NCBI RefSeq assembly: GCF_006335115.1
Contig: NZ_VDMJ01000024.1
Coordinates: 244,852 to 308,851 of the forward strand
Origin: Streptomyces sp. NP160
GTDB taxonomy: Bacteria > Actinomycetota > Actinomycetes > Actinomycetales > Quadrisphaeraceae
Direction of reading: 5' to 3'
Length of the DNA stretch: 64,000 nucleotides
This document shows, one piece after another, positions 1 through 64,000 of the stretch; the first letter of the stretch is position 1; every line of letters starts with the position of its first letter. Made by a program: the position numbers and the translations under genes. The notes below the pieces were generated by a model that saw nothing but the letters and a program-made list of their open reading frames with translations, was not told the DNA's origin and made no database searches.

Positions 1-248
1 AGATGCCCATGGTGGAGCAGCTGGGCCTGGAGGTCGGCCGTGACGGCGCGCTCGTGCGCGACGAGGGCTGGCAGTCCTCGCGCCCGGGCACGTTCGTGGT
101 GGGCGACGCCGGCCGCGGCGCCAGCCTCATCGTGTGGGCGATCGCCGAGGGCCGCGCGTGCGCGGCCGCCGTCGATGAGTTCCTCACCGGGCGCCCGAGC
201 ACGCTGCCGGCTCCCGTCACGCCGTCCGCGAGGCCGCTCGTCGTCTGA
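1..248 (+). CDS. gltD: Glutamate synthase small subunit, C-terminal fragment
   Basis: The last 81 or so residues of a protein that begins before the window. It carries the FAD-domain ending typical of GltD: FVVGDAGRGASLIVWAIAEG, then a short TLPAP-type tail. In the family this subunit passes NADPH electrons through FAD and Fe-S clusters to the large GltB subunit, which makes glutamate from glutamine and 2-oxoglutarate. The reading frame is open to the left edge, so the ATG at position 3 is internal. GltBD directly upstream of pyk is a common actinobacterial order. Confidence 0.85.
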   Translation, partial: MPMVEQLGLEVGRDGALVRDEGWQSSRPGTFVVGDAGRGASLIVWAIAEGRACAAAVDEFLTGRPSTLPAPVTPSARPLVV

Positions 249-303
249 CCCCCTGTCCGGGGGAGCCCCGCGCGGCCGCTGGTCGGCCGTCCGGGGTGAA
301 CGG

Positions 304-321
304 CGTGTGAACGCTCACACG
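304..321. promoter_or_regulatory. Perfect dyad upstream of pyk, possible operator
   Basis: Seven-base arms CGTGTGA/TCACACG flank a 4-nt spacer. The core TGTGA-N4-TCACA resembles a CRP/FNR-family site, but CRP normally has a 6-nt spacer. A second GTGAACG lies just before it. The site is about 60 bp upstream of the pyk -10, which would suit an activator. The protein that binds it is not evident. Confidence 0.35.
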
Positions 322-343
322 CTCGGAGCAGGTGCTGGTCGCG

Positions 344-373
344 CCGGGCGCCCCCCAGGTCGGGGGCGCCCGG
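344..373 (+). terminator. Hairpin ending the glutamate synthase transcript
   Basis: A perfect 12-bp stem (ccgggcgccccc / gggggcgcccgg) with a 6-nt loop. It lies between the gltD stop and the pyk promoter. There is no T-tract, as is usual in high-GC actinobacteria. Confidence 0.6.
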
Positions 374-381
374 TGCGGGCC

Positions 382-387
382 TAGGGT
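382..387 (+). promoter_or_regulatory. -10 element of pyk (TAGGGT), leaderless type
   Basis: The TAGGGT hexamer ends 7 nt before the pyk ATG at 395 and no Shine-Dalgarno sequence lies between, so transcription probably starts at or next to the start codon. Confidence 0.5.
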
Positions 388-394
388 TGGGCCC

Positions 395-1816
395 ATGCGC
401 CGCGCGAAGATCGTCTGCACGCTGGGGCCCGCACTGGACACCCCGGAACGGATGGCAGCCGTCATCGAGGCCGGGATGGACGTCGCCCGCCTCAACATGT
501 CCCACGGCGACCAGGCCGACCACCTGCGTCGCTACAACCTGGTCCGCAAGGCCAGCGATGCCTCCGGCCACGCGGTCGCGATCCTCGCCGACCTGCAGGG
601 CCCGAAGATCCGCCTGGGCCGGTTCACCGACGGACCGCACCTGCTGGCCGTCGGTGACAGCTTCACCATCACCACCGAGGACGTGCCGGGCACCAAGGAG
701 ATCTGCTCGACCACGTACAAGGGCCTCGCCGGTGACGTGGCCCCGGGCGACCCGCTCCTCATCGACGACGGCCGCGTGGGCCTGGAGGTCGTCTCCGTCG
801 ACGGCCCCCGCGTCCACACGAAGGTCGTCGTGCCGGGCCCGGTCTCCAACAACAAGGGCATCAACCTGCCCGGCGTGGCCGTGAGCGTGCCCGCGCTGTC
901 CGAGAAGGACGCCGACGACCTGCGCTGGGCCCTCAAGACCGGCGTCGACTTCATCGCCCTGTCCTTCGTGCGCTCCGGCGCCGACATCCACGACGTCCAC
1001 GCGATCATGGACGAGGTGGGCGTCCGTCGCCCGGTCATCGCCAAGGTCGAGAAGCCGCAGGCCGTGGCGGACCTCGAGGGCGTCGTCGCCGCCTTCGACG
1101 GCGTCATGGTCGCCCGCGGCGACCTGGGCGTGGAGCTGCCGCTGGAGCAGGTGCCGATCGTGCAGAAGCGCGCGGTGGAGATGTGCCGCCGCAACGCCAA
1201 GCCGGTCATCGTGGCCACCCAGATGCTCGACTCGATGATCAGCGCCCCGCGCCCGACGCGGGCCGAGGCCAGCGACGTCGCCAACGCCGTCCTCGACGGC
1301 GCTGACGCGCTGATGCTGTCCGGTGAGACCAGCGTCGGCGAGTTCGCCATCGAGACCGTGCAGACGATGGCCAGGATCATCGCGAACACCGAGAAGGAGG
1401 CGCTCGACCGCATCCGCCCCCTCGGCACCACCCCCCACACCCAGGGCGGTGCGGTGACGTGGGCGGCCCGCGCGATCGCGGAGAACATCGGCGCCAGCCA
1501 GCTGGTCACCTTCACGGTCTCCGGCGACTCCGCCCGCCGCATGGCGCGGCTGCGCTCCCCGATCCCGGCGCTGGCGTTCACGCCGGATGCGGCCACCCGC
1601 AACCAGCTCGCGCTGACGTGGGGCACCGAGCCGTTCCTGGTGCCGTTCGTCAACACCACTGACGACATGGTCGCCCAGGTCGACAAGGCCCTGCTCGACA
1701 TCCACCGCGTCGACGAGGGGTCCACGGTCGTCATCTGCGCCGGCTCGCCCCCCGGCAAGGTCGGGTCCACCAACGCGGTCCGCGTGCACCGCGTCGGGGA
1801 CGCCAAGAACGAGTAG
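395..1816 (+). CDS. pyk: Pyruvate kinase
   Basis: 473 residues. Converts phosphoenolpyruvate and ADP to pyruvate and ATP, the last step of glycolysis, in the cytosol. Visible motifs are the N-terminal RRAKIVCTLGP, RLNMSHG (residues 32-38), DLQGPKIRLG, the metal-binding MVARGDLGVELP and ATQMLDSM, followed by the C-terminal regulatory domain. An upstream in-frame GTG or CTG would add about 21 unrelated residues. ATG 395 matches the family N-terminus and sits 7 nt after a TAGGGT hexamer, so it was chosen. Length is normal for actinobacterial Pyk. A strong terminator follows. Confidence 0.97.
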   Translation: MRRAKIVCTLGPALDTPERMAAVIEAGMDVARLNMSHGDQADHLRRYNLVRKASDASGHAVAILADLQGPKIRLGRFTDGPHLLAVGDSFTITTEDVPGTKEICSTTYKGLAGDVAPGDPLLIDDGRVGLEVVSVDGPRVHTKVVVPGPVSNNKGINLPGVAVSVPALSEKDADDLRWALKTGVDFIALSFVRSGADIHDVHAIMDEVGVRRPVIAKVEKPQAVADLEGVVAAFDGVMVARGDLGVELPLEQVPIVQKRAVEMCRRNAKPVIVATQMLDSMISAPRPTRAEASDVANAVLDGADALMLSGETSVGEFAIETVQTMARIIANTEKEALDRIRPLGTTPHTQGGAVTWAARAIAENIGASQLVTFTVSGDSARRMARLRSPIPALAFTPDAATRNQLALTWGTEPFLVPFVNTTDDMVAQVDKALLDIHRVDEGSTVVICAGSPPGKVGSTNAVRVHRVGDAKNE

Positions 1817-1827
1817 GACGACGACGC

Positions 1828-1874
1828 CGAGGGGCCGGGTCGGGCGCAGCCGCTGCGCCGGACCCGGCCCCTCG
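1828..1874 (+). terminator. Rho-independent-type hairpin after pyk
   Basis: The 14-bp stem cgaggggccgggtc / gacccggcccctcg encloses a second small hairpin (gcgcag/ctgcgc). It begins 12 nt after the pyk stop codon. Confidence 0.75.
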
Positions 1875-1923
1875 CCGTCGTGAGGACCGGGCCCGAGGGC
1901 ACTGCGCCGCGCTCCACCGCGTG

Positions 1924-1979
1924 ACCGTGGACGCTGTCCTCCCGCGTGGGCGACCAGACCGGAAGGCAGCGTCCACGGT
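1924..1979 (-). terminator. Hairpin downstream of the broken HTH gene
   Basis: Perfect 13-bp arms accgtggacgctg / cagcgtccacggt separated by 30 nt. The structure lies just past the stop of the minus-strand pseudogene and could end its transcript, with or without the tRNA upstream. The long loop makes this less certain than the other terminators. Confidence 0.4.
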
Positions 1980-2021
1980 GCGGCGGCGCCCGCCCTGGCG
2001 GGCGAGCGGTCAGCGCTGGGG

Positions 2022-2773
2022 TCAGCTCTTCGGGCCCACGTGCTCGTCGAGGACGGCAACAGCAGCCCTCCGCGCGACAGACACTGTGCGTTCCTTGGGG
2101 CGCGTGTAGGAAATCCCGAGCCGGTCGAGGCTGGCGCAGCAGATGCCGATGATGTCCTGCGAGGCGTTGTCGAAGAAGTAGCGGACGTAGCCCTCGTAGC
2201 GCTTGCCGTTCGCGCCGATGCCCCAGTTCTGCACCCTGGCCCCATCGCTGTGGAACAGCCCACGCAGCAGCTTGCCGGCGTGCGCGTCGATGATCGCCTG
2301 CTGCCAGGGCACCAGTGCGATCGTCCGGTCGTGCTTGCGCCCTGGCCCGTGCTGCGGGAACACGCAGGACCAGTGCTTCCAGAAGGCTTGGACGTAGTGG
2401 CAGCCCTGCGACCGGGTGCGACTCACTGCGCAGGGCGGACGGCCGCGATGGCGGCCTCGCACTCGTCCATGAGGTCCGGGTAGTCGTCGCAGCAGGCGAT
2501 GCGCAGCACCTGCACGCCGCGGGGGAGGTCGCTGATGCACCCGTCGCCGAGGTAGAGGCCGAGGAGGTAGGCGTACGACCCGGGGTCGGGCGGCGGGCAG
2601 GCGATCTCGTCACAGCGGAAGCACGTGTTGCGGAGCATCGGAGGGCGCCAGCGCTGCGAACGCCAGGACCTGATGGTCGACCGGCCCACGCCGATCCGCC
2701 TGGCGACCTCTGCGTCGCCCAGGCCGGCCTCCACCAGCTCCCGAGCGGCTCGACGCGTTGCGGGGGAGTGCAT
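2022..2773 (-). pseudogene. HTH + LAGLIDADG-like protein, frameshifted
   Basis: Two reading frames together give one recognisable protein. Frame 1 starts at ATG 2773 and holds an invertase-like HTH (AELVEAGLGDAEVARRIGVG style helix, then STIRSWR), a CxxC pair, and a first LAGLIDADG-like motif YLLGLYLGDG; it stops at 2423. The rest (WKHW, FPQHGPGRKH, second motif LLRGLFHSDG, then YFFDNASQDI) continues in another frame to 2022. One missing base near the G-run at 2433-2435 explains the break. Related intact HTH-LAGLIDADG proteins are familiar in actinobacteria, and WhiA has a comparable architecture; their role is not clear to me. The gene lies 40 bp past the 3' end of the tRNA on the same strand. 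A sequencing error or programmed frameshift cannot be excluded. Confidence 0.75.
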
Positions 2774-2812
2774 GGCCTGACCCTGCAGCGCGGGTCTGAC
2801 ACCGCTGTGCTG

Positions 2813-2886
2813 TGCCCCGGGTGGGACTCGAACCCACACTGAGCGGGTTTTGAATCCGCGACCTCTGCCAATTGGGTTACCGGGGC
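2813..2886 (-). tRNA. tRNA with anticodon CAA (leucine), short variable arm
   Basis: The 74-nt cloverleaf has a 7-bp acceptor stem GCCCCGG/CCGGGGC, a 3-bp D stem with GG in the loop, and a perfect 5-bp T stem GTGGG/CCCAC around TTCGAGT. The anticodon loop is TTCAAAA, so anticodon CAA at 34-36. The anticodon stem has an A-C mismatch next to the loop. Discriminator base is A; CCA is not encoded. The variable region is only 5 nt (TCAGT), whereas leucine tRNAs normally have a long class II arm. I call it leucine from the anticodon alone. Confidence 0.75.
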
Positions 2887-2949
2887 AACTGTGTTCAGTT
2901 GGGCACCTCGGAGGAGGCACGTGTGCAAGGCGCACCCTTCCGGGCCCAC

Positions 2950-2955
2950 TAAAGT
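2950..2955 (+). promoter_or_regulatory. -10 element (TAAAGT) of the ANTAR regulator gene
   Basis: The TAAAGT hexamer ends 6 nt before the GTG start at 2962, with no ribosome-binding site between, so the message is probably leaderless. Confidence 0.5.
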
Positions 2956-2961
2956 ACCCGC

Positions 2962-3573
2962 GTGAGCGAGCAGGGTACCCAGGCGGAGCCGGGCGCAGGG
3001 CCGCGTCGGCGCGTCGTCGTCGCGGAGGACGAGGCGATCATCCGCCTCGACGTCGTCGAGATCCTCCGTGAGGCGGGCTACGACGTGGTGGGCGAGGCCG
3101 GTGACGGCGAGAGCGCCGTCCGCCTCGTCGAGGAGCTCCAGCCCGACCTGGTGGTCATGGACGTGAAGATGCCCGTCATGGACGGCATCAGCGCCGCTGA
3201 GCGCATCGGCAAGGCGCGCCTGGCGCCCGTCGTCCTCCTGACGGCGTTCTCCCAGCGCGAGCTGGTGGACCGCGCCCGTGACGCCGGCGCGATGGCGTAC
3301 GTGGTCAAGCCGTTCACCTCCGCGGACCTGCTGCCCGCCGTCGAGATCGCCGTCTCGCGCTTCCAGGAGATCGCCGACCTGGAGGAGGAGGTCGCCGACC
3401 TCACCGAGCGCTTCGAGACCCGCAAGCGCGTCGAGCGGGCCAAGGGCCTGCTCATGACCCGCATGGGGCTCTCCGAGCCCGAGGCGTTCCGGTGGATCCA
3501 GAAGACCTCGATGGACCGCCGCCTCACCATGCGCGAGGTGGCCGACGCGGTGCTCAGCCAGGTCAGCAGCTGA
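2962..3573 (+). CDS. pdtaR: ANTAR-domain response regulator (PdtaR-like)
   Basis: 203 residues. A receiver domain (about 16-130) carries the acidic pair E22/D23, phospho-acceptor D67 in VVMDVKMP, and the conserved lysine in VVKPF. A helical linker leads to an ANTAR RNA-binding domain (about 140-198: RKRVERAKGLLM, then AFRWIQKTSMDRRLTMREVA). In mycobacterial PdtaR, the cognate kinase PdtaS phosphorylates the receiver and the ANTAR domain acts on hairpins in target RNAs to prevent termination. No kinase gene is adjacent here. The GTG start was chosen because it follows a -10 hexamer by 6 nt and there is no better start. Position between pyk and polA matches mycobacteria. Confidence 0.9.
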   Translation: MSEQGTQAEPGAGPRRRVVVAEDEAIIRLDVVEILREAGYDVVGEAGDGESAVRLVEELQPDLVVMDVKMPVMDGISAAERIGKARLAPVVLLTAFSQRELVDRARDAGAMAYVVKPFTSADLLPAVEIAVSRFQEIADLEEEVADLTERFETRKRVERAKGLLMTRMGLSEPEAFRWIQKTSMDRRLTMREVADAVLSQVSS

Positions 3574-3603
3574 CGCGCCCGCGGTCCCGCTGACGGGCGG
3601 TCA

Positions 3604-3638
3604 CCGGGGGTGCTGGGCGCGACGCACAGCACCCCGGG
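3604..3638 (+). terminator. Hairpin after the ANTAR regulator gene
   Basis: The arms ccgggggtgctg / cagcaccccggg can pair over about 11 bp around a 12-nt loop, 30 nt after the stop. Confidence 0.6.
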
Positions 3639-3775
3639 AGGCCGCCCTCAGCTGCTCCTAAGGTCACGGATGCACAACAACCCAGGTCAGCACCTCCTCG
3701 GGTGGCGCTGAGGCGCTTACGGTCACCAGACCGCGCGGCGCCGAGCGTGAGCGCCGCACCCCCGAGAGGACCTCC

Positions 3776-5080
3776 ATGATCCGATCCCTGCGCGGAGCCG
3801 GCGCGTTCGCCGTGCTCGGTGTCGCCTCCCTCACCCTCGCCGCCTGCGGCGGTGGCAGCGGCGACGACCCCGCCGCCACCTCGACCGGCTCCGAGAGCGC
3901 CAGCTCGTCCGCGAGCGCCAGCGTCACGCAGGCCCCCGTCGAGCCGGGTGACGGCACGCTGACCATCGGCACCCTGCTCCCGCAGACCGGTTCGCTCGCC
4001 TTCCTGGGCCCGCCGGAGTTCGCCGGCGTGCAGCTGGCCCTCAACGACATCAACGCGGCCGGTGGCTACAACGGCAAGGACGTCGTCTACAACCAGACCG
4101 ACTCCGGCGACACCACCACCGACATCGCCTCCCAGTCGGTGCAGCGCCTGCTCTCCGCCAAGACCGACGCCATCATCGGCGCCGCGTCCTCGGGCGTGTC
4201 GTTCACGGTCATCGACGCCATCACCGGCGCCGGCGTGACGCAGATCAGCCCGGCAAACACCTCGCCGGACTTCACCACCTACAACGACCGCGGCCTGTAC
4301 TGGCGCACCGCGCCCTCGGACGTGCTCCAGGGCCGCGTCATGGGTGACCTGCTCCTGCAGGACGGCCACCTCGACGTCGCCACCATCACCCTGGACGACC
4401 CGTACGGCTCGGGCCTGCAGACCAACATCGAGCAGGCGCTGACGGCCGGTGGCGGCCAGATCGTCGCCAACGAGGTCTTCAACCCCGACGCCGCCACCTT
4501 CGACTCCGTCGCCTCCGAGGTCGCCGCGGCCCAGCCCGAGGCGATCGTGGTGATCGGCTTCGAGCAGACCGTCCAGATCATCCAGGCGCTGCAGACGCAG
4601 AACATCGGCCCGTCCGCGGTCCCGACGTACTTCGTGGACGGCAACCTGTCCAACTACAAGGACGACTTCCCGGCCGGCACGCTGAAGGGCGTCAAGGGCA
4701 CCCTGCCCGGCGCCGCCACCAGCGACGACTTCCGCCAGAAGCTGCTCCAGGTGGACCCGAGCCTGACCGACTTCAGCTACGCGCCGGAGTCCTACGACGC
4801 GACCGTCCTGGCAGCGCTCGCCGCGCACGCCGCGAAGGACGACAGCGGCACGGCCATCGCCTCGCAGCTGCAGGCGGTCTCCGAGGGCGGCACCAAGTGC
4901 ACCGCCTACAAGGAGTGCCTGGACCTGCTGAACGCGGGCACGGACATCGACTACGACGGCTTCTCGGGCCCGATCGAGTTCAGCCCCCAGGGCGACCCGA
5001 CGCAGGCCACGATCGGCATCTACGAGTACGGCGACGACAACACGTACACCAACGTGGACTACATCGCCGGCTCCCTGTGA
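3776..5080 (+). CDS. Branched-chain amino-acid ABC transporter substrate-binding lipoprotein
   Basis: 434 residues. A signal peptide ends in lipobox LAAC with the lipidated cysteine at 24, followed by a Gly/Ser/Ala-rich linker to about residue 58. The rest is a type I periplasmic-binding fold of the Leu/Ile/Val family (TLLPQTGSLAFLG, ALNDINAAGG, YWRTAPSD, SYDATVLAALA). It should capture amino acids outside the membrane and deliver them to the Liv permease encoded just downstream on the other strand. ATG 3776 follows GAGAGGA. The true ligand cannot be read from sequence. It is a separate transcription unit, convergent with livHMGF. Confidence 0.88.
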   Translation: MIRSLRGAGAFAVLGVASLTLAACGGGSGDDPAATSTGSESASSSASASVTQAPVEPGDGTLTIGTLLPQTGSLAFLGPPEFAGVQLALNDINAAGGYNGKDVVYNQTDSGDTTTDIASQSVQRLLSAKTDAIIGAASSGVSFTVIDAITGAGVTQISPANTSPDFTTYNDRGLYWRTAPSDVLQGRVMGDLLLQDGHLDVATITLDDPYGSGLQTNIEQALTAGGGQIVANEVFNPDAATFDSVASEVAAAQPEAIVVIGFEQTVQIIQALQTQNIGPSAVPTYFVDGNLSNYKDDFPAGTLKGVKGTLPGAATSDDFRQKLLQVDPSLTDFSYAPESYDATVLAALAAHAAKDDSGTAIASQLQAVSEGGTKCTAYKECLDLLNAGTDIDYDGFSGPIEFSPQGDPTQATIGIYEYGDDNTYTNVDYIAGSL

Positions 5081-5099
5081 CCCGCAGGTAGCCCCTGCC

Positions 5100-5133
5100 G
5101 AGGGCGCCGCTCCCACCCGGGGGCGGCGCCCTC
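5100..5133 (+). terminator. Hairpin after the Liv binding-protein gene
   Basis: A perfect 11-bp stem gagggcgccgc / gcggcgccctc with a 12-nt loop, about 20 nt past the stop. Confidence 0.7.
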
Positions 5134-5315
5134 GCTGCGTCTGAGGGCGGTCGCGCCGCCCGTGGCCTGCTGAGCGGGCCAGGCCCGCGGCAGACGCGCG
5201 TCGTCGTCCTCGGACGGCTCACGGAGCCGCGGGGACGCCCCCGTGCCCGTCAGGCGGGCCCGTACCGCTCCCGTCCCCGTCGGGGAGGGGCGGGCGCCGG
5301 GGGAGCGGAGGACGA

Positions 5316-5355
5316 CGACGAGGGGCGCCACCCGGCCGGGTGGCGCCCCTCGTCG
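5316..5355 (-). terminator. 40-bp perfect palindrome ending the livHMGF operon
   Basis: The arms cgacgaggggcgccacccgg and its exact complement meet with no spacer. It lies 16 nt past the livF stop (minus strand). The 5134-5315 interval between it and the plus-strand terminator shows no gene. Confidence 0.7.
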
Positions 5356-5371
5356 TGCGGGTGGGTGCTGC

Positions 5372-6153
<782 letters not shown>

Positions 6154-6157
<4 letters not shown>

Positions 6158-7140
6158 GCCTTCCTGCCCTTCGCGTCGTCGTCGGCGGCGATCTCGGCGT
6201 CGACCTCGGCCTCGATCTCCTTCTCCAGCTCCGCAGCCGCGCCCTCGTCGGCCAGGGACACGTCGTGGTGGCCACCGAGGTAGGCCTCGATGACGGCCGG
6301 GTCGGCCATGACCGACTCCGGCGGGCCCTCGGCGACGACCTTGCCCTGGGCCATGACGACGACCCAGTCGGAGATGTCGCGGACCATGTCCATGTCGTGC
6401 TCGACGAACAGCACCGTCATGCCCTGCTCGCGCAGGTCCTTGACGTGGCCGAGCAGCGACTGCGTCAGCGCGGGGTTCACGCCGGCCATCGGCTCGTCGA
6501 GCATGACCACCTGCGGGTCGCTCATGAGCGCCCTGGCCATCTCGAGCAGCTTGCGCTGGCCGCCGGACAGGCTGCCGGCGAAGTCGTCGGCCTTGGCGTC
6601 GAGCTTGAAGCGCCCGAGCAGCTCCATCGCGCGCTCGGTGTTGGCCTTCTCCTGGCTGCGCCAGATGCCCGCGAAGGCCGCGCGCAGCAGGCTCTCGCCC
6701 TTCTGCCCGGACGCCCCGAGGAGCATGTTCTGCAGCACCGTCAGGCGCGAGAGCGCCTTGGTGAGCTGGAACGTGCGGACCATGCCGCGGCGGGCGACCT
6801 TGTGGGCCGGCACGCGCGCCAGGTCCGTGCCGTCGAAGGACCACTGCCCCTCGTCCGGCCTGTCGAAGCCGGTCAGCAGGTTGAAGAACGTCGTCTTCCC
6901 GGCGCCGTTGGGGCCGATCAGCGCCGTGATCGCGCCGCGCTGGATCTCGACGTGGTCGACGTGCACCGCCGTGAGCCCGCCGAAGCGGCGCACGACGCCG
7001 TCGGCGACGAGCACCGGGTCGGGCTTCTTGGCCCCGGGCACGCGGGGGACGTCGGCCAGCGCGCGCGTCGCGGCCTCCTTGCGGGTGCCCTGCTGCTCGA
7101 CCGCTGCGGTCGTCGCAGGGGCCGTGGTGTCACCGGCCAT
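6154..7140 (-). CDS. livG: Branched-chain amino-acid ABC transporter ATPase LivG
   Basis: 328 residues, longer than the usual 255-290. The ABC core (about 43-295) has Walker A GPNGAGKTT, signature LSGGQ, Walker B VVMLDEP and the switch FVEHDMD, with the LivG-type C-terminal VIEAYLGG. Extra segments are a 42-residue N-terminal extension and a charged Glu/Asp/Ala tail of about 35 residues, probably a coiled or disordered appendage. It pairs with LivF in the importer. The gene overlaps livM by 11 bp at its start and livF by 4 bp at its end. Confidence 0.93.
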
Positions 7141-8122
7141 CGAGAGCCAGCTCCCTCCGGTCGCCGAAGATGCCTTGTGGCCTGTAGATCATGAGGAGCA
7201 TGAGTGCGAGCCCCACCAGCATGAACCTGACCTGGCCGACCTGCGTGGTGGTCATGAGGCCGTCGGGGATCCAGCCGGCGCCGATGGCCCCGCGCAGGAG
7301 GCCGTCGGTGAGGGACAGCACCACCCAGAAGATGGCCGCGCCGACCACCGGGCCGAGCACGCGGGCGGCGCCGCCGAGGAGCAGCACGGTGTAGGTGAAG
7401 AAGGTGAAGGCCGTGGCGTAGTTGTCGGGCTGGACGGCGGCGCGGCCGAGCGAGAAGACGAAGCCCGCGAGGGTGCCGACCAGGCCGCCGAGCACGAGGG
7501 CCTGCATCTTGTAGGCGTAGACGTTCTTGCCGAGCGCGCGCACGGCGTCCTCGTCCTCGCGGATGCCCTTGAGCACGCGCCCCCACGGGCTGCGCATGAT
7601 CGCCCACGTCCCGAGCGCCACCAGCGCCACCAGGACCCACCCGACGAGCAGGATCCAGGTGTTCCGCTCGTTGTACTGCCACGGGCCGAAGCCGTAGGTG
7701 CCCTGCGGGAACGGGTTGAGGGCGTAGAAGCCCTCGGCGAAGCCCGTGAGGCCGTTGGAGCCGCCGGTGTAGGCGCCCAGGCTGTTCGACCGGGCCAGCA
7801 GCCTCACCACCTCCGAGGCGGCGATGGTGGCGATGGCGAGGTAGTCGGCCCGCAGCCTCAGCGTGGGGATGCCCAGCAGCAGTGCGAACACGACCGAGGC
7901 GGCCAGGCCGACGAGGATCCCGACGCCGAACGGCAGGCCGGCGATGCTCACCATGGTGGCGATGCCGTACGAGCCGATGGCCACGAAGGCGGCCTGGCCG
8001 AAGTTCAGCAGGCCCGCGTAGCCGAACTGGATGTTGAGGCCGAGCGCGGCCAGCGCGTAGATGACGGTGTCGAGGCCGATCGCGGCGGCGAGGGCGTTGT
8101 TGATGATCGGGAGGATGTCCAT
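7130..8122 (-). CDS. livM: Branched-chain amino-acid ABC transporter permease LivM
   Basis: 330 residues and strongly hydrophobic, with about 8-9 predicted membrane spans. The family motif GLNIQFGYAGLLNFGQAAFVAIGSY is seen in part near residues 28-50, and the cytoplasmic ATPase-contact loop contains PTLRLRADYLAIATIA and MRSPWGRVLKGIREDEDAVRALG. It forms the membrane channel with LivH. It starts 12 nt after the livH stop and overlaps livG. Confidence 0.92.
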   Translation of the reverse strand: MDILPIINNALAAAIGLDTVIYALAALGLNIQFGYAGLLNFGQAAFVAIGSYGIATMVSIAGLPFGVGILVGLAASVVFALLLGIPTLRLRADYLAIATIAASEVVRLLARSNSLGAYTGGSNGLTGFAEGFYALNPFPQGTYGFGPWQYNERNTWILLVGWVLVALVALGTWAIMRSPWGRVLKGIREDEDAVRALGKNVYAYKMQALVLGGLVGTLAGFVFSLGRAAVQPDNYATAFTFFTYTVLLLGGAARVLGPVVGAAIFWVVLSLTDGLLRGAIGAGWIPDGLMTTTQVGQVRFMLVGLALMLLMIYRPQGIFGDRRELALDGR

Positions 8123-8134
8123 GGTCGGCGCCTC

Positions 8135-9496
8135 TCAGCCGATCCGCTGGGCGCGGCCGAGGATGCCCTGGGGCCGCACGAGCAGGATGAGGATCAGGAT
8201 GACGAGCGCTCCGAGGTTCTGGAGCTCCGTCGGGATGACGAGGGTGGAGACCTCCACGAAGAGGCCCACGACGATCGAGCCGAGCACGGCTCCGAAGGCC
8301 GTCCCGAGCCCGCCGAGGGTCACGGCGGCGAAGACGAGCAGCAGGATCTGGAAGCCCATCTGGAAGCTGATGCCCTGCTGCAGGCCCAGGACGACGCCCG
8401 ACAGCCCCGCCAGCGCGGACCCGACGACCCAGACCGTGCGGATGACCCGGTCGACGTCGATGCCGGAGGCCGAGGCGAGCGCCGGGTTGTCCGCGACGGC
8501 GCGGGTGGCCTTGCCCAGCCGGGTCTTGACCAGCGCGAGCGCGACCACGACGAGGACGATGACGGACAGCCCCATCGTCCACAGGTCCAGCGGGCGCAGG
8601 AGCACGCCCGGCAGCACCTGGACACCGCCCTGGCCGGCGTACCCGGGGAAGGTGCGGACCCCGCCGCCGAAGAGGTACAGGTAGGTGTAGCGCAGGAACA
8701 GCGACAGGCCGATCGAGACGATCATCATGGCGATCAGGCCGGTGCCGCGCCGGCGCAGCGGCTGCCACAGCACCCGGTCGTTGAGGTACCCGAACACCGC
8801 GCAGCTCACCAGGCCCAGCGCGGCGGCGAGCAGGAACGGCAGGCCCGCGATCGCCGTGTACAGGTAGGTGGTCAGCGCGCCCAGCGTGATGAGCTCGGAG
8901 TGCGCGAAGTTCGTCAGGCCGGTCGTGCCGAAGATCAGCGACAGGCCGATGGCGCCGAGCGCGATGACCAGGCCGAAGCGCAGGCCGGTCGCCAGGCGCT
9001 GCAGCACCTGGCCGGCCGAGACGCCGCTGGACGCCGAGTCGGTGCCGGGCTCGGACAGGCGGAACGCGACGGTGCGCCCCAGCCCCTCCTGGACCGTGGT
9101 GGCGATGGTGTCCTCGCGGGGCTCCAGGCCCTCCGCGGCCGACGGCAGCGAGTCGGTGTCGAGCCGGACCTCGTAGGACCCGGCCGACGGCGCGGCGAGC
9201 TGCGCGGTGCCGCGGTCGTCGGTCTCCGCCGTGGCGACCTGCTGGCCGCCCTGCAGGAGCTCCACGGTGGCGCCGGGCACGTCGTCGCCGTCACCGGTGC
9301 GCACGCGGACGTTGATGGACAGTCCGCTCGCGCCCTCCGAGGCGCTGGCCGACGGCGAGGCGGCGGCTGCGGCGGCGGGGCCTGCGCCGGCGACGCCGAC
9401 GACCAGGGCTGCCGCCAGGGCAGCCACGGCGAGCACGAGGCCCAGGACCACCTGGGCTGCTCGGCGGGGTGTTCTCCGCACGGCGCGGACCTCCAT
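8135..9496 (-). CDS. livH: LivH permease with an N-terminal extracytoplasmic domain
   Basis: 453 residues, about 160 longer than a standard LivH. Residues 1-45 form an Arg-rich signal or anchor segment (RRTPRRAAQVVLGLVLAV then Ala-rich). Residues about 58-150 look like a small beta-sandwich carrier domain (VRVRTGDGDDVPGATVELLQ ... TDDRGTAQL), similar in style to carboxypeptidase-regulatory or Cna-B modules. The true LivH permease starts near 165 (ATGLRFGLVIALGAIGLSLI, GLTNFAHSELITLGA) with about 8 spans and the conserved LGGLGTAFGAVLG. It is first in the livH-M-G-F operon. The added domain would face outward, where it could touch the binding protein; that is inference. Confidence 0.9.
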   Translation of the reverse strand: MEVRAVRRTPRRAAQVVLGLVLAVAALAAALVVGVAGAGPAAAAAASPSASASEGASGLSINVRVRTGDGDDVPGATVELLQGGQQVATAETDDRGTAQLAAPSAGSYEVRLDTDSLPSAAEGLEPREDTIATTVQEGLGRTVAFRLSEPGTDSASSGVSAGQVLQRLATGLRFGLVIALGAIGLSLIFGTTGLTNFAHSELITLGALTTYLYTAIAGLPFLLAAALGLVSCAVFGYLNDRVLWQPLRRRGTGLIAMMIVSIGLSLFLRYTYLYLFGGGVRTFPGYAGQGGVQVLPGVLLRPLDLWTMGLSVIVLVVVALALVKTRLGKATRAVADNPALASASGIDVDRVIRTVWVVGSALAGLSGVVLGLQQGISFQMGFQILLLVFAAVTLGGLGTAFGAVLGSIVVGLFVEVSTLVIPTELQNLGALVILILILLVRPQGILGRAQRIG

Positions 9497-9551
9497 CGGG
9501 GTGTTGCTGCGGTGGGACCGCGCACCGGGTCCAGCGCGCTCAGCCTGTTGT

Positions 9552-9583
9552 CAGGTGGCGGGGGAGCATAACCAGGTGGCGGG
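9552..9583. promoter_or_regulatory. Two 11-bp direct repeats around the liv operon -10
   Basis: CAGGTGGCGGG occurs at 9552-9562 and again at 9573-9583, exactly 21 bp apart (two helical turns). Between them, on the minus strand at 9570-9565, lies TATGCT, a plausible -10 for livH, whose start is 70 bp further on. The arrangement suits a repressor or activator dimer. The rest of 9497-9789 holds only the GNAT promoter. Confidence 0.4.
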
Positions 9584-9789
9584 CCGCCGCGGGCGGGCGT
9601 GACCTGGCTGTGATGTGCCGGCCGGCTCCGCCGTCACCCCGGGTCGTCCCTCGAACACCCCGGGTGAGCGCACCACCCGGACCCCGCTCGGAGAGCTGGC
9701 CGGGCCGGCCGGACCCGCTCGCGACCTCTCGCGGTCCGCCCCAGGTCGCGGGTCTACTCTCCCGCGGGGGACCCGAGCGAGGAGGTGCG

Positions 9790-10425
9790 GTGGCCAGCAG
9801 GACCTTCGCGGTGCGCCGCGCGGACCCCGCCGACCCCGCGGACCTGGCGCTGCTGCTGGACGCGGTCGCCGCGGCACCCGGGGGGGCGCCCGTGCCCGCC
9901 CAGCGGGAGCCGCTCGCCGCCGGGTCGAGCGCCCAGGCCGCGGCGTCCTCAGCCGGGGACGTGGTGGCCGCTCTGCTGGCCCACCCCGACGTCGAGGTGC
10001 TGGTGGCGCTCTCGGCAGACGGCGCGCGCTCGGAGGTCGTGGGCCTGGCGGTGCTGCGCCGCGGGCAGGTGGTGCTGCCCGCCCCCGCCGTCGTCCTCCA
10101 CGTGGAGCAGCTGTGGGTCGACCCGGCCTGGCGGCGCCGCGGCGTCGGCCACCAGCTGCTGGCCGCCGTGGCGGCCTCGGCCGAGGCCGCCGGGGCCGAG
10201 GACGTCCTCGCGGCCGCGGCCACGGGCCAGCGCGACGTGCAGCGCTTCCTGGCGCGGCTGGGCTTCGGCAGGCCGCTCGTGGTCCGCTCGGCCCCGCTGG
10301 CCGTGCTGCGCGCCCGCCTGGCCGCCGCGGGGGCCTCCGGCGCCGGCCGCCGCGACCGGCGCCGCGCCGCCCTCGACGAGCTGGTGGCCCGCCGCCGCCG
10401 CCAGCTGGACCGCGCCCCCGGCTAG
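9790..10425 (+). CDS. GNAT-family N-acetyltransferase
   Basis: 211 residues. The acetyl-CoA-binding motif RRRGVGHQLL follows the core strand VLHVEQLWVDPAWR near residues 100-120, which is the standard GNAT arrangement. The acceptor substrate is unknown. The C-terminus is an Arg-rich tail. The GTG start is set by GGAGG 4 nt upstream and by a TACTCT -10 hexamer at 9755-9760. The gene stands alone and converges with the thioesterase gene over a shared hairpin. Confidence 0.75.
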   Translation: MASRTFAVRRADPADPADLALLLDAVAAAPGGAPVPAQREPLAAGSSAQAAASSAGDVVAALLAHPDVEVLVALSADGARSEVVGLAVLRRGQVVLPAPAVVLHVEQLWVDPAWRRRGVGHQLLAAVAASAEAAGAEDVLAAAATGQRDVQRFLARLGFGRPLVVRSAPLAVLRARLAAAGASGAGRRDRRRAALDELVARRRRQLDRAPG

Positions 10426-10435
10426 GGCCGGGGGC
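10414..10435. terminator. Bidirectional hairpin overlapping the GNAT stop codon
   Basis: The 9-bp stem gcccccggc / gccgggggc has the loop tagg, which contains the GNAT TAG stop. It can serve both convergent genes. Confidence 0.6.
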
Positions 10436-10444
10436 CGTCCGGGC

Positions 10445-10888
10445 TCAGCGCGGGGGCGCGTCCCTCAGCTGGCAGGTGATGCGCGAGGTGCACACGCGCC
10501 GTCCGGCCTCGTCGGTGACCACCACCTCGTAGCTGGCGGTGGTCCGCCCGACGTGCAGCGGCTCGGTGCGGCCGGTGACGACGCCGCCACGCACCGCGCG
10601 GTGGTGCGTGGCGTTGATGTCGACGCCCACCGCGACCCGGCCCGGTCCGGCCGCCAGGGCCGCTGCCACCGAGCCGAGCGTCTCGGCCAGCACCACCGAG
10701 GCCCCGCCGTGCAGGAGCCCGTAGGGCTGGGTGTTGCCCTCCACCGGCATGGTGCCCGTGGGCCGGGCCGGGTCGCTGAGGTCGAGCCGGATGCCCATCC
10801 GCTCGATGAGCGTCCCGGCGGTGGACAGGACGGCGTCGCCGGCGAGCTCGTCCGGGACGCCGGTCAGGGAGGTGGAGCTGTCGGTCAC
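10445..10888 (-). CDS. Hotdog-fold acyl-CoA thioesterase, PaaI/YdiI type
   Basis: 147 residues. The hotdog core has the PaaI-family signature GLLHGGASVVLAETLGS (about 58-74), with the glycine/histidine and glutamate positions used to activate water on acyl-CoA thioesters. VGVDINATHHRAVRGG follows as expected. The physiological substrate is unknown. GTG 10888 gives the usual family length; a longer frame to 10930 would run into the polA start. Divergent from polA with about 19 bp between start codons. Confidence 0.8.
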   Translation of the reverse strand: MTDSSTSLTGVPDELAGDAVLSTAGTLIERMGIRLDLSDPARPTGTMPVEGNTQPYGLLHGGASVVLAETLGSVAAALAAGPGRVAVGVDINATHHRAVRGGVVTGRTEPLHVGRTTASYEVVVTDEAGRRVCTSRITCQLRDAPPR

Positions 10889-10894
10889 CCCGCC

Positions 10895-10900
10895 TAGGCT
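10895..10900 (+). promoter_or_regulatory. -10 element of polA (TAGGCT)
   Basis: The hexamer ends 7 nt before the polA GTG with no ribosome-binding site between, so it is of the leaderless type. It also lies in the very short divergent gap to the thioesterase gene. Confidence 0.45.
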
Positions 10901-10907
10901 GGCAGAC

Positions 10908-13658
10908 GTGACGACGACGAGCAGCGCCACCAGCGACGCCGTGCTGGAGGGGCCCCGTCCGCGGCTGCTCCTGGTCGACGGGCACTCCCTGGCCTACCGG
11001 GCCTTCTTCGCCCTGCCCGCGGAGAACTTCTCCACCTCGACCGGGCAGGTCACCAACGCCGTCTACGGCTTCACCTCGATGCTCATCAACCTCCTGCGCG
11101 ACGAGGCGCCCACCCACGTCGGCGTGGCCTTCGACGTCTCCAAGCGCACCTTCCGCACCGAGGAGTACCCGGAGTACAAGGCGGGCCGCTCCTCCGCCCC
11201 GGCGGAGTTCGCCGGCCAGGTCGACCTTGTCAGGGAGGTGCTCGCGGCGCTGCGCATCACCGTGGTGACCAAGGAGGGCTACGAGGCGGACGACGTCATC
11301 GCCACCCTCACCGGCGCCGCCCGCGCGCAGGGCGCCGAGGTGCTCGTGGTGACCGGGGACCGCGACGCCTTCCAGCTGGTCGACGAGGGCACCACCGTCC
11401 TCTACCCGCGCAAGGGCGTCTCCGACCTCGCCCGCATGACGCCGGAGGCCGTGGAGGAGAAGTACGGCGTGCGCCCCGAGCGCTACGGCGACCTCGCCGC
11501 CCTGGTGGGCGAGACCAGCGACAACCTCCCCGGCGTGCCCGGCGTCGGCCCGAAGACCGCCGCGAAGTGGCTGACCGCCCACGGCGACCTGCAGGGCCTG
11601 GTCGCCGGCGTCGGAGCGCTCACCGGCAAGGCCGGCCAGTCCCTGCGCGACCACCTCGACCAGGTGCTGCGCAACAAGCGGCTCAACGCGCCCGTGCGGG
11701 ACCTGGAGCTGCCGGTCGTCGTCGACGACCTCGCGGTCCGTCCCTGGGACCGCGAGGAGGTGCACCGGGTCTTCGACGGCCTGGAGTTCCGCGTCCTGCG
11801 AGACCGGCTCTTCGCCACCCTGTCCGCGGACGAGCCCGAGGTGGACGGCGGTTTCGCCGTCAGCGCCGACCGCCCGGCCGGCGACGACGCCGCCGCGTGG
11901 CTCGCCGCGCACGCCGCCCCCGGGGGCGCCGCCTCCGGTGTGGCGGTGCTGGGCCGGTGGAGCGGGGGCTCCGGTGACGCGTGGGGGCTGGCCCTGGCCG
12001 GCGCCGACGGCGCCACCGCCTGGTTCGACCTGCGCGAGCTCTCCCCGGACGCCGAGGCGGCGCTCGCCTCGTGGCTGGCCGACGCCGGCGCGCCCAAGGT
12101 CCTGCACGACGCCAAGCCCGCCCTGCACGCGCTCGCCGAGCGCGGGATGCCGCTGGCCGGCCTGGCCGACGACACCGCGCTGGCCGCCTACCTGTGCCAG
12201 CCCGACCAGCGCAGCTACGACCTCGCCGACCTCGCGGTGCGCTTCCTGCAGCGGGAGCTGCGCGTCGACGAGGCCGCCTCCTCCGGCGAGGAGCAGGGCG
12301 TCCTGGACCTCGACGGCGACGCCGCCGGTCCCGACGAGGGGCAGCTGGCCTGCGTGCGCGCCGCTGCGACCCTGGAGCTGTCGGCGGTGCTGGCCCAGCA
12401 GGTCGAGCAGCGCGGCGGCACGGCCCTCCTGCGCGACCTCGAGCTCCCCCTGGTGCCGCTGCTGGCGCAGATGGAGTCCGACGGCATCGCGGTGGACGTG
12501 ACCGCGCTGGAGCGGCTGGAGGGCGAGTTCGCCGAGGTGGTCGCCGACGCCGCGGACGAGGCCTACGCGGCCATCGGCGGGCAGAAGATCAACCTGGGCT
12601 CGCCCAAGCAGCTGCAGGTGGTGCTGTTCGAGCAGCTCGGCATGCCCAAGACCAAGCGCACGAAGACCGGGTACACCACCGACGCCGAGGCCCTGGCCGA
12701 CCTGAACGTCCGCCAGCCCCACCCCTTCCTCGACCACCTGCTGCGCCACCGGGACGCCTCCCGGCTGCGCCAGACCGTCGAGGGGCTGCTGAAGTCCGTC
12801 GCCGACGACGGGCGCATCCACACGACCTTCCAGCAGACCATCGCCGCCACCGGGCGGCTGAGCTCCACCGACCCGAACCTGCAGAACATCCCCATCCGCA
12901 CCGCGGAGGGCCGCCGCATCCGCGAGGCCTTCGTCGTCGGCCGGGACGCGGAGGTGCTCCTCACCGCCGACTACAGCCAGATCGAGATGCGCATCATGGC
13001 CCACCTGTCCGGTGACGCCGGGCTCATCGAGGCGTTCCGCTCCGGGGAGGACCTCCACCGCTTCGTCGGGGCGCGCGTCTTCGGCGTGGAGCCCGCCGAC
13101 GTCACCGGCGAGATGCGTGCCAAGATCAAGGCGATGTCCTACGGGCTGGCGTACGGCCTGTCGGCGTTCGGCCTGTCCCGCCAGCTGACCATCCCCGTCG
13201 ACGAGGCCCGAGGCCTCATGGACGACTACTTCGCCAGGTTCGGCGGCGTGCGCGACTACCTGCGCGGCGTGGTGGAGGAGGCCCGCGCCACCGGCTTCAC
13301 CGAGACCGTGCTCGGGCGCCGGCGGTACCTGCCGGACCTCACCAGCGACAACCGCCAGCGACGGGAGATCGCCGAGCGGATGGCCCTCAACGCCCCCATC
13401 CAGGGCTCGGCGGCCGACGTCATCAAGCTGGCCATGCTCGGCGTGGAGCGCGCCCTGCGCGAGCAGGACCTGCGCTCCCGGCTGCTCCTGCAGGTCCACG
13501 ACGAGCTCGTCGTCGACGTGGCCCCGGGGGAGCGCGACGCCGTGGAGGCCCTGCTGCGCGAGCAGATGGGCGCGCGCGTCCAGGAGCGCACCCGGCTGTC
13601 GGTCCCGCTGGACGTGTCCGTGGGGGCCGGGGCGTCCTGGCACGAGGCCGGCCACTGA
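10908..13658 (+). CDS. polA: DNA polymerase I
   Basis: 916 residues. The N-terminal 5' nuclease domain (about 15-310: LLVDGHSLAYRAFFALP, VTGDRDAFQLV, ETSDNLPGVPGVGPKTA) removes RNA primers and flaps. The middle domain (about 320-520) has a 3'-5' exonuclease fold but lacks the FDTE-type metal-binding acidic motif, so proofreading is probably absent, as in mycobacterial PolA. The polymerase domain has motif A DYSQIEMRIMAHLSGD, motif B RAKIKAMSYGLAYG and motif C LQVHDELV. It acts in Okazaki-fragment maturation and excision-repair resynthesis, beside rpsA, coaE and uvrB. GTG 10908 matches the family N-terminus and a -10 hexamer. Confidence 0.97.
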   Translation: MTTTSSATSDAVLEGPRPRLLLVDGHSLAYRAFFALPAENFSTSTGQVTNAVYGFTSMLINLLRDEAPTHVGVAFDVSKRTFRTEEYPEYKAGRSSAPAEFAGQVDLVREVLAALRITVVTKEGYEADDVIATLTGAARAQGAEVLVVTGDRDAFQLVDEGTTVLYPRKGVSDLARMTPEAVEEKYGVRPERYGDLAALVGETSDNLPGVPGVGPKTAAKWLTAHGDLQGLVAGVGALTGKAGQSLRDHLDQVLRNKRLNAPVRDLELPVVVDDLAVRPWDREEVHRVFDGLEFRVLRDRLFATLSADEPEVDGGFAVSADRPAGDDAAAWLAAHAAPGGAASGVAVLGRWSGGSGDAWGLALAGADGATAWFDLRELSPDAEAALASWLADAGAPKVLHDAKPALHALAERGMPLAGLADDTALAAYLCQPDQRSYDLADLAVRFLQRELRVDEAASSGEEQGVLDLDGDAAGPDEGQLACVRAAATLELSAVLAQQVEQRGGTALLRDLELPLVPLLAQMESDGIAVDVTALERLEGEFAEVVADAADEAYAAIGGQKINLGSPKQLQVVLFEQLGMPKTKRTKTGYTTDAEALADLNVRQPHPFLDHLLRHRDASRLRQTVEGLLKSVADDGRIHTTFQQTIAATGRLSSTDPNLQNIPIRTAEGRRIREAFVVGRDAEVLLTADYSQIEMRIMAHLSGDAGLIEAFRSGEDLHRFVGARVFGVEPADVTGEMRAKIKAMSYGLAYGLSAFGLSRQLTIPVDEARGLMDDYFARFGGVRDYLRGVVEEARATGFTETVLGRRRYLPDLTSDNRQRREIAERMALNAPIQGSAADVIKLAMLGVERALREQDLRSRLLLQVHDELVVDVAPGERDAVEALLREQMGARVQERTRLSVPLDVSVGAGASWHEAGH

Positions 13659-13683
13659 GGCACCGCGCGGCCGCCGGCAGCGG

Positions 13684-14502
13684 TCAGCGGCCGAGCCGCT
13701 CGCACACGAACACGGCGGTGCCCGGCAGGTGCTCGCCGCGCAGGGCGCTCCACCCTCCCCAGGTGGGCTGGTCGGGCCGGGTCCACTCGGGCTCCACGAG
13801 GTCGACCAGGCGGAACCCGGCGCGGCCCAGCAGGCGCACCCAGTCCCCGAGGGTGCGGTGGTGCTCGGCGTACAGCAGGCCGCCGTCGTCGTCCCTCTCG
13901 ACGTAGGGGGCCCGGTCGAAGTAGGAGCGCTCGGCCACGAGGCCCTGCGGCCCGGGGTCGTCGGGGAAGGCCCAGCGCACCGGGTGGCTGACGGAGAAGG
14001 TCCAGCGCCCGTGCGGCTCCAGCACGCGGTGCACCTCGCCGAGCACCCCGGCGGCGTCGGCGGTGAAGGGCAGGGCGCCGTAGGCGGAGAAGGCGACGCG
14101 AGCGCACCCGTCGGCCAGCGGGAGGGCGCCGGCGTCGGCCTGCAGCACGGGGACGGCGGTGCCGGAGGCGGCGTCGAGGGCGCGGCTGCGCGCGAGCATG
14201 CCGGCGGACAGGTCGACGCCGACGGCGCGGGCGCCGCGACGGGCGGCCCAGCGCGCACCCTGGCCCGCGCCGCAGCCGACCTCCACCACCACGGCGCCCG
14301 CCAGGTCGGCGGGGTCCCCGAGCAGGTGCGCCTCGTCCTCGGTGAGGCCCTCGGGGCCCCAGACCAGCACGTCCGTGCCCAGCGTGGCGCCGTGCTCCTC
14401 CAGGTAGGTGCTGGACGCGACGTCCCAGTGGCTCCGGCTCGCGCGCACGCTCTCGTCGGCGCCGGCGGGGCCGTACCCCGCGCTGGAAAGGGGTCCGCTC
14501 AT
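13684..14502 (-). CDS. Class I SAM-dependent methyltransferase
   Basis: 272 residues. SAM-binding motif I is VVVEVGCGAGQGARW (about 72-86), followed by the acidic strand end GVDLSAGML and the later PLADGCARVAFS region typical of small-molecule (UbiE/type 11) methyltransferases. The substrate cannot be inferred. Homologues between polA and rpsA are common in actinobacteria, so it is likely conserved rather than acquired. It converges with polA, and its start faces the rpsA promoter. Confidence 0.82.
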   Translation of the reverse strand: MSGPLSSAGYGPAGADESVRASRSHWDVASSTYLEEHGATLGTDVLVWGPEGLTEDEAHLLGDPADLAGAVVVEVGCGAGQGARWAARRGARAVGVDLSAGMLARSRALDAASGTAVPVLQADAGALPLADGCARVAFSAYGALPFTADAAGVLGEVHRVLEPHGRWTFSVSHPVRWAFPDDPGPQGLVAERSYFDRAPYVERDDDGGLLYAEHHRTLGDWVRLLGRAGFRLVDLVEPEWTRPDQPTWGGWSALRGEHLPGTAVFVCERLGR

Positions 14503-14513
14503 TCCGGTAGTCT
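14485..14513 (+). promoter_or_regulatory. Probable rpsA promoter
   Basis: TGGAAA (14485-14490) and TAGTCT (14508-14513) are separated by 17 bp. This predicts a 5' leader of about 170 nt before the rpsA ATG, long enough for autoregulation by S1. It overlaps the start of the divergent methyltransferase gene. Confidence 0.4.
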
Positions 14514-14691
14514 CTCCACTGGGTGTGTCGTGCGCTGTCGGAGGTCCCCACCGGGGCCGAGGCCAGCAGCGCCGGCCGCCGTGGTGATGAGGCTGGGTCT
14601 ACCGGTGCTGGTCCCCGTGGTGCTCGTGCGCATGACGCTCCCGTCATCCGTCCACCACTCATTCCCTGTCCGCATCGGAGCCCACCCCTTC

Positions 14692-16185
14692 ATGACCGCC
14701 ACCCTCCCGACGTCGAGCGCTCCCCAGGTCGCCATCAACGACATCGGCACCGCCGAAGAGCTGCTCGCCGCGATCGACGAGACGATCAAGTACTTCAACG
14801 ACGGGGACATCGTCTCCGGCACCATCGTCAAGGTCGACCGCGACGAGGTCCTCCTCGACATCGGCTACAAGACCGAGGGCGTCATCCCCTCGCGCGAGCT
14901 CTCCATCAAGCACGACGTCGACCCCAGCGAGGTCGTCGGCGTCGGCGACGAGGTCGAGGCCCTGGTCCTCCAGAAGGAGGACAAGGAGGGTCGCCTGATC
15001 CTGTCCAAGAAGCGCGCCCAGTACGAGCGCGCCTGGGGCACGATCGAGAAGCTCAAGGACGAGGACGGCGTCGTCACCGGCACCGTCATCGAGGTCGTCA
15101 AGGGCGGCCTCATCCTCGACATCGGCCTGCGCGGCTTCCTGCCCGCCTCCCTCGTCGAGATGCGCCGCGTGCGCGACCTGGCCCCCTACGTGGGCCAGCA
15201 GCTCGAGGCGAAGATCATCGAGCTCGACAAGAACCGCAACAACGTGGTCCTGTCGCGCCGCGCCTGGCTGGAGGAGACCCAGTCGGCCGTCCGCCAGAAC
15301 TTCCTGCAGACCCTGCAGCGCGGCCAGGTCCGCCCGGGCGTCGTGTCCTCGATCGTCAACTTCGGCGCCTTCGTCGACCTCGGCGGCGTGGACGGCCTGG
15401 TGCACGTCTCGGAGCTGTCCTGGAAGCACATCGACCACCCCTCCGAGGTGGTCGAGGTCGGCCAGGAGGTCAAGGTCGAGGTCCTCGACGTCGACATGGA
15501 CCGCGAGCGCGTCTCCCTGTCGCTGAAGGCGACCCAGGAGGACCCGTGGCAGCAGTTCGCCCGCACGCACGCCATCGGGCAGGTCGTGCCGGGCAAGGTC
15601 ACCAAGCTCGTCCCGTTCGGTGCGTTCGTGCGCGTCGAGGAGGGCATCGAGGGCCTGGTGCACATCTCCGAGCTGGCCGAGCGCCACGTGGAGCTGCCGG
15701 AGCAGGTCGTCAACGTCGGTGACGACATCTTCGTCAAGGTCATCGACATCGACCTCGAGCGCCGCCGCATCAGCCTGTCGCTGAAGCAGGCCAACCAGGG
15801 CGTGGACCTGGAGTCCGAGGACTTCGACCCGTCGCTGTACGGCATGGCCGCGGAGTACGACGAGGCGGGGAACTACAAGTACCCCGAGGGCTTCGACCCC
15901 GAGACCAACGACTGGCTCGAGGGCTTCGAGCGCCAGCGCGAGGAGTGGGAGCGGCAGTACGCCGAGGCCCACGCGCGCTGGGAGGCCCACCGCAAGCAGG
16001 TCTCCGACGCGCGCGAGCGCGACGCCGAGGCCGCGACCTCCGGCGAGTCGGCCCCGACGAGCTACTCCAGCTCCGCTCCGGCGGAGTCCACCAGCACGAG
16101 CCGCTCCAGCGGCCCCGCGGCGGAGGGCACCCTGGCCTCCGACGAGGCGCTGGCGGCCCTGCGCGAGAAGCTCACCGGCGGCTGA
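14692..16185 (+). CDS. rpsA: Ribosomal protein S1
   Basis: 497 residues. Four S1 RNA-binding repeats lie between about residues 35 and 365 (for example GDIVSGTIVKVDRDEVLLDIGYK, seen in part, then GFLPASLVE, GAFVDLGGVDGLVHVSELSW and GAFVRVEEGIEGLVHISEL). Four repeats and about 490 residues is the actinobacterial form; E. coli S1 has six. The C-terminal 130 residues are charged and then Ser/Ala-rich, likely disordered. It binds mRNA at the 30S platform and aids initiation on leadered messages. ATG 14692 is preceded by a weak CGGAG. Strong terminator downstream. Confidence 0.96.
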   Translation: MTATLPTSSAPQVAINDIGTAEELLAAIDETIKYFNDGDIVSGTIVKVDRDEVLLDIGYKTEGVIPSRELSIKHDVDPSEVVGVGDEVEALVLQKEDKEGRLILSKKRAQYERAWGTIEKLKDEDGVVTGTVIEVVKGGLILDIGLRGFLPASLVEMRRVRDLAPYVGQQLEAKIIELDKNRNNVVLSRRAWLEETQSAVRQNFLQTLQRGQVRPGVVSSIVNFGAFVDLGGVDGLVHVSELSWKHIDHPSEVVEVGQEVKVEVLDVDMDRERVSLSLKATQEDPWQQFARTHAIGQVVPGKVTKLVPFGAFVRVEEGIEGLVHISELAERHVELPEQVVNVGDDIFVKVIDIDLERRRISLSLKQANQGVDLESEDFDPSLYGMAAEYDEAGNYKYPEGFDPETNDWLEGFERQREEWERQYAEAHARWEAHRKQVSDARERDAEAATSGESAPTSYSSSAPAESTSTSRSSGPAAEGTLASDEALAALREKLTGG

Positions 16186-16213
16186 TGAGCCGCTGAGCTC
16201 CCGCTCACGCACG

Positions 16214-16254
16214 ACGAGGCCCCGCGCCCCCTTACGAGGGGGTGCGGGGCCTCG
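16214..16254 (+). terminator. Hairpin after rpsA
   Basis: The stem cgaggccccgcgccccct / agggggtgcggggcctcg pairs over 18 positions around TACG, with one G-T pair. Confidence 0.8.
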
Positions 16255-16287
16255 CCCGTCCCCGGCTGCGGTGGTGGCTCGTGGTGC

Positions 16288-16354
16288 AGCACTGGGGTGC
16301 GCGAGTGCGGGGTGAGGGCCCGCTCATCGAGCACTGGGGTGCGCGAGTGCGGGG
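16288..16354. repeat. Two perfect 25-bp direct repeats upstream of coaE
   Basis: AGCACTGGGGTGCGCGAGTG plus CGGGG occurs at 16288-16312 and 16330-16354, 42 bp apart start to start. Each copy has inverted arms GCACT/AGTGC. They sit just before the coaE -10 at 16366 and after the rpsA terminator. A regulator-binding pair is the simplest reading; a dispersed genomic repeat is the alternative. Confidence 0.6.
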
Positions 16355-16365
16355 CGGGCGGCCCG

Positions 16366-16371
16366 TAGGGT
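16366..16371 (+). promoter_or_regulatory. -10 element of coaE (TAGGGT)
   Basis: TAGGGT ends 6 nt before the GTG start, with no Shine-Dalgarno sequence, giving a leaderless message. The second 25-bp repeat ends 11 bp upstream and would cover the -35 zone. Confidence 0.5.
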
Positions 16372-16377
16372 CGGCGG

Positions 16378-17556
16378 GTGCTGTTCGTGGGGCTGACCGG
16401 TGGCGTGGGTGCGGGCAAGAGCACGGCGGCCGCCGCGCTGCGCGAGCTGGGCGCGGTGGTGGTGGACGCCGACGCGATCGCCCGCGAGGTGGTCGCCCCC
16501 GGCACCCCCGGGCTGGCCGCCGTCGTCACCGAGTTCGGCGAGGGCGTGCTGGGCGCGGACGGGGCGCTGGACCGTCCGGCGCTGGGCACGGTGGTGTTCG
16601 CCGACCCGCAGCGCCGGCGCGCCCTCGAGGCCATCACGCACCCGCTGGTGCTGGAGCGGACCGAGGCGCTCGTGGCCGCGGCGGTGGAGGCGGACCCGGC
16701 CGCCGTCGTCGTCCACGACATCCCGCTGCTCGTGGAGCTGCGCCGCACCGACCGCTACCACCTGGTGCTGGCCGTCATGGCGGACGAGGAGGTGCGGCTG
16801 CGCCGGCTCGTGCAGGGCCGGGGGATGGACGACGGCGACGCGCGCGCCCGCATCGCGGCGCAGGCCGACGACGACGCCCGCCGCGCCGCGGCCGACGTGC
16901 TCCTGGACGGCTCCGGCTCACCCGAGGACCTGGCCGAGCAGCTGCGGGTGCTCTGGGAGGAGCGGCTGCTGCCGTACGAGGCGGACCTCCGCGCCGGTCG
17001 GCGCGCGCCGCGCCCCGAGCACCCGGTGCTCGTGCCGCCGGACCCGGGGTGGGCGGCCGCGGGGGAGCGCCTCGTCGCCCGGGTGGCGCGGGCCGCCGGG
17101 GAGAGGGCGCTGGACGTGCAGCACACCGGCTCGACGGCCGTGCCGGGGCTGCTGGCGAAGGACTGCATCGACCTGCAGGTGGTCTGCGCCGACCTGGCCT
17201 CGGCGCGGGAGGTGGCCGCCGACCTGCGCGCCGCAGGCCTGGTGGCGGCGCCGGGGGAGTGGTGGGACGAGCCCGTGTCCCGGCGGGGCCAGGGCGACGA
17301 GGCGTACCGGCGAGTGCCGAAGGCGATGGCCTTCGACGCCGATCCCGGGCGCCGGGTGAACTGCCACGTGCGGCACGCCGCCAACCCCGAGGCCCACGAG
17401 GTCCTCGCCTTCCGCGACGCGCTGCGGGTCGACCCGCACGCCCGCGAGGCGTACGCCCTGCTCAAGCGCGGCCTGGCCGCCAGGCACCGCGACGTCGAGG
17501 AGTACGCCGCCGCGAAGACGGACTTCATCGCGGAGGTGCTGTCCCGCTCGTCCTGA
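16378..17556 (+). CDS. coaE: Dephospho-CoA kinase fused to a GrpB domain
   Basis: 392 residues. Residues 1 to about 200 are dephospho-CoA kinase, the last step of CoA synthesis: P-loop [24 protein letters not shown], and the later lid and base-binding segments. Residues about 215-390 are a GrpB/UPF0157 domain ([23 protein letters not shown]), a nucleotidyltransferase-like fold. The same fusion is known in mycobacteria, where the added domain has been proposed to aid folding or regulation. GTG 16378 follows a -10 hexamer by 6 nt. Confidence 0.93.
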
Positions 17557-17612
17557 TCCGGCGCTGGTCGCCGGGAACAGCGGATGTCAGACCCGGCGTT
17601 CAGACTGTCACC

Positions 17613-19715
<2,103 letters not shown>

Positions 19716-19746
19716 CGACCGGCTCGAGGGGTAGGGGACGGCCGTG

Positions 19747-19776
19747 CGGCGCGCACCTGATCGTCTTGGCGCGCCG
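19747..19776 (+). terminator. Possible uvrB terminator hairpin
   Basis: The 8-bp stem cggcgcgc / gcgcgccg has a 14-nt loop, 32 nt after the uvrB stop and before the riboswitch. It is weaker than other terminators here. Confidence 0.35.
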
Positions 19777-19810
19777 TCAGCGGTTGTTCAAGGTACGGTA
19801 AAGAGAACGT

Positions 19811-19945
19811 GAGGGGAGTATCCCTGCGCGCAGGTTCGTCATCACGGTCCTCGGCCCCGCCGAGGACCCGGACCTGCGGCTGACCGGCGAGAGCCGGCAG
19901 TGGGAGAGACCTCCGGTCTTCTCGCGTCGGTCCTGAACCCGGAGG
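19811..19945 (+). ncRNA. yybP-ykoY (Mn2+) riboswitch controlling terC
   Basis: The 5' GAGGGGAGTAT (19811-19821) and TTCGTCATCACGG (around 19835-19847) match the two conserved metal-binding loop regions. A perfect variable hairpin gtcctcgg/ccgaggac follows, then GAGAGACCTCC (19904-19914). P1 would pair GAGG (19811-19814) with CCTC (19910-19913). The same 3' strand can instead pair with CCGGAGGTCTC around the terC ribosome-binding site GGAGG (19941-19945). Ligand-stabilised P1 would therefore free the site, an ON switch. Family knowledge: yybP-ykoY senses Mn2+ and often controls TerC/Alx-type exporters. No rho-type terminator is needed. Confidence 0.82.
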
Positions 19946-19951
19946 TCTCCC

Positions 19952-21001
19952 GTGGACGTTCCCCTCTGGCTGTGGGGTGTCACCCTCGCCGCCATCATCG
20001 GCATGATCGTGTACGACTTCGTCGGGCACGTGCGCACCCCGCACGCCCCCTCGATCCGCGAGGCGGCCATCTGGTCCGCCGCCTACGTCGGCATCGCGAT
20101 CGTCTTCGGCCTGCTGATCCTCGTCTTCTACGGCGGCCAGTACGGCGGTGAGTACTTCGCCGGGTACATCACGGAGAAGGCGCTCAGCGTCGACAACCTC
20201 TTCGTGTTCGTGCTGATCCTCACGAGCTTCGGCGTGCCCCGCGAGTACCAGCAGAAGGTGCTCCTCATCGGCATCGCCATCGCCATCGCCCTGCGCGGCA
20301 TCTTCATCGCCGTCGGCGCGGCCGCCATCCAGAACTTCTCCTGGGTGTTCTGGATCTTCGGCGCCATCCTCATCTACACGGCCATCGCCCAGGTGAGGGC
20401 CCAGAACGACCACGACGAGGAGTACAAGGAGAACGCGGTCCTGCGCTTCACCAAGCGCATCCTGCCGACCACCGACGACTACCACGGCGACAAGTTCACG
20501 ACCAAGGTCGACGGCAAGCGGTTCGTGACGCCGATGCTCGTCGTCATCATCGCCATCGGCACCGCGGACCTGATCTTCGCCGTCGACTCGATCCCCGCGA
20601 TCTTCGGCCTCACGCAGGAGCCGTACCTGGTCTTCGCGGCCAACGCGTTCTCGCTGCTCGGCCTGCGCCAGCTGTACTTCCTCATCGACGGCCTGCTCGA
20701 CCGCCTCGTGTACCTGCACTACGGCCTGGCCGCGATCCTCGCCTTCATCGGCGCCAAGCTGATCATCCACGCCATGCACGAGAACGAGCTGCCCTTCCTC
20801 AACGGCGGTGAGCACATCACCGTCATCCCGGAGATCTCCACGCCCGTGTCGCTAGGGTTCATCGTCGTCGCGCTGGCCGTCACCACGGTGCTGAGCCTGC
20901 GCAAGTCCAAGAAGGACGACGACGCCCAGGCCGACCGTGAGGGGAACACCATGAGCAGCACCACCGGAGCCGGCCCAGGCTCCACCCGCCAGGACGGCTG
21001 A
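19952..21001 (+). CDS. TerC-family membrane protein, copy 1
   Basis: 349 residues with about 9 membrane spans. TerC hallmarks are the acidic intramembrane motifs EKALSVDNLFVF (about 70-81) and ADLIFAVDSIPAIFGLT (about 207-223), where paired Asp residues are thought to bind metal. Family members (Alx, MeeF/MeeY types) export manganese, in some cases to supply secreted metalloenzymes. GTG 19952 is set by GGAGG 6 nt upstream, the site controlled by the preceding riboswitch. The C-terminal 30 residues are polar and of low complexity. Copy 2 follows after 2 bp, so both are almost certainly one transcript. Confidence 0.93.
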   Translation: MDVPLWLWGVTLAAIIGMIVYDFVGHVRTPHAPSIREAAIWSAAYVGIAIVFGLLILVFYGGQYGGEYFAGYITEKALSVDNLFVFVLILTSFGVPREYQQKVLLIGIAIAIALRGIFIAVGAAAIQNFSWVFWIFGAILIYTAIAQVRAQNDHDEEYKENAVLRFTKRILPTTDDYHGDKFTTKVDGKRFVTPMLVVIIAIGTADLIFAVDSIPAIFGLTQEPYLVFAANAFSLLGLRQLYFLIDGLLDRLVYLHYGLAAILAFIGAKLIIHAMHENELPFLNGGEHITVIPEISTPVSLGFIVVALAVTTVLSLRKSKKDDDAQADREGNTMSSTTGAGPGSTRQDG

Positions 21002-21003
21002 GC

Positions 21004-21996
21004 GTGCAGGAGCTGCCGACCTGGTTCGAGGTCGGCACTCTCATCGCGCTCGTGGGGCTGCTGCTCGCCGACCTGCTGGTCGTCGCGCGGCGGCCCCACG
21101 TGCCGTCCACCAAGGAGAGCGCCCTGTGGGTGGGCTTCTACGTGGCCCTCGCCGTCGTCTTCGGCGTGGTCATGCTCGTCATCCCCGGCGGAGGCACCGA
21201 ACCCGCCTCCGAGTTCTTCGCCGGCTGGATCACCGAGTACTCCCTCAGCGTCGACAACCTCTTCGTGTTCGTGATCATCATGTCGAGGTTCGCGGTGCCC
21301 GCGGAGGACCAGCAGAAGGTCCTCATGGTGGGCATCCTCATCGCCCTCGTCCTGCGGGGGATCTTCATCCTGCTCGGCGCCGCCGTCATCGAGCGGTTCA
21401 GCTGGGTCTTCTACATCTTCGGCGCGTTCCTCATCTACACCGCGGTCAAGCTGGTGCTCGACAGGAACGAGGACGAGGAGTACGAGGACAACGCCCTCAT
21501 CCGCAGGATGCGCAAGGTGCTGCCGCTCACCGAGCACTACGACGGGGCGAAGGTCCGCACCGTGGTGGACGGCAAGAAGCTGTTCACCCCGATGGTCATC
21601 GTCTTCTTCGCCATCGGCAGCACCGACCTGCTGTTCGCGCTCGACTCGATCCCGGCCATCTTCGGCCTCACCGAGGACCCGTTCCTCGTCTACACCGCCA
21701 ACATCTTCGCGCTCATGGGGCTGCGGCAGCTGTACTTCCTGCTGGGAGGTCTGCTGGACCGGCTCGTCTACCTCTCGATCGGTCTGGCGGTGGTGCTCGG
21801 CGGCATCGGCGTGAAGCTGGTGCTCGAGGCGCTGCACACCAACGAGCTGCCGTTCCTCAACGGCGGGGAGCCGTTCGAGTGGGCGCCGGAGGTCCCGATC
21901 TGGGTCTCCCTGGTGTTCATCGTGGCCGTGCTGCTCGTGACGACGGTCGCCAGCCTGCTGCGCAGCCGCCAGCTGGAGCGCCGCGGTCAGGCCTGA
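21004..21996 (+). CDS. TerC-family membrane protein, copy 2
   Basis: 330 residues with the same fold and motifs as the gene just before it (TEYSLSVDNLFVF, TDLLFALDSIPAIFGLTEDP), but clearly diverged in loops and ends, so the duplication is old. The GTG start lies 2 bp after the upstream stop, with AGGA about 10 nt upstream. Two unlike TerC proteins under one Mn2+ riboswitch could form a hetero-oligomer or differ in metal or affinity; sequence alone does not tell. Confidence 0.92.
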   Translation: MQELPTWFEVGTLIALVGLLLADLLVVARRPHVPSTKESALWVGFYVALAVVFGVVMLVIPGGGTEPASEFFAGWITEYSLSVDNLFVFVIIMSRFAVPAEDQQKVLMVGILIALVLRGIFILLGAAVIERFSWVFYIFGAFLIYTAVKLVLDRNEDEEYEDNALIRRMRKVLPLTEHYDGAKVRTVVDGKKLFTPMVIVFFAIGSTDLLFALDSIPAIFGLTEDPFLVYTANIFALMGLRQLYFLLGGLLDRLVYLSIGLAVVLGGIGVKLVLEALHTNELPFLNGGEPFEWAPEVPIWVSLVFIVAVLLVTTVASLLRSRQLERRGQA

Positions 21997-22019
21997 GGCC
22001 CGGCCGCCGCGAGGCGCCT

Positions 22020-22056
22020 CGAGGCCGCCGCCCCCTCACCGGGGGCGGCGGCCTCG
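22020..22056. terminator. Hairpin between terC and the MBL gene
   Basis: A perfect 16-bp stem cgaggccgccgccccc / gggggcggcggcctcg with a 5-nt loop, between convergent genes, so it can work in both directions. Confidence 0.8.
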
Positions 22057-22074
22057 TCGCACCACCGTCCGGCG

Positions 22075-22716
22075 TCACCAGCCGCGGGCGCGGTACTCCC
22101 CGAGGCGCGGACGCTCGGCGCCGATCGTGGTGGTCTCGCCGTGGCCGGGGTGGACGACGGTGCTGTCGGGCAGGACGGCGAAGACCCGCGCCTCCAGGTC
22201 GTCCACGAGCGAGGTGAAGTCCTGCGGCGACCACGTCTTCCCGGGGCCGCCGGGGAACAGCGAGTCACCCGTGAACAGGTGCGCGACCTCCCCGTCGGGA
22301 CCCGCCAGCGCGCCGGCGGGCAGGAGCAGCGCCACCGACCCCGGCGTGTGGCCGCGCAGCGCGGTGACCCCCAGCTCCTGCTCGCCGACCCTGACGACGT
22401 CGCCGTGCCGCAGACGGCGGTCGGGCGCCAGCGGCAGCGCGTCAGCGTCGTCGTCGCCGGCGGCCGTGGTGGCTCCGGTGGCGTCCGCGAAGCGCACCAG
22501 CGCGCCGGTGTGGTCGTCGTGGCGGTGCGTCGTGACCACCAGGCCCGCGCCGCGCCGCGTCGCGGGCAGCGCCTCCTCCAGCAGCGCGAGGAGGCGCTCC
22601 GGCTGCGCGGCGGCGTCGACGAGCAGCCACGAGCCGCTGCCCTGCGGGCCGGCGTCCGCCAGGAGGTAGCAGCGGTTGTCCATCGGTCCCACCGAGACCG
22701 TCCGCAGGTCCAGCAT
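22075..22716 (-). CDS. Metallo-beta-lactamase-fold hydrolase (glyoxalase II-like)
   Basis: 213 residues. The Zn-binding motif THRHDDH (HxHxDH) lies near residues 62-68, with GHTPGS (third histidine), FTGDSLFPGG (bridging aspartate) and a final VHPGHG. The short form resembles the conserved actinobacterial hydrolases encoded beside uvrA; hydroxyacylglutathione hydrolase is a frequent but unproven label. Its ATG overlaps the GH15 stop as TGATG, so the two are translationally coupled. Substrate unknown; thioester or lactone cleavage is possible. Confidence 0.85.
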   Translation of the reverse strand: MLDLRTVSVGPMDNRCYLLADAGPQGSGSWLLVDAAAQPERLLALLEEALPATRRGAGLVVTTHRHDDHTGALVRFADATGATTAAGDDDADALPLAPDRRLRHGDVVRVGEQELGVTALRGHTPGSVALLLPAGALAGPDGEVAHLFTGDSLFPGGPGKTWSPQDFTSLVDDLEARVFAVLPDSTVVHPGHGETTTIGAERPRLGEYRARGW

Positions 22717-24638
22717 CAGCGCTCCAGCTCCTGTCCGTCGGGTGCTCCCACCCGCTCGTCGGCGGCGGCCAGCGCGTCGGCCGCCCTGACCAGGGCCAGG
22801 TGCGAGAGGGCCTGGGGAGTGTTGCCCAGCTGGTGGCCGCCGCGCACGTCGTACTCCTCGGAGAGCAGGCCGACGTCGTTGCGCAGGCCGAGCAGCCGGC
22901 GCATCAGCGCGTGGCCGTCGGCGGTGCGTCCGCTGCGGGCGTACTGCTCCACCAGCCAGAACGAGCACGCGAGGAACGGGTGCTCACCGGGCGGGAGCCC
23001 GTCGGAGGAGGCCTCGGTGCGGTAGCGCAGCACCAGCCCGTCGGGCATGAGGTCGGACTCGATGGCGGCGACGGTGGCGAGCACGGCCGGGTGGTCGGGC
23101 TCGACGAAGCCGACCTGCGGGAGCTGCAGCAGCGAGGCGTCCACCTCGCGGCTGCCGTAGTGCTGCACGAAGCAGCCGCGCTGACGGTCGACCCCGTGCT
23201 CGAGCACCTCGGCGCGCACCTGGTCCCGCAGCGACTCCCACTGGTCCGCCGGGCCGTCGAGGCCCTTCTCCCGCACGGCCCGCACCCCGCGGTCCAGCGC
23301 GGCCCAGACCATCACCCGCGAGTGCACGTAGTACTGCTCCGGCCCGCGCATCTCCCAGATGCCGGAGTCCTTGCGGCTGCTGTGCGCCACCACGAAGTCC
23401 AGCAGGGCCCGCTGCATCGGCCAGGAGAACTCGTCCTCGGGCAGGCCGGCCCGGCGCGCTGCGTCCAGGGCCACCATGACCTCTCCCAGGACGTCCGCCT
23501 GGTACTGGTCCACAGCGCCGTTCCCGATGCGCACCGGCTTCGCCCCTCCGAAGCCGGGCAGGTGGTCGAGCTCGCGCTCGGGCAGGTCCCGGGCGCCGTC
23601 GACGGCGTACATGATCTGCACGTCCTCGGGGTCGCCGGCGATGGCGCGCAGCAGCCAGCCGCGCCACTCCCGGGCCTCCTCCGTGTAGTCGTGCTCCAGC
23701 AGCGCCTCCAGCGTCAGCGCCGCGTCGCGCAGCCAGCAGTACCGGTAGTCCCAGTTCCGGGTGCCGCCGGGCATCTCCGGCAGCGACGTCGTGGCGGCCG
23801 CCACGATGCCGCCGGTGTCCTCGTGGGTCAGGGCGCGCAGCACGAGCAGCGACCGCACCACCGCCGCGGCGTAGGGCCCCTGCGCCGCGGGGCCGTCACC
23901 GCGCGCGGCCCACCCCTCCCACCACCGGCGGGTGCTCTCCAGGCGGTGGCTGACCTCCATCGGGGCCGGGGGCTCGCGATGGGAGGGGTACCAGGTGAGG
24001 ACGGTGTCGACCACCTCCCCGGCGGACACCTTGATCTTGCCCGTGTGCGTGCGCCCCTCGGCCCTGGGGAGCTTGCCGGTCGTGCGCAGCAGCACGGCGT
24101 CCGGACCGGCGCTGGCCAGCAGGCCCTTGGCGGCGTCGCCCTTGCCGCCCACGCGGCGCACCCAGGGCACCACGGCCCCGTAGCCGAAGCGGATCACCAG
24201 CTCCTGGCGCAGCTCCACGCGGCCGGCCACCCCGACCACGCGGCGCACCAGGTCGGCGCGGCGGTCTCCCATGGGCATGGCGTCGACGACGTCCACCACG
24301 CCGCCGTCGTCCAGGGTCCAGCGGGTCCGCAGCAGGAACGAGTCGCCCTCGTAGGCGCGCTCCACCGACACCACCGCCGGCCCGTCCTCCGGGGGCGCGA
24401 TGGTCCAGTGCCCGTGCTCGCGGGTGCCGAGCAGCGCCGCGAACGCGGCGGGGGAGTCGAAGCGCGGCAGGCACATCCAGTCGACGGACCCGCGGCGGCT
24501 GACCAGCGCCGCGGTGTGGCAGTCGCCGACGAGCGCGTAGTCCTCGACCTGCTGGCCGGGCTGCTCGTCGGGCTGCTCGTCGGGCTGCTGGTCAGGCTGC
24601 TGGTCGGCGGGGGTCGCGGGCACGGCGCCATCGTGCAC
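22716..24638 (-). CDS. GH15 family glycosidase (trehalase/glucoamylase-like)
   Basis: About 640 residues. After a low-complexity QQPD/QPDE linker (about 12-30) comes the N-terminal beta-sandwich ([34 protein letters not shown]), then the (alpha/alpha)6 barrel: [19 protein letters not shown], the general-acid region SGIWEMRG and the base region [11 protein letters not shown]. Known members hydrolyse trehalose or alpha-glucans by inversion and release glucose; actinobacterial trehalases of this type exist. No signal peptide, so cytosolic. GTG 24638 or in-frame GTG 24623 could be the start; neither has a good ribosome-binding site. First of a two-gene unit with the MBL gene and divergent from the G6PDH paralogue. 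Confidence 0.88.
24547..24606. repeat. Tandem 12-bp repeat inside the GH15 N-terminus
   Basis: The unit ggctgctcgtcg, or close variants, is repeated four times in a row from 24559 to 24606, preceded by a degenerate fifth copy at 24547. It encodes the QQPD/QPDE linker. Such units can change copy number by slippage and so alter linker length. Confidence 0.8.
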
Positions 24639-24668
24639 CTGACCACGATCTTCGGCAGGCTGAGCGCC

Positions 24669-26213
24669 GTGAGCGCGCACGAGGAGACGGCGACCGGCGG
24701 CACCGAGAGCGGCCGCGGCGGCAGCGGCGGCCCGGAGCAGCCCGGCGGCGGCGGTCACGGCGCCGCCGGTGAGCGCGGCCACACCGGCGGGGACCCGGTG
24801 GCCACCCTGCTCGTGCTGGGCGCCAGCGGCGACCTCGCCTCCCGCCTGCTGCTGCCCGGCCTCGCGCGGCTGCTCGTCTCCGACCGCAACGAGGACCCGG
24901 GCCACGGCCACGGCTCGTCGCTGCAGCTGGTGGGCGCCGGCTCGGAGGACTGGGACGACGACCGGTGGCGCGAGGTGGTCACGAAGGCCTTCGCCGACGC
25001 GGAGGGCCACGAGGACGCCGACCGCCCCGACGGGTGGGAGGCCGCGTGCGCCGTCCGTGACGCCAGCCGCTACCAGCAGGTGGACGTCACCGACCCCGAC
25101 GCCCTCAACGACCTGCTCCACTCCTGCACGGCGCCCGTCGCGGTCTACTTCGCACTGCCGCCGGCCATCACCGCGAAGGCCTGCGAGAACCTCGTCGGCA
25201 AGGAGCTCCCCGAGAGCACGCGCCTGGTCATGGAGAAGCCCTTCGGCTCCGACGAGGCCTCCGCCCACCACCTCAACGAGGTGGTGGCCCGGCTGGTCCC
25301 GGAGGAGCACGTCCACCGGGTGGACCACTTCCTGGGCACCTCGGCGGTGCTGAACGTCTTCGGCGTCCGCTTCGCCAACCGCCTCTTCGAGCCCACCTGG
25401 AACGCCGGGCACGTCGAGCGCGTGGACGTCGTCTACGACGAGGACCTGGGCCTGGAGGGCCGCGCGCGGTACTACGACAGGGCCGGTGCGCTCAAGGACA
25501 TGATCCAGAGCCACCTCCTGCAGGTGCTCGCGGTGCTCGCCATGGACGCCCCCGCCAGCCTCGACGAGCGGGAGTTCCGCGACCGCAAGGCGCAGGTGCT
25601 GCGCGCCACCCGCCTGGCCGGCACGCCGGCCGAGGCCAGCCGCCGCGCCGTCTACACGGCCGGGCGCATGGGCGACCGGGACCTGCCGGACTACCAGGCC
25701 GAAGACGGCGTCGACCCCTCGCGCCAGACGGAGACCCTGGCCGAGGTCGTGCTGCACATCGACACCTGGCGCTGGGCGGGCGTGCCCTTCCGCCTGCGCT
25801 CCGGGAAGGGGCTGGGACGGGCTCGCAAGGAGGCCGTCATCACCTTCAAGCCGGTGCCGCACCTCATGGGCGGGCTGCGCGGGCAGGCCCGCCCCACCCG
25901 CCTGCGGCTCTCCTTCAAGCCCGGGACCATCAACCTCGACCTGACGGTGAACGCCGAGGGCGACCCGTTCGACCTCGAGGACGCCACGCTGGCGGCGCAG
26001 CTGGGCGACTCCCAGCTGCCCGCCTACGGCGAGGTCCTCGCCGGCGTGCTCGACGGCGACCCCCTGCTGTCGGTGCGCGGCGACACCGCCGAGGACTGCT
26101 GGCGCATCCTCGCGCCCGTCATCGCCGCCTGGGAGGCCGACGAGGTGCCGCTGGAGACCTACCCGGCGGGCAGCGGGGGCCCGGAGCCCACGCAGGCCTT
26201 CCCCGCCGTCTGA
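24669..26213 (+). CDS. Atypical glucose-6-phosphate dehydrogenase paralogue
   Basis: 514 residues. The NADP fold ([18 protein letters not shown]) and the G6PDH C-terminal domain are clear. However the active-site motif RIDHYLGKE of true G6PDH is [10 protein letters not shown] here (about 218-227): Asp and His remain but the substrate-phosphate lysine is Thr. The lysine after GDLA is also gone (GDLASR). The catalytic-base histidine is kept in MIQSHLLQ. A canonical zwf lies at 47456-49009. Phosphate recognition is thus probably altered; the enzyme may use an unphosphorylated or different sugar. GTG 24669 is uncertain; the first 40 residues are Gly/Glu-rich. It diverges from the GH15 gene with about 30 bp between. 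Confidence 0.85.
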
Positions 26214-26296
26214 CCGCAGCCGCGCGGCGACCCGGGGAGGGTGTGACCCGGGTCGCCCGCTGACGCTCGCTCGGTCGCGCTGTCGGTGGCGCGACC

Positions 26297-26302
26297 TACA
26301 GT
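26297..26302 (+). promoter_or_regulatory. -10 element of uvrA (TACAGT)
   Basis: TACAGT ends 8 nt before GTG 26311; no Shine-Dalgarno sequence is present. This supports the GTG rather than the in-frame TTG at 26302, which overlaps the hexamer. The rest of the 97-bp gap shows no LexA box. Confidence 0.45.
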
Positions 26303-26310
26303 TGACACCC

Positions 26311-29258
<2,948 letters not shown>

Positions 29259-29262
<4 letters not shown>

Positions 29263-29825
29263 CGACGGAACCGCAGACCGCCGAGTCCCGCCCCGCCATG
29301 ACCGAGCCCTCCTCGTCCGGACCGGTCGGGAGCGCCACCGCGCGCGTGCTGCCGTGCTCGCGGCGCGCCCTGCTCGCCAGGGCCGGAGCCGGCGGCGCCG
29401 TGCTCGGCGCGGCCGGCCTGCTCGCCGCCTGCGGAGGCACCGGCGAGCCCGCCGGCACCTCGGGAGGCGGGGAGGGCTCGGCCTCGGGCTCGGGCAGCTC
29501 GAGCGCCGCGGGAGGCAGCGGCTCGGGCTCGGGCGCGGGCGTGCCCGCCTCGGAGGTGCCCGAGGGCACCGCGGTCGTCGTGGAGGTCGGTGGCGAGGAG
29601 GTCGTGCTGGCCCAGCCCAGCGCGGGTCAGTACGTCGCCTACTCCGCGGTGTGCACCCACGCCGGCGGCATCGTCCAGGCCGACCAGGGCACCGAGGTCC
29701 GCTGCCCGCTGCACGGCAGCGTCTTCGACGCCGCTGACGACGGCGCCGTCACGCAGGGGCCGGCCACCTCGCCGCTGCCCCCCAAGACCGTGGCCCTGGA
29801 GGGCGACCAGCTCGTCGTCAGCTGA
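29259..29825 (+). CDS. Rieske [2Fe-2S] protein, Tat-exported lipoprotein
   Basis: 188 residues. A twin-arginine sequence ([11 protein letters not shown], Arg 35-36) precedes a hydrophobic stretch and lipobox LLAAC with Cys 58, which points to Tat export and membrane anchoring after cofactor insertion. A Gly/Ser linker (about 60-95) leads to a small Rieske domain with CTHAGG and CPLHGSVFD, the two Cys-His pairs. Such proteins are probable extracytoplasmic electron carriers; the partner is unknown. Its ATG overlaps the uvrA stop (ATGA). It converges with the beta-propeller gene and overlaps its end by 8 bp, leaving no room for a terminator. Confidence 0.88.
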
Positions 29826-30828
29826 GGCCGGGCGAGCTGCCGCCCCGGCGGCCGCGGCGCAGGGTCGCGGCCGCCGCCACGAGCAGCCCGACCGCACCGG
29901 CCAGGGGGACGACGCCGAGCGCGAGCAGCATCGCGGAGCTGCGGCCGCGCTCGTAGCGGGGCGCCGGCACCGCTCCGGCCCGCTCTGCCGCCGCGGCCAG
30001 GGCCGGCTGGGGCACCTGCAGCCGCGAGACGGCGACGTCGCCGGGGGCGTCCGGCACGGCCGACAGCACGGTGCGCGCCCCGCCGTCGACGTCCACGGCC
30101 ACGACCGGCTGGGAGCCGGGGTCACCGCCACCCGGCCCGGGCCCGACCAGCACCGCGACGGTGCGCGGCCCGGCCCAGCCGACGAAGCCGTCGGCGGCCG
30201 TCACGCCCGGTGCGCACGCGGGGCCCGGACCGTCGCTCCTCGCGGCGCCGCCGTCCACGTCCAGCAGCTGCACGGCGCAGGTCCGCCGCACGGCCAGGTG
30301 GAGGCCGTCCGGGGACCAGGCGCTGGCGCCGAGCACCCGCCCGACGGGTCCGAGGTCCTGCAGCTCACCCGTGGTGGTGTCCAGCAGCACGACCTCTCCC
30401 TCGGGCGTCTGCAGGGCCAGGCGCCGGCCGTCGGGGGAGTACGCCGCCGCGGCGACCTCCTGCGGCGCACCGGTCGGCAGCGGCCGCACGGCACCGTCCG
30501 GCCCGACGAGCACCGGGACCCCGGAGGCGGTCTGGTCCGCGTCGCCCGCGTACGGGTTCCAGGCGGCCCGGCGGACCGCGGCGAGGACGGTGCTGGAGTC
30601 GGGGGACCACGCCAGGGGGAGCACCGCACGGCCGCTCAGGGCCGCAGACCGCGTCACGTCGCCGGTGGTGAGGTCCTGCACGGCGACGTCGGGGGCGGTG
30701 TCGGCGGCGTCGTAGCGGCCCACCGCGACGCGCCGGCCGTCCGGAGACAGCAGCATCGCGCCGGGGTCTCGCAGCCAGCGGCGGTAGGACCGCTCCAGGG
30801 GGTCCGCGGGAGCGCTGCGCCGGGTCAC
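29818..30828 (-). CDS. Beta-propeller (WD40/TolB-like) membrane-anchored protein
   Basis: 336 residues. Repeats of the form SPDGRRVAVG, SPDSSTVLAA, SPDGRRLALQ and SPDGLHLAVR at about 40-residue spacing indicate a propeller of about five to six blades. Near the C-terminus (about 300-322) a single membrane span AMLLALGVVPLAGAVGLLV is followed by Arg-rich residues, so the C-tail is probably cytosolic and the propeller outside; no signal peptide is seen. The GTG start overlaps the padR stop (GTGA), so it is read from the same message as the regulator. Ligand and role are unknown; sensing a surface signal linked to PadR is a guess. Confidence 0.75.
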   Translation of the reverse strand: MTRRSAPADPLERSYRRWLRDPGAMLLSPDGRRVAVGRYDAADTAPDVAVQDLTTGDVTRSAALSGRAVLPLAWSPDSSTVLAAVRRAAWNPYAGDADQTASGVPVLVGPDGAVRPLPTGAPQEVAAAAYSPDGRRLALQTPEGEVVLLDTTTGELQDLGPVGRVLGASAWSPDGLHLAVRRTCAVQLLDVDGGAARSDGPGPACAPGVTAADGFVGWAGPRTVAVLVGPGPGGGDPGSQPVVAVDVDGGARTVLSAVPDAPGDVAVSRLQVPQPALAAAAERAGAVPAPRYERGRSSAMLLALGVVPLAGAVGLLVAAAATLRRGRRGGSSPGLS

Positions 30829-31155
30829 GACGGATAGCCCAGGGCGCCGAGGCGGCCCAGCGCCGCCGCGCTCTGCTCCTGGCGCCGGCGCGCCTCGGCG
30901 GCGAGGACGGCGGCGCCGCCCTCGGTGAGGCGGCAGCTGCGGCGCAGGCGGGAGTCGACCACCTCCTCCGCGGCCACCTCCACCAGGCCGCGCTCGGCCA
31001 GGCGCTCCAGGGCGCCGTACAGCGTGCCGACGCCCAGGGCACGGCTCCGCCGGACGTGGTCTCGACGTCCTTGAGGATCGCGTACCCGTGCAGGGGGCCC
31101 CGGCCAGCGCCGTGAGCACGAGGAAGGACGGCTCCTGGAGCCCTGGCCTGGCCAC
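30825..31155 (-). pseudogene. PadR-family transcriptional regulator, two frameshifts
   Basis: Three frames joined give a complete PadR: LQEPSFLVLTALAGAP, then LHGYAILKDVE, then LGVGTLYGALERLAERGLVE and a C-terminal dimer helix. These are the winged-helix landmarks (the tyrosine and TLYGAL are classic). Each junction needs one extra base, at the G-runs 31093-31097 and 31037-31039 (plus strand). PadR proteins are usually repressors of adjacent genes. The start is tentatively GTG 31155 (VARPGLQ). Either the gene is dead, so the downstream propeller gene may be derepressed, or the read sequence lost a base twice. Divergent from the glycosidase gene. Confidence 0.8.
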
Positions 31156-31262
31156 GGCGACGAAGATGCTCCGGTGACTGGAAGGTGTCCACGGCGCCGG
31201 TGCGGTGGTCGGGTCATGGGCCACCCCACGCAGATGACCTCCTCAGGTGGCAGGGTGTCGCC

Positions 31263-34064
31263 GTGCCCCTCGCTCCCACCGGCGGCCCCGCCGCCGGCGC
31301 TCCTCGCGACGCCTCCGAGACCCCGACAGCTTCCGGGCCCGCCGCGACCGCGGCGCCGGTCGGCCACCACGCCGAGCCGGCTGCGCCCCCGCAGACGGCC
31401 GAGCACGCCCGCCTCGACGAGTGCACCGGCTCCGCCGGACCGTGGCGCCTGTGGGGCCCCTACCTGGCGGGGCGCCAGTGGGGCACGGTCCGCGAGGACT
31501 ACTCGGCCGACGGCGACGCGTGGCGCTCCTTCCCCTTCGACCACGCGCGCTCGCGCGCCTACCGCTGGGGCGAGGACGGCCTGGGCGGCTTCTGCGACAG
31601 GTTCGGCTTCCTCAACCTCGCGGTGGCGCTGTGGAACGGGAAGGACCCCATCCTCAAGGAGCGGCTGTTCGGCCTCACCAACGAGGAGGGCAACCACGGC
31701 GAGGACGCCAAGGAGCACTGGTGGGCCGTCGACGGCACGCCCACGCACTCCTGGGCGAAGTGGCTCTACCGCTACCCGCAGGCCGAGTTCCCCTACGCCC
31801 GCCTGCGCGAGGAGAACGCCCGCCGCAGCCGTGACGAGCGCGAGTTCGAGCTGGCCGACACCGGCGTGCTCGACGAGGACCGCTTCTTCGACGTCACGGT
31901 CACCTACGCCAAGGCCGCCCCCGACGACGTCTGCGTGGTGGTCGAGGCCACCAACCACGGTCCGGAGGCCGCGCCGCTGCACCTGCTGCCGCAGCTGTGG
32001 TTCCGCAACACCTGGTCCTGGGGCCGCGACCTGCGCCGCGGCGTCCTCAACCAGATGCTGGCCCCCACCCTGACGGTGCCCGGCCTGGAGGCGGTGGAGG
32101 CCGAGCACGGCTACCTGGGCCGCTACGTGCTGGCCGCCGAGGGCTCCCCGCAGGTGCTCTTCTGCGACAACGAGACCAACGCGGCGCTGCTCTTCGGCGA
32201 CAAGCGCGCCAACAGCCCGCGCTACCCCAAGGACGGCGTCGACAGGGCCGTCGTCCAGGGCGACACCAGCGGCGTCAACCCCGCCGACACCGGCACCAAG
32301 GCCGCCTTCTGGTACCGCTGGGACTCCGTGGCGCCGGGCGAGACGGTCACCGTGCGGCTGCGCCTGACCCCGTCCGACCCCACCCCCGCCACCTTCGGGG
32401 AGGGCTTCGACGACGTCGTCGCCGCGCGCCGCGCCGAGGCCGACGACTTCTACGCCACCGTCATCGACCCCTCCCTGCCCGAGGCCGACCGGCACGTCGC
32501 GCGCCGCGCCTACGCCGGTCTGCTGTGGACCAAGCAGCTGTACCGCTTCGACGTGGCCCAGTGGCTCGACGGCGACCCCGTCGCCCCGGCCCCCGAGCAG
32601 CGCGAGGACGCCGGCCGGCGCAACACCACGTGGCGCCACGTCGCGCTGGCCGACGTCATCTCCATGCCGGACGAGTGGGAGTACCCCTGGTTCGCCGCCT
32701 GGGACACCGCCTTCCACACCATCCCCCTGGCGCACGTCGACCCCGACTTCGCCAAGGAGCAGCTGGTGCTCATGTGCCGCGAGTGGGCGATGCACCCCAA
32801 CGGCCAGCTGCCCGCCTACGAGTGGGAGTTCGGCGACGTGAACCCGCCGGTCCACGCGTGGGCCGCGTGGCACGTCTACCGGATCGACGGCTACCGCGAC
32901 CGCGACTTCCTGATCCGGGTCTTCACCAAGCTGCTGCTGAACTTCTCGTGGTGGGTGAACCGCAAGGACGCCTCCGGCTCCAACCTCTTCGAGGGCGGCT
33001 TCCTCGGGATGGACAACATCGCCCTGTTCGACAGGTCCGCGCCCCTGCCGCCCGGGTACCGCCTGGAGCAGTCCGACGCCACCAGCTGGATGGCGTTCTA
33101 CTGCCAGCAGATGTTCAAGATCGCGCTGGAGCTGTCCCGCCACGACCGCGCCTGGGACGACACCGCCACCAAGTTCCTCGAGCACTTCCTGTCCATCGCC
33201 CAGGCGATGAACAGCTTCGGCACCCGCGGCGCCAAGCTCTGGGACGACGACGACGGCTTCTTCTACGACGTCCTCGTCGACCCCTCCGGGCACGCCGAGC
33301 CGATGCGGGTCCGCTCCATGGTCGGCCTGCTGCCGATCCTCGGGGCCACCGAGGTGCCCGCCTGGATCTCGACCGAGTGCCCCGACGTCACCACCCGGCT
33401 GCGCTGGCTGCAGCGGCGGCGCCCGGAGGTCATGGGCCCCCTGCGCTCCCGGTCCGGACCGGAGGGACGGCGGATGCTGCTCTCGCTGGTCGGGCCCGAG
33501 CGGCTGCGGCGGATCCTGCAGCGGATGTTCGACACCGAGGAGTTCTGGAGCCCCTACGGCGTCCGGTCCCTCTCGCGCTCCACCGGCCAGGTGTACGCCA
33601 ACGTCGGTGGCCGCGACGTCTCGCTGGAGTACGAGCCGGGGGAGAGCCGCACCGGCCTGTTCGGCGGGAACTCCAACTGGCGCGGTCCGATCTGGTTCCC
33701 CGTCAACGTGCTCATCGCCGACAAGCTGCGGACCATGGGCCGCCACTACGGCGACACCTTCACCATCGAGGTGCCCACGGGCTCCGGCAACGTGGTCACC
33801 CTCGACCAGGCCGCCGACCTCATCGACGGCGGCCTCACGGCGCTGTTCCGGCCCGACCCCGCCCGGGGCGGCCGACGCCCCACGGACGGGACGCGGGTGG
33901 AGGCCAGCGACTCCCCGCTGTGGCGCGAGCAGGTGACCTTCAGCGAGTTCTTCGACGGCGACACCGGCGAGGGCCTCGGCGCCACCCACCAGACCGGGTG
34001 GACGGCGCTGGTGGCGCACCTGCTCAACCCGCGGCTGCCCGCCGACCCGCGCCGGATGGGCTGA
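31263..34064 (+). CDS. GH63/MGH1-like alpha-glycosidase
   Basis: About 933 residues. The C-terminal (alpha/alpha)6 barrel has the landmarks YPWFAAWDTAFHTIPLA, YEWEFGDVNPPVHAWA and NSNWRGPIWFPVN, as in the GH63 clan that includes mannosylglycerate/glucosylglycerate hydrolases and ER glucosidase I. The N-terminal half (about 60-400: WGPYLAGRQWGTVREDYS, NEEGNHGEDAKEHWWAVDGT) is an accessory beta-rich domain of large bacterial members. No signal peptide. The exact glycoside is unknown. GTG 31263 was taken; GTG 31185 would add 26 residues but runs into the divergent padR. It faces padR across a gap of about 100 bp, so PadR control is plausible. Confidence 0.85.
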   Translation: MPLAPTGGPAAGAPRDASETPTASGPAATAAPVGHHAEPAAPPQTAEHARLDECTGSAGPWRLWGPYLAGRQWGTVREDYSADGDAWRSFPFDHARSRAYRWGEDGLGGFCDRFGFLNLAVALWNGKDPILKERLFGLTNEEGNHGEDAKEHWWAVDGTPTHSWAKWLYRYPQAEFPYARLREENARRSRDEREFELADTGVLDEDRFFDVTVTYAKAAPDDVCVVVEATNHGPEAAPLHLLPQLWFRNTWSWGRDLRRGVLNQMLAPTLTVPGLEAVEAEHGYLGRYVLAAEGSPQVLFCDNETNAALLFGDKRANSPRYPKDGVDRAVVQGDTSGVNPADTGTKAAFWYRWDSVAPGETVTVRLRLTPSDPTPATFGEGFDDVVAARRAEADDFYATVIDPSLPEADRHVARRAYAGLLWTKQLYRFDVAQWLDGDPVAPAPEQREDAGRRNTTWRHVALADVISMPDEWEYPWFAAWDTAFHTIPLAHVDPDFAKEQLVLMCREWAMHPNGQLPAYEWEFGDVNPPVHAWAAWHVYRIDGYRDRDFLIRVFTKLLLNFSWWVNRKDASGSNLFEGGFLGMDNIALFDRSAPLPPGYRLEQSDATSWMAFYCQQMFKIALELSRHDRAWDDTATKFLEHFLSIAQAMNSFGTRGAKLWDDDDGFFYDVLVDPSGHAEPMRVRSMVGLLPILGATEVPAWISTECPDVTTRLRWLQRRRPEVMGPLRSRSGPEGRRMLLSLVGPERLRRILQRMFDTEEFWSPYGVRSLSRSTGQVYANVGGRDVSLEYEPGESRTGLFGGNSNWRGPIWFPVNVLIADKLRTMGRHYGDTFTIEVPTGSGNVVTLDQAADLIDGGLTALFRPDPARGGRRPTDGTRVEASDSPLWREQVTFSEFFDGDTGEGLGATHQTGWTALVAHLLNPRLPADPRRMG

Positions 34065-34117
34065 GCCGCCAGCGCTCTGCAAGCGGCCCGCAAGCCGGCG
34101 GCGGCACCGTCGTCCCC

Positions 34118-34540
34118 ATGAGCACACAGCACAGCGACGCGTCCTCCTCGACCCCGGCCGCCGGGGAGCCCCTCCTCAGCCCCGTGTGGGTGCTGCGCGG
34201 GATCGGCAACGACCCCGGCTACCTCGTGGCGGCGGGCGGCCGCCTCGTGCTGGTGGCCGAGCACGACGACGGCCCCGCCTTCGACGTCGGCCTGGGCGAG
34301 CTCACCGACGTCCAGTGGCCGTGGTGGTGGTTCGGCGGCGGCTTCAAGGGCACGGTCCGCGGGACGCGCTACAAGATCAGCTTCGTGCGGCCCAACGGGG
34401 CACCGGGCCCCGACCGCGGTCTGCTCACCGACCTCGACCACGTGCTCGTGGGGCACACCGGCCACGGGCTGTCGGGGCTGGTCGACGTCGCGGAGGGCAA
34501 GGCGCAGGCGCGGCTGTGGCGCGAGGTGCTCCCGGGCTGA
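34118..34540 (+). CDS. Hypothetical protein, small beta-rich domain
   Basis: 140 residues that I do not recognise. After a polar N-terminus, [21 protein letters not shown] begins a compact domain with alternating strands and a Trp-rich turn (WPWWWFGG, about 69-76), ending in [19 protein letters not shown]. It resembles a small PH/GRAM-like barrel in pattern only. There is no signal or membrane span. It starts 53 bp after the glycosidase stop and ends 52 bp before uvrC, without a clear promoter, and may be the tail of the glycosidase unit. Confidence 0.65.
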
Positions 34541-34580
34541 CGGCCCGGGCCGGGCCGCAGGACCTGTCGGAGGCCCTGCT

Positions 34581-34586
34581 TACGCT
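34581..34586 (+). promoter_or_regulatory. -10 element of uvrC (TACGCT)
   Basis: TACGCT ends 6 nt before the GTG start, with no ribosome-binding site, giving a leaderless message for the uvrC-rapZ-yvcK unit. Confidence 0.5.
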
Positions 34587-34592
34587 GGACGG

Positions 34593-36623
34593 GTGACGAA
34601 CCCCGCCTCCTACCGCCCGAAGCCGGGGGAGGTGCCTGACTCCCCGGGCGTCTACAGGTTCCGCGACCCGCAGGGCCGCGTGGTCTACGTCGGCAAGGCG
34701 AAGAGCCTGCGGCAGCGGCTGGCCAACTACTTCCAGCCGCTGCACGCGCTGCACCCCCGCACCGCCACGATGGTCACCACCGCCGCCAGCGTCGAGTGGA
34801 CCGTCGTGGGCACCGAGGTCGAGGCCCTCCAGCTGGAGTACTCCTGGATCAAGGAGTTCGACCCGCGCTTCAACGTCAAGTACCGCGACGACAAGTCCTA
34901 CCCCTACCTCGCGGTGACGATGGGAGAGGAGTTCCCGCGGGTGCAGGTCATGCGCGGGGCCAAGCGCAAGGGCACCCGCTACTTCGGGCCCTACGCCCAC
35001 GCCTGGGCCATCCGCGAGACCGTCGACCTGCTGCTGCGGGTCTTCCCCGTCCGCACTTGCTCCACCGGCGTCTTCAAGCGCGCCGGCCAGGTCGGCCGCC
35101 CCTGCCTGCTCGGCTACATCGACAAGTGCTCCGCGCCCTGCGTGGGCAAGGTGACCCCCGAGGAGCACCGCGCGCTGGCCCAGGAGTTCGCCGACTTCAT
35201 GGGCGGCGCCACCTCCAAGTACGTGAAGCGGGTCGAGGCGCAGATGCGCGAGGCCGCCGCCGAGATGGACTTCGAGAGGGCTGCGCGGCTGCGGGACGAT
35301 GCCGGCGCCCTGCGCAAGGCGCTCGAGAAGAGCGCCGTGGTGCTGCCCGACGCCACCGACGCCGACGTCTTCGCCCTGGCCGAGGACGAGCTCGAGGCCG
35401 CCGTCCAGGTCTTCCACGTGCGCGGCGGGCGCGTGCGCGGCCAGCGCGGCTGGGTGGTGGAGAAGGTCGAGGACGTCACCACGGCCGACCTCGTCCAGCA
35501 CCTGCTCCAGCAGGTCTACGGCGGTGCCGCCAGCCTCGAGGGAGCCGGGGACGACGGCTCAGAGGCCGGTGAGCAGGTGCCCCGCGAGGTGCTCGTGCCC
35601 GTCGAGCCCACCGACCCCGAGCAGACCGCCGCCTGGCTCTCGCGGCTGCGCGGCTCGCGGGTGGAGGTGCGGGTCCCGCAGCGCGGCGACAAGCGCGCGC
35701 TGCTGGAGACCGTGGAGCGCAACGCCACCGGCGCCCTCAACCTCCACAAGACCCGCCGCGGCGGAGACCTCACCAGCCGGTCCCTGGCCCTGCAGGAGCT
35801 GCAGGAGGCCCTCGGGCTCGACGAGGCCCCGCTGCGCATCGAGTGCTACGACGTCTCCCACCTGCAGGGCAGCGAGGTGGTCGCCTCGATGGTGGTCTTC
35901 GAGGACGGTCTGCCGCGCAAGAGCGAGTACCGCAAGTTCAACGTGCGCGGCGACGGGCCCGACGGGCGCACCGACGACCTCGCCTCGATGAACGAGGTGC
36001 TCACCCGCCGGTTCCGCCGCCACGTCGCCGACGGGGCCAGGGACGGCGAGCTCGACGACCAGGTGGCGCCCGTCAGCGGGCCGGTCAGCGGTGAGGTGCA
36101 GCCCGGCATCGACCCCACCACGGGGCGCGCGCGCCGCTTCGCGTACGCGCCGCAGCTCGTCGTCGTCGACGGCGGGCAGCCGCAGGTGGAGGCCGCCGCG
36201 GCCGCGCTCGCGGACCTCGGCGTCACCGACGTCGCCCTGTGCGGCCTGGCCAAGCGCCTGGAGGAGGTGTGGCTGCCGGGGGAGGACCACCCCGTCGTCC
36301 TGCCGCGCTCCAGCGAGGGGCTCTACCTGCTGCAGCGCCTGCGCGACGAGGCCCACCGCTTCGCCATCACCCACCACCGCTCCAAGCGCAGCAGGGCGAT
36401 GACGACGAGCGCCCTCGACGGCGTCCCCGGGCTCGGCCCGGCCCGCAAGCAGGCCCTCATGGCGCGCTTCGGCACGCTGAAGGCGCTGCGCGCCGCGACC
36501 GCCGAGCAGGTGGCCGAGGTGCCGGGCGTGGGGCCCGCCACGGCCGCGGCCGTGGTGGCGGCGCTGGCGGGGAACGCGCCCGAGCCCGCCGTCGACACGG
36601 CCACCGGGGAGCTCGTCGACTGA
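34593..36623 (+). CDS. uvrC: UvrABC system protein C
   Basis: 676 residues. The dual-incision nuclease of nucleotide excision repair. The GIY-YIG domain (about 15-95: [19 protein letters not shown]) makes the 3' cut. A Cys cluster (CSTGVF...[13 protein letters not shown], about 150-185) fits the Fe-S site reported in many UvrC. The UVR motif follows (about 205-245), then the RNase H-like domain for the 5' cut ([24 protein letters not shown]-type HHRSKRS), and a C-terminal double helix-hairpin-helix ([29 protein letters not shown]). The loop at about 470-500 is longer than usual. uvrA and uvrB lie within 17 kb upstream. Confidence 0.97.
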
Positions 36624-36639
36624 CTCGGCGAGCAGTGCC

Positions 36640-37617
36640 ATGGGCCAGGATGGCCGCGTGAGCGCGCCGCCGCAGCACCCCCAGCCGCAGCCCCAGCAGC
36701 CCCCGCTGGAGGGCGAGCACGACCTGCTCGTCATCACCGGCCTGTCCGGGGCGGGCCGGTCCACCGTGGCCCACGTCCTGGAGGACCTCGGCTGGTACGT
36801 GGTCGACAACCTCCCGCCGCAGATGCTCGGGCCGCTGGCCCAGCTGGCGGCGCAGGCCTCCGGGGCCGTCCCGAAGGTGGCCGTGGTGCTCGACGTGCGC
36901 GGGCGCGGCTTCTCGGCCGACCTCGCCGCGGCGCTCGCGGAGGTCCGTGTGCGCCGCAGCATCCTGTTCCTGGAGGCCAGCGACGCGGTGCTGGTGCGCC
37001 GCTTCGAGTCCGTGCGGCGCCCCCACCCGCTGCAGGAGGAGGGGCGCATCCTCGACGGCATCGAGACCGAGCGCGAGCTCCTGCGCGACCTGCGCGCCGC
37101 CGCCGACGTCGTCATCGACACCTCCGACCTCAACGTCCACCAGCTGGCCGCCTCCATCACGCGGGCCTTCGGCGAGGCCGAGGCCACCCGGCTGCGCCTG
37201 ACGCTGCTCTCGTTCGGCTTCAAGTACGGGCTGCCCACGGACGCCGACCACGTGGTCGACGTGAGGTTCCTGCCCAACCCCCACTGGATCCCCGAGCTGC
37301 GCCCGCTGACGGGCCGCGACGCCGCCGTCAGCGGCTACGTGCTCGGGCAGGACGGCGCGGAGGAGTTCCTCGACAGGTACGCCGCCGCGCTGCAGCCCGT
37401 CATCGCCGGCTACCAGCGCGAGCACCGCCGCTACGCCACCGTGGCCATCGGCTGCACCGGCGGCAAGCACCGCTCCGTGGCGATGACGGAGGCCCTCGCG
37501 GCGCGCCTGCAGGCCCTCGCCGACGCCCCGCCGCCGTCCTCCTCCTCGCCGGAGGGCGGCGAGGAGCACCCGGCCCCGGTGCTGAGGGTGGCCCACCGCG
37601 ACCTCGGAAGGGAGTGA
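36640..37617 (+). CDS. rapZ: RapZ/YvcJ-family nucleotide-binding protein
   Basis: 325 residues. The P-loop is GLSGAGRST, followed by [18 protein letters not shown] and the C-terminal [11 protein letters not shown], all family signatures. E. coli RapZ is an RNA adaptor controlling glucosamine-6-phosphate synthase; the actinobacterial role is less clear, but the rapZ-yvcK-whiA order is strongly conserved. A Pro/Gln-rich N-terminus (about 10-25) precedes the P-loop. ATG 36640 is given; GTG 36658 lies 7 nt after CAGGAT and could be a leaderless start instead. It lies 16 bp after uvrC and 7 bp before yvcK. Confidence 0.93.
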
Positions 37618-37624
37618 GGGCCCC

Positions 37625-38635
37625 GTGAGACCCGGCGTCGGTCCCGGCAGCGGCCTCGCCGCCGGCCTGCAGCCCGGCTCCGGGCCCGCCGTGGTGGCCT
37701 GCGGGGGCGGCCACGGCCTCGCGGCGTCGCTGCAGGCGCTGCGGCACCTGTCCGACAGGATCACGGCGGTCGTGACGGTGGCGGACGACGGCGGCTCCAG
37801 CGGCCGCCTGCGCTCGGAGCTGGGCATCATGCCCCCCGGCGACCTGCGGATGGCGCTGGCCGCGCTGTGCGACGACACGGAGTGGGGCCGCACCTGGCGC
37901 GACGTGCTGCAGCACCGCTTCACCGGGGACGGCGCGCTGGCCGGCCACGCCGTCGGCAACCTCCTCATCGCCGCGCTGTGGCAGCGCCTCGGCGACAGCG
38001 TCGAGGGGCTGGACCTCGTGGGCCGGCTCCTGGGCGCGCGGGGCCGGGTGCTGCCGATGTCGTCGGTGCCGCTGTCCATCGAGGCCGACGTGCGCGTGCG
38101 CGGCACGCGGTCGGCGCCGGCCCACGTCGAGGTGGTCCGCGGCCAGGCCGCCGTGGCGACCACCCGCGGCACCGTGGAGGAGGTGCGGCTGCTCCCCGCG
38201 GACCCGCCAGCCCGCCCGGAGGTGGTGGACGCCGTCCGCCAGGCCGACTGGGTGGTGCTCGGGCCGGGCAGCTGGTTCACCAGCGTCATGCCGCACCTGC
38301 TGGTGCCCGAGCTGGCCGCCGCGCTGCGCGAGACCCCGGCCCGGCGCTGCCTGGTGCTCAACCTCGTCAGCGAGCGCGGGGAGACCAGCGGCCTGAGCCC
38401 CGCGGCGCACGTGCGGGCGCTCACGGCCCACGCCCGCGGGCTGCGGTTCGACGTGGTGCTGGCCGACCCGAGCGCCGTGGAGGACGTCGAGGGCCTGGCG
38501 GCCGCGGCGGAGGAGGCCGGCGCCCAGCTCGTGCTCCGGCAGGTCCGCCGCGGGCGCACGGCCGAGCACGACCCGCTGCGCCTGGCCGCCGCGATGCGCG
38601 ACGTGCTGGAGGGCTCCTGGGGCGACGTGGCCTGA
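37625..38635 (+). CDS. yvcK: YvcK/CofD-fold gluconeogenesis factor
   Basis: 336 residues. The family motifs are VVACGGGHGLAASLQALR, VTVADDGGSSGRLR, PPGDLRMAL and VLGPGSWFTSVMPHLLV. YvcK binds UDP-GlcNAc in Bacillus and mycobacteria (CuvA) and is needed for normal cell-wall synthesis on gluconeogenic carbon. The GTG start is preceded by GGAAGGGAGTGAGG; it follows rapZ by 7 bp and is cotranscribed. The 162 bp to whiA hold a GC-rich stretch and no gene. Confidence 0.94.
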   Translation: MRPGVGPGSGLAAGLQPGSGPAVVACGGGHGLAASLQALRHLSDRITAVVTVADDGGSSGRLRSELGIMPPGDLRMALAALCDDTEWGRTWRDVLQHRFTGDGALAGHAVGNLLIAALWQRLGDSVEGLDLVGRLLGARGRVLPMSSVPLSIEADVRVRGTRSAPAHVEVVRGQAAVATTRGTVEEVRLLPADPPARPEVVDAVRQADWVVLGPGSWFTSVMPHLLVPELAAALRETPARRCLVLNLVSERGETSGLSPAAHVRALTAHARGLRFDVVLADPSAVEDVEGLAAAAEEAGAQLVLRQVRRGRTAEHDPLRLAAAMRDVLEGSWGDVA

Positions 38636-38797
38636 CCCCGTCGCCGGGGCGGGGACGGCGCGGGCGCGTCCAGGGTGCCGCTGAAGAGGGTCTGACCAGC
38701 CCCGCGCCCGGGTCGGACTGATCACGCCGACCTAGTCACACCGGTGGAATTCGGCGAGTCGTCCCCCCGGGCGTGTCGCGGTGGCACCATGGCTGGC

Positions 38798-39778
38798 ATG
38801 GCACTGACGGCACAGGTGAAGGACGAGCTCAGCCGTCTTCCGGTCCAGCGCTCCTGCTGCCGCAAGGCCGAGGTCTCGGCCCTGCTGCGCTTCGCGGGGG
38901 GCCTGCACATCATCGCGGGCCGCGTGGTCGTGGAGGCCGAGCTCGACACCGGCGCCGCCGCGCGGCGCCTGCGGCGCGACCTCGCCGACGTGTACCGCGC
39001 CCCGAGCGAGGTGCTGGTGGTGGCCGGGGGCGGCCTGCGGCGCGGCTCCCGCTACGTCGTCCGGGTGGTCCACAACGCCGAGTCGCTGGCCCACCAGACG
39101 GGCCTGCTGGACCAGCGGGGCCGTCCCGTGCGCGGCCTGCCGCCCCAGGTGGTGGCCGGCGCCGTCTGCGACGCCGAGGCCGCCTGGCGCGGCGCCTTCC
39201 TCGCGCACGGATCGCTCACCGAGCCGGGCCGCTCGTCCGCCCTGGAGATCACGTGCCCCGGTCCGGAGGCGGCCCTGGCGCTGGTGGGCGCCGCCCGGCG
39301 CCTGGACATCCAGGCGAAGGCCCGCGACGTGCGCGGCACGGACCGCGTGGTGATCCGCGACGGCGAGGCCATCGGCGACCTCCTCACCCACCTGGGCGCC
39401 CACGGCGCGAAGTTGGTGTGGGAGGAGAGGCGCATGCGGCGCGAGGTGCGCGCCACCGCCAACCGGCTGGCCAACTTCGACGACGCCAACCTGCGCCGCT
39501 CGGCGCGCGCGGCCGTGGCCGCCGGCTCCCGCGTGGAGCGGGCGCTGGAGATCCTCGGCGAGGAGGTGCCCGAGCACCTGCGCACCGCCGGCGCGCTCCG
39601 CCTGGCCCACAAGCAGGCCTCGCTGGAGGAGCTGGGCGCGCTGGCCGACCCCCCGATGAGCAAGGACGCCGTGGCGGGGCGCATCCGCCGCCTGCTCGCC
39701 ATGGCCGACCGCCGCGCCCAGGAGCTCGGGGTGCCCGGGACCGAGGCCAACCTGACCCCTGACATGTTGGACGCCTGA
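38798..39778 (+). CDS. whiA: WhiA, sporulation/division regulator
   Basis: 326 residues. The N-terminal part is the degenerate LAGLIDADG fold ([45 protein letters not shown]); the C-terminal part (about 220-310) is the HTH domain ([47 protein letters not shown]). Streptomyces WhiA works with WhiB in committing aerial hyphae to sporulation; in non-sporulators it is still conserved and linked to division. ATG 38798 gives the family start [12 protein letters not shown]; an upstream in-frame start would add 18 unrelated residues. It stands between yvcK and gap, as expected. Confidence 0.96.
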
Positions 39779-40825
<1,047 letters not shown>

Positions 40826-40828
40826 GCC

Positions 40829-42061
40829 TTGGCCCTGACGTCCCTCCACGACCTGGTGGCCGCGCAGGGTGACCTGCGCGGCCGCCGGGTGCTGGTCCGC
40901 TCCGACCTGAACGTGCCGCTCGACGGCACCACCATCACCGACGACGGCCGCGTCCGCGCTTCCGTGCCGACCTGGCAGCGGCTGCTGGACGCGGGCGCCC
41001 GCGTCGTCGTCGTCGCCCACCTGGGCCGCCCCAAGGGCGCCCCGGAGGCGAAGTACTCCCTGGCCCCCGTGGCCGAGCGGGTGCGCGAGCTGCTGCCGTC
41101 GACCACGGTCCGCTTCGCGGACGTGACGGTCGGCGGGGCGGCGCAGGAGGCCGCTGACGCCCTCGGCGACGGCGAGCTGCTGCTCGTCGAGAACCTCCGC
41201 TTCAACGCCGGCGAGACGAGCAAGGACGACGCCGAGCGCGCCGCCTTCGCCCGCGAGCTCGCCGCGCTGGTCGGCGGCGAGGGCACCGGCCTCTTCGTCT
41301 CCGACGGCTTCGGCGTGGTGCACCGCAAGCAGGCGAGCGTCTACGACGTCGCCCAGCTGCTCCCGCACGCCGCCGGCGGCCTCGTCGAGGCCGAGACCGC
41401 GGTGCTGCAGCGCCTCACCACCGACCCGGCCCGGCCCTACGCCGTGGTGCTCGGCGGGGCGAAGGTCTCCGACAAGCTCGCCGTCATCGAGAACCTGCTC
41501 GGCACCGCCGACCGGCTCCTCGTGGGCGGCGGCATGGTCTTCACCTTCCTGGCGGCCCAGGGCCACGAGGTCGGGAAGTCCCTGCTGGAGGCCGACCAGG
41601 TCGAGACCGTCAAGGGCTACCTCGCCACCGCCGCCGAGCGCGGCGTGGAGGTCGTCCTGCCGGTCGACGTCATCGCGGCGACGGCGTTCTCCGCCGACGC
41701 CGACCACGAGGTCGTCGCGGCCGACGCCATCCCGGCCGACCGCATGGGCCTGGACATCGGCCCGGAGAGCTCGAAGCTCTTCGCCGAGAAGCTCGCCGAC
41801 ACCCGCACGGTCTTCTGGAACGGCCCCATGGGCGCGTTCGAGATGGCGCCGTACGCCGAGGGCACCCGCGAGCTCGCGAAGGCCCTCGCCGAGGTCACCC
41901 GCGCCGGCGGCCTCACCGTGGTCGGGGGCGGCGACTCCGCCGCCGCCGTGCGCTCGCTCGGCTTCGCCGACAGCGACTTCGGCCACATCTCCACCGGCGG
42001 CGGCGCCAGCCTGGAGTACCTCGAGGGCAAGACCCTCCCCGGGCTGTCCGTCCTCTCCTGA
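40829..42061 (+). CDS. pgk: Phosphoglycerate kinase
   Basis: 410 residues. Transfers phosphate from 1,3-bisphosphoglycerate to ADP. Motifs are [25 protein letters not shown], the hinge, [10 protein letters not shown] and [14 protein letters not shown]. The start is a rare TTG 3 bp after the gap stop, with no ribosome-binding site of its own, so translation is probably coupled to gap. A strong hairpin lies between pgk and tpiA. Confidence 0.97.
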
Positions 42062-42111
42062 GGCGCAGCCCGACCGCACCGCCCGCAGCACCCGCGCCCC
42101 CCGGGCGCACC

Positions 42112-42153
42112 GGCTCCCCGCCCGCACTGCCCGACGCGTGCGGGCGGGGAGCC
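42112..42153 (+). terminator. Perfect hairpin between pgk and tpiA
   Basis: A perfect 15-bp stem ggctccccgcccgca / tgcgggcggggagcc with a 12-nt loop, 50 nt after pgk and 41 nt before tpiA. It could end part of the transcripts or act as a 3'-stabilising processing site within the operon. Confidence 0.6.
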
Positions 42154-42194
42154 TTCCGCACGCACCCCCTGACCGACGACACCCGGAGGACCCC

Positions 42195-42977
42195 GTGGCC
42201 CGCACCCCGCTCATGGCCGGCAACTGGAAGATGAACGTCGACCACGTGCAGGCCACCGCCCTCGTGCAGCGCCTCGCGTGGACCCTGCGCGACGCCAAGC
42301 ACGACCCGGCGGCCGTCGAGGCCGTGGTCATCCCCCCGTTCACGGACCTGCGCTCGGTGCAGACCCTCATCGAGGGCGACAAGCTGGAGCTGGGCCTGGG
42401 CGCCCAGGACGTCTCCGCCCACGAGCCCGGCGCCCGCACCGGTGAGGTCGCCGCCTCCATGCTGGCGCGCCTCGGCGTCCAGTACGTCGTCGTCGGCCAC
42501 AGCGAGCGCCGCCAGTACCACGGCGAGGACGACGCGCTGGTCGCCGCGAAGGCCGCCAAGGTCCTCGAGCACGGCATGACCCCGATCGTCTGCCTCGGCG
42601 AGCAGCTCGAGGTCCGCGAGGCCGGCGAGCACGTCGCCGACTGCGTCGGCCAGCTCGACGGCTCCCTGGCCGGCATCTCCGCGGAGGACCTGCCCAAGGT
42701 CGTCGTCGCCTACGAGCCCGTGTGGGCCATCGGCACCGGCAAGGTCGCGACCCCCGAGGACGCCCAGGAGGTGTGCGCCGCGCTGCGCGCGCGCCTGGCG
42801 GAGGCCCACGGCGCGGAGGTGGCCGACGCGGTCCGCGTGCTCTACGGCGGCTCGGTGAAGTCCTCCAACGTCGCCGCGATCATGGCCGGTGAGGACGTCG
42901 ACGGCGCCCTCGTCGGCGGCGCCAGCCTCGACGCCGGCGAGTTCGCCGGCATCGTCACGGGCGGGGCGGCGTCCTGA
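42195..42977 (+). CDS. tpiA: Triosephosphate isomerase
   Basis: 260 residues. Interconverts dihydroxyacetone phosphate and glyceraldehyde-3-phosphate. It has GNWKMN (catalytic Lys), VVVGHSERR (catalytic His), the base region [14 protein letters not shown], and [10 protein letters not shown] for phosphate binding. GTG 42195 follows GGAGGA by 4 nt. An in-frame extension to 42138 was rejected because it lies within the preceding hairpin and lacks family similarity. Confidence 0.97.
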
Positions 42978-43051
42978 GCGCCCCCGGCGCGGCCGCGGCG
43001 ACCGCTGCCGCCACCTGCGTGAGGACGGTCACCGCAGCGCCCACCAGCAAG

Positions 43052-43057
43052 TACCCT
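43052..43057 (+). promoter_or_regulatory. -10 element of secG (TACCCT)
   Basis: The hexamer ends 8 nt before the secG GTG with no Shine-Dalgarno sequence between. Confidence 0.4.
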
Positions 43058-43065
43058 GGTCGGCT

Positions 43066-43320
43066 GTGACCGTCCTGCGGATCGTGCTCCAGGTGCTGCT
43101 GGCGCTGACGAGCCTCTTCCTGACCCTGCTGATCCTGCTCCACAAGGGCAAGGGCGGCGGTCTGTCGGACATGTTCGGCGGCGGGATGTCGGCCAGCGTG
43201 GGCAGCTCCGGTGTGGCCGAGCGCAACCTCAACCGCATCACCGTGGCCAACGCCGTCCTGTGGGCGGCCGTCGTCGTGGCGCTCGGCCTGGTCGAGCGGT
43301 TCGACCCCAGCGGTTCCTGA
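43066..43320 (+). CDS. secG: Protein translocase subunit SecG
   Basis: 84 residues with two membrane spans (about 2-23 and 58-78) joined by the typical Gly-rich cytoplasmic loop HKGKGGGLSDMFGGG. It is the small accessory subunit of the SecYEG channel. The position after tpiA is conserved in actinobacteria and many other bacteria. Its GTG start follows a TACCCT hexamer. rbpA starts 30 bp after the stop. Confidence 0.93.
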   Translation: MTVLRIVLQVLLALTSLFLTLLILLHKGKGGGLSDMFGGGMSASVGSSGVAERNLNRITVANAVLWAAVVVALGLVERFDPSGS

Positions 43321-43350
43321 GCACCCACTCCTGCAGACGAAGGGATCACC

Positions 43351-43698
43351 GTGGCAGGTGGCAACGCGATCCGAGGCAGCCGTGTCGGCGCCGGACCGAT
43401 GGGCGAGGCGGAGCGCGGCGACGCCGCGCCCCGGCGCCGCGTCTCCTACTGGTGCGCCAACGCGCACGAGACGCAGCCGAGCTTCGCCTACGACTCCGGC
43501 TCCGAGGTCCCCGAGACCTGGGACTGCCCGCGCTGCGGGCTGCCGGCCGGCCAGGACCGGGCCAACCCGCCCCAGCCGCCCAAGACCGAGCCGTACAAGA
43601 CGCACCTCGCCTACGTGAAGGAGCGCCGCTCCGAGAGCGACGGCAAGGCGATCCTCGAGGCCGCCCTGGCCAAGCACCGCGCCAAGCGCGGGATCTGA
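43351..43698 (+). CDS. rbpA: RNA polymerase-binding protein RbpA
   Basis: 115 residues. An actinobacteria-specific general transcription factor that joins RNA polymerase and the group I sigma factor and stabilises the open complex. It has the N-terminal basic tail, a zinc-ribbon-like core (YWCANAHE...PETWDCPRCGLPAG) and the C-terminal sigma-interaction domain (KTHLAYVKERRSESD). GTG 43351 follows GAAGGGATC. It ends at a strong bidirectional terminator shared with pgi. Confidence 0.96.
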   Translation: MAGGNAIRGSRVGAGPMGEAERGDAAPRRRVSYWCANAHETQPSFAYDSGSEVPETWDCPRCGLPAGQDRANPPQPPKTEPYKTHLAYVKERRSESDGKAILEAALAKHRAKRGI

Positions 43699-43712
43699 CG
43701 CTCCGCTGACCA

Positions 43713-43760
43713 CGCGAAGGGCCCCCGGGACGGTCGGAACCGTCTCGGGGGCCCTTCGCG
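43713..43760. terminator. Bidirectional terminator between rbpA and pgi
   Basis: Arms cgcgaagggccccc / gggggcccttcgcg pair perfectly and extend inward through gacgg/ccgtc-like bases. It lies 15 nt from each stop codon. Confidence 0.8.
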
Positions 43761-43776
43761 CGCCGCGGCGGCGCGA

Positions 43777-45462
43777 CTACACCGTGCGCTGCGCGAGGTA
43801 GTGCTCGATCAGCGCCCGCGTCGAGGGGTCCTGGGACTCCAGCGCGGCGGCGTCGCCGGTGAGGGCGGGAGCGATCTCCTGGGCGAGCTTCTTGCCGAGC
43901 TCGACCCCCCACTGGTCGAAGCTGTCGATGCCCCAGACGGTCCCCTCGACGAAGGTGATGTGCTCGTACAGCGCGATGAGCTGACCGAGCACCGACGGGG
44001 TCAGCGACGGGGCCATGATCGACGTGGTCGGCCGGTTCCCGCTGAACACCCGGGCCGGCACCACGTCCTCGGCAGTGCCCTCGGCACGCACCTCCTCCGC
44101 CGTCTTCCCGAACGCCAGCGCCTTGGTCTGGGCGAAGAAGTTGGCCATGAAGAGGGCGTGGACGTCGGCGTCGCCGTCCTGGAGCGGGTGCGCCGGGTTC
44201 GCGAAGGCGATGAAGTCGGCCGGGACGGTCCGCGTGCCCTGGTGGATCAGCTGGTAAAAGGCGTGCTGGCCGTTGGTGCCGGGCTCGCCCCAGAACACCT
44301 CGCCGGTCTCGGTGGTCACCGGGGAGCCGTCCCAGCGCACCGACTTGCCGTTGGACTCCATGGTCAGCTGCTGCAGGTACGCGGGGAAGCGGTTCAGGTA
44401 CTGGCTGTACGGCAGCACCGCGTGGGTGTGGGCGCCCACGAAGTTGACGTACCAGACGTTGAGCAGGCCGAGGAGGACCGGCACGTTCGTGGCGAGGGGC
44501 TCGGTGCGCACGTGCTCGTCGACCGCGTGGAACCCGGCGAGGAAGTCCCTGAACGCCTCCGGGCCGACGGCCACCGCCAGCGACGTGCCGATGGCGGAGT
44601 CCACGGAGTAGCGGCCGCCGACCCAGTCCCAGAACCCGAAGGCGTTGTCCGGGTCGATGCCGAAGTCGGCGACCTTGTCCAGGGCGGTGGACACGGCGAC
44701 GAAGTGCTTGGCGACGGCCGAGCGGCGCGCGTCGTCGTCGTCCTCCAGGGCACCGGCGGCGGCCAGGCGCTCCCACAGCCACGCGCGGGCCAGGCGGGCG
44801 TTGGTCAGCGTCTCCAGGGTCCCGAAGGTCTTGGAGGCGACGATGAACAGCGTCGTGGCGGGGTCGAGGTCGGCGACGGTCTCGGCGAGGTCGGTGGGGT
44901 CGATGTTCGAGATGAAGCGCAGCTCGATGTCGGGGTGCTTGTGCTCCTTGAGGGCCTCGTAGGCCATCACCGGCCCGAGGTCGGACCCGCCGATGCCGAT
45001 GTTGACGACGGTGCGGATCCGCTCGCCGGTGACGCCCTTCCAGGCGCCCGAGCGCACGTCGTCCGCGAAGGCGGACACCTTCTCGAGCACGGCCTGGACG
45101 TCGGCGTCGACGTCCTGCCCGTCGACCTCGAGCGCGGGCTGCGCGCCCGGCGGGCGGCGCAGCGCCGTGTGCAGGACGGCGCGGTCCTCCGTGACGTTGA
45201 TGTGCTCCCCGGCGAACATCGCGGCGAGCCGCTCCGGGAGGCGGACCTGCTCGGCCAGCTCCACCAGCAGCGACAGCGTGGTGTCCGTCACGAGGTTCTT
45301 GGACAGGTCCACGTGGAGGTCCGCGGCGTCGAAGGTCAGCCGGCGGGCGCGCTCGGGGTCTGCGGAGAACCAGCCGCGCAGGTCAGGCTCCAGCTCGGCG
45401 TGGTGGGCCTCGAGGCGGGCCCACGCGGAGGTGGTGGTCGGGTCCACGGGTTGGGTGCTCAC
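43777..45462 (-). CDS. pgi: Glucose-6-phosphate isomerase
   Basis: 561 residues, long form. Interconverts glucose-6-phosphate and fructose-6-phosphate at the branch between glycolysis and the pentose phosphate genes upstream. Motifs are [82 protein letters not shown] (catalytic Glu/His) and the C-terminal QWGVELGK (catalytic Lys). GTG 45462 lies 6 nt after a TAGCGT hexamer, so leaderless. A 100-bp gap with no gene separates it from pgl. Confidence 0.97.
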
Positions 45463-45468
45463 GAGGAG

Positions 45469-45474
45469 ACGCTA
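45469..45474 (-). promoter_or_regulatory. -10 element of pgi (TAGCGT, minus strand)
   Basis: Read on the minus strand, TAGCGT is followed by 6 nt and then the GTG start of pgi. The gene therefore has its own promoter apart from the tkt-pgl operon. Confidence 0.5.
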
Positions 45475-45562
45475 GGGCAGGCGGCGGGCCCCGTCACACC
45501 CAGCCTCGCGACCCGCTCGCAGGCCGCCCGCACCCCGCCCCGGACCCGTCCGGGAGCCGCTG

Positions 45563-46348
45563 TCACAGCCGGCCGGCGGCCTCCCGGTCGAGCAGCCACA
45601 GCGTGCGCGCGGTGCCGCTGACCAGGCTCGCGGGCAGCCGCCCCGGACCGGCCAGGGCCTCGGCGACGGCGTCGGCCTTGTCCGCGCCGCCCACCACGAG
45701 CCAGACCTCCTCCGCGGAGACGATCACCGGCACCGTGAGGGACAGGCGCGTGGGCGGCGGCTTGGGGGAGTCGCGCACGGCGATCACCTCGCGGCCGACC
45801 TCCTGGCCCTCCTCCAGCGACGGGTGGTCGGGGAAGAGGCTCGCGACGTGCCCGTCCGGACCCACACCGAGCATGAGGACGTCGAAGACCGGCACCGCCC
45901 CGCCGACGCCCTCGGCGCGGGCGGCCTCGGCCAGCTCCGCGGCGTAGCGGGCCGCGGCGGCGTCCGGGTCGTCACCGTCCGCCCCGTCGCTGGCGGGCAT
46001 GACGTGCACCGCCTCCTCGCGCAGGCCCTGCTGGGCGAGGGCGTCCAGCACGGCTCCGCGGGCCTGGACGGCGTTGCGGTCGCCGTCGTCGGTGGGCACG
46101 AAGCGCTCGTCGCCCCACCACAGGTCCACCCGCGACCAGTCGACGGCGCGGGAGGCGGGGGAGGACGCGACGTCGCGCAGCACCTGCGTGCCAACGGTGC
46201 CGCCCGTGAGCACCACGGACGCTCGCCCGCGGCGGACCTGCGCGTCCAGCACGCGCACCACGAGCCTGGCCGCCACCGCGGCGGCCAGGGAGTCCTTGTC
46301 GGGGTGGACGACCACCTCGGCGGCGGACCGGGACCCGTAGCTGCTCAT
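45563..46348 (-). CDS. pgl: 6-phosphogluconolactonase
   Basis: 261 residues, DevB/SOL type. Hydrolyses 6-phosphogluconolactone, the second step of the oxidative pentose phosphate pathway. It has VVLTGGTVGTQVLRDV, VDLWWGDERFVPTDDGDRNA and LMLGVGPDGHVASLFPDHP, all family landmarks. Its ATG overlaps the opcA stop by 4 nt (ATGA). It is last in tkt-tal-zwf-opcA-pgl. Confidence 0.96.
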   Translation of the reverse strand: MSSYGSRSAAEVVVHPDKDSLAAAVAARLVVRVLDAQVRRGRASVVLTGGTVGTQVLRDVASSPASRAVDWSRVDLWWGDERFVPTDDGDRNAVQARGAVLDALAQQGLREEAVHVMPASDGADGDDPDAAAARYAAELAEAARAEGVGGAVPVFDVLMLGVGPDGHVASLFPDHPSLEEGQEVGREVIAVRDSPKPPPTRLSLTVPVIVSAEEVWLVVGGADKADAVAEALAGPGRLPASLVSGTARTLWLLDREAAGRL

Positions 46349-47436
46349 GAGGCGTCCTCTCCGACGGTCGGCTTCTCCGGCGGCGGGTCCGCCGCCGCGA
46401 TGGCCGCGGCGCGGGCGTGCGCGGCGGCGTCCAGCTCGGCGCCGTGGCGCAGCTGCTCGGCCACGTCCGGCCCGCGCCCGCTGGAGCGGGCCTCGGACAG
46501 CTCGAGGTGGCCGTCGGACCCGGCGTCCAGCGCGGCGAGCCCGGTGGTGAGGACCGCGCCGTAGATGTCGTCGGGGTCGAGGCGGCGCAGCTCCTCGGCG
46601 AGGCAGTCGCGGTTGGACCGGCGCGGCAGCGCCAGGCGCCGCTCGGGCTGGCCGGGCTGGGTGAGGGTGGCCACCCTGCCGTCCGGGCGGGCCAGCTCCA
46701 CCGCCCCGGTCGGGCGCTCCAGGCGCACCCCGACGATGCCGCCGCCGGTGGGCCCGCTGACGCGGGTCACCGGGCAGCGCAGCGCCAGCGCCAGCCACGC
46801 CGCGAGCAGCTCCGTGCTGGGGCTGTCGCTGGCGCCGGTGACGGTGGCCGCGGTGACGCGGTCGGCGGGGACCTGGTCGAGCGCCGCGGCGAGCAGGCCG
46901 CGCCACAGGGTCAGGCGCGACCAGGCGAAGTCGGTGTCGCCCGGCACGTGGCGGGCCGCGAGCCGGTGCAGCGTGCTGACGGGGTCGGAGCAGCCCGCCG
47001 CGTCGGTGATGCGCCGCTGCGCCATGGCCCCGATGGCGTCCGAGGCGGGGTGCTGCGGCGCCTCGCCGGGCCACCACGCCACCACCGGGGCGTCGGGGAG
47101 CAGCAGCGGGATGACCATCGAGGCGCCGTGCCCCGTGAGCGGCCCGTAGCTGCGCAGCACGATGACCTCGCTGGCGCCGGCGTCACCGCCCACCCGGATC
47201 TGCCCGTCCAGCCGTGACGTGCCGCGCTCGTCGGCGGCGGCCAGCACCACGATGCGGCAGGGGTGCTCGCGGCTGGCGTCGTTCGCGGCCTCGATGGCGG
47301 TCTCGGCGTGCTCGTCGTCCGTGGGCACCACGAGCGTCAGCACGCGGCCCAGGGCCACGGCACCGCCGGAGTCGCGCAGGTCCACGAGCTTCTTGGCGAT
47401 CGCCGCGGTCGAGGTGCGCGGCATGTCGACGATCAC
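46345..47436 (-). CDS. opcA: G6PDH assembly/activator protein OpcA
   Basis: 363 residues. In cyanobacteria and actinobacteria OpcA allosterically activates glucose-6-phosphate dehydrogenase. It has RIVVLAAADE, VIVLRSYGPLTGHGASMVIPLLLPDAPVVAWWPG (seen in part) and DFAWSRLTLWRGLLAAALD. The MIVDMPRTSTAAIAKKL N-terminus supports ATG 47436. It starts about 20 bp after zwf and overlaps pgl. No second opcA accompanies the atypical paralogue at 24.7 kb. Confidence 0.93.
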   Translation of the reverse strand: MIVDMPRTSTAAIAKKLVDLRDSGGAVALGRVLTLVVPTDDEHAETAIEAANDASREHPCRIVVLAAADERGTSRLDGQIRVGGDAGASEVIVLRSYGPLTGHGASMVIPLLLPDAPVVAWWPGEAPQHPASDAIGAMAQRRITDAAGCSDPVSTLHRLAARHVPGDTDFAWSRLTLWRGLLAAALDQVPADRVTAATVTGASDSPSTELLAAWLALALRCPVTRVSGPTGGGIVGVRLERPTGAVELARPDGRVATLTQPGQPERRLALPRRSNRDCLAEELRRLDPDDIYGAVLTTGLAALDAGSDGHLELSEARSSGRGPDVAEQLRHGAELDAAAHARAAAIAAADPPPEKPTVGEDAS

Positions 47437-47455
47437 AGGGCGGCCCCCCGGTCGT

Positions 47456-49009
<1,554 letters not shown>

Positions 49010-49073
49010 CAGGGCCTCACCGGGTCGGCGGTGCGACGAGGCACGACGGGCCGCGTGGAGCGGTGACGAGCCG

Positions 49074-50213
49074 TCACTCGTCGCTGCTGCCGCCGGCCTG
49101 GGCTGCGGCGCGGTCGAGCTCGTCGCGGACGGAGTCGCCCAGCTCGGTCCAGGACTTCTCGAACTTGTCGACGGCCTCGGTCTCGAGGTCCTCGACGACC
49201 TTCGTGTAGGAGATGCCCAGGCGCTCCAGCCCGTCCATGACCGCCTCGGCCTCGGCGTAGGAGCCCTTGACCGTGTCGCCGGTGACCCGGCCGTGGTCGG
49301 CGAAGGCCTCCAGCGTGGTGCCCGGCATGGTGTTGACGACGCCGTCGGTGACGAGCTCGCTGACGTACAGCGTGTCGGGGTAGGCGGGGTCCTTCACGCC
49401 GGTGGAGGCCCACAGCGGGCGCTGCGGCTGGGCGCCGGCCTCGGCCAGCACCTGCCAGCGCGGGGAGGAGAAGACCTCCTCGTAGGCCTGGAAGGCCAGG
49501 CGGGCGTTGGCCAGGGCCGCCTTGCCGCGCAGCGCCTTCGCCTCGTCCGTGCCGATCCTGTCGAGCTGCGGGTCGATCGCGGTGTCCACGCGGGAGACGA
49601 AGAAGCTCGCCACGGACGCGATCGGCGCCAGGTCGAGGCCCTTCTCGCGGGCCTGCTCCAGACCGGTGAGGAAGGCGTTCATCACCGCGCGGTAGCGGTC
49701 GAGGGAGAAGATCAGCGTCACGTTGACGCTGATGCCCTCGGAGATGGCGGCGGTGATGGCGGGCAGGCCCTCCACCGTCGCGGGGATCTTGATGTAGAGG
49801 TTCTCGCGGTCGACGGCGGACCACAGGGTGCGCGCCGACTCGATCGTCGCCTGGGTGTCGCGCGCCAGGCGCGGGTCCACCTCGAGCGAGACGCGGCCGT
49901 CGCCCTTGCCGCCGGTGCGGTCGTGCACGGGACGCAGCACGTCGCAGGCCTCGCGCACGTCGCGCGTGGTGATCTGGAAGACGGCCTCGTCCACGTCGGC
50001 GCCGGAGGCCGCGAGCTCGCGGACCTGGTCCTCGTAGAGGTCGCCCTTCTTCAGGGCGGTCGCGAAGATCGTCGGGTTGCTCGTCACGCCGACCACGCTC
50101 TCCTGCTCGACGTGACCGGCCAGGCGGCCGGTCTGCACGAGCTCGCGCGAGAGGTCGTCGAGCCAGACCGCGACACCGGCCTGCGAGAGGGCGGCGAGGT
50201 TGGCGTTGGTCAT
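49074..50213 (-). CDS. tal: Transaldolase
   Basis: 379 residues, the longer actinobacterial type. Transfers a dihydroxyacetone unit through a Schiff base. Seen are [11 protein letters not shown], the catalytic lysine in [29 protein letters not shown] and [23 protein letters not shown] 50213 gives the [23 protein letters not shown] start typical of the family. A large palindrome lies between it and tkt. Confidence 0.97.
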
Positions 50214-50288
50214 GGGAACGCTCCTGGTGGTGTCGAGGGGGACGTCTGGCGTCTCAGGTGGTCGGCCGCCGGGACGACCAGCCTGCTG

Positions 50289-50334
50289 GCGGTGTGCGTG
50301 CGGCGCGAGCGCTCGCGCCGCACGCACACCGCCC
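50289..50334. terminator. 46-bp perfect palindrome between tkt and tal
   Basis: Arms of 23 bp (ggcggtgtgcgtgcggcgcg plus agc, and its exact complement) meet with no spacer. It begins 9 nt past the tkt stop on the minus strand and ends 75 bp before the tal start. As RNA it is a very stable hairpin, so it can end or trim tkt messages and set tkt apart from the rest of the operon. Confidence 0.65.
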
Positions 50335-50342
50335 CGGGTGGC

Positions 50343-52520
50343 TCAGCGGTCGCCGGTGCCACCGGTGGGGGAGGAGGAGCCGCTCACGGAGCCGGGGCTG
50401 TCGCCACCGGCCGCGGCCTGCAGGGACTCGTGGGCCTTGGCGACGACGTTCTCGGCGGTGAAGCCGAACTCCTGCATGAGGCGGGCGCCGTCGGCGGAGG
50501 CCCCGAAGTGCTCCAGGGACACGCTCCGGCCGGCGTCCCCGACGATGTCGTGCCACCCGGCGGCCACCCCGGCCTCCACGGACACGCGCGCCTTCACGGA
50601 CGGCGGCAGCACGGACGCGCGGTAGTCGTCGTCCTGCTCGGCGAACCACTCGCGGCACGGCATCGAGACCACCCGGGTGCCGATGCCCTGGGCCTGCAGC
50701 TGCTCGCGGGCCGCGACGGCCACCTCGACCTCGGAGCCGGTGGCCACGATGACGACCTGCAGGTCGCCCTCGCTGTCCACGAGCACGTAGCCGCCCTTGA
50801 GCGTGCCCTCGGCGCTGCCGAAGACCTCGCGGTCGTAGACCGGCAGGTTCTGGCGGGACAGCACCACGCCCGTCGGGCTCCCGGTGTGCTCCAGCGCGCC
50901 GCGCCAGGCGTAGGCGGTCTCGTTGGCGTCCGCGGGCCGGACGACGGCCAGGCCGGGGATCAGGCGCAGCGCGGCGATGTGCTCGACGGGCTGGTGGGTG
51001 GGGCCGTCCTCGCCCAGGCCGATGGAGTCGTGCGTCCACACGAAGATCGACGGGATCTGCATCAGCGCGGCCAGGCGCACCGAGGCGCGCATGTAGTCGC
51101 TGAACTGCAGGAACGTGCCGCCGTAGGCGCGGGTGCCACCGTGCAGGACGATGCCGTTGATCGCCGCGCCCATGGCGTGCTCGCGGATGCCGAAGTGCAG
51201 CGTGCGCCCGTAGGGGCCGCCCTGCCAGGAGCGGGTCTGGCGCGACGGCGGCAGGAAGGAGGGCTCGCCCTCCATGGTGGTGTTGTTGGACTCCGCCAGG
51301 TCGGCCGAGCCGCCCCACAGCTCCGGCAGCACGCCGGCCAGGCCGGTGAGGACCTCGCCCGAGGCCTTGCGGGTGGAGACGGCCTTGCCCGCGGGGAAGG
51401 TCTTCAGCGAGTCCGTCCAGCCCTCGGGGAGGGTGCGGGTCTTGAGGCGGTCCAGCAGGGCGGCGCGCTCCGGGTTCGCCTCCTGCCACGCGGCGAAGCG
51501 GGCGTCCCAGTCCTTGCGGACCTCGGCCGCGCGCGCGGCCAGGCCGCGGGTGCGCTCGAGCACCTCGTCGTCCACGGCGAAGGTCTTCTCGGGGTCGAGC
51601 CCGAGCACGCTCTTCAGGCCCTTGACGGCCTCGTCCCCGAGCGCCGACCCGTGCGACTTGCCCGTGTTCTGCAGCTTCGGGGTCGGCCAGGCGATGATCG
51701 TGCGCAGCACGATGAAGCTCGGCCGCGTGGTCTCGGCGTCAGCGGCCTGCAGCGCGTCCCACAGGGCCTGCACGTCCTCGTGGTAGCCCTCGCCGTCGCC
51801 GTGGTCGCCGCCGCGGGTCCAGTCGACGGTCTGCACGTGCCAGCCGTACGCCTCGTAGCGCTTGGCGACGTCCTCGGTGAAGGCGACGTCGGTGACGTCC
51901 TCGATGGAGATCGAGTTCGCGTCGTAGACGACGGTCAGGCCGCCCAGCTGCTGGGTGCCCGCCAGCGAGCTGGCCTCGCCGGAGACGCCCTCCTGCAGGT
52001 CGCCGTCGGAGGCGATGGCGTAGACGTGGTGGTCGAAGACCGACTCGCCCGGGGCCGCGTCGGGGTCGAGCAGGCCGCGCTCGCGACGGGCGGCCATCGC
52101 CATGCCCACGGCGTTGGCCACGCCCTGGCCGAGCGGGCCGGTGGTGACCTCGACGCCCTTGGTGTGCTGGTACTCCGGGTGCCCGGGGGTCTTGGAGCCC
52201 CACGTGCGCAGCGCCTTGAGGTCGTCGAGCTCCAGCCCGAAGCCGCCCAGGTACAGCTGGATGTACTGCGTCAGCGCGGAGTGGCCGGCGGACAGGACGA
52301 AGCGGTCGCGGCCGTCCCAGGTGGTGTCGGCCGGGTCGTGCTGCATGAGCTTCTGGTAGAGCAGGTACGCCAGCGGGGCCAGCGAGATGGCCGTGCCGGG
52401 GTGGCCGTTCCCGACCTTCTGCACCGCGTCCGCGGCGAGGGCGCGCACCGTGTCCACGGCGCGCTGGTCGACCTCGTCCCACGTGAGCTGGCCTGTGGTG
52501 CTGGTCTGGGTCTGGGTCAC
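50343..52520 (-). CDS. tkt: Transketolase
   Basis: 725 residues. A thiamine-diphosphate enzyme of the non-oxidative pentose phosphate pathway. Motifs are KVGNGHPGTAISLAPLAYLL, the cofactor-binding SDGDLQEGVSGEASSLAG, DYMRASVRLAALMQIPSIFVWTHDSIGLGEDGPTHQP (seen in part) and PSVKARVSVEAG near the end. GTG 52520 opens with TQTQTSTTGQLTWDEVD; an upstream extension would be Pro/Arg-rich shadow sequence. First gene of the pentose phosphate operon, divergent from ctaB; 52521-52756 holds both promoters and no other gene. Confidence 0.97.
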   Translation of the reverse strand: MTQTQTSTTGQLTWDEVDQRAVDTVRALAADAVQKVGNGHPGTAISLAPLAYLLYQKLMQHDPADTTWDGRDRFVLSAGHSALTQYIQLYLGGFGLELDDLKALRTWGSKTPGHPEYQHTKGVEVTTGPLGQGVANAVGMAMAARRERGLLDPDAAPGESVFDHHVYAIASDGDLQEGVSGEASSLAGTQQLGGLTVVYDANSISIEDVTDVAFTEDVAKRYEAYGWHVQTVDWTRGGDHGDGEGYHEDVQALWDALQAADAETTRPSFIVLRTIIAWPTPKLQNTGKSHGSALGDEAVKGLKSVLGLDPEKTFAVDDEVLERTRGLAARAAEVRKDWDARFAAWQEANPERAALLDRLKTRTLPEGWTDSLKTFPAGKAVSTRKASGEVLTGLAGVLPELWGGSADLAESNNTTMEGEPSFLPPSRQTRSWQGGPYGRTLHFGIREHAMGAAINGIVLHGGTRAYGGTFLQFSDYMRASVRLAALMQIPSIFVWTHDSIGLGEDGPTHQPVEHIAALRLIPGLAVVRPADANETAYAWRGALEHTGSPTGVVLSRQNLPVYDREVFGSAEGTLKGGYVLVDSEGDLQVVIVATGSEVEVAVAAREQLQAQGIGTRVVSMPCREWFAEQDDDYRASVLPPSVKARVSVEAGVAAGWHDIVGDAGRSVSLEHFGASADGARLMQEFGFTAENVVAKAHESLQAAAGGDSPGSVSGSSSPTGGTGDR

Positions 52521-52665
52521 TGAGCTGTCCTTCCCTCCGCGCGGCGCGGGAGGGGGCCGCCGCGCGCGTGTCGTCCAGTGGTGCGGCTCTGCTGTCCCTG
52601 TGAGCCTACTCACCAGCCCGGGAGGCGCCACGCGTCACCCTGCCGACCGAGTGGTGCCGTGCCCG

Positions 52666-52671
52666 TACAGT
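52666..52671 (+). promoter_or_regulatory. -10 element of ctaB (TACAGT)
   Basis: TACAGT lies 10 nt before GTG 52682 and about 85 nt before GTG 52757. It is the best hexamer in the ctaB-tkt gap. Confidence 0.4.
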
Positions 52672-52756
52672 GGGCCCGACCGTGCCCTGGAGACCGACGC
52701 CCCCTGCCCGGAGGCGGGTCGCCAGCCCCCTGCTCCAGCGAGGACCGCGACCGCTC

Positions 52757-53701
52757 GTGACCGCCGTCGAGGACGCCCGTGGCGCCCGCTCCCGCTGGAC
52801 CCGGCGCCAGCGGGTGGCCGGCTTCGTCGCACTGACCAAGCCGCGCATCATCGAGCTGCTCCTCATGACGACGGTGCCGACTATGATGCTCGCGCAGCGC
52901 GGCCTGCCGCCCCTGTGGCTGCTCGGCGCCACCCTCGTGGGCGGGACGCTGGCAGCGGGCAGCGCCAACGCCCTCAACTGCTACATCGACCGCGACATCG
53001 ACATGCGGATGCACCGCACGGGCAAGCGCCCGCTGGTCACCGGCGTGGTCTCGCCGCGCGAGGCGCTCGTCTTCGGCCTGGTGCTCGGCGTGCTGTCGGT
53101 GGCGTGGCTCGGGCTGGTCGTCAACGGGCTCTCGGCGCTGCTCGCGGCGCTGGCGATCGCCTTCTACGTGGTCGTCTACACGCTCGGCCTCAAGCGCCGC
53201 ACCAGCCAGAACATCGTCTGGGGCGGGGCGGCCGGCTGCATGCCGGTGCTCATCGGCTGGTCCGCCGTGACCGGCTCGCTGAGCTGGACGCCCTGGGTGC
53301 TCTTCGCGGTCATCTTCCTCTGGACCCCGCCGCACTACTGGCCCCTGTCCATCAAGTACCGCGCCGACTACGCCGAGGTCGGCGTGCCGATGCTGCCGGT
53401 GGTCGCGTCCCCGCTCACCGTGGGCCGGCAGGTGGTGGCGTACGCCTGGGCGATGGTCGCGGCGACGCTCGTGCTCGTGCCGATCGCGCCGACCGGCCCG
53501 GTGTACGCCGTCGCCTCGGTGCTGCTGGGCGGCTGGTTCCTCCTCGAGTCGCACGCGCTGCTCCGGCGCGCCAAGCGCGTCACCTCTGCCGACGAGGTCG
53601 GCGCCATGCGCCTGTTCCACACCTCGATCAGCTACCTGACGCTGCTCTTCCTGGCGCTCGCCGTGGACGCCGTCGTCCCGCTGCAGCCGCTCTTCTCCTG
53701 A
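52757..53701 (+). CDS. ctaB: Protoheme IX farnesyltransferase (heme O synthase)
   Basis: 314 residues with about 8-9 membrane spans. It attaches a farnesyl group to heme B, giving heme O for cytochrome oxidase. The UbiA-type metal motif is [15 protein letters not shown] (NxxxDxxxD), with [19 protein letters not shown] upstream and the second Asp motif around [19 protein letters not shown] 52757 has a distant GAGGA; GTG 52682 would add 25 residues and sit just after the -10, so the start is uncertain. ctaA follows on the opposite strand. Confidence 0.95.
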
Positions 53702-53738
53702 TCCGCTGACGCGCTGGCCGACCGCTCGCTGACCGCCT

Positions 53739-53778
53739 GACGGGCGCAGCAGGCCCCACCAGGGCCGGCTGCGCCGTC
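53739..53778. terminator. Hairpin between convergent ctaB and ctaA
   Basis: gacgggcgcagc and gctgcgccgtc pair over 11 bp with one bulged G. The remaining 53779-53931 is GC-rich without a gene that I can support. Confidence 0.45.
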
Positions 53779-53931
53779 CGTCGTCGCCCTGGGCTCCCCG
53801 TGCCGGTCAGGACGCGGCGCGGAGCACCCCACGGCCCGCTGCCGAGCGCACGGGTGCGAACCCCACGGGCAGGACCAGCCCGTTCCCGATCCCGTCCTCC
53901 GCGCCGCGACAGGGGCCGCGCGGCGGAGGCG

Positions 53932-54906
53932 TCAGGCGGTGCGGGGGAGCGCGGCGCCGGTGCGCTCGCGCAGCGACGTCCACAGCGCCGTCACGGCCAC
54001 CACGAGCAGGCAGGCGCCCAGCATGTGCAGCGCCACGAGCGGCACCGGCAGGGCGGTGGCGTACTGCACGTAGCCGACGGCCCCCTGCAGGACCACCACG
54101 CCGAGCACCCACCAGCCGCGGCGCCTCGCCGCGGCGGGAGACGGCGAGGTGTGCAGGGCCACCAGGAGGCCGACCAGGAGGCCGACCAGCAGCAGCACGA
54201 GGTCGGCGTGGAGCCAGCTGACGGTGCGGGGGTCGAGGGCGTAGCGGGCGGGCTCCTCGGCGTCGCCGGAGTGCGGGCCGGCGCCCGTGACCACGGTGCC
54301 GACGGCGAGGACGGCGGCCGTGACCGCCGCCAGGCCCACCCCGAGCAGCCGGACGGCGCGGTGCACCAGCGGACGCGGCGGCCCGTCGCCCTCCACCGCC
54401 CGCAGCAGCAGCAGGGTGGAGGCCGCGACCAGCACCATCGACACGAGGAAGTGCACCGACACGGTGATCGGCGACAGGCGCGTCAGCACCGTGATGCCGC
54501 CGATCACGGCCTGCAGGAGCACCCCCACGACGGGCACGGCGGCGAGGGCGCGCAGGCGGCGGCGGGGTGCGCCGTCCGGCCCGCGCAGCCGCCACACCGC
54601 CACGAGCGCGGCCACCGCGAGCACGAGCACGAGGAACGTCAGCGTGCGGTTGCCGAACTCGATGTACTTGTGGAAGCCCTCCTCCTGGTGGACGGTCGGC
54701 ACGTAGGAGCCGGGGGCGCACTGCGGCCACGTGGGGCAGCCCAGGCCGGAGCCGGTGAGGCGCACCAGCCCACCGGTGACGACGATGCCGACCTCCGCGA
54801 CGAGGTTGGCCAGCAGCACGGCGCGGGTGCCGCGGCCGAGGCCGCCGGCCGCGGGCCCCTGCGGCGAGGGCGTCGCGGAGCCGTGGCGGGCCGTGGTGCT
54901 GGTCAC
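53932..54906 (-). CDS. ctaA: Heme A synthase
   Basis: 324 residues with about 8 membrane spans. It oxidises heme O to heme A, working after CtaB. Conserved histidines lie in VPTVHQEEGFHKYIEFGNR, TVSVHFLVSM, SWLHADLVLL and VALHMLGAC, and the CPTWPQC cysteine pair is in the first outer loop. LTGSGLGCPTWPQCAPGSYVP is a family hallmark. ATG 54906 was chosen; a longer frame to 54958 is in another phase. Confidence 0.94.
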   Translation of the reverse strand: MTSTTARHGSATPSPQGPAAGGLGRGTRAVLLANLVAEVGIVVTGGLVRLTGSGLGCPTWPQCAPGSYVPTVHQEEGFHKYIEFGNRTLTFLVLVLAVAALVAVWRLRGPDGAPRRRLRALAAVPVVGVLLQAVIGGITVLTRLSPITVSVHFLVSMVLVAASTLLLLRAVEGDGPPRPLVHRAVRLLGVGLAAVTAAVLAVGTVVTGAGPHSGDAEEPARYALDPRTVSWLHADLVLLLVGLLVGLLVALHTSPSPAAARRRGWWVLGVVVLQGAVGYVQYATALPVPLVALHMLGACLLVVAVTALWTSLRERTGAALPRTA

Positions 54907-54991
54907 CCCAGAAGGGTAGGCGGGCGCGGGGACCGCTCCGGCCGTCCGGCGGCGCCACCGGCTGTCGGGTGCGCCACAGCGCGCGGCCCGG

Positions 54992-55795
54992 TCAGCTCCA
55001 GCGGAAGGTGCGCACCACCAGCGCGCCGGCGAGCGCGGCCCAGACGACGAGCACCGCGCACGGACCCAGCGCGAGCGAGCCGTCGAGCGCAGCGGCCCGC
55101 ACGGCGTCCCCCAGGGCCGCGGACGGCAGCAGCGCGAGCAGCGGACCGGCGGCCCCCGCGGCCTCGCGGGGCACCAGCAGGCCCGCCCCGGCGAGCAGGA
55201 CCCACGCCAGGTTGGCCACGGCCAGCACCGCCTCGGCGCGCAGCGACCCCGCCAGCAGCAGGGCGAGCGCCGCGAAGGCGGCGGTGCCGAGGAGCAGGGC
55301 CAGGAGCAGCAGCGGCACCGCGGCCGGGCCGGCGGCCAGCGGCCGCCACCCCAGCGCGAGCGCCAGCGCGCCGAGCACCACCACCTGCAGCGCCTCGACG
55401 GCGAGCACGGCCAGGCCCCGTCCCAGCAGCAGCCCCGACCTGCCCAGCGGCGTGGTGGCCAGCAGCCGCAGCACCCCGTAGCGGCGGTCGAAGCCGAGAG
55501 CGATGGCCTGCCCGGTGAAGGCCGTGGAGAGTACCGCCAGGCCCAGCACCCCGGGCGCGACGACGTCGATGCGCGGCAGCTGCGCCAGCGACGCGGGGAC
55601 GACGACGGCCCCCACGGGCGTGCGCGCCAGCACCAGCAGCGCCAGCGCGGGCAGGAAGAGGCTGACGAGCAGCTGCTCGCCGTTGCGCAGCAGCACGCCC
55701 ACCTCGAAGCGGGCCTGGGCGAGCACGCGCCGGGCGGGCGGCGCGGCGGCGCCGCCGGGCGTCAGGACGAGCCCGTCCGCCGTCGTCGTCCTCAT
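54992..55795 (-). CDS. ABC exporter permease (ABC-2 type)
   Basis: 267 residues with about 6 membrane spans (for example LGLAVLSTAFTGQAIALGF, VVVLGALALALGW, FAALALLLAGSL). It pairs with the ATPase encoded just upstream; the two overlap by ATGA. The pattern FDRRYGVLRLLATTPLGRSGLL is typical of ABC-2 membrane proteins. A similar exporter pair lies between the ctaA and suf genes in other actinobacteria, including mycobacteria, but its cargo is unknown. Confidence 0.85.
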   Translation of the reverse strand: MRTTTADGLVLTPGGAAAPPARRVLAQARFEVGVLLRNGEQLLVSLFLPALALLVLARTPVGAVVVPASLAQLPRIDVVAPGVLGLAVLSTAFTGQAIALGFDRRYGVLRLLATTPLGRSGLLLGRGLAVLAVEALQVVVLGALALALGWRPLAAGPAAVPLLLLALLLGTAAFAALALLLAGSLRAEAVLAVANLAWVLLAGAGLLVPREAAGAAGPLLALLPSAALGDAVRAAALDGSLALGPCAVLVVWAALAGALVVRTFRWS

Positions 55796-56748
55796 GCCGC
55801 CCACCGCGACGGACCTCCGGTCAGCTCGAGCACGACGTCCTCCAGGGAGCGCCGCCCCACGGCCAGGCCCTCCGGCAGCACTCCCTGGGCGGCGCACCAG
55901 GAGGCGGCGGTGGCCACCACCTGCGGGTCGACGGCGCCGGGCTGCAGGGCCGTCACCTCGTAGCGCCCGGGCTCGGCCTCGTCGGTGGCCACGGTGGTGG
56001 GCAGGGCGGAGCGCAGCGCCTCCAGCGGCAGGCCGGCGGGGGCGCCGAAGCGCAGCACCTCCGGGCCCGAGGACGTCAGCTGCGCCACCGTGCCGGAGGC
56101 CACGGCGCGGCCGTCTCGGACGACGACGACGGCGTCGGCGAGGCGCTCGGCCTCGGCCATGGAGTGCGTGGTGAGCACCACGGCCGCGCCCGCGGCGCGC
56201 AGCTGCTCCAGCAGGTCCCAGACCACGGCGCGGGCGTGCGGGTCCAGGCCGGTGCTGGGCTCGTCGAGGAAGGCGAGCTCGGGGCGCCCGACCACGGCGC
56301 ACGCCAGCGCCAGGCGCTGCTTCTGCCCGCCGGACAGGCGGCGCACGTTCGTCCGCCCGAACTCGTCGATCCCCAGCAGGCGGGCCAGCGCGGGGACGTC
56401 CATGGGGTCGGAGTGCTGCGCGGCCACCAGCCGCAGCACGGCCTCGGCGGGGGCGCCGCCGGGCAGGCCGCCGTCCTGCAGGAGCACGCCGGTGCGCGCC
56501 GCCAGGGCGCGGCCGTCGGTGCGCGGGTCGAGCCCGAGGACCTCCAGGCCGCCCCCGTCGGGGCGGCGCAGCCCGGTGCAGCACTCGACGAGCGTGGTCT
56601 TCCCGGCGCCGTTCGGGCCGAGGACGGCCGTCACGGCGCCCCGCTGCGCCTCGAGGTCCAGGCCGTCGAGCGCGGTGCGGCGGCCGTACCGCTTGACCAG
56701 GCCGCGCACCACCAGCGCGGCGGCGGCGTCGCCGCGGGGTGGGAGCAC
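55792..56748 (-). CDS. ABC exporter ATP-binding protein
   Basis: 318 residues. Walker A is GPNGAGKTT, the signature LSGGQKQR, Walker B LAFLDEPSTGLDP and the switch TTHSMAEAE, all of the drug/ABC-2 exporter (CcmA/DrrA) class. The C-terminal 90 residues form an extra regulatory-like domain ending VLELTGGPSRWAA. It is first in a two-gene unit and diverges from sufR across a 127-bp gap that contains a CRP-like dyad. Cargo unknown; conserved placement next to heme A and Fe-S genes is suggestive only. Confidence 0.88.
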   Translation of the reverse strand: MLPPRGDAAAALVVRGLVKRYGRRTALDGLDLEAQRGAVTAVLGPNGAGKTTLVECCTGLRRPDGGGLEVLGLDPRTDGRALAARTGVLLQDGGLPGGAPAEAVLRLVAAQHSDPMDVPALARLLGIDEFGRTNVRRLSGGQKQRLALACAVVGRPELAFLDEPSTGLDPHARAVVWDLLEQLRAAGAAVVLTTHSMAEAERLADAVVVVRDGRAVASGTVAQLTSSGPEVLRFGAPAGLPLEALRSALPTTVATDEAEPGRYEVTALQPGAVDPQVVATAASWCAAQGVLPEGLAVGRRSLEDVVLELTGGPSRWAA

Positions 56749-56800
56749 GTCGGGAGTCTAGGTCGGCCGCCGGCGGGCCTCCCGCTGCGTGATCGCCGGT

Positions 56801-56818
56801 GCGTGACCGTGCTCACGC
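56801..56818. promoter_or_regulatory. CRP-like dyad between the ABC exporter and sufR
   Basis: GCGTGA-N6-TCACGC is a perfect 6-bp inverted repeat. Its core GTG-N8-CAC matches the actinobacterial CRP pattern TGTGA-N6-TCACA at all but the outer base of each arm. It lies 58 bp upstream of sufR and 53 bp upstream of the ABC ATPase, so it could affect both divergent units. Near the sufR start there is also CACCATGGTG (56864-56873), another small palindrome. Confidence 0.5.
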
Positions 56819-56875
56819 CCGCTCACCCCTGATCAGCGGCGCTGCGGGGGAAGGGGATTAGGGCACCATGGTGTT

Positions 56876-57718
56876 GTGCAAAGCATGGACACCTCCGAGA
56901 CCCCGGGCGTCGCGCACGCCTCGGCGGCGCCGGAGCTGGCCGCGGCGAGCACCCGGGAGCGCGTCTCGCGCACCGTGCTGGCGCGCGGTCCGGTGACGGC
57001 CGCGCAGCTCGCGGCGGACCTCGGCATCACCCCCGCCGCCGTGCGCCGCCACCTGGACGCCCTCGCCGCCGACGGCCTCGTGCGCCAGGCGCCCCTGCCC
57101 GCCGGTGCCGCCGGCCGCGGCCCGGGCCGCCCCGCCCGGGGGTGGGTGGCCACGCAGGCCGGCCACGCCGCCGCCCCGGGCGCCTACGACGACCTCGCCG
57201 CGGCCGCTCTCAGCGCCCTCGAGCGCGAGGCCGGCCACGAGGCGCTGGAGCGGTTCGCCCGCCAGCGCGCCGACGAGCTGGTGGCCCGCCACCGCCCGAG
57301 CGTGGACGCCGCCGGCGCCGCCCCCGCGGCGCGCGCCGGAGCGCTCGCCGAGGCCCTCACCGCCGACGGCTACGCTGCCCGCACCGCCGTCCTCGGCAGC
57401 CCGCGCAGGTCCGCCGCAGCGCCGGGACCGGGCCAGGCGCCGGTGCCGACCGCGCTCCAGCTGGTGCAGGGCCACTGCCCCGTGCAGGCCGTCGCCGGCA
57501 GGCACCCCGAGCTGTGCGAGGCGGAGACCGCCGCCTTCGCCCGCCTCATCGGCGCGCCGGTCCGCCGGCTGGCCACCCTGGCCGCCGGCCACCACGCGTG
57601 CACCACGCACGTGACGACCACCACGAGCAGCCCCACCAGCACGCCGACGAGCACGCAGACCAGCAGCACCCGACAGACCCCGCAGACGTCGCACCCCACC
57701 CAGGGACGGAGCGCATGA
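56876..57718 (+). CDS. sufR: SufR-type Fe-S-sensing transcriptional repressor
   Basis: 280 residues. A DeoR/ArsR-like winged HTH (about 30-90: [30 protein letters not shown]) is followed by a C-terminal domain with cysteines in [17 protein letters not shown] and HHACTTHV, the cluster-ligand pattern of SufR. Holo-SufR represses the suf operon when clusters are plentiful. The protein ends in an odd Thr/Ser/Pro-rich tail of about 34 residues. GTG 56876 is given; in-frame ATG 56885 is an alternative. Its stop overlaps the sufB start (ATGA). Confidence 0.92.
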
Positions 57719-59157
57719 GCACAGACACCAGCCCCGAGCTCAACGACATCGAGGCTCGCAACCCCGAGCTCGCCGGTCTCGGCACCTACCAGTACGGCTG
57801 GGCGGACCCCGACGCCGCCGGCGAGACCGCCCGCCGCGGCCTGTCCGAGGACGTCGTGCGCGACATCTCCGCTCGCAAGGGCGAGCCCGAGTGGATGCTG
57901 CGCACCCGCCTCAAGGCGCTGAAGATGTTCGGCCGCAAGCCCATGCCCGACTGGGGCAGCGACCTGTCCGAGATCGACTTCGAGAACATCAAGTACTTCG
58001 TCAAGTCGACCGAGAAGCAGGCCACCAGCTGGGACGACCTCCCGGCCGACATCAAGAGCACCTACGACCGGCTCGGCATCCCCGAGGCGGAGAAGCAGCG
58101 CCTGGTCGCCGGCGTCGCCGCGCAGTACGAGTCCGAGGTGGTCTACCACCAGATCAACGAGGAGCTCGAGCGCCAGGGCGTCATCTTCCTGGACACCGAC
58201 TCCGGGATGCGCGAGCACCCGGAGCTGTTCCAGGAGTACTTCGGCTCCGTGATCCCCCCGGGCGACAACAAGTTCGCCGCACTCAACACGGCCGTGTGGT
58301 CGGGCGGGTCCTTCATCTACGTGCCGCCGGGCGTGCACGTGGAGATCCCGCTGCAGGCCTACTTCCGGATCAACACCGAGAACATGGGCCAGTTCGAGCG
58401 GACGCTGATCATCGCCGACGAGGGCTCCTACGTGCACTACGTCGAGGGCTGCACGGCGCCGATCTACAAGTCGGACTCGCTGCACTCCGCGGTGGTCGAG
58501 ATCGTCGTGAAGAAGAACGCCCGCGTGCGCTACACGACCATCCAGAACTGGTCGAACAACGTCTACAACCTCGTCACCAAGCGGGCGACCGCGGCCGAGG
58601 GCGCCACCATGGAGTGGATCGACGGCAACATCGGCTCCAAGGTGACGATGAAGTACCCGGCGATCTTCCTCATGGGCGAGCACGCCAAGGGCGAGACGCT
58701 GTCCATCGCCTTCGCCGGCGAGGGCCAGCACCAGGACGCCGGCGCCAAGATGGTGCACGCCGCGCCGCACACCTCCAGCTCGATCATCTCCAAGTCGGTG
58801 GCGCGCGGCGGTGGCCGCAGCTCCTACCGCGGCCTGGTCCAGGTGCTCGAGGGCGCCGGGCACTCGGCGTCGACGGTGCGCTGCGACGCGCTCCTGGTCG
58901 ACTCGATCAGCCGCTCCGACACCTACCCCTACGTCGACGTCCGCGAGGACGACGTCTCCATGGGGCACGAGGCGACCGTCTCGAAGGTCTCCGAGGACCA
59001 GCTCTTCTACCTCATGAGCCGCGGCATGGCCGAGGACGAGGCGATGGCGATGATCGTGCGCGGCTTCATCGAGCCCATCGCCCGGGAGCTGCCGATGGAG
59101 TACGCCCTCGAGCTCAACCGGCTCATCGAGCTGCAGATGGAAGGAGCGGTCGGCTGA
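57715..59157 (+). CDS. sufB: Fe-S cluster assembly protein SufB
   Basis: 480 residues. The core scaffold subunit of the SufBCD complex on which clusters form. Seen are the N-terminal SRKGEP-like [60 protein letters not shown] with its cysteine, [13 protein letters not shown], and the late [20 protein letters not shown] with a conserved cysteine. ATG 57715 overlaps the sufR stop. No intein interrupts it, unlike mycobacterial SufB. sufD follows after 2 bp. Confidence 0.97.
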
Positions 59158-59159
59158 GC

Positions 59160-60581
59160 ATGGCTGACACGTCCAACAGCACCACCACCCCCGCCGACGT
59201 CCAGACCGACGAGCACCTCGGTCTGGACGGCCTGGACGCCGGCCGCGATGACCTCGCGCTGGACCTGCCCGGGGGCGCTCCCGCAGCGCTCACCGCGGTG
59301 CAGGACGCACCGGCCGTGCCGGACGGCGGCTCGCCCGTGGGCTCGGCGCCGGCGCAGCACGGCCTGAACGCGCACAGCCACGGAGCGGGCGTCCCCGCCA
59401 CCAACCGGGCCGAGCGCCGCACGTCGTTCGACCTCGCGGACTTCCCGGTGCCCAGCGGGCGCGAGGAGGAGTGGCGCTTCACCCCCGTCGACCGCGCCCG
59501 GGACCTGTTCGAGCCGGCCGGCGGCGCCGCCGCCGGCCTGCGGGTGCAGGTCACGGCCGCGGACGGCGTCACGCACCGCCGGTCCTCGGACGGGGCGGGC
59601 CGCGCCGGGAAGGGCTTCGTGCCCGGTGACCGCGCGGCGGCCGTGGCGTGGGCCGACGCCGCCTCGGCGGGTGCCGTCGACGTGGTCGCCATCGCCCCCG
59701 AGGCCGACCTCGCCGAGCCGGTGCTCGTGCGGGTCGCCAGCGACGCCCCGCGCTCGGCCGGCCACCTGGTCGTGCAGGCCGGTCCGTACAGCCGCGCCAC
59801 CGTGGTGCTGGACCACTCCGGCTCCGGCCACGTCGGCAGCGGCGTGGAGGCCGTGGTCGGCGAGGGCGCGCACCTCGTGCTGGTCAGCGTGCACCAGTGG
59901 GAGGACGACGCCGTGCACCTCGCGCAGCACGACCTCCTCGTGGGCCGCGACGCGACCGTCAAGCACGTCGTGGTCACCCTGGGCGGCTCCCTGGTCCGCG
60001 TCGGCTCGACCGTCCGCTACGACGGCCCCGGCGGCGACGCGACCCTGCTGGGCGTGTACTTCTCCGACGCCGGCCAGCACCTGGAGCACCGCTCCTTCGT
60101 CGACCACGAGGCGGCCAACTGCCGCTCCAACGTCACGTACAAGGGCGCGCTGCAGGGCGAGACCGCCCGCGCGGTCTGGGTCGGTGACGTGCTCATCCGC
60201 GCGAGCGCGCTGGGCACCGACACCTACGAGCTGAACCGCAACCTCGTCCTCACCGACGGCGCCCGCGCCGACTCGGTGCCCAACCTCGAGATCGAGACCG
60301 GCGAGATCGTCGGCGCCGGCCACGCCAGCGCCACCGGCCGCTTCGACGACGAGCAGCTCTTCTACCTGCAGAGCCGCGGCATCCCGGAGGACCAGGCCCG
60401 CCGCATGGTGGTCCGCGCGTTCTTCGCCGACGTGCTGCAGCAGATCGGCGTCCGCTCGGTCACCGACCAGCTGATGGCCGCCATCGAGGCCGAGCTCGAG
60501 CTGGGCGAGGGCGAGGGGCCCGAGGACCTCCCCGTCGTCGCCGACGGCGTCGAGGCGGAGCTCGCCGGCTCCCGCCTGTGA
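59160..60581 (+). CDS. sufD: Fe-S cluster assembly protein SufD
   Basis: 473 residues. The SufB partner in SufBCD, with the same right-handed beta-helix core (HLVLVSVHQWEDDAVHLAQHD, ARAVWVGDVLIRASALGTDTYELNRNL, then DEQLFYLQSRGIPEDQARRM). The conserved late histidine region is present. The first 85 residues are Asp/Ala/Gly-rich, before the FPVPSGREEEWRFTP motif that opens the usual protein; this extension is unusually long. It ends by overlapping the Rieske gene (GTGA). Confidence 0.94.
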   Translation: MADTSNSTTTPADVQTDEHLGLDGLDAGRDDLALDLPGGAPAALTAVQDAPAVPDGGSPVGSAPAQHGLNAHSHGAGVPATNRAERRTSFDLADFPVPSGREEEWRFTPVDRARDLFEPAGGAAAGLRVQVTAADGVTHRRSSDGAGRAGKGFVPGDRAAAVAWADAASAGAVDVVAIAPEADLAEPVLVRVASDAPRSAGHLVVQAGPYSRATVVLDHSGSGHVGSGVEAVVGEGAHLVLVSVHQWEDDAVHLAQHDLLVGRDATVKHVVVTLGGSLVRVGSTVRYDGPGGDATLLGVYFSDAGQHLEHRSFVDHEAANCRSNVTYKGALQGETARAVWVGDVLIRASALGTDTYELNRNLVLTDGARADSVPNLEIETGEIVGAGHASATGRFDDEQLFYLQSRGIPEDQARRMVVRAFFADVLQQIGVRSVTDQLMAAIEAELELGEGEGPEDLPVVADGVEAELAGSRL

Positions 60582-60949
60582 GCGCGGACGCGGGGGCGGG
60601 CATGGTGCGCGTCTGCTCGGTGCGCGACGTCCCCGACCCGGGGGCGCTGCGCGTCGAGGTGCCGACCCCGTCGGGGACGGTGGCCGTCGCCGTCGTCCGC
60701 GACGAGGACGGCGAGCTGCACGCCGTCTCGGACACCTGCAGCCACCAGGCCGTCTCCCTGTCCGAGGGGGACGTCGAGGGCTGCATGATCGAGTGCTGGC
60801 TGCACGGGTCGGCGTTCGACCTGCGCACCGGGCGCCCGAGCGCGCTGCCCGCCGTCCACCCCGTGCCCGTGTACGCCCTGGCGGTGGACGGCGACGACGT
60901 GCTCGTCGACGCCACCGCCGACATCGGCCCCGCGGCCGAGGCGCGCTGA
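60578..60949 (+). CDS. Rieske-type ferredoxin in the suf operon
   Basis: 123 residues, soluble. The [2Fe-2S] ligand pairs are CSHQ (about 56-59) and CWLHGSAFD (about 74-82), as in small dioxygenase-type ferredoxins. The GTG start overlaps the sufD stop, and sufC follows 43 bp later, so it is an integral operon member. In other actinobacteria a similar gene sits between sufD and sufC; electron supply to cluster assembly is the natural guess, without proof from sequence. Confidence 0.9.
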   Translation: MSADAGAGMVRVCSVRDVPDPGALRVEVPTPSGTVAVAVVRDEDGELHAVSDTCSHQAVSLSEGDVEGCMIECWLHGSAFDLRTGRPSALPAVHPVPVYALAVDGDDVLVDATADIGPAAEAR

Positions 60950-60992
60950 GCGCGCCGACGAAGACCTGACTGAAGACCCGAGGAGCACCCGC

Positions 60993-61766
60993 ATGGCCAC
61001 TCTGGAGATCCGTGACCTCCACGTCACCGTGGACACCCCCGACGCCGGCGCCAAGGAGATCCTCCGCGGCGTCGACCTGACCGTCCGCGCGGGCGAGACC
61101 CACGCGATCATGGGCCCGAACGGGTCCGGCAAGTCGACGCTGGCGTACTCGATCGCCGGTCACCCCCGCTACACCGTCACCGGCGGCACCGTGACGCTGG
61201 ACGGCGAGGACGTGCTGGCCATGAGCGTGGACGAGCGCGCCCGCGCCGGCCTGTTCCTGGCCATGCAGTACCCCGTCGAGGTGCCGGGGGTGACGGTGTC
61301 CAACTTCCTGCGCACCGCCAAGACCGCCGTCTCCGGCGAGGCGCCGTCGCTGCGGCACTGGACCAAGGACGTCAAGAGCGCCATGGACGCGCTGCGCATG
61401 GACCCGGCCTTCGCCGAGCGCAACGTCAACGAGGGCTTCTCGGGCGGTGAGAAGAAGCGCCACGAGATCCTGCAGATGGAGCTGCTCAAGCCCAAGGTGG
61501 CCGTCCTCGACGAGACCGACTCCGGCCTCGACGTCGACGCGCTGCGCATCGTCTCCGAGGGCGTCAACCGCGTCCGCGAGACCGGCGAGACCGGCCTGCT
61601 GCTCATCACGCACTACACGCGCATCCTGCGGTACGTGAAGCCCGACTTCGTCCACGTCTTCGTGGCCGGCCGCGTGGCCGAGGAGGGCGGTCCGGAGCTG
61701 GCCGACGACCTCGAGGAGAACGGCTACGACCGCTTCCTCGACTCCTCCTCGCCGGTGACCGCCTGA
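60993..61766 (+). CDS. sufC: Fe-S cluster assembly ATPase SufC
   Basis: 257 residues. The ABC-type ATPase that drives the SufBCD scaffold. Walker A is GPNGSGKST, the SufC-type signature GFSGGEKKRHEIL, Walker B VAVLDETDSGLD, and the switch LLITHYTRIL. ATG 60993 follows GAGGAGC. Its stop is fused to the next start as TGATG. In most actinobacterial suf operons sufS and sufU come next; here they do not. Confidence 0.97.
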   Translation: MATLEIRDLHVTVDTPDAGAKEILRGVDLTVRAGETHAIMGPNGSGKSTLAYSIAGHPRYTVTGGTVTLDGEDVLAMSVDERARAGLFLAMQYPVEVPGVTVSNFLRTAKTAVSGEAPSLRHWTKDVKSAMDALRMDPAFAERNVNEGFSGGEKKRHEILQMELLKPKVAVLDETDSGLDVDALRIVSEGVNRVRETGETGLLLITHYTRILRYVKPDFVHVFVAGRVAEEGGPELADDLEENGYDRFLDSSSPVTA

Positions 61767-62080
61767 TGTCCGACGTCGACGTCGCGGACGTCGAGGAGGC
61801 CCTCAAGGACGTGGTCGACCCCGAGCTCGGCATCAACGTGGTCGACCTGGGCCTCGTCTACGGCCTGACCGTGGAGGAGCCGCGCACCGCGGTCATCGAC
61901 ATGACGCTCACCTCGGCGGCGTGCCCGCTGACCGAGGAGATCGAGGCGCAGGTGGCCCAGGTGCTCGACGGCGTGGTGGACGACCACCGCATCAACTGGG
62001 TGTGGATGCCGCCGTGGGACATGCAGAAGATCACCGACGACGGCCGCGACCAGCTGCGGGCGCTCGGCTTCAACGTCTGA
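61766..62080 (+). CDS. sufT: SufT/PaaD-like metal-sulfur cluster assembly factor
   Basis: 104 residues, a DUF59/MIP18 domain. The hallmarks are VVDPELGINVVDLGLVYGL and TLTSAACPLTEEIEAQV, where the cysteine is thought to take part in cluster transfer, and PPWDMQKITDDGRDQLRALGFNV at the end. It acts late, in delivering clusters to apoproteins. Its start is coupled to sufC by a 1-nt overlap. A strong terminator closes the operon. Confidence 0.94.
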   Translation: MSDVDVADVEEALKDVVDPELGINVVDLGLVYGLTVEEPRTAVIDMTLTSAACPLTEEIEAQVAQVLDGVVDDHRINWVWMPPWDMQKITDDGRDQLRALGFNV

Positions 62081-62090
62081 CGACCGACGT

Positions 62091-62139
62091 GCAGGACCCC
62101 GTCGCAGGCCCTCCCCGGGCCTGCCCGACGGGGTCCTGC
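62091..62139 (+). terminator. Terminator of the suf operon
   Basis: gcaggaccccgtcg / cgacggggtcctgc pair perfectly over 14 bp and enclose an inner caggcc/ggcctg stem. Eleven nt past the sufT stop. Confidence 0.8.
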
Positions 62140-62183
62140 GCGTCCGGCACCACGTCCGGCGCCACGTCCGTCGGAGCAGAGCG

Positions 62184-62891
62184 GTGAGCAGCCGCCTGGT
62201 CGAGGTGGAGCCCGAGCGGCTGTCCGGCTGGGTCCAGCGCTTCACGGCCTCCCACGGGGCGGTGCGGCTGGCGGAGGCGCCGGAGCGGCTGCTGCTGCGC
62301 GCCGCCGACGGCGAGGCCGCCGACCTCGAGGTGCCCTGGCCCCCGCTGCCCGCCCCCGTCGTCTCCCCGTCCCTCTCCGCCGCGGTTGCTGAGGACGACG
62401 ACGCGGGCGCGCGCGTGGCCGCGCTGGCCGCCCACGCCGCCGCCGACCGGACGGCGCTGCTGGTGCTCGTGCGCCGCGGCGGGTGGGCCGTGGGCCTGGC
62501 GCGGGGCGGGGAGCTGCTCGACGGCGCGCACGGCACGCGCTACGTGCAGTCCCGCACCGCCGCCGGCGGGTGGAGCCAGCAGCGGTACGCCCGCCGGCGG
62601 GCCAACCAGGCCGACGGCCTGGTCTCGGCGGCCCTCGACGGCCTGGGGGCGCTGCTCGCACGCGCCGGTGGGCCCTCCGGGCCGCTGGCGCCCCAGGTGC
62701 TGGTGCCGGGTGGGGACCGCCAGCTCGTGGCCGGCGTCCTGGACGGCGTGCCCGCGCCCGCGGCGTCGCAGCTGCTGGCCCTGCCGCGCGGCCCGCTGCT
62801 CGACGTCCCCGACCCGCGGCGCGCGGTGCTCGCCGCGGCCGCCCGCCGCGCCCGGTGCGTGCGCGTCCGGGTCGGACCTCTGGCACCCTGA
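62184..62891 (+). CDS. acVLRF1-family peptidyl-tRNA hydrolase
   Basis: 235 residues. The segment AAGGWSQQRYARRRANQAD (about 130-148) matches the Vms1/eRF1-like GGxxxxR...R signature with the conserved glutamine of the VLRF1 family, here the actinobacterial branch (acVLRF1). Eukaryotic Vms1 releases nascent chains from stalled 60S subunits; the bacterial members are inferred to cleave peptidyl-tRNA in ribosome rescue. The rest of the fold (TALLVLVRRGGWAVGLARGG before it, PQVLVPGGDRQLVAGVLDG after) fits. GTG 62184 follows GGAGCAGAGCG. It is separate from the suf operon. Confidence 0.8.
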   Translation: MSSRLVEVEPERLSGWVQRFTASHGAVRLAEAPERLLLRAADGEAADLEVPWPPLPAPVVSPSLSAAVAEDDDAGARVAALAAHAAADRTALLVLVRRGGWAVGLARGGELLDGAHGTRYVQSRTAAGGWSQQRYARRRANQADGLVSAALDGLGALLARAGGPSGPLAPQVLVPGGDRQLVAGVLDGVPAPAASQLLALPRGPLLDVPDPRRAVLAAAARRARCVRVRVGPLAP

Positions 62892-62895
62892 ACAC

Positions 62896-63267
62896 GTGAT
62901 CACCACACGACGCAGCGTGATGACCATCCTCGCCGGCGCGGGCTTCGCCCTCGCCCTCACCGGGTGCTCCGCCGTCGGCGACGTCGCCTCGGCCGCGGGG
63001 GAGGGCGCCAGCTCCGCGGCCGCAGGAGCCGCGCGTGACGCGGCGCTGTCGCAGGTGTGCGGCTACGTCTCCGACGGCCAGCTCTCCGACGCGGACCTGC
63101 AGCAGCTGCGGGCCGCGGTGCGCGCCGCCGAGGCCGCCGGGGTCGAGGGCGACGTCATCACCCGGGCCGACACCCTCCTCGGCGACGGCGGCCCAGACGA
63201 GGGCCAGGTCGAGCAGCTGCAGCAGGCGTGCGCGCAGGCCGGTCAGGGCGAGCCGGGCAGCTCCTGA
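62896..63267 (+). CDS. Small lipoprotein of unknown function
   Basis: 123 residues. A signal peptide (TTRRSVMTILAGAGFALAL) ends in lipobox LTGC with Cys 24; the paired arginines at 5-6 suggest Tat export is possible. The mature part is Ala/Gly/Gln/Asp-rich and helical (LSDADLQQLRAAVRAAEAAG), with two cysteines (about 55 and 113) that could form a disulfide. I recognise no family. GTG 62896 is 4 nt after the acVLRF1 stop, so the two are probably cotranscribed; ATG 62920 would spoil the signal peptide. Confidence 0.65.
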   Translation: MITTRRSVMTILAGAGFALALTGCSAVGDVASAAGEGASSAAAGAARDAALSQVCGYVSDGQLSDADLQQLRAAVRAAEAAGVEGDVITRADTLLGDGGPDEGQVEQLQQACAQAGQGEPGSS

Positions 63268-63316
63268 GGGCCGGCTCGCGCCACCGCGCGGGCCGGCGCC
63301 GCCAGCCGCGCGACGT

Positions 63317-63359
63317 GCAGGAGGCCCGCTCCCGGGGCGTCCGGGTGCGGGCCTCCTGC
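63317..63359. terminator. Bidirectional hairpin before bioY
   Basis: A perfect 13-bp stem gcaggaggcccgc / gcgggcctcctgc with a 17-nt loop, between the convergent lipoprotein and bioY genes. Confidence 0.75.
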
Positions 63360-63372
63360 GCGGTCGCGGGGG

Positions 63373-63987
63373 TCAGCGGGCGCGGCGGGTGAGCTTCCAG
63401 GCGCCGGGCAGGGCGACACCGGCGACGACGGCCTTGACCAGGCCCCCCAGCAGGAACGGGGTGAAGCCCGCGGCGACCGCCTGCGAGGCGCTCATGCCGG
63501 TGGTCAGCGCCAGCCACGGGACGCCGACGGCGAAGACCACCAGCTGGCCGGCGGCGAACAGCGGCACCGCGCGCCACCAGCGGCGGTCAGCGCCGTAGCG
63601 GGCGGCCAGTCCGACGAGGAACGCGGCGGGCAGGAACCCGAGGATGTAGCCGCCGGTCGCGCCGAGCACCACGTGCAGGCCGCCGGAGGCCTCCGAGTAG
63701 AACGGCAGGCCGGCGGCCCCCAGCACGGCGTACAGGCCCATCGAGCTCAGCCCGCGCCACGGGCCGAGGGAGGCGGCCACGAGCACGAGGGCGAGCGTCT
63801 GGCCGGTGATCGGCACGGGGGTCCCCGGCAGCGGCACGACGACCTGCGCCAGCAGGGCCGTGAACAGCGCTCCGCCGGTCACCAGCAGCGCGTCGCGGAC
63901 GCGGGTGGACGCGCCGACGGCGGGGACGAGGTCGGCGAGCACGGCGCGGCGGGGGAGCCGGCCGGAGAGATCAGCGGTGATGGCCAC
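63373..63987 (-). CDS. bioY: Biotin transporter substrate-binding subunit BioY
   Basis: 204 residues with about 6 membrane spans, the S-component of an energy-coupling-factor biotin importer. It has [42 protein letters not shown] and GATGGYILGFLPAAFLVG, the standard BioY landmarks. A 35-residue N-terminal extension precedes the first span. ATG 63987 leaves only 13 bp to the window edge, so its promoter and any linked bioM/bioN genes cannot be seen. Confidence 0.93.
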   Translation of the reverse strand: MAITADLSGRLPRRAVLADLVPAVGASTRVRDALLVTGGALFTALLAQVVVPLPGTPVPITGQTLALVLVAASLGPWRGLSSMGLYAVLGAAGLPFYSEASGGLHVVLGATGGYILGFLPAAFLVGLAARYGADRRWWRAVPLFAAGQLVVFAVGVPWLALTTGMSASQAVAAGFTPFLLGGLVKAVVAGVALPGAWKLTRRAR

Positions 63988-64000
63988 GGGGACACCCTGG

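Follow-up and report, generated by a model that had tools for sequence, protein, structure and literature searches.

Textbooks give every bacterial leucine tRNA a long extra arm. In Escherichia coli, the leucine elements are A73, the A15-U48 pair, G18G19 and A20a, and tRNA-Leu variants without the long arm stay active (Giege & Eriani, PMC9976931). A 2023 review described long arms as universal in tRNA-Leu except in animal mitochondria, where LeuRS recognizes tRNA-Leu(UUR) via A73 and A14 and without a long arm (PMC9976931). In addition, a short-loop tRNA-Leu(UAG) has been reported from a horizontally acquired tRNA cluster of Mycobacterium (PMC6582537). No report of a bacterial class I tRNA-Leu beyond this mobile mycobacterial tRNA-Leu(UAG) was found in the open-access literature, although earlier reports may exist; the main text of a transposon paper on M. 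tuberculosis gives no data under the names of the leucine tRNA genes.

The gene considered here lies at positions 2813-2886 on the minus strand of the window, that is, the whole stretch of 64,000 nucleotides that was analysed, and it is a class I tRNA-Leu(CAA). Bacterial class II tRNA-Leu (E. coli tRNA-Leu, Streptomyces bldA) is alike in anticodon family, A73, A14, the 15-48 pair, A20a, the 3-bp D stem, unpaired 13-22 and the CAA locus, whereas class I has a 5-nt variable region instead of a long stem-loop, mostly A9 rather than G9, and a different acceptor- and D-stem sequence. A short variable region is shared with animal mitochondrial tRNA-Leu(UUR), and a mismatched pair closing the anticodon loop with the human mitochondrial tRNA (PMC9976931); however, those tRNAs are organellar, while here a full covarying cloverleaf is found in free-living bacteria with class II isoacceptors alongside. 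The mycobacterial tRNA-Leu(UAG) (PMC6582537) is likewise a leucine tRNA of actinobacteria with a short variable loop, but it is an extra copy in a mobile cluster, and the present gene is the sole chromosomal isoacceptor at a conserved locus. Phage records annotate class I genes plainly as tRNA-Leu, and Streptomyces tables contain a tRNA-Leu(CAA) entry with no comment on its form; therefore, the novelty lies in recognizing the architecture, its spread and its swapping rather than in the gene itself.

Structure and leucine identity of the tRNA

The gene (74 nt, CCA incompletely encoded) was called by ARAGORN as a 75-nt tRNA-Leu(CAA) at 2812-2886 of the minus strand, and it was matched by the Rfam tRNA model RF00005 at 2813-2886 minus (49.4 bits, E 1.5e-7) and by a family model, R1. 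Read 5' to 3', the 7-bp acceptor stem (GCCCCGG with CCGGGGC) is followed by TA and by the D arm (2861-2877, minus), in which a 3-bp stem ACC/GGT, whose pairs covary in the family, encloses the 11-nt loop CAATTGGCAGA with A14, A15, G18G19 and A20a. After a single C, the 5-bp anticodon stem (GCGGA with CCCGC) carries the loop TTCAAAA with the anticodon CAA at 2850-2852 (minus; anticodon position 35 of the 75-nt call), and this loop is closed by an A31.C39 mismatch (2847-2855, minus, with A at 2855 and C at 2847). The variable region TCAGT (2838-2842, minus) covers positions 44-48, with U48 pairing with A15, and is followed by a normal T arm (GTGGG, TTCGAGT, CCCAC) and, after the acceptor stem, by the discriminator A73. 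Together, the T, D and anticodon arms form the cloverleaf of an elongator tRNA with a leucine anticodon, while the long variable arm of class II is missing, the region being 5 nt. The initial annotation had already read the CAA anticodon, the 5-nt variable region and the A-C mismatch in the anticodon stem, all of which agree with ARAGORN, Rfam and the sequence; the D stem of only 3 bp, with 13 unpaired with 22 as in class II tRNA-Leu, was unmentioned there.

The good cloverleaf noted at the outset was borne out by covariation in relatives. Across 24 related class I genes, cloverleaf pairing reaches 98.5%, and compensated, two-sided changes were found in 14 of 20 pairs of the alignment, two of the three D-stem pairs among them; none of 500 shuffles scored as high, and the cloverleaf is therefore not a product of chance. 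At pair 31-39, A.C occurs in 11 and C.U in 8 of 164 family members. The minimum-energy fold of the bare 2813-2886 sequence differs from the cloverleaf, and no sigma-70-type promoter was seen for the tRNA in a scan that covers some promoter types.

All identity elements of the bacterial leucine set, namely A73, A14, the 15-48 pair, G18G19 and A20a, are present in the 2813-2886 sequence (PMC9976931). Among 164 distinct class I UUR tRNAs, A14 is found in all 164 and A73 in 163, the remaining member having G73, while 15-48 is formed by A-U in 160 members and by G-C in 4. None of the 164 pairs position 13 with 22, the same as in class II Leu, compared with 83% paired in other tRNAs; the GGYANA motif and the variable-region length are partly imposed by the search pattern, and the other identity features are free of it. 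The A15-U48 pair required in E. coli is replaced by G15-C48 in the four Streptomycetaceae-type members (L123, L183, L189 and L237, from Streptomyces, Kitasatospora and a relative), which is a covarying change in a leucine identity pair. When the variable arm and the anticodon were removed, the nearest tRNAs of class I Leu(CAA) outside its own class were class II Leu tRNAs, and those of class I Leu(UAA) were class II Leu(CAA), with Lys a close second; Lys, Arg and Met tRNAs trail by little (55-61% identity). The similarity between class I CAA and class I UAA genes is almost as high as that within the CAA genes.

Isoacceptor set, decoding and spread of class I leucine tRNAs

The genome (98% complete) gave 44 tRNA matches and one LeuRS gene. 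Five of the tRNAs are for leucine: GAG, CAG and UAG belong to class II, and UAA and CAA (2813-2886) to class I, the completeness of this set resting on the search tools. A long-arm CAA pattern, which detected the class II gene of the congener G004 as a positive control, found no class II CAA gene in this 98% complete genome or in seven other class I genomes (one each from the same genus, the same order, another family in the phylum and Planktophila, plus three from the same class), and the gene at 2813-2886 is thus the sole CAA isoacceptor found in the genome. The initial annotation had named a class II CAA gene elsewhere, together with a silent gene at 2813-2886, as a finding that would count against it; the class II gene was looked for and not found in the genome.

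The rare TTG codons that the tRNA had been suggested to decode are rare indeed: with genes picked by a simple G+C rule, the 16,478 codons of the window include about 1,724 leucine codons, of which 4 are TTG and 0 are TTA. Among the leucine codons at the sampled loci of low-GC actinobacteria that have class I CAA, about 12-22% are UUG, and in Planktophila, one of these UUG users, no CAA tRNA other than the class I gene was found. Moreover, of 59 UUG codons that fall on conserved columns of the ANTAR genes in class I genomes, 48 stand on leucine-majority columns, which account for 13 of the 130 conserved columns; this argues that UUG means leucine in class I cells, where the class I gene at hand would read it. 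UUG could in part be readable by the UAA tRNA as well, which is also class I in this genome.

BLAST and ARAGORN turned up many further Leu(CAA) and Leu(UAA) genes of class I in relatives. R1, a covariance model built from 24 class I genes including both class I genes of this genome, scores these two at about 96-97 bits (95.7 for 2813-2886) and any other tRNA at 66 or less. With R1, at least one class I leucine tRNA was found in 118 of 119 genomes of the order, the anticodon having been read at the fetched loci, while an exact pattern for CAA alone matched 28 of 396 genomes drawn from across the phylum. Scanning GTDB contigs yielded at least 77 class I leucine tRNAs (77 of the 80 among the matches listed), mostly in Actinomycetota; the non-actinobacterial cases among the matches listed are scattered in Chloroflexota, Planctomycetota, Rokubacteria, Firmicutes and others, some in tRNA arrays. 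The other 3 of the 80 listed matches were rejected as chance matches outside tRNA genes. A tight pattern gave no class I tRNA-Leu match on viral contigs, and BLAST found tRNA-Leu genes of the class I type in Streptomyces, Mycobacterium and cyanobacterial phages.

Several individual cases were also seen. A class I tRNA-Leu of 75 nt at locus L333 (genome G068) has the anticodon UAG, and short arms therefore extend beyond UUR-reading leucine tRNAs; a short tRNA-Leu(UAG) is also carried by phage Finemlucis (L291). The Mycobacterium avium plasmid pS2b (L293) has an array of eight ARAGORN tRNA genes including a class I Leu(UAA), which the gene table, having no RNA genes, does not list. In a large tRNA array of a Chloroflexaceae MAG (L325 and L334), Leu(UAA) and Leu(CAA) are class I, and Leu(GAG) and Leu(CAG) are class II. 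As well, several short-arm leucine tRNAs are present in a Saccharofermentans MAG (L226), with UAA and CAA as well as the ARAGORN calls AAG and CAG, and this may be a further case outside actinobacteria.

The ANTAR-linked locus and its neighbouring genes

The tRNA is divergent from a response regulator gene with an ANTAR domain (2962-3573, plus; Pfam Response_reg and ANTAR), which marks the conserved locus. This gene adjoins tRNA-Leu(CAA) of class I and class II, head to head, at 94 of 105 CAA loci; the class II counts include L040 (81 nt with CCA), which is actually class I and is placed as such in the tree, and the sampling of class I loci relied in part on a pattern, which means that the class ratio is not an estimate of frequency. 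The motif ACTAAAGTACC at 2948-2964, directly before the GTG of the ANTAR gene, is kept across the genus, and homology to the class II congeners ends there; it is possibly the -10 element of a leaderless mRNA.

Species differ in the class of tRNA-Leu(CAA) at this site, some having class I and others class II. Within the genus itself, class I is found in G000, G002 and G005 and class II in G001, G003 and G004, and G000 (class I) and G004 (class II) have the same ANTAR protein sequence wherever the two align. The flanking DNA on either side shares about 90-93% identity with the class II congeners, a pyruvate kinase gene (395-1816, plus; an ORF named from its protein sequence) forming the conserved flank at the far end of the swapped block, while the block itself, made up of the tRNA and the gene that follows it, fails to align to them save for part of that gene. 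Between congeners, class I and class II genes differ along their whole length; the acceptor stems, for instance, read GCCCCGG and GCCGGGT, respectively. At locus L049 of G005, a third distinct class I tRNA-Leu(CAA) allele of this genus has a homing-endonuclease-like gene alongside. On the ANTAR protein tree, the class label requires 15 changes, at least 8 of them forced by starred branches, and clusters no better than chance, whereas the tRNA tree with the variable arm and anticodon excluded, a weak tree of 66 columns, requires 2 class changes compared with 19.2 for shuffled labels. Rather than an arm lost repeatedly, the difference between the two trees favours two old lineages, class I and class II, that replaced each other via transfer, gene conversion or differential loss.

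The gene 3' of the tRNA (2022-2774, minus) encodes an HTH domain followed by two LAGLIDADG motifs, which read LYLGDG and LFHSDG in the window frames, and it has a frameshift near 2415-2440; intact homologues are present in G001 and G004. Neither Pfam nor NCBIfam recognized the LAGLIDADG part, and a PDB sequence search gave nothing useful; only a fold search with an AlphaFold model of the homologue at L179 recognized it, with I-DmoI at Z about 16 and WhiA at Z 15.7. The LAGLIDADG fold, taken from this homologue, is thus joined with an acidic residue, Asp, in both motifs of the window frames. The two-repeat fold is that of LAGLIDADG homing endonucleases (I-DmoI) and WhiA, from which the gene differs in its N-terminal HTH, in standing free beside tRNA-Leu(CAA) and in being frameshifted in this genome. 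Of 105 CAA loci, 15 have it, compared with none of 110 UAA loci (p about 1e-5); in every case it lies on the 3' side of the tRNA and on the same strand, and all four matches in the 119 genomes of the order are at the tRNA-Leu(CAA) locus. It is missing at 90 of the 105 CAA loci and is not commoner with class I than with class II (p 0.7). A conditional or non-translational role of the tRNA together with the HTH gene, which the initial annotation had raised, is unsupported because this gene is absent from most loci, resembles a homing endonuclease and is frameshifted here.

Competing explanations and significance

Very likely, the gene at 2813-2886 is the functional and only tRNA-Leu(CAA) of its cell and belongs to an old class I lineage, is charged by LeuRS and reads UUG, at a locus that swaps with class II. 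The lineage would be one of class I bacterial leucine tRNAs that mainly read UUA and UUG. We infer that the gene is expressed and that its product is charged by the single LeuRS, most likely via elements common to class II tRNA-Leu, namely A73, A14, the Levitt pair 15-48, and G18G19 and A20a within a long D loop whose stem has 3 bp; this LeuRS could then do without the long arm, and UUG would be read as leucine by the charged tRNA. Class I and class II genes would be alternative alleles that have many times taken each other's place at the ANTAR-linked locus.

A short variable arm and A31.C39 are atypical for tRNA-Leu, and Lys, Arg and Met tRNAs are not far behind in identity, which would suit a CAA tRNA charged, wholly or ambiguously, with an amino acid other than leucine, UUG being partly recoded. 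This is highly improbable given the conserved leucine core, the class II Leu(CAA) that occupies the same site in congeners, and the UUG codons on conserved leucine columns. Likewise, the unusual charging that the initial annotation had considered is unsupported because the identity elements are kept, there is a single LeuRS in the genome, and the two classes replace each other at one locus. Equally hard to credit is a conditional or regulatory RNA acting outside translation with the ANTAR or HTH gene: the head-to-head arrangement with the ANTAR regulator at nearly all CAA loci would fit, but class II tRNAs keep the same position, the HTH-LAGLIDADG gene is mostly missing, 2813-2886 is the only CAA tRNA, and genomes in which UUG is frequent still have class I as the sole CAA tRNA found. 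It is also very unlikely that every class I gene derives, separately and recently, from a class II gene at its own locus that lost the long arm, as the shared locus and the leucine D arm common to both classes might suggest; congeneric genes of the two classes differ throughout, the tRNA tree without the variable arm, with its 66 columns only, needs just two class changes, and class I CAA and UAA genes are nearly as close as CAA genes are to each other.

As for the way in which swaps happen, a mechanism that would add to the preferred reading of an old, exchanged class I lineage and does not contradict it can be proposed only tentatively: the HTH-LAGLIDADG gene would be a homing endonuclease that cuts tRNA-Leu(CAA) alleles, with repair copying the neighbouring tRNA. 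Its confinement to CAA loci in a fixed 3', same-strand position, the LAGLIDADG fold with Asp in both motifs and, in this genus, the replacement of a tRNA-plus-nuclease block between about 90% identical flanks point to such a mechanism. On the other side, the gene is now missing at most loci, shows no preference for class I and could be a WhiA-like DNA binder; that it drives allele replacement is nevertheless plausible. Somewhat more doubtful still is the wider idea of a cassette, in which the class I and class II forms of tRNA-Leu(CAA) would be interchangeable alleles at a single locus, exchanged together with a homing endonuclease linked to the tRNA, and a sole-copy tRNA would thereby be part of a selfish homing system in actinobacteria.

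The gene at 2813-2886 is very probably an ordinary UUG-reading leucine tRNA in an architecture that the 2023 review limits to animal mitochondria. Leucine tRNAs without the long arm occur in whole groups, including Mycobacterium, Nocardia, Rhodococcus, Corynebacterium, Bifidobacterium and Streptomyces, and annotation or isotype rules that presume a long arm would misjudge such genes. LeuRS is a drug target in mycobacteria, and class I tRNA-Leu concerns the natural substrates of this enzyme. Moreover, with class I and class II alleles naturally paired within a genus, the part of the arm in leucine/serine discrimination is directly testable.

Follow-up and report, generated by a model that had tools for sequence, protein, structure and literature searches.

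The window analysed here, a stretch of 64,000 nucleotides from Streptomyces sp. NP160, carries two consecutive terC genes on its forward strand. The first (terC gene 1, 19952–21001, 349 aa) begins with GTG and matches PF03741 with an E-value of 8.6e-51, which bears out the identity that an earlier sequence-only reading of this DNA had given it; among the 64 terC loci compared, its nearest relative is that of Quadrisphaera granulorum, at 93% identity. The second (terC gene 2, forward strand, 21004–21996, 330 aa; PF03741, E 5.1e-51) starts 2 nt past the stop codon of gene 1 and has no match of its own in a scan of the window with R1, the covariance model described below; after the leader of gene 1, the runner-up in that scan scored 16.8 bits and nothing else exceeded it. 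The two genes are probably on one transcript and gene 2 is probably translationally coupled to gene 1, so that they would be expressed together.

The leader occupies the space between terC and an upstream ORF that ends at 19715 and that, judged by eye, we take to be UvrB-like. A -10-like hexamer, TACGGT, lies at 19794–19799 on the forward strand and recurs as TAnGGT in four of four aligned leaders (the window, L003, L004 and L005). This is the predicted promoter element, and transcription would probably start at about 19805. A sigma-70 scan found no promoter at 19794–19799, and shuffled sequences likewise gave none.

The leader contains an aptamer with a three-way junction (19806–19918, forward strand) that R1 matched at 83.1 bits (E 3e-17), a score that is not independent since the window was one of the 39 rows used to build the model. 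The switch helix P1.1 pairs GAGG at 19811–19814 with CCTC at 19910–19913; it is only 4 bp long in the window, where U19810 stands opposite C19914. Next come the 5' strand of L1, GGAGUA (19815–19820), in which A19817 matches the A-minor A10 of the L. lactis numbering, and P1.2, formed by UCCC at 19821–19824 and 19902–19905. P3.1 pairs GCAGGU at 19830–19835 with 19872–19877 and encloses the 5' strand of L3, UCGUCAUCAC (19836–19845), the P3.2 hairpin (19846–19868, with 19846–19855 pairing with 19859–19868 in the computed fold) and the 3' strand of L3, CGG (19869–19871), the columns of which are almost invariant in alignment A1 (see below). P4 is a further hairpin of the computed fold (19879–19901), with 4 pairs modelled. 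The gap between P1.2 and P3.1 is 5 nt in the window and P2 is absent, so the junction is not the four-way P1–P4 one. The Shine-Dalgarno sequence, read from the sequence as GGAGG at 19941–19945, lies 6 nt 5' of the GTG, and the start codon at 19952 lies 38 nt past 19913. That spacing had been given by the sequence-only reading, and the letters that it had assigned to GAGG, CCTC and GGAGG all stand at the places it had named. The free fold of the leader, masking helix included, was more stable than all 200 shuffles (z -3.92); the structure is not a product of chance.

R1 was built from 38 of the 64 terC relatives, those with GGAGTA followed by CGTCA at near-constant spacing 5' of the gene, together with the window (39 rows), on a hand-drawn structure comprising P1.1, L1, P1.2, P3.1, L3, P3.2 and P4, with P2 omitted. 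It matched 40 of 67 local sources: besides the window, these were 39 terC loci out of the 64, including L050, which was absent from the training set. Within these 67 sources the weakest of the 40 matches scored 49.5 bits and the strongest noise 16.8 bits. Twenty-five terC loci had no R1 match, Mycobacterium and Bifidobacteriaceae among them. Although it was built without any E. coli row, R1 also picked up the E. coli alx leader (39.9 bits; E 1.7e-8 over 9 kb), with L1, L3 and CCGG in register; the E. coli mntP leader gave no R1 match at E up to 10. At the level of genomes, R1 matched 199 of 296 Actinomycetes (E up to 0.01), 45 of 198 in a whole-phylum sample that overlaps the Actinomycetes set in part (E up to 0.001) and, in the phylum to which the Gallionellaceae locus L060 belongs, 8 of 200. 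The source genome holds a single match, which is that in the window. Copies were compared in a sample that took in 71 other loci besides the window, alx and 27 of the 39 element-bearing terC loci (12 close relatives omitted). Its 104 R1 matches came down to 99 copies once alx itself and four duplicates, which arose where loci overlap, were set aside.

We measured covariation in a MAFFT alignment that was not fitted to the structure (A1). The score was 0.367, against 0.178 in shuffles and at most 0.165 with slid partners; 82.3% of cells were paired, against 71.7% in shuffles, and changes on both sides were seen in 21 of 26 pairs. Four of five covariation measures lay above all 500 shuffles, and the fifth, the count of further pair types (48), was equalled by 47 of the 500. 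The larger alignment A3, which was fitted to the model, scored 0.594 against 0.209 in shuffles. P1.2 was paired in 98.1% of cells in A1 with double changes in three of its four pairs, and all six pairs of P3.1 had both-side changes in that alignment. The weakest helices in A1 were P3.2, with 64.3% of cells paired (83.9% in A3), and P4, with 71.8% over its 4 modelled pairs.

The nucleotides of the metal core are strongly conserved. L1 (GGGGAGUA) is present in the window, and in rows partly chosen by motif its G8, A10, G11, U12 and A13 are kept in 100 of 100 distinct rows and G9 in 98. By alignment, A19841 appears to correspond to A41 of L. lactis, a register based on the L. lactis sequence and on its published numbering (PMC9190785). 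The position is A in all 100 distinct rows, alx included, again among rows partly chosen by motif; the C40 position is C in 100 of 100 (rows partly chosen by CGTCA), and the U39 position is A in 10. An A41-to-G change in GDT1-linked copies, which had come from aligning these on GUC, was dropped because the 10-nt alignment of L3 gives A throughout. The first rows were picked by GGAGTA and CGTCA and the remainder by a model trained on those rows, so that the invariance of L1 and A41 is partly a matter of selection and makes a weaker argument. Published accounts have Mn2+ coordinated by N7 of one adenosine, A41 in L. lactis and A48 in X. oryzae, and by phosphoryl oxygens of L1 and L3; its binding stabilises P1.1 (PMC9190785, PMC6754395).

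According to the sequence-only reading, 19910–19913 pairs either with the 5' strand of P1 or with the GGAGG of terC. Both helices are present and conserved, and they are mutually exclusive, so they would compete for this strand. The masking helix is longer than 19910–19913 alone: 19906–19916 (GAGACCTCCGG, forward strand), made up of the L1 3' strand, the P1.1 3' strand and 3 nt, is the exact reverse complement of 19939–19949, giving an 11-bp perfect inverted repeat with GGAGG inside. The arrangement had also been described as compact and without an extra expression platform. The helix uses GAGA at 19906–19909, in the L1 3' strand, and the CGG beyond P1.1, and there is therefore a little dedicated platform sequence.

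Out of the 99 copies, 92 had all four pairs of P1.1. In 68 the region of the P1.1 3' strand could form 7 or more consecutive Watson-Crick pairs with sequence beyond the aptamer, where shuffles gave 4.1 such copies on average and never more than 7; the remaining 31 had no masking helix of 7 bp. Such helices were found in 61 of 81 terC copies (shuffle mean 3.0) and in 7 of 18 non-terC copies (shuffle mean 1.1). Duplex energies, compared in 76 of the 81 terC copies, were -14.4 kcal/mol with the copy's own partner against -12.6 kcal/mol with foreign partners, a difference beyond all 2000 permutations; five copies were dropped, one for want of a start codon and four because the motif was missing, and some of the start codons used are wrong. 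The own Shine-Dalgarno sequence ranked in the best 10% of partners for only 16 of the 76, with a median rank of 21.

In seven of 97 rows compared (of the 99), three strands change jointly, as GAAGG/CCTTC/GAAGG in L074, TGAGG/CCTCA/TGAGG in L136 and CGAGG/CCTCG/CGAGG in L130, L143, L145, L146 and L151; the P1.1 3' strand is misplaced in seven rows of this comparison, and the partner count is without a control. The five CGAGG copies may be of common ancestry, and L144, one of six copies with CGAGG/CCTCG, is a counter-example that has no matching Shine-Dalgarno sequence. Joint change of this kind is the signature of a strand that has two alternative partners.

Computed energies favoured the masked state. 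For an RNA ended at 19957, the free fold, which is masked, came to -87.5 kcal/mol, against -78.8 kcal/mol with P1.1 and P1.2 enforced; with coding sequence to 19970 the values were -96.3 and -79.5 kcal/mol. The free fold of 19800–19935, the RNA before the Shine-Dalgarno sequence is made, differs from the drawn P1.1/P1.2, in nearest-neighbour energies that exclude tertiary contacts. Since the masked state is far more stable and the shorter RNA does not fold as drawn, Mn2+ would have to act kinetically or contribute a lot, and co-transcriptional timing would play a part. An additional OFF-state pairing in the free fold, of 19811–19818 with the terC start, was rejected as not selected (mean duplex energy -10.98 kcal/mol, against -11.24 kcal/mol in synonymous-codon shuffles; 76 rows).

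We also identified the genes that follow the copies elsewhere. By tblastn, TerC follows 81 of the 99. Nine of the 18 non-terC copies precede GDT1-like genes, of which three were tested and all three matched PF01169; we take GDT1 to be the UPF0016/TMEM165 family. The nine (L127, L128, L129, L131, L135, L137, L138, L139 and L150) have an L3 resembling GUCGACAYRCUG, unlike the terC copies. Single non-terC cases involve ATP-synt_D (L134:1501-1605), GreA/GreB (L121:1501-1608, before a short ORF adjoining the GreA/GreB-like gene) and PGPGW. Short, partly hydrophobic ORFs follow L121, the minus-strand copy of L130, L141 and the plus-strand copy of L143. Release-factor-like (baeRF-like) ORFs come after L126 (above the Pfam cut-off) and L141 (just under it), in L141 with a short ORF standing before it, and for L118 and L153 no downstream gene was recognised. 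Two loci hold divergent, back-to-back riboswitches, L130 (1253–1367 minus, 1501–1605 plus) and L143 (3264–3366 minus, 3469–3617 plus), each with one copy before terC and the other before a short ORF with a hydrophobic start (64 and 59 codons, respectively). TerC and the UPF0016/TMEM165 family are both linked to Mn export (PMC13274385), and from its family the TerC of the window would be expected to transport Mn2+.

Assignment to the yybP-ykoY class, as the sequence-only reading had made it, fits L1, L3, the covariation and the match of R1 to alx. That reading had named a poor covariance score, in an Infernal search with RF00080, the yybP-ykoY model of Rfam, as a result that would refute it. 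The result was negative, but alx was missed as well. At the gathering cut-off the whole window yielded tRNA only, a permissive scan of 19700–20000 (E up to 10) gave no RF00080 match, and none of 15 relatives scanned, out of the 39 terC loci bearing the element, was matched. The alx leader had no match at the gathering cut-off or at E up to 10, and the mntP leader, at 41.6 bits, stayed under the cut-off of 45. The negative result is therefore uninformative, and after these controls failed we dropped RF00080 as arbiter of the class. Across the 296 Actinomycetes genomes it gave no match above the cut-off and a weak one (E up to 10) in 58; it exceeded the cut-off in 2 of 14 control genomes. Of the five strongest matches under the cut-off, three adjoin an RNase P RNA gene but lie on the opposite strand. 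The other two, L098:1501-1608 and L099:1501-1593 (both minus strand, 32 bits, in two Actinomycetes genomes), stand 5' of Na/Ca exchanger genes (PF01699), and their L3 resembles that of mntP. The source genome has two RF00080 matches, of 13.8 and 8.8 bits, on other contigs, where R1 finds nothing.

Several studied elements resemble the one described here. The E. coli alx leader controls a TerC-family gene that is annotated as encoding the Mn exporter Alx, as the window element would control terC. It shares with the window the L1 sequence GGAGUA, a 10-nt L3 with CA at positions 5–6, and CCGG, and by our own reading it lacks P2, since P3 follows almost directly after P1.2. It differs in its GC content (48%) and in that its P1.1 3' strand, by eye, has another downstream arrangement, with CCUUGCC and a local hairpin. 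The alx leader is activated by Mn2+ and by alkaline pH (PMC9603457). The mntP element, which resembles that of the window in its L1 (GGGGAGUAG), is described as a translational ON switch of an Mn exporter (PMC9603457), the role also predicted for the window element. It differs in that more sequence, with a P2 hairpin, separates P1 from P3, and in its L3, which we read as UCAACAUACU. L. lactis yoaB, a solved structure likened here by description rather than by sequence, has the P1.1 switch helix, the docking of L1 and L3 and A41 at the Mn site in common with the window, but it has a four-way junction with P2 and a transcription terminator. Likewise by description, an RF00080 yybP-ykoY element is predicted 5' of terC (cg2157) in another actinobacterium, C. 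glutamicum, where a transcript starts at a distance of 6 nt from the predicted edge of the element (PMC3890552). The mgtA element of Streptococcus pneumoniae has a three-way junction, as in the window, and differs in controlling mgtA at the level of transcription (review PMC9495176); with alx also lacking P2, the missing helix is not exclusive to the window. In Vibrio, the genes of MneA (TMEM165/UPF0016) and TerC are under a yybP-ykoY riboswitch (PMC13274385). A yybP-ykoY element before terC, the three-way junction and the control of terC and MneA are thus already on record. Among the matches listed in our literature search, which mostly lay outside subscription journals, we recognised no description of ribosome-site masking by yybP-ykoY in actinobacteria.

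We interpret the leader as a yybP-ykoY Mn2+ riboswitch in a P2-less three-way-junction form that would act as a translational ON switch of terC, with a probability of about 0.88 in our estimate. At low Mn2+, P1.1, a weak helix of 4 bp, would give up its 3' strand to the Shine-Dalgarno region in the 11-bp hairpin, and terC would stay untranslated. Mn2+, the presumptive ligand, would bind between L1 and L3 and stabilise P1.1; 19910–19913 would then be occupied and GGAGG free, and at high Mn2+ the probable Mn exporter TerC would be made. The ON logic had been put forward by the sequence-only reading, and it fits the mutually exclusive pairings, which suggest this direction of switching. The observation made there is confirmed and its interpretation is supported.

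An Mn2+ riboswitch of this kind might instead act mainly on transcription, through Rho-dependent or intrinsic termination. Rho-dependent control is reported beside the translational switch of mntP (PMC11647493) and the L. lactis element works via a terminator (PMC9190785), but the conserved complement in the present leaders targets the Shine-Dalgarno region, and at its end (GGTCTCCCGTGG) the competing hairpin lacks a T run. A terminator scan of 19600–20100 found no site, and shuffles gave almost none either. We consider control mainly by termination unlikely. We give an equally small chance to the same fold answering chiefly to another signal, such as alkaline pH or another divalent ion. The only studied element that R1 matched, alx, is activated by both Mn2+ and alkaline pH (PMC9603457), and the mgtA element of Streptococcus is reported to bind Ca2+ (review PMC9495176); the Mn-site core nucleotides, the conservation of which stems partly from row selection, and the ties of TerC and the UPF0016/TMEM165 family to Mn export (PMC13274385) speak for manganese. 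That the leader holds nothing but a Shine-Dalgarno-masking hairpin in GC-rich DNA, with no sensor, is highly improbable: the masking hairpin is indeed the free-energy minimum without ligand, but the covariation of the aptamer, the conserved L1 and L3 and the match to alx across phyla all argue against it.

With the Mn2+-responsive translational switch as the preferred reading, the window element is a further example of a known riboswitch class and a warning about RF00080. More tentatively, and at somewhat less than even odds, the P2-less form shared by terC and alx may be a distinct branch of the Mn2+ riboswitch class that spans the phylum Actinomycetota and escapes Rfam 15, in which one strand covaries with both P1.1 and the Shine-Dalgarno sequence and which is possibly tuned by pH besides Mn2+. 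A large branch goes unnoticed by RF00080 of Rfam 15, which passes its cut-off in none of the 296 Actinomycetes genomes, against 199 of 296 matched by R1, and Mn control is therefore probably under-annotated in actinobacteria. The leader in the window offers a clean, testable case of a predicted Mn2+-gated ribosome site in high-GC bacteria.
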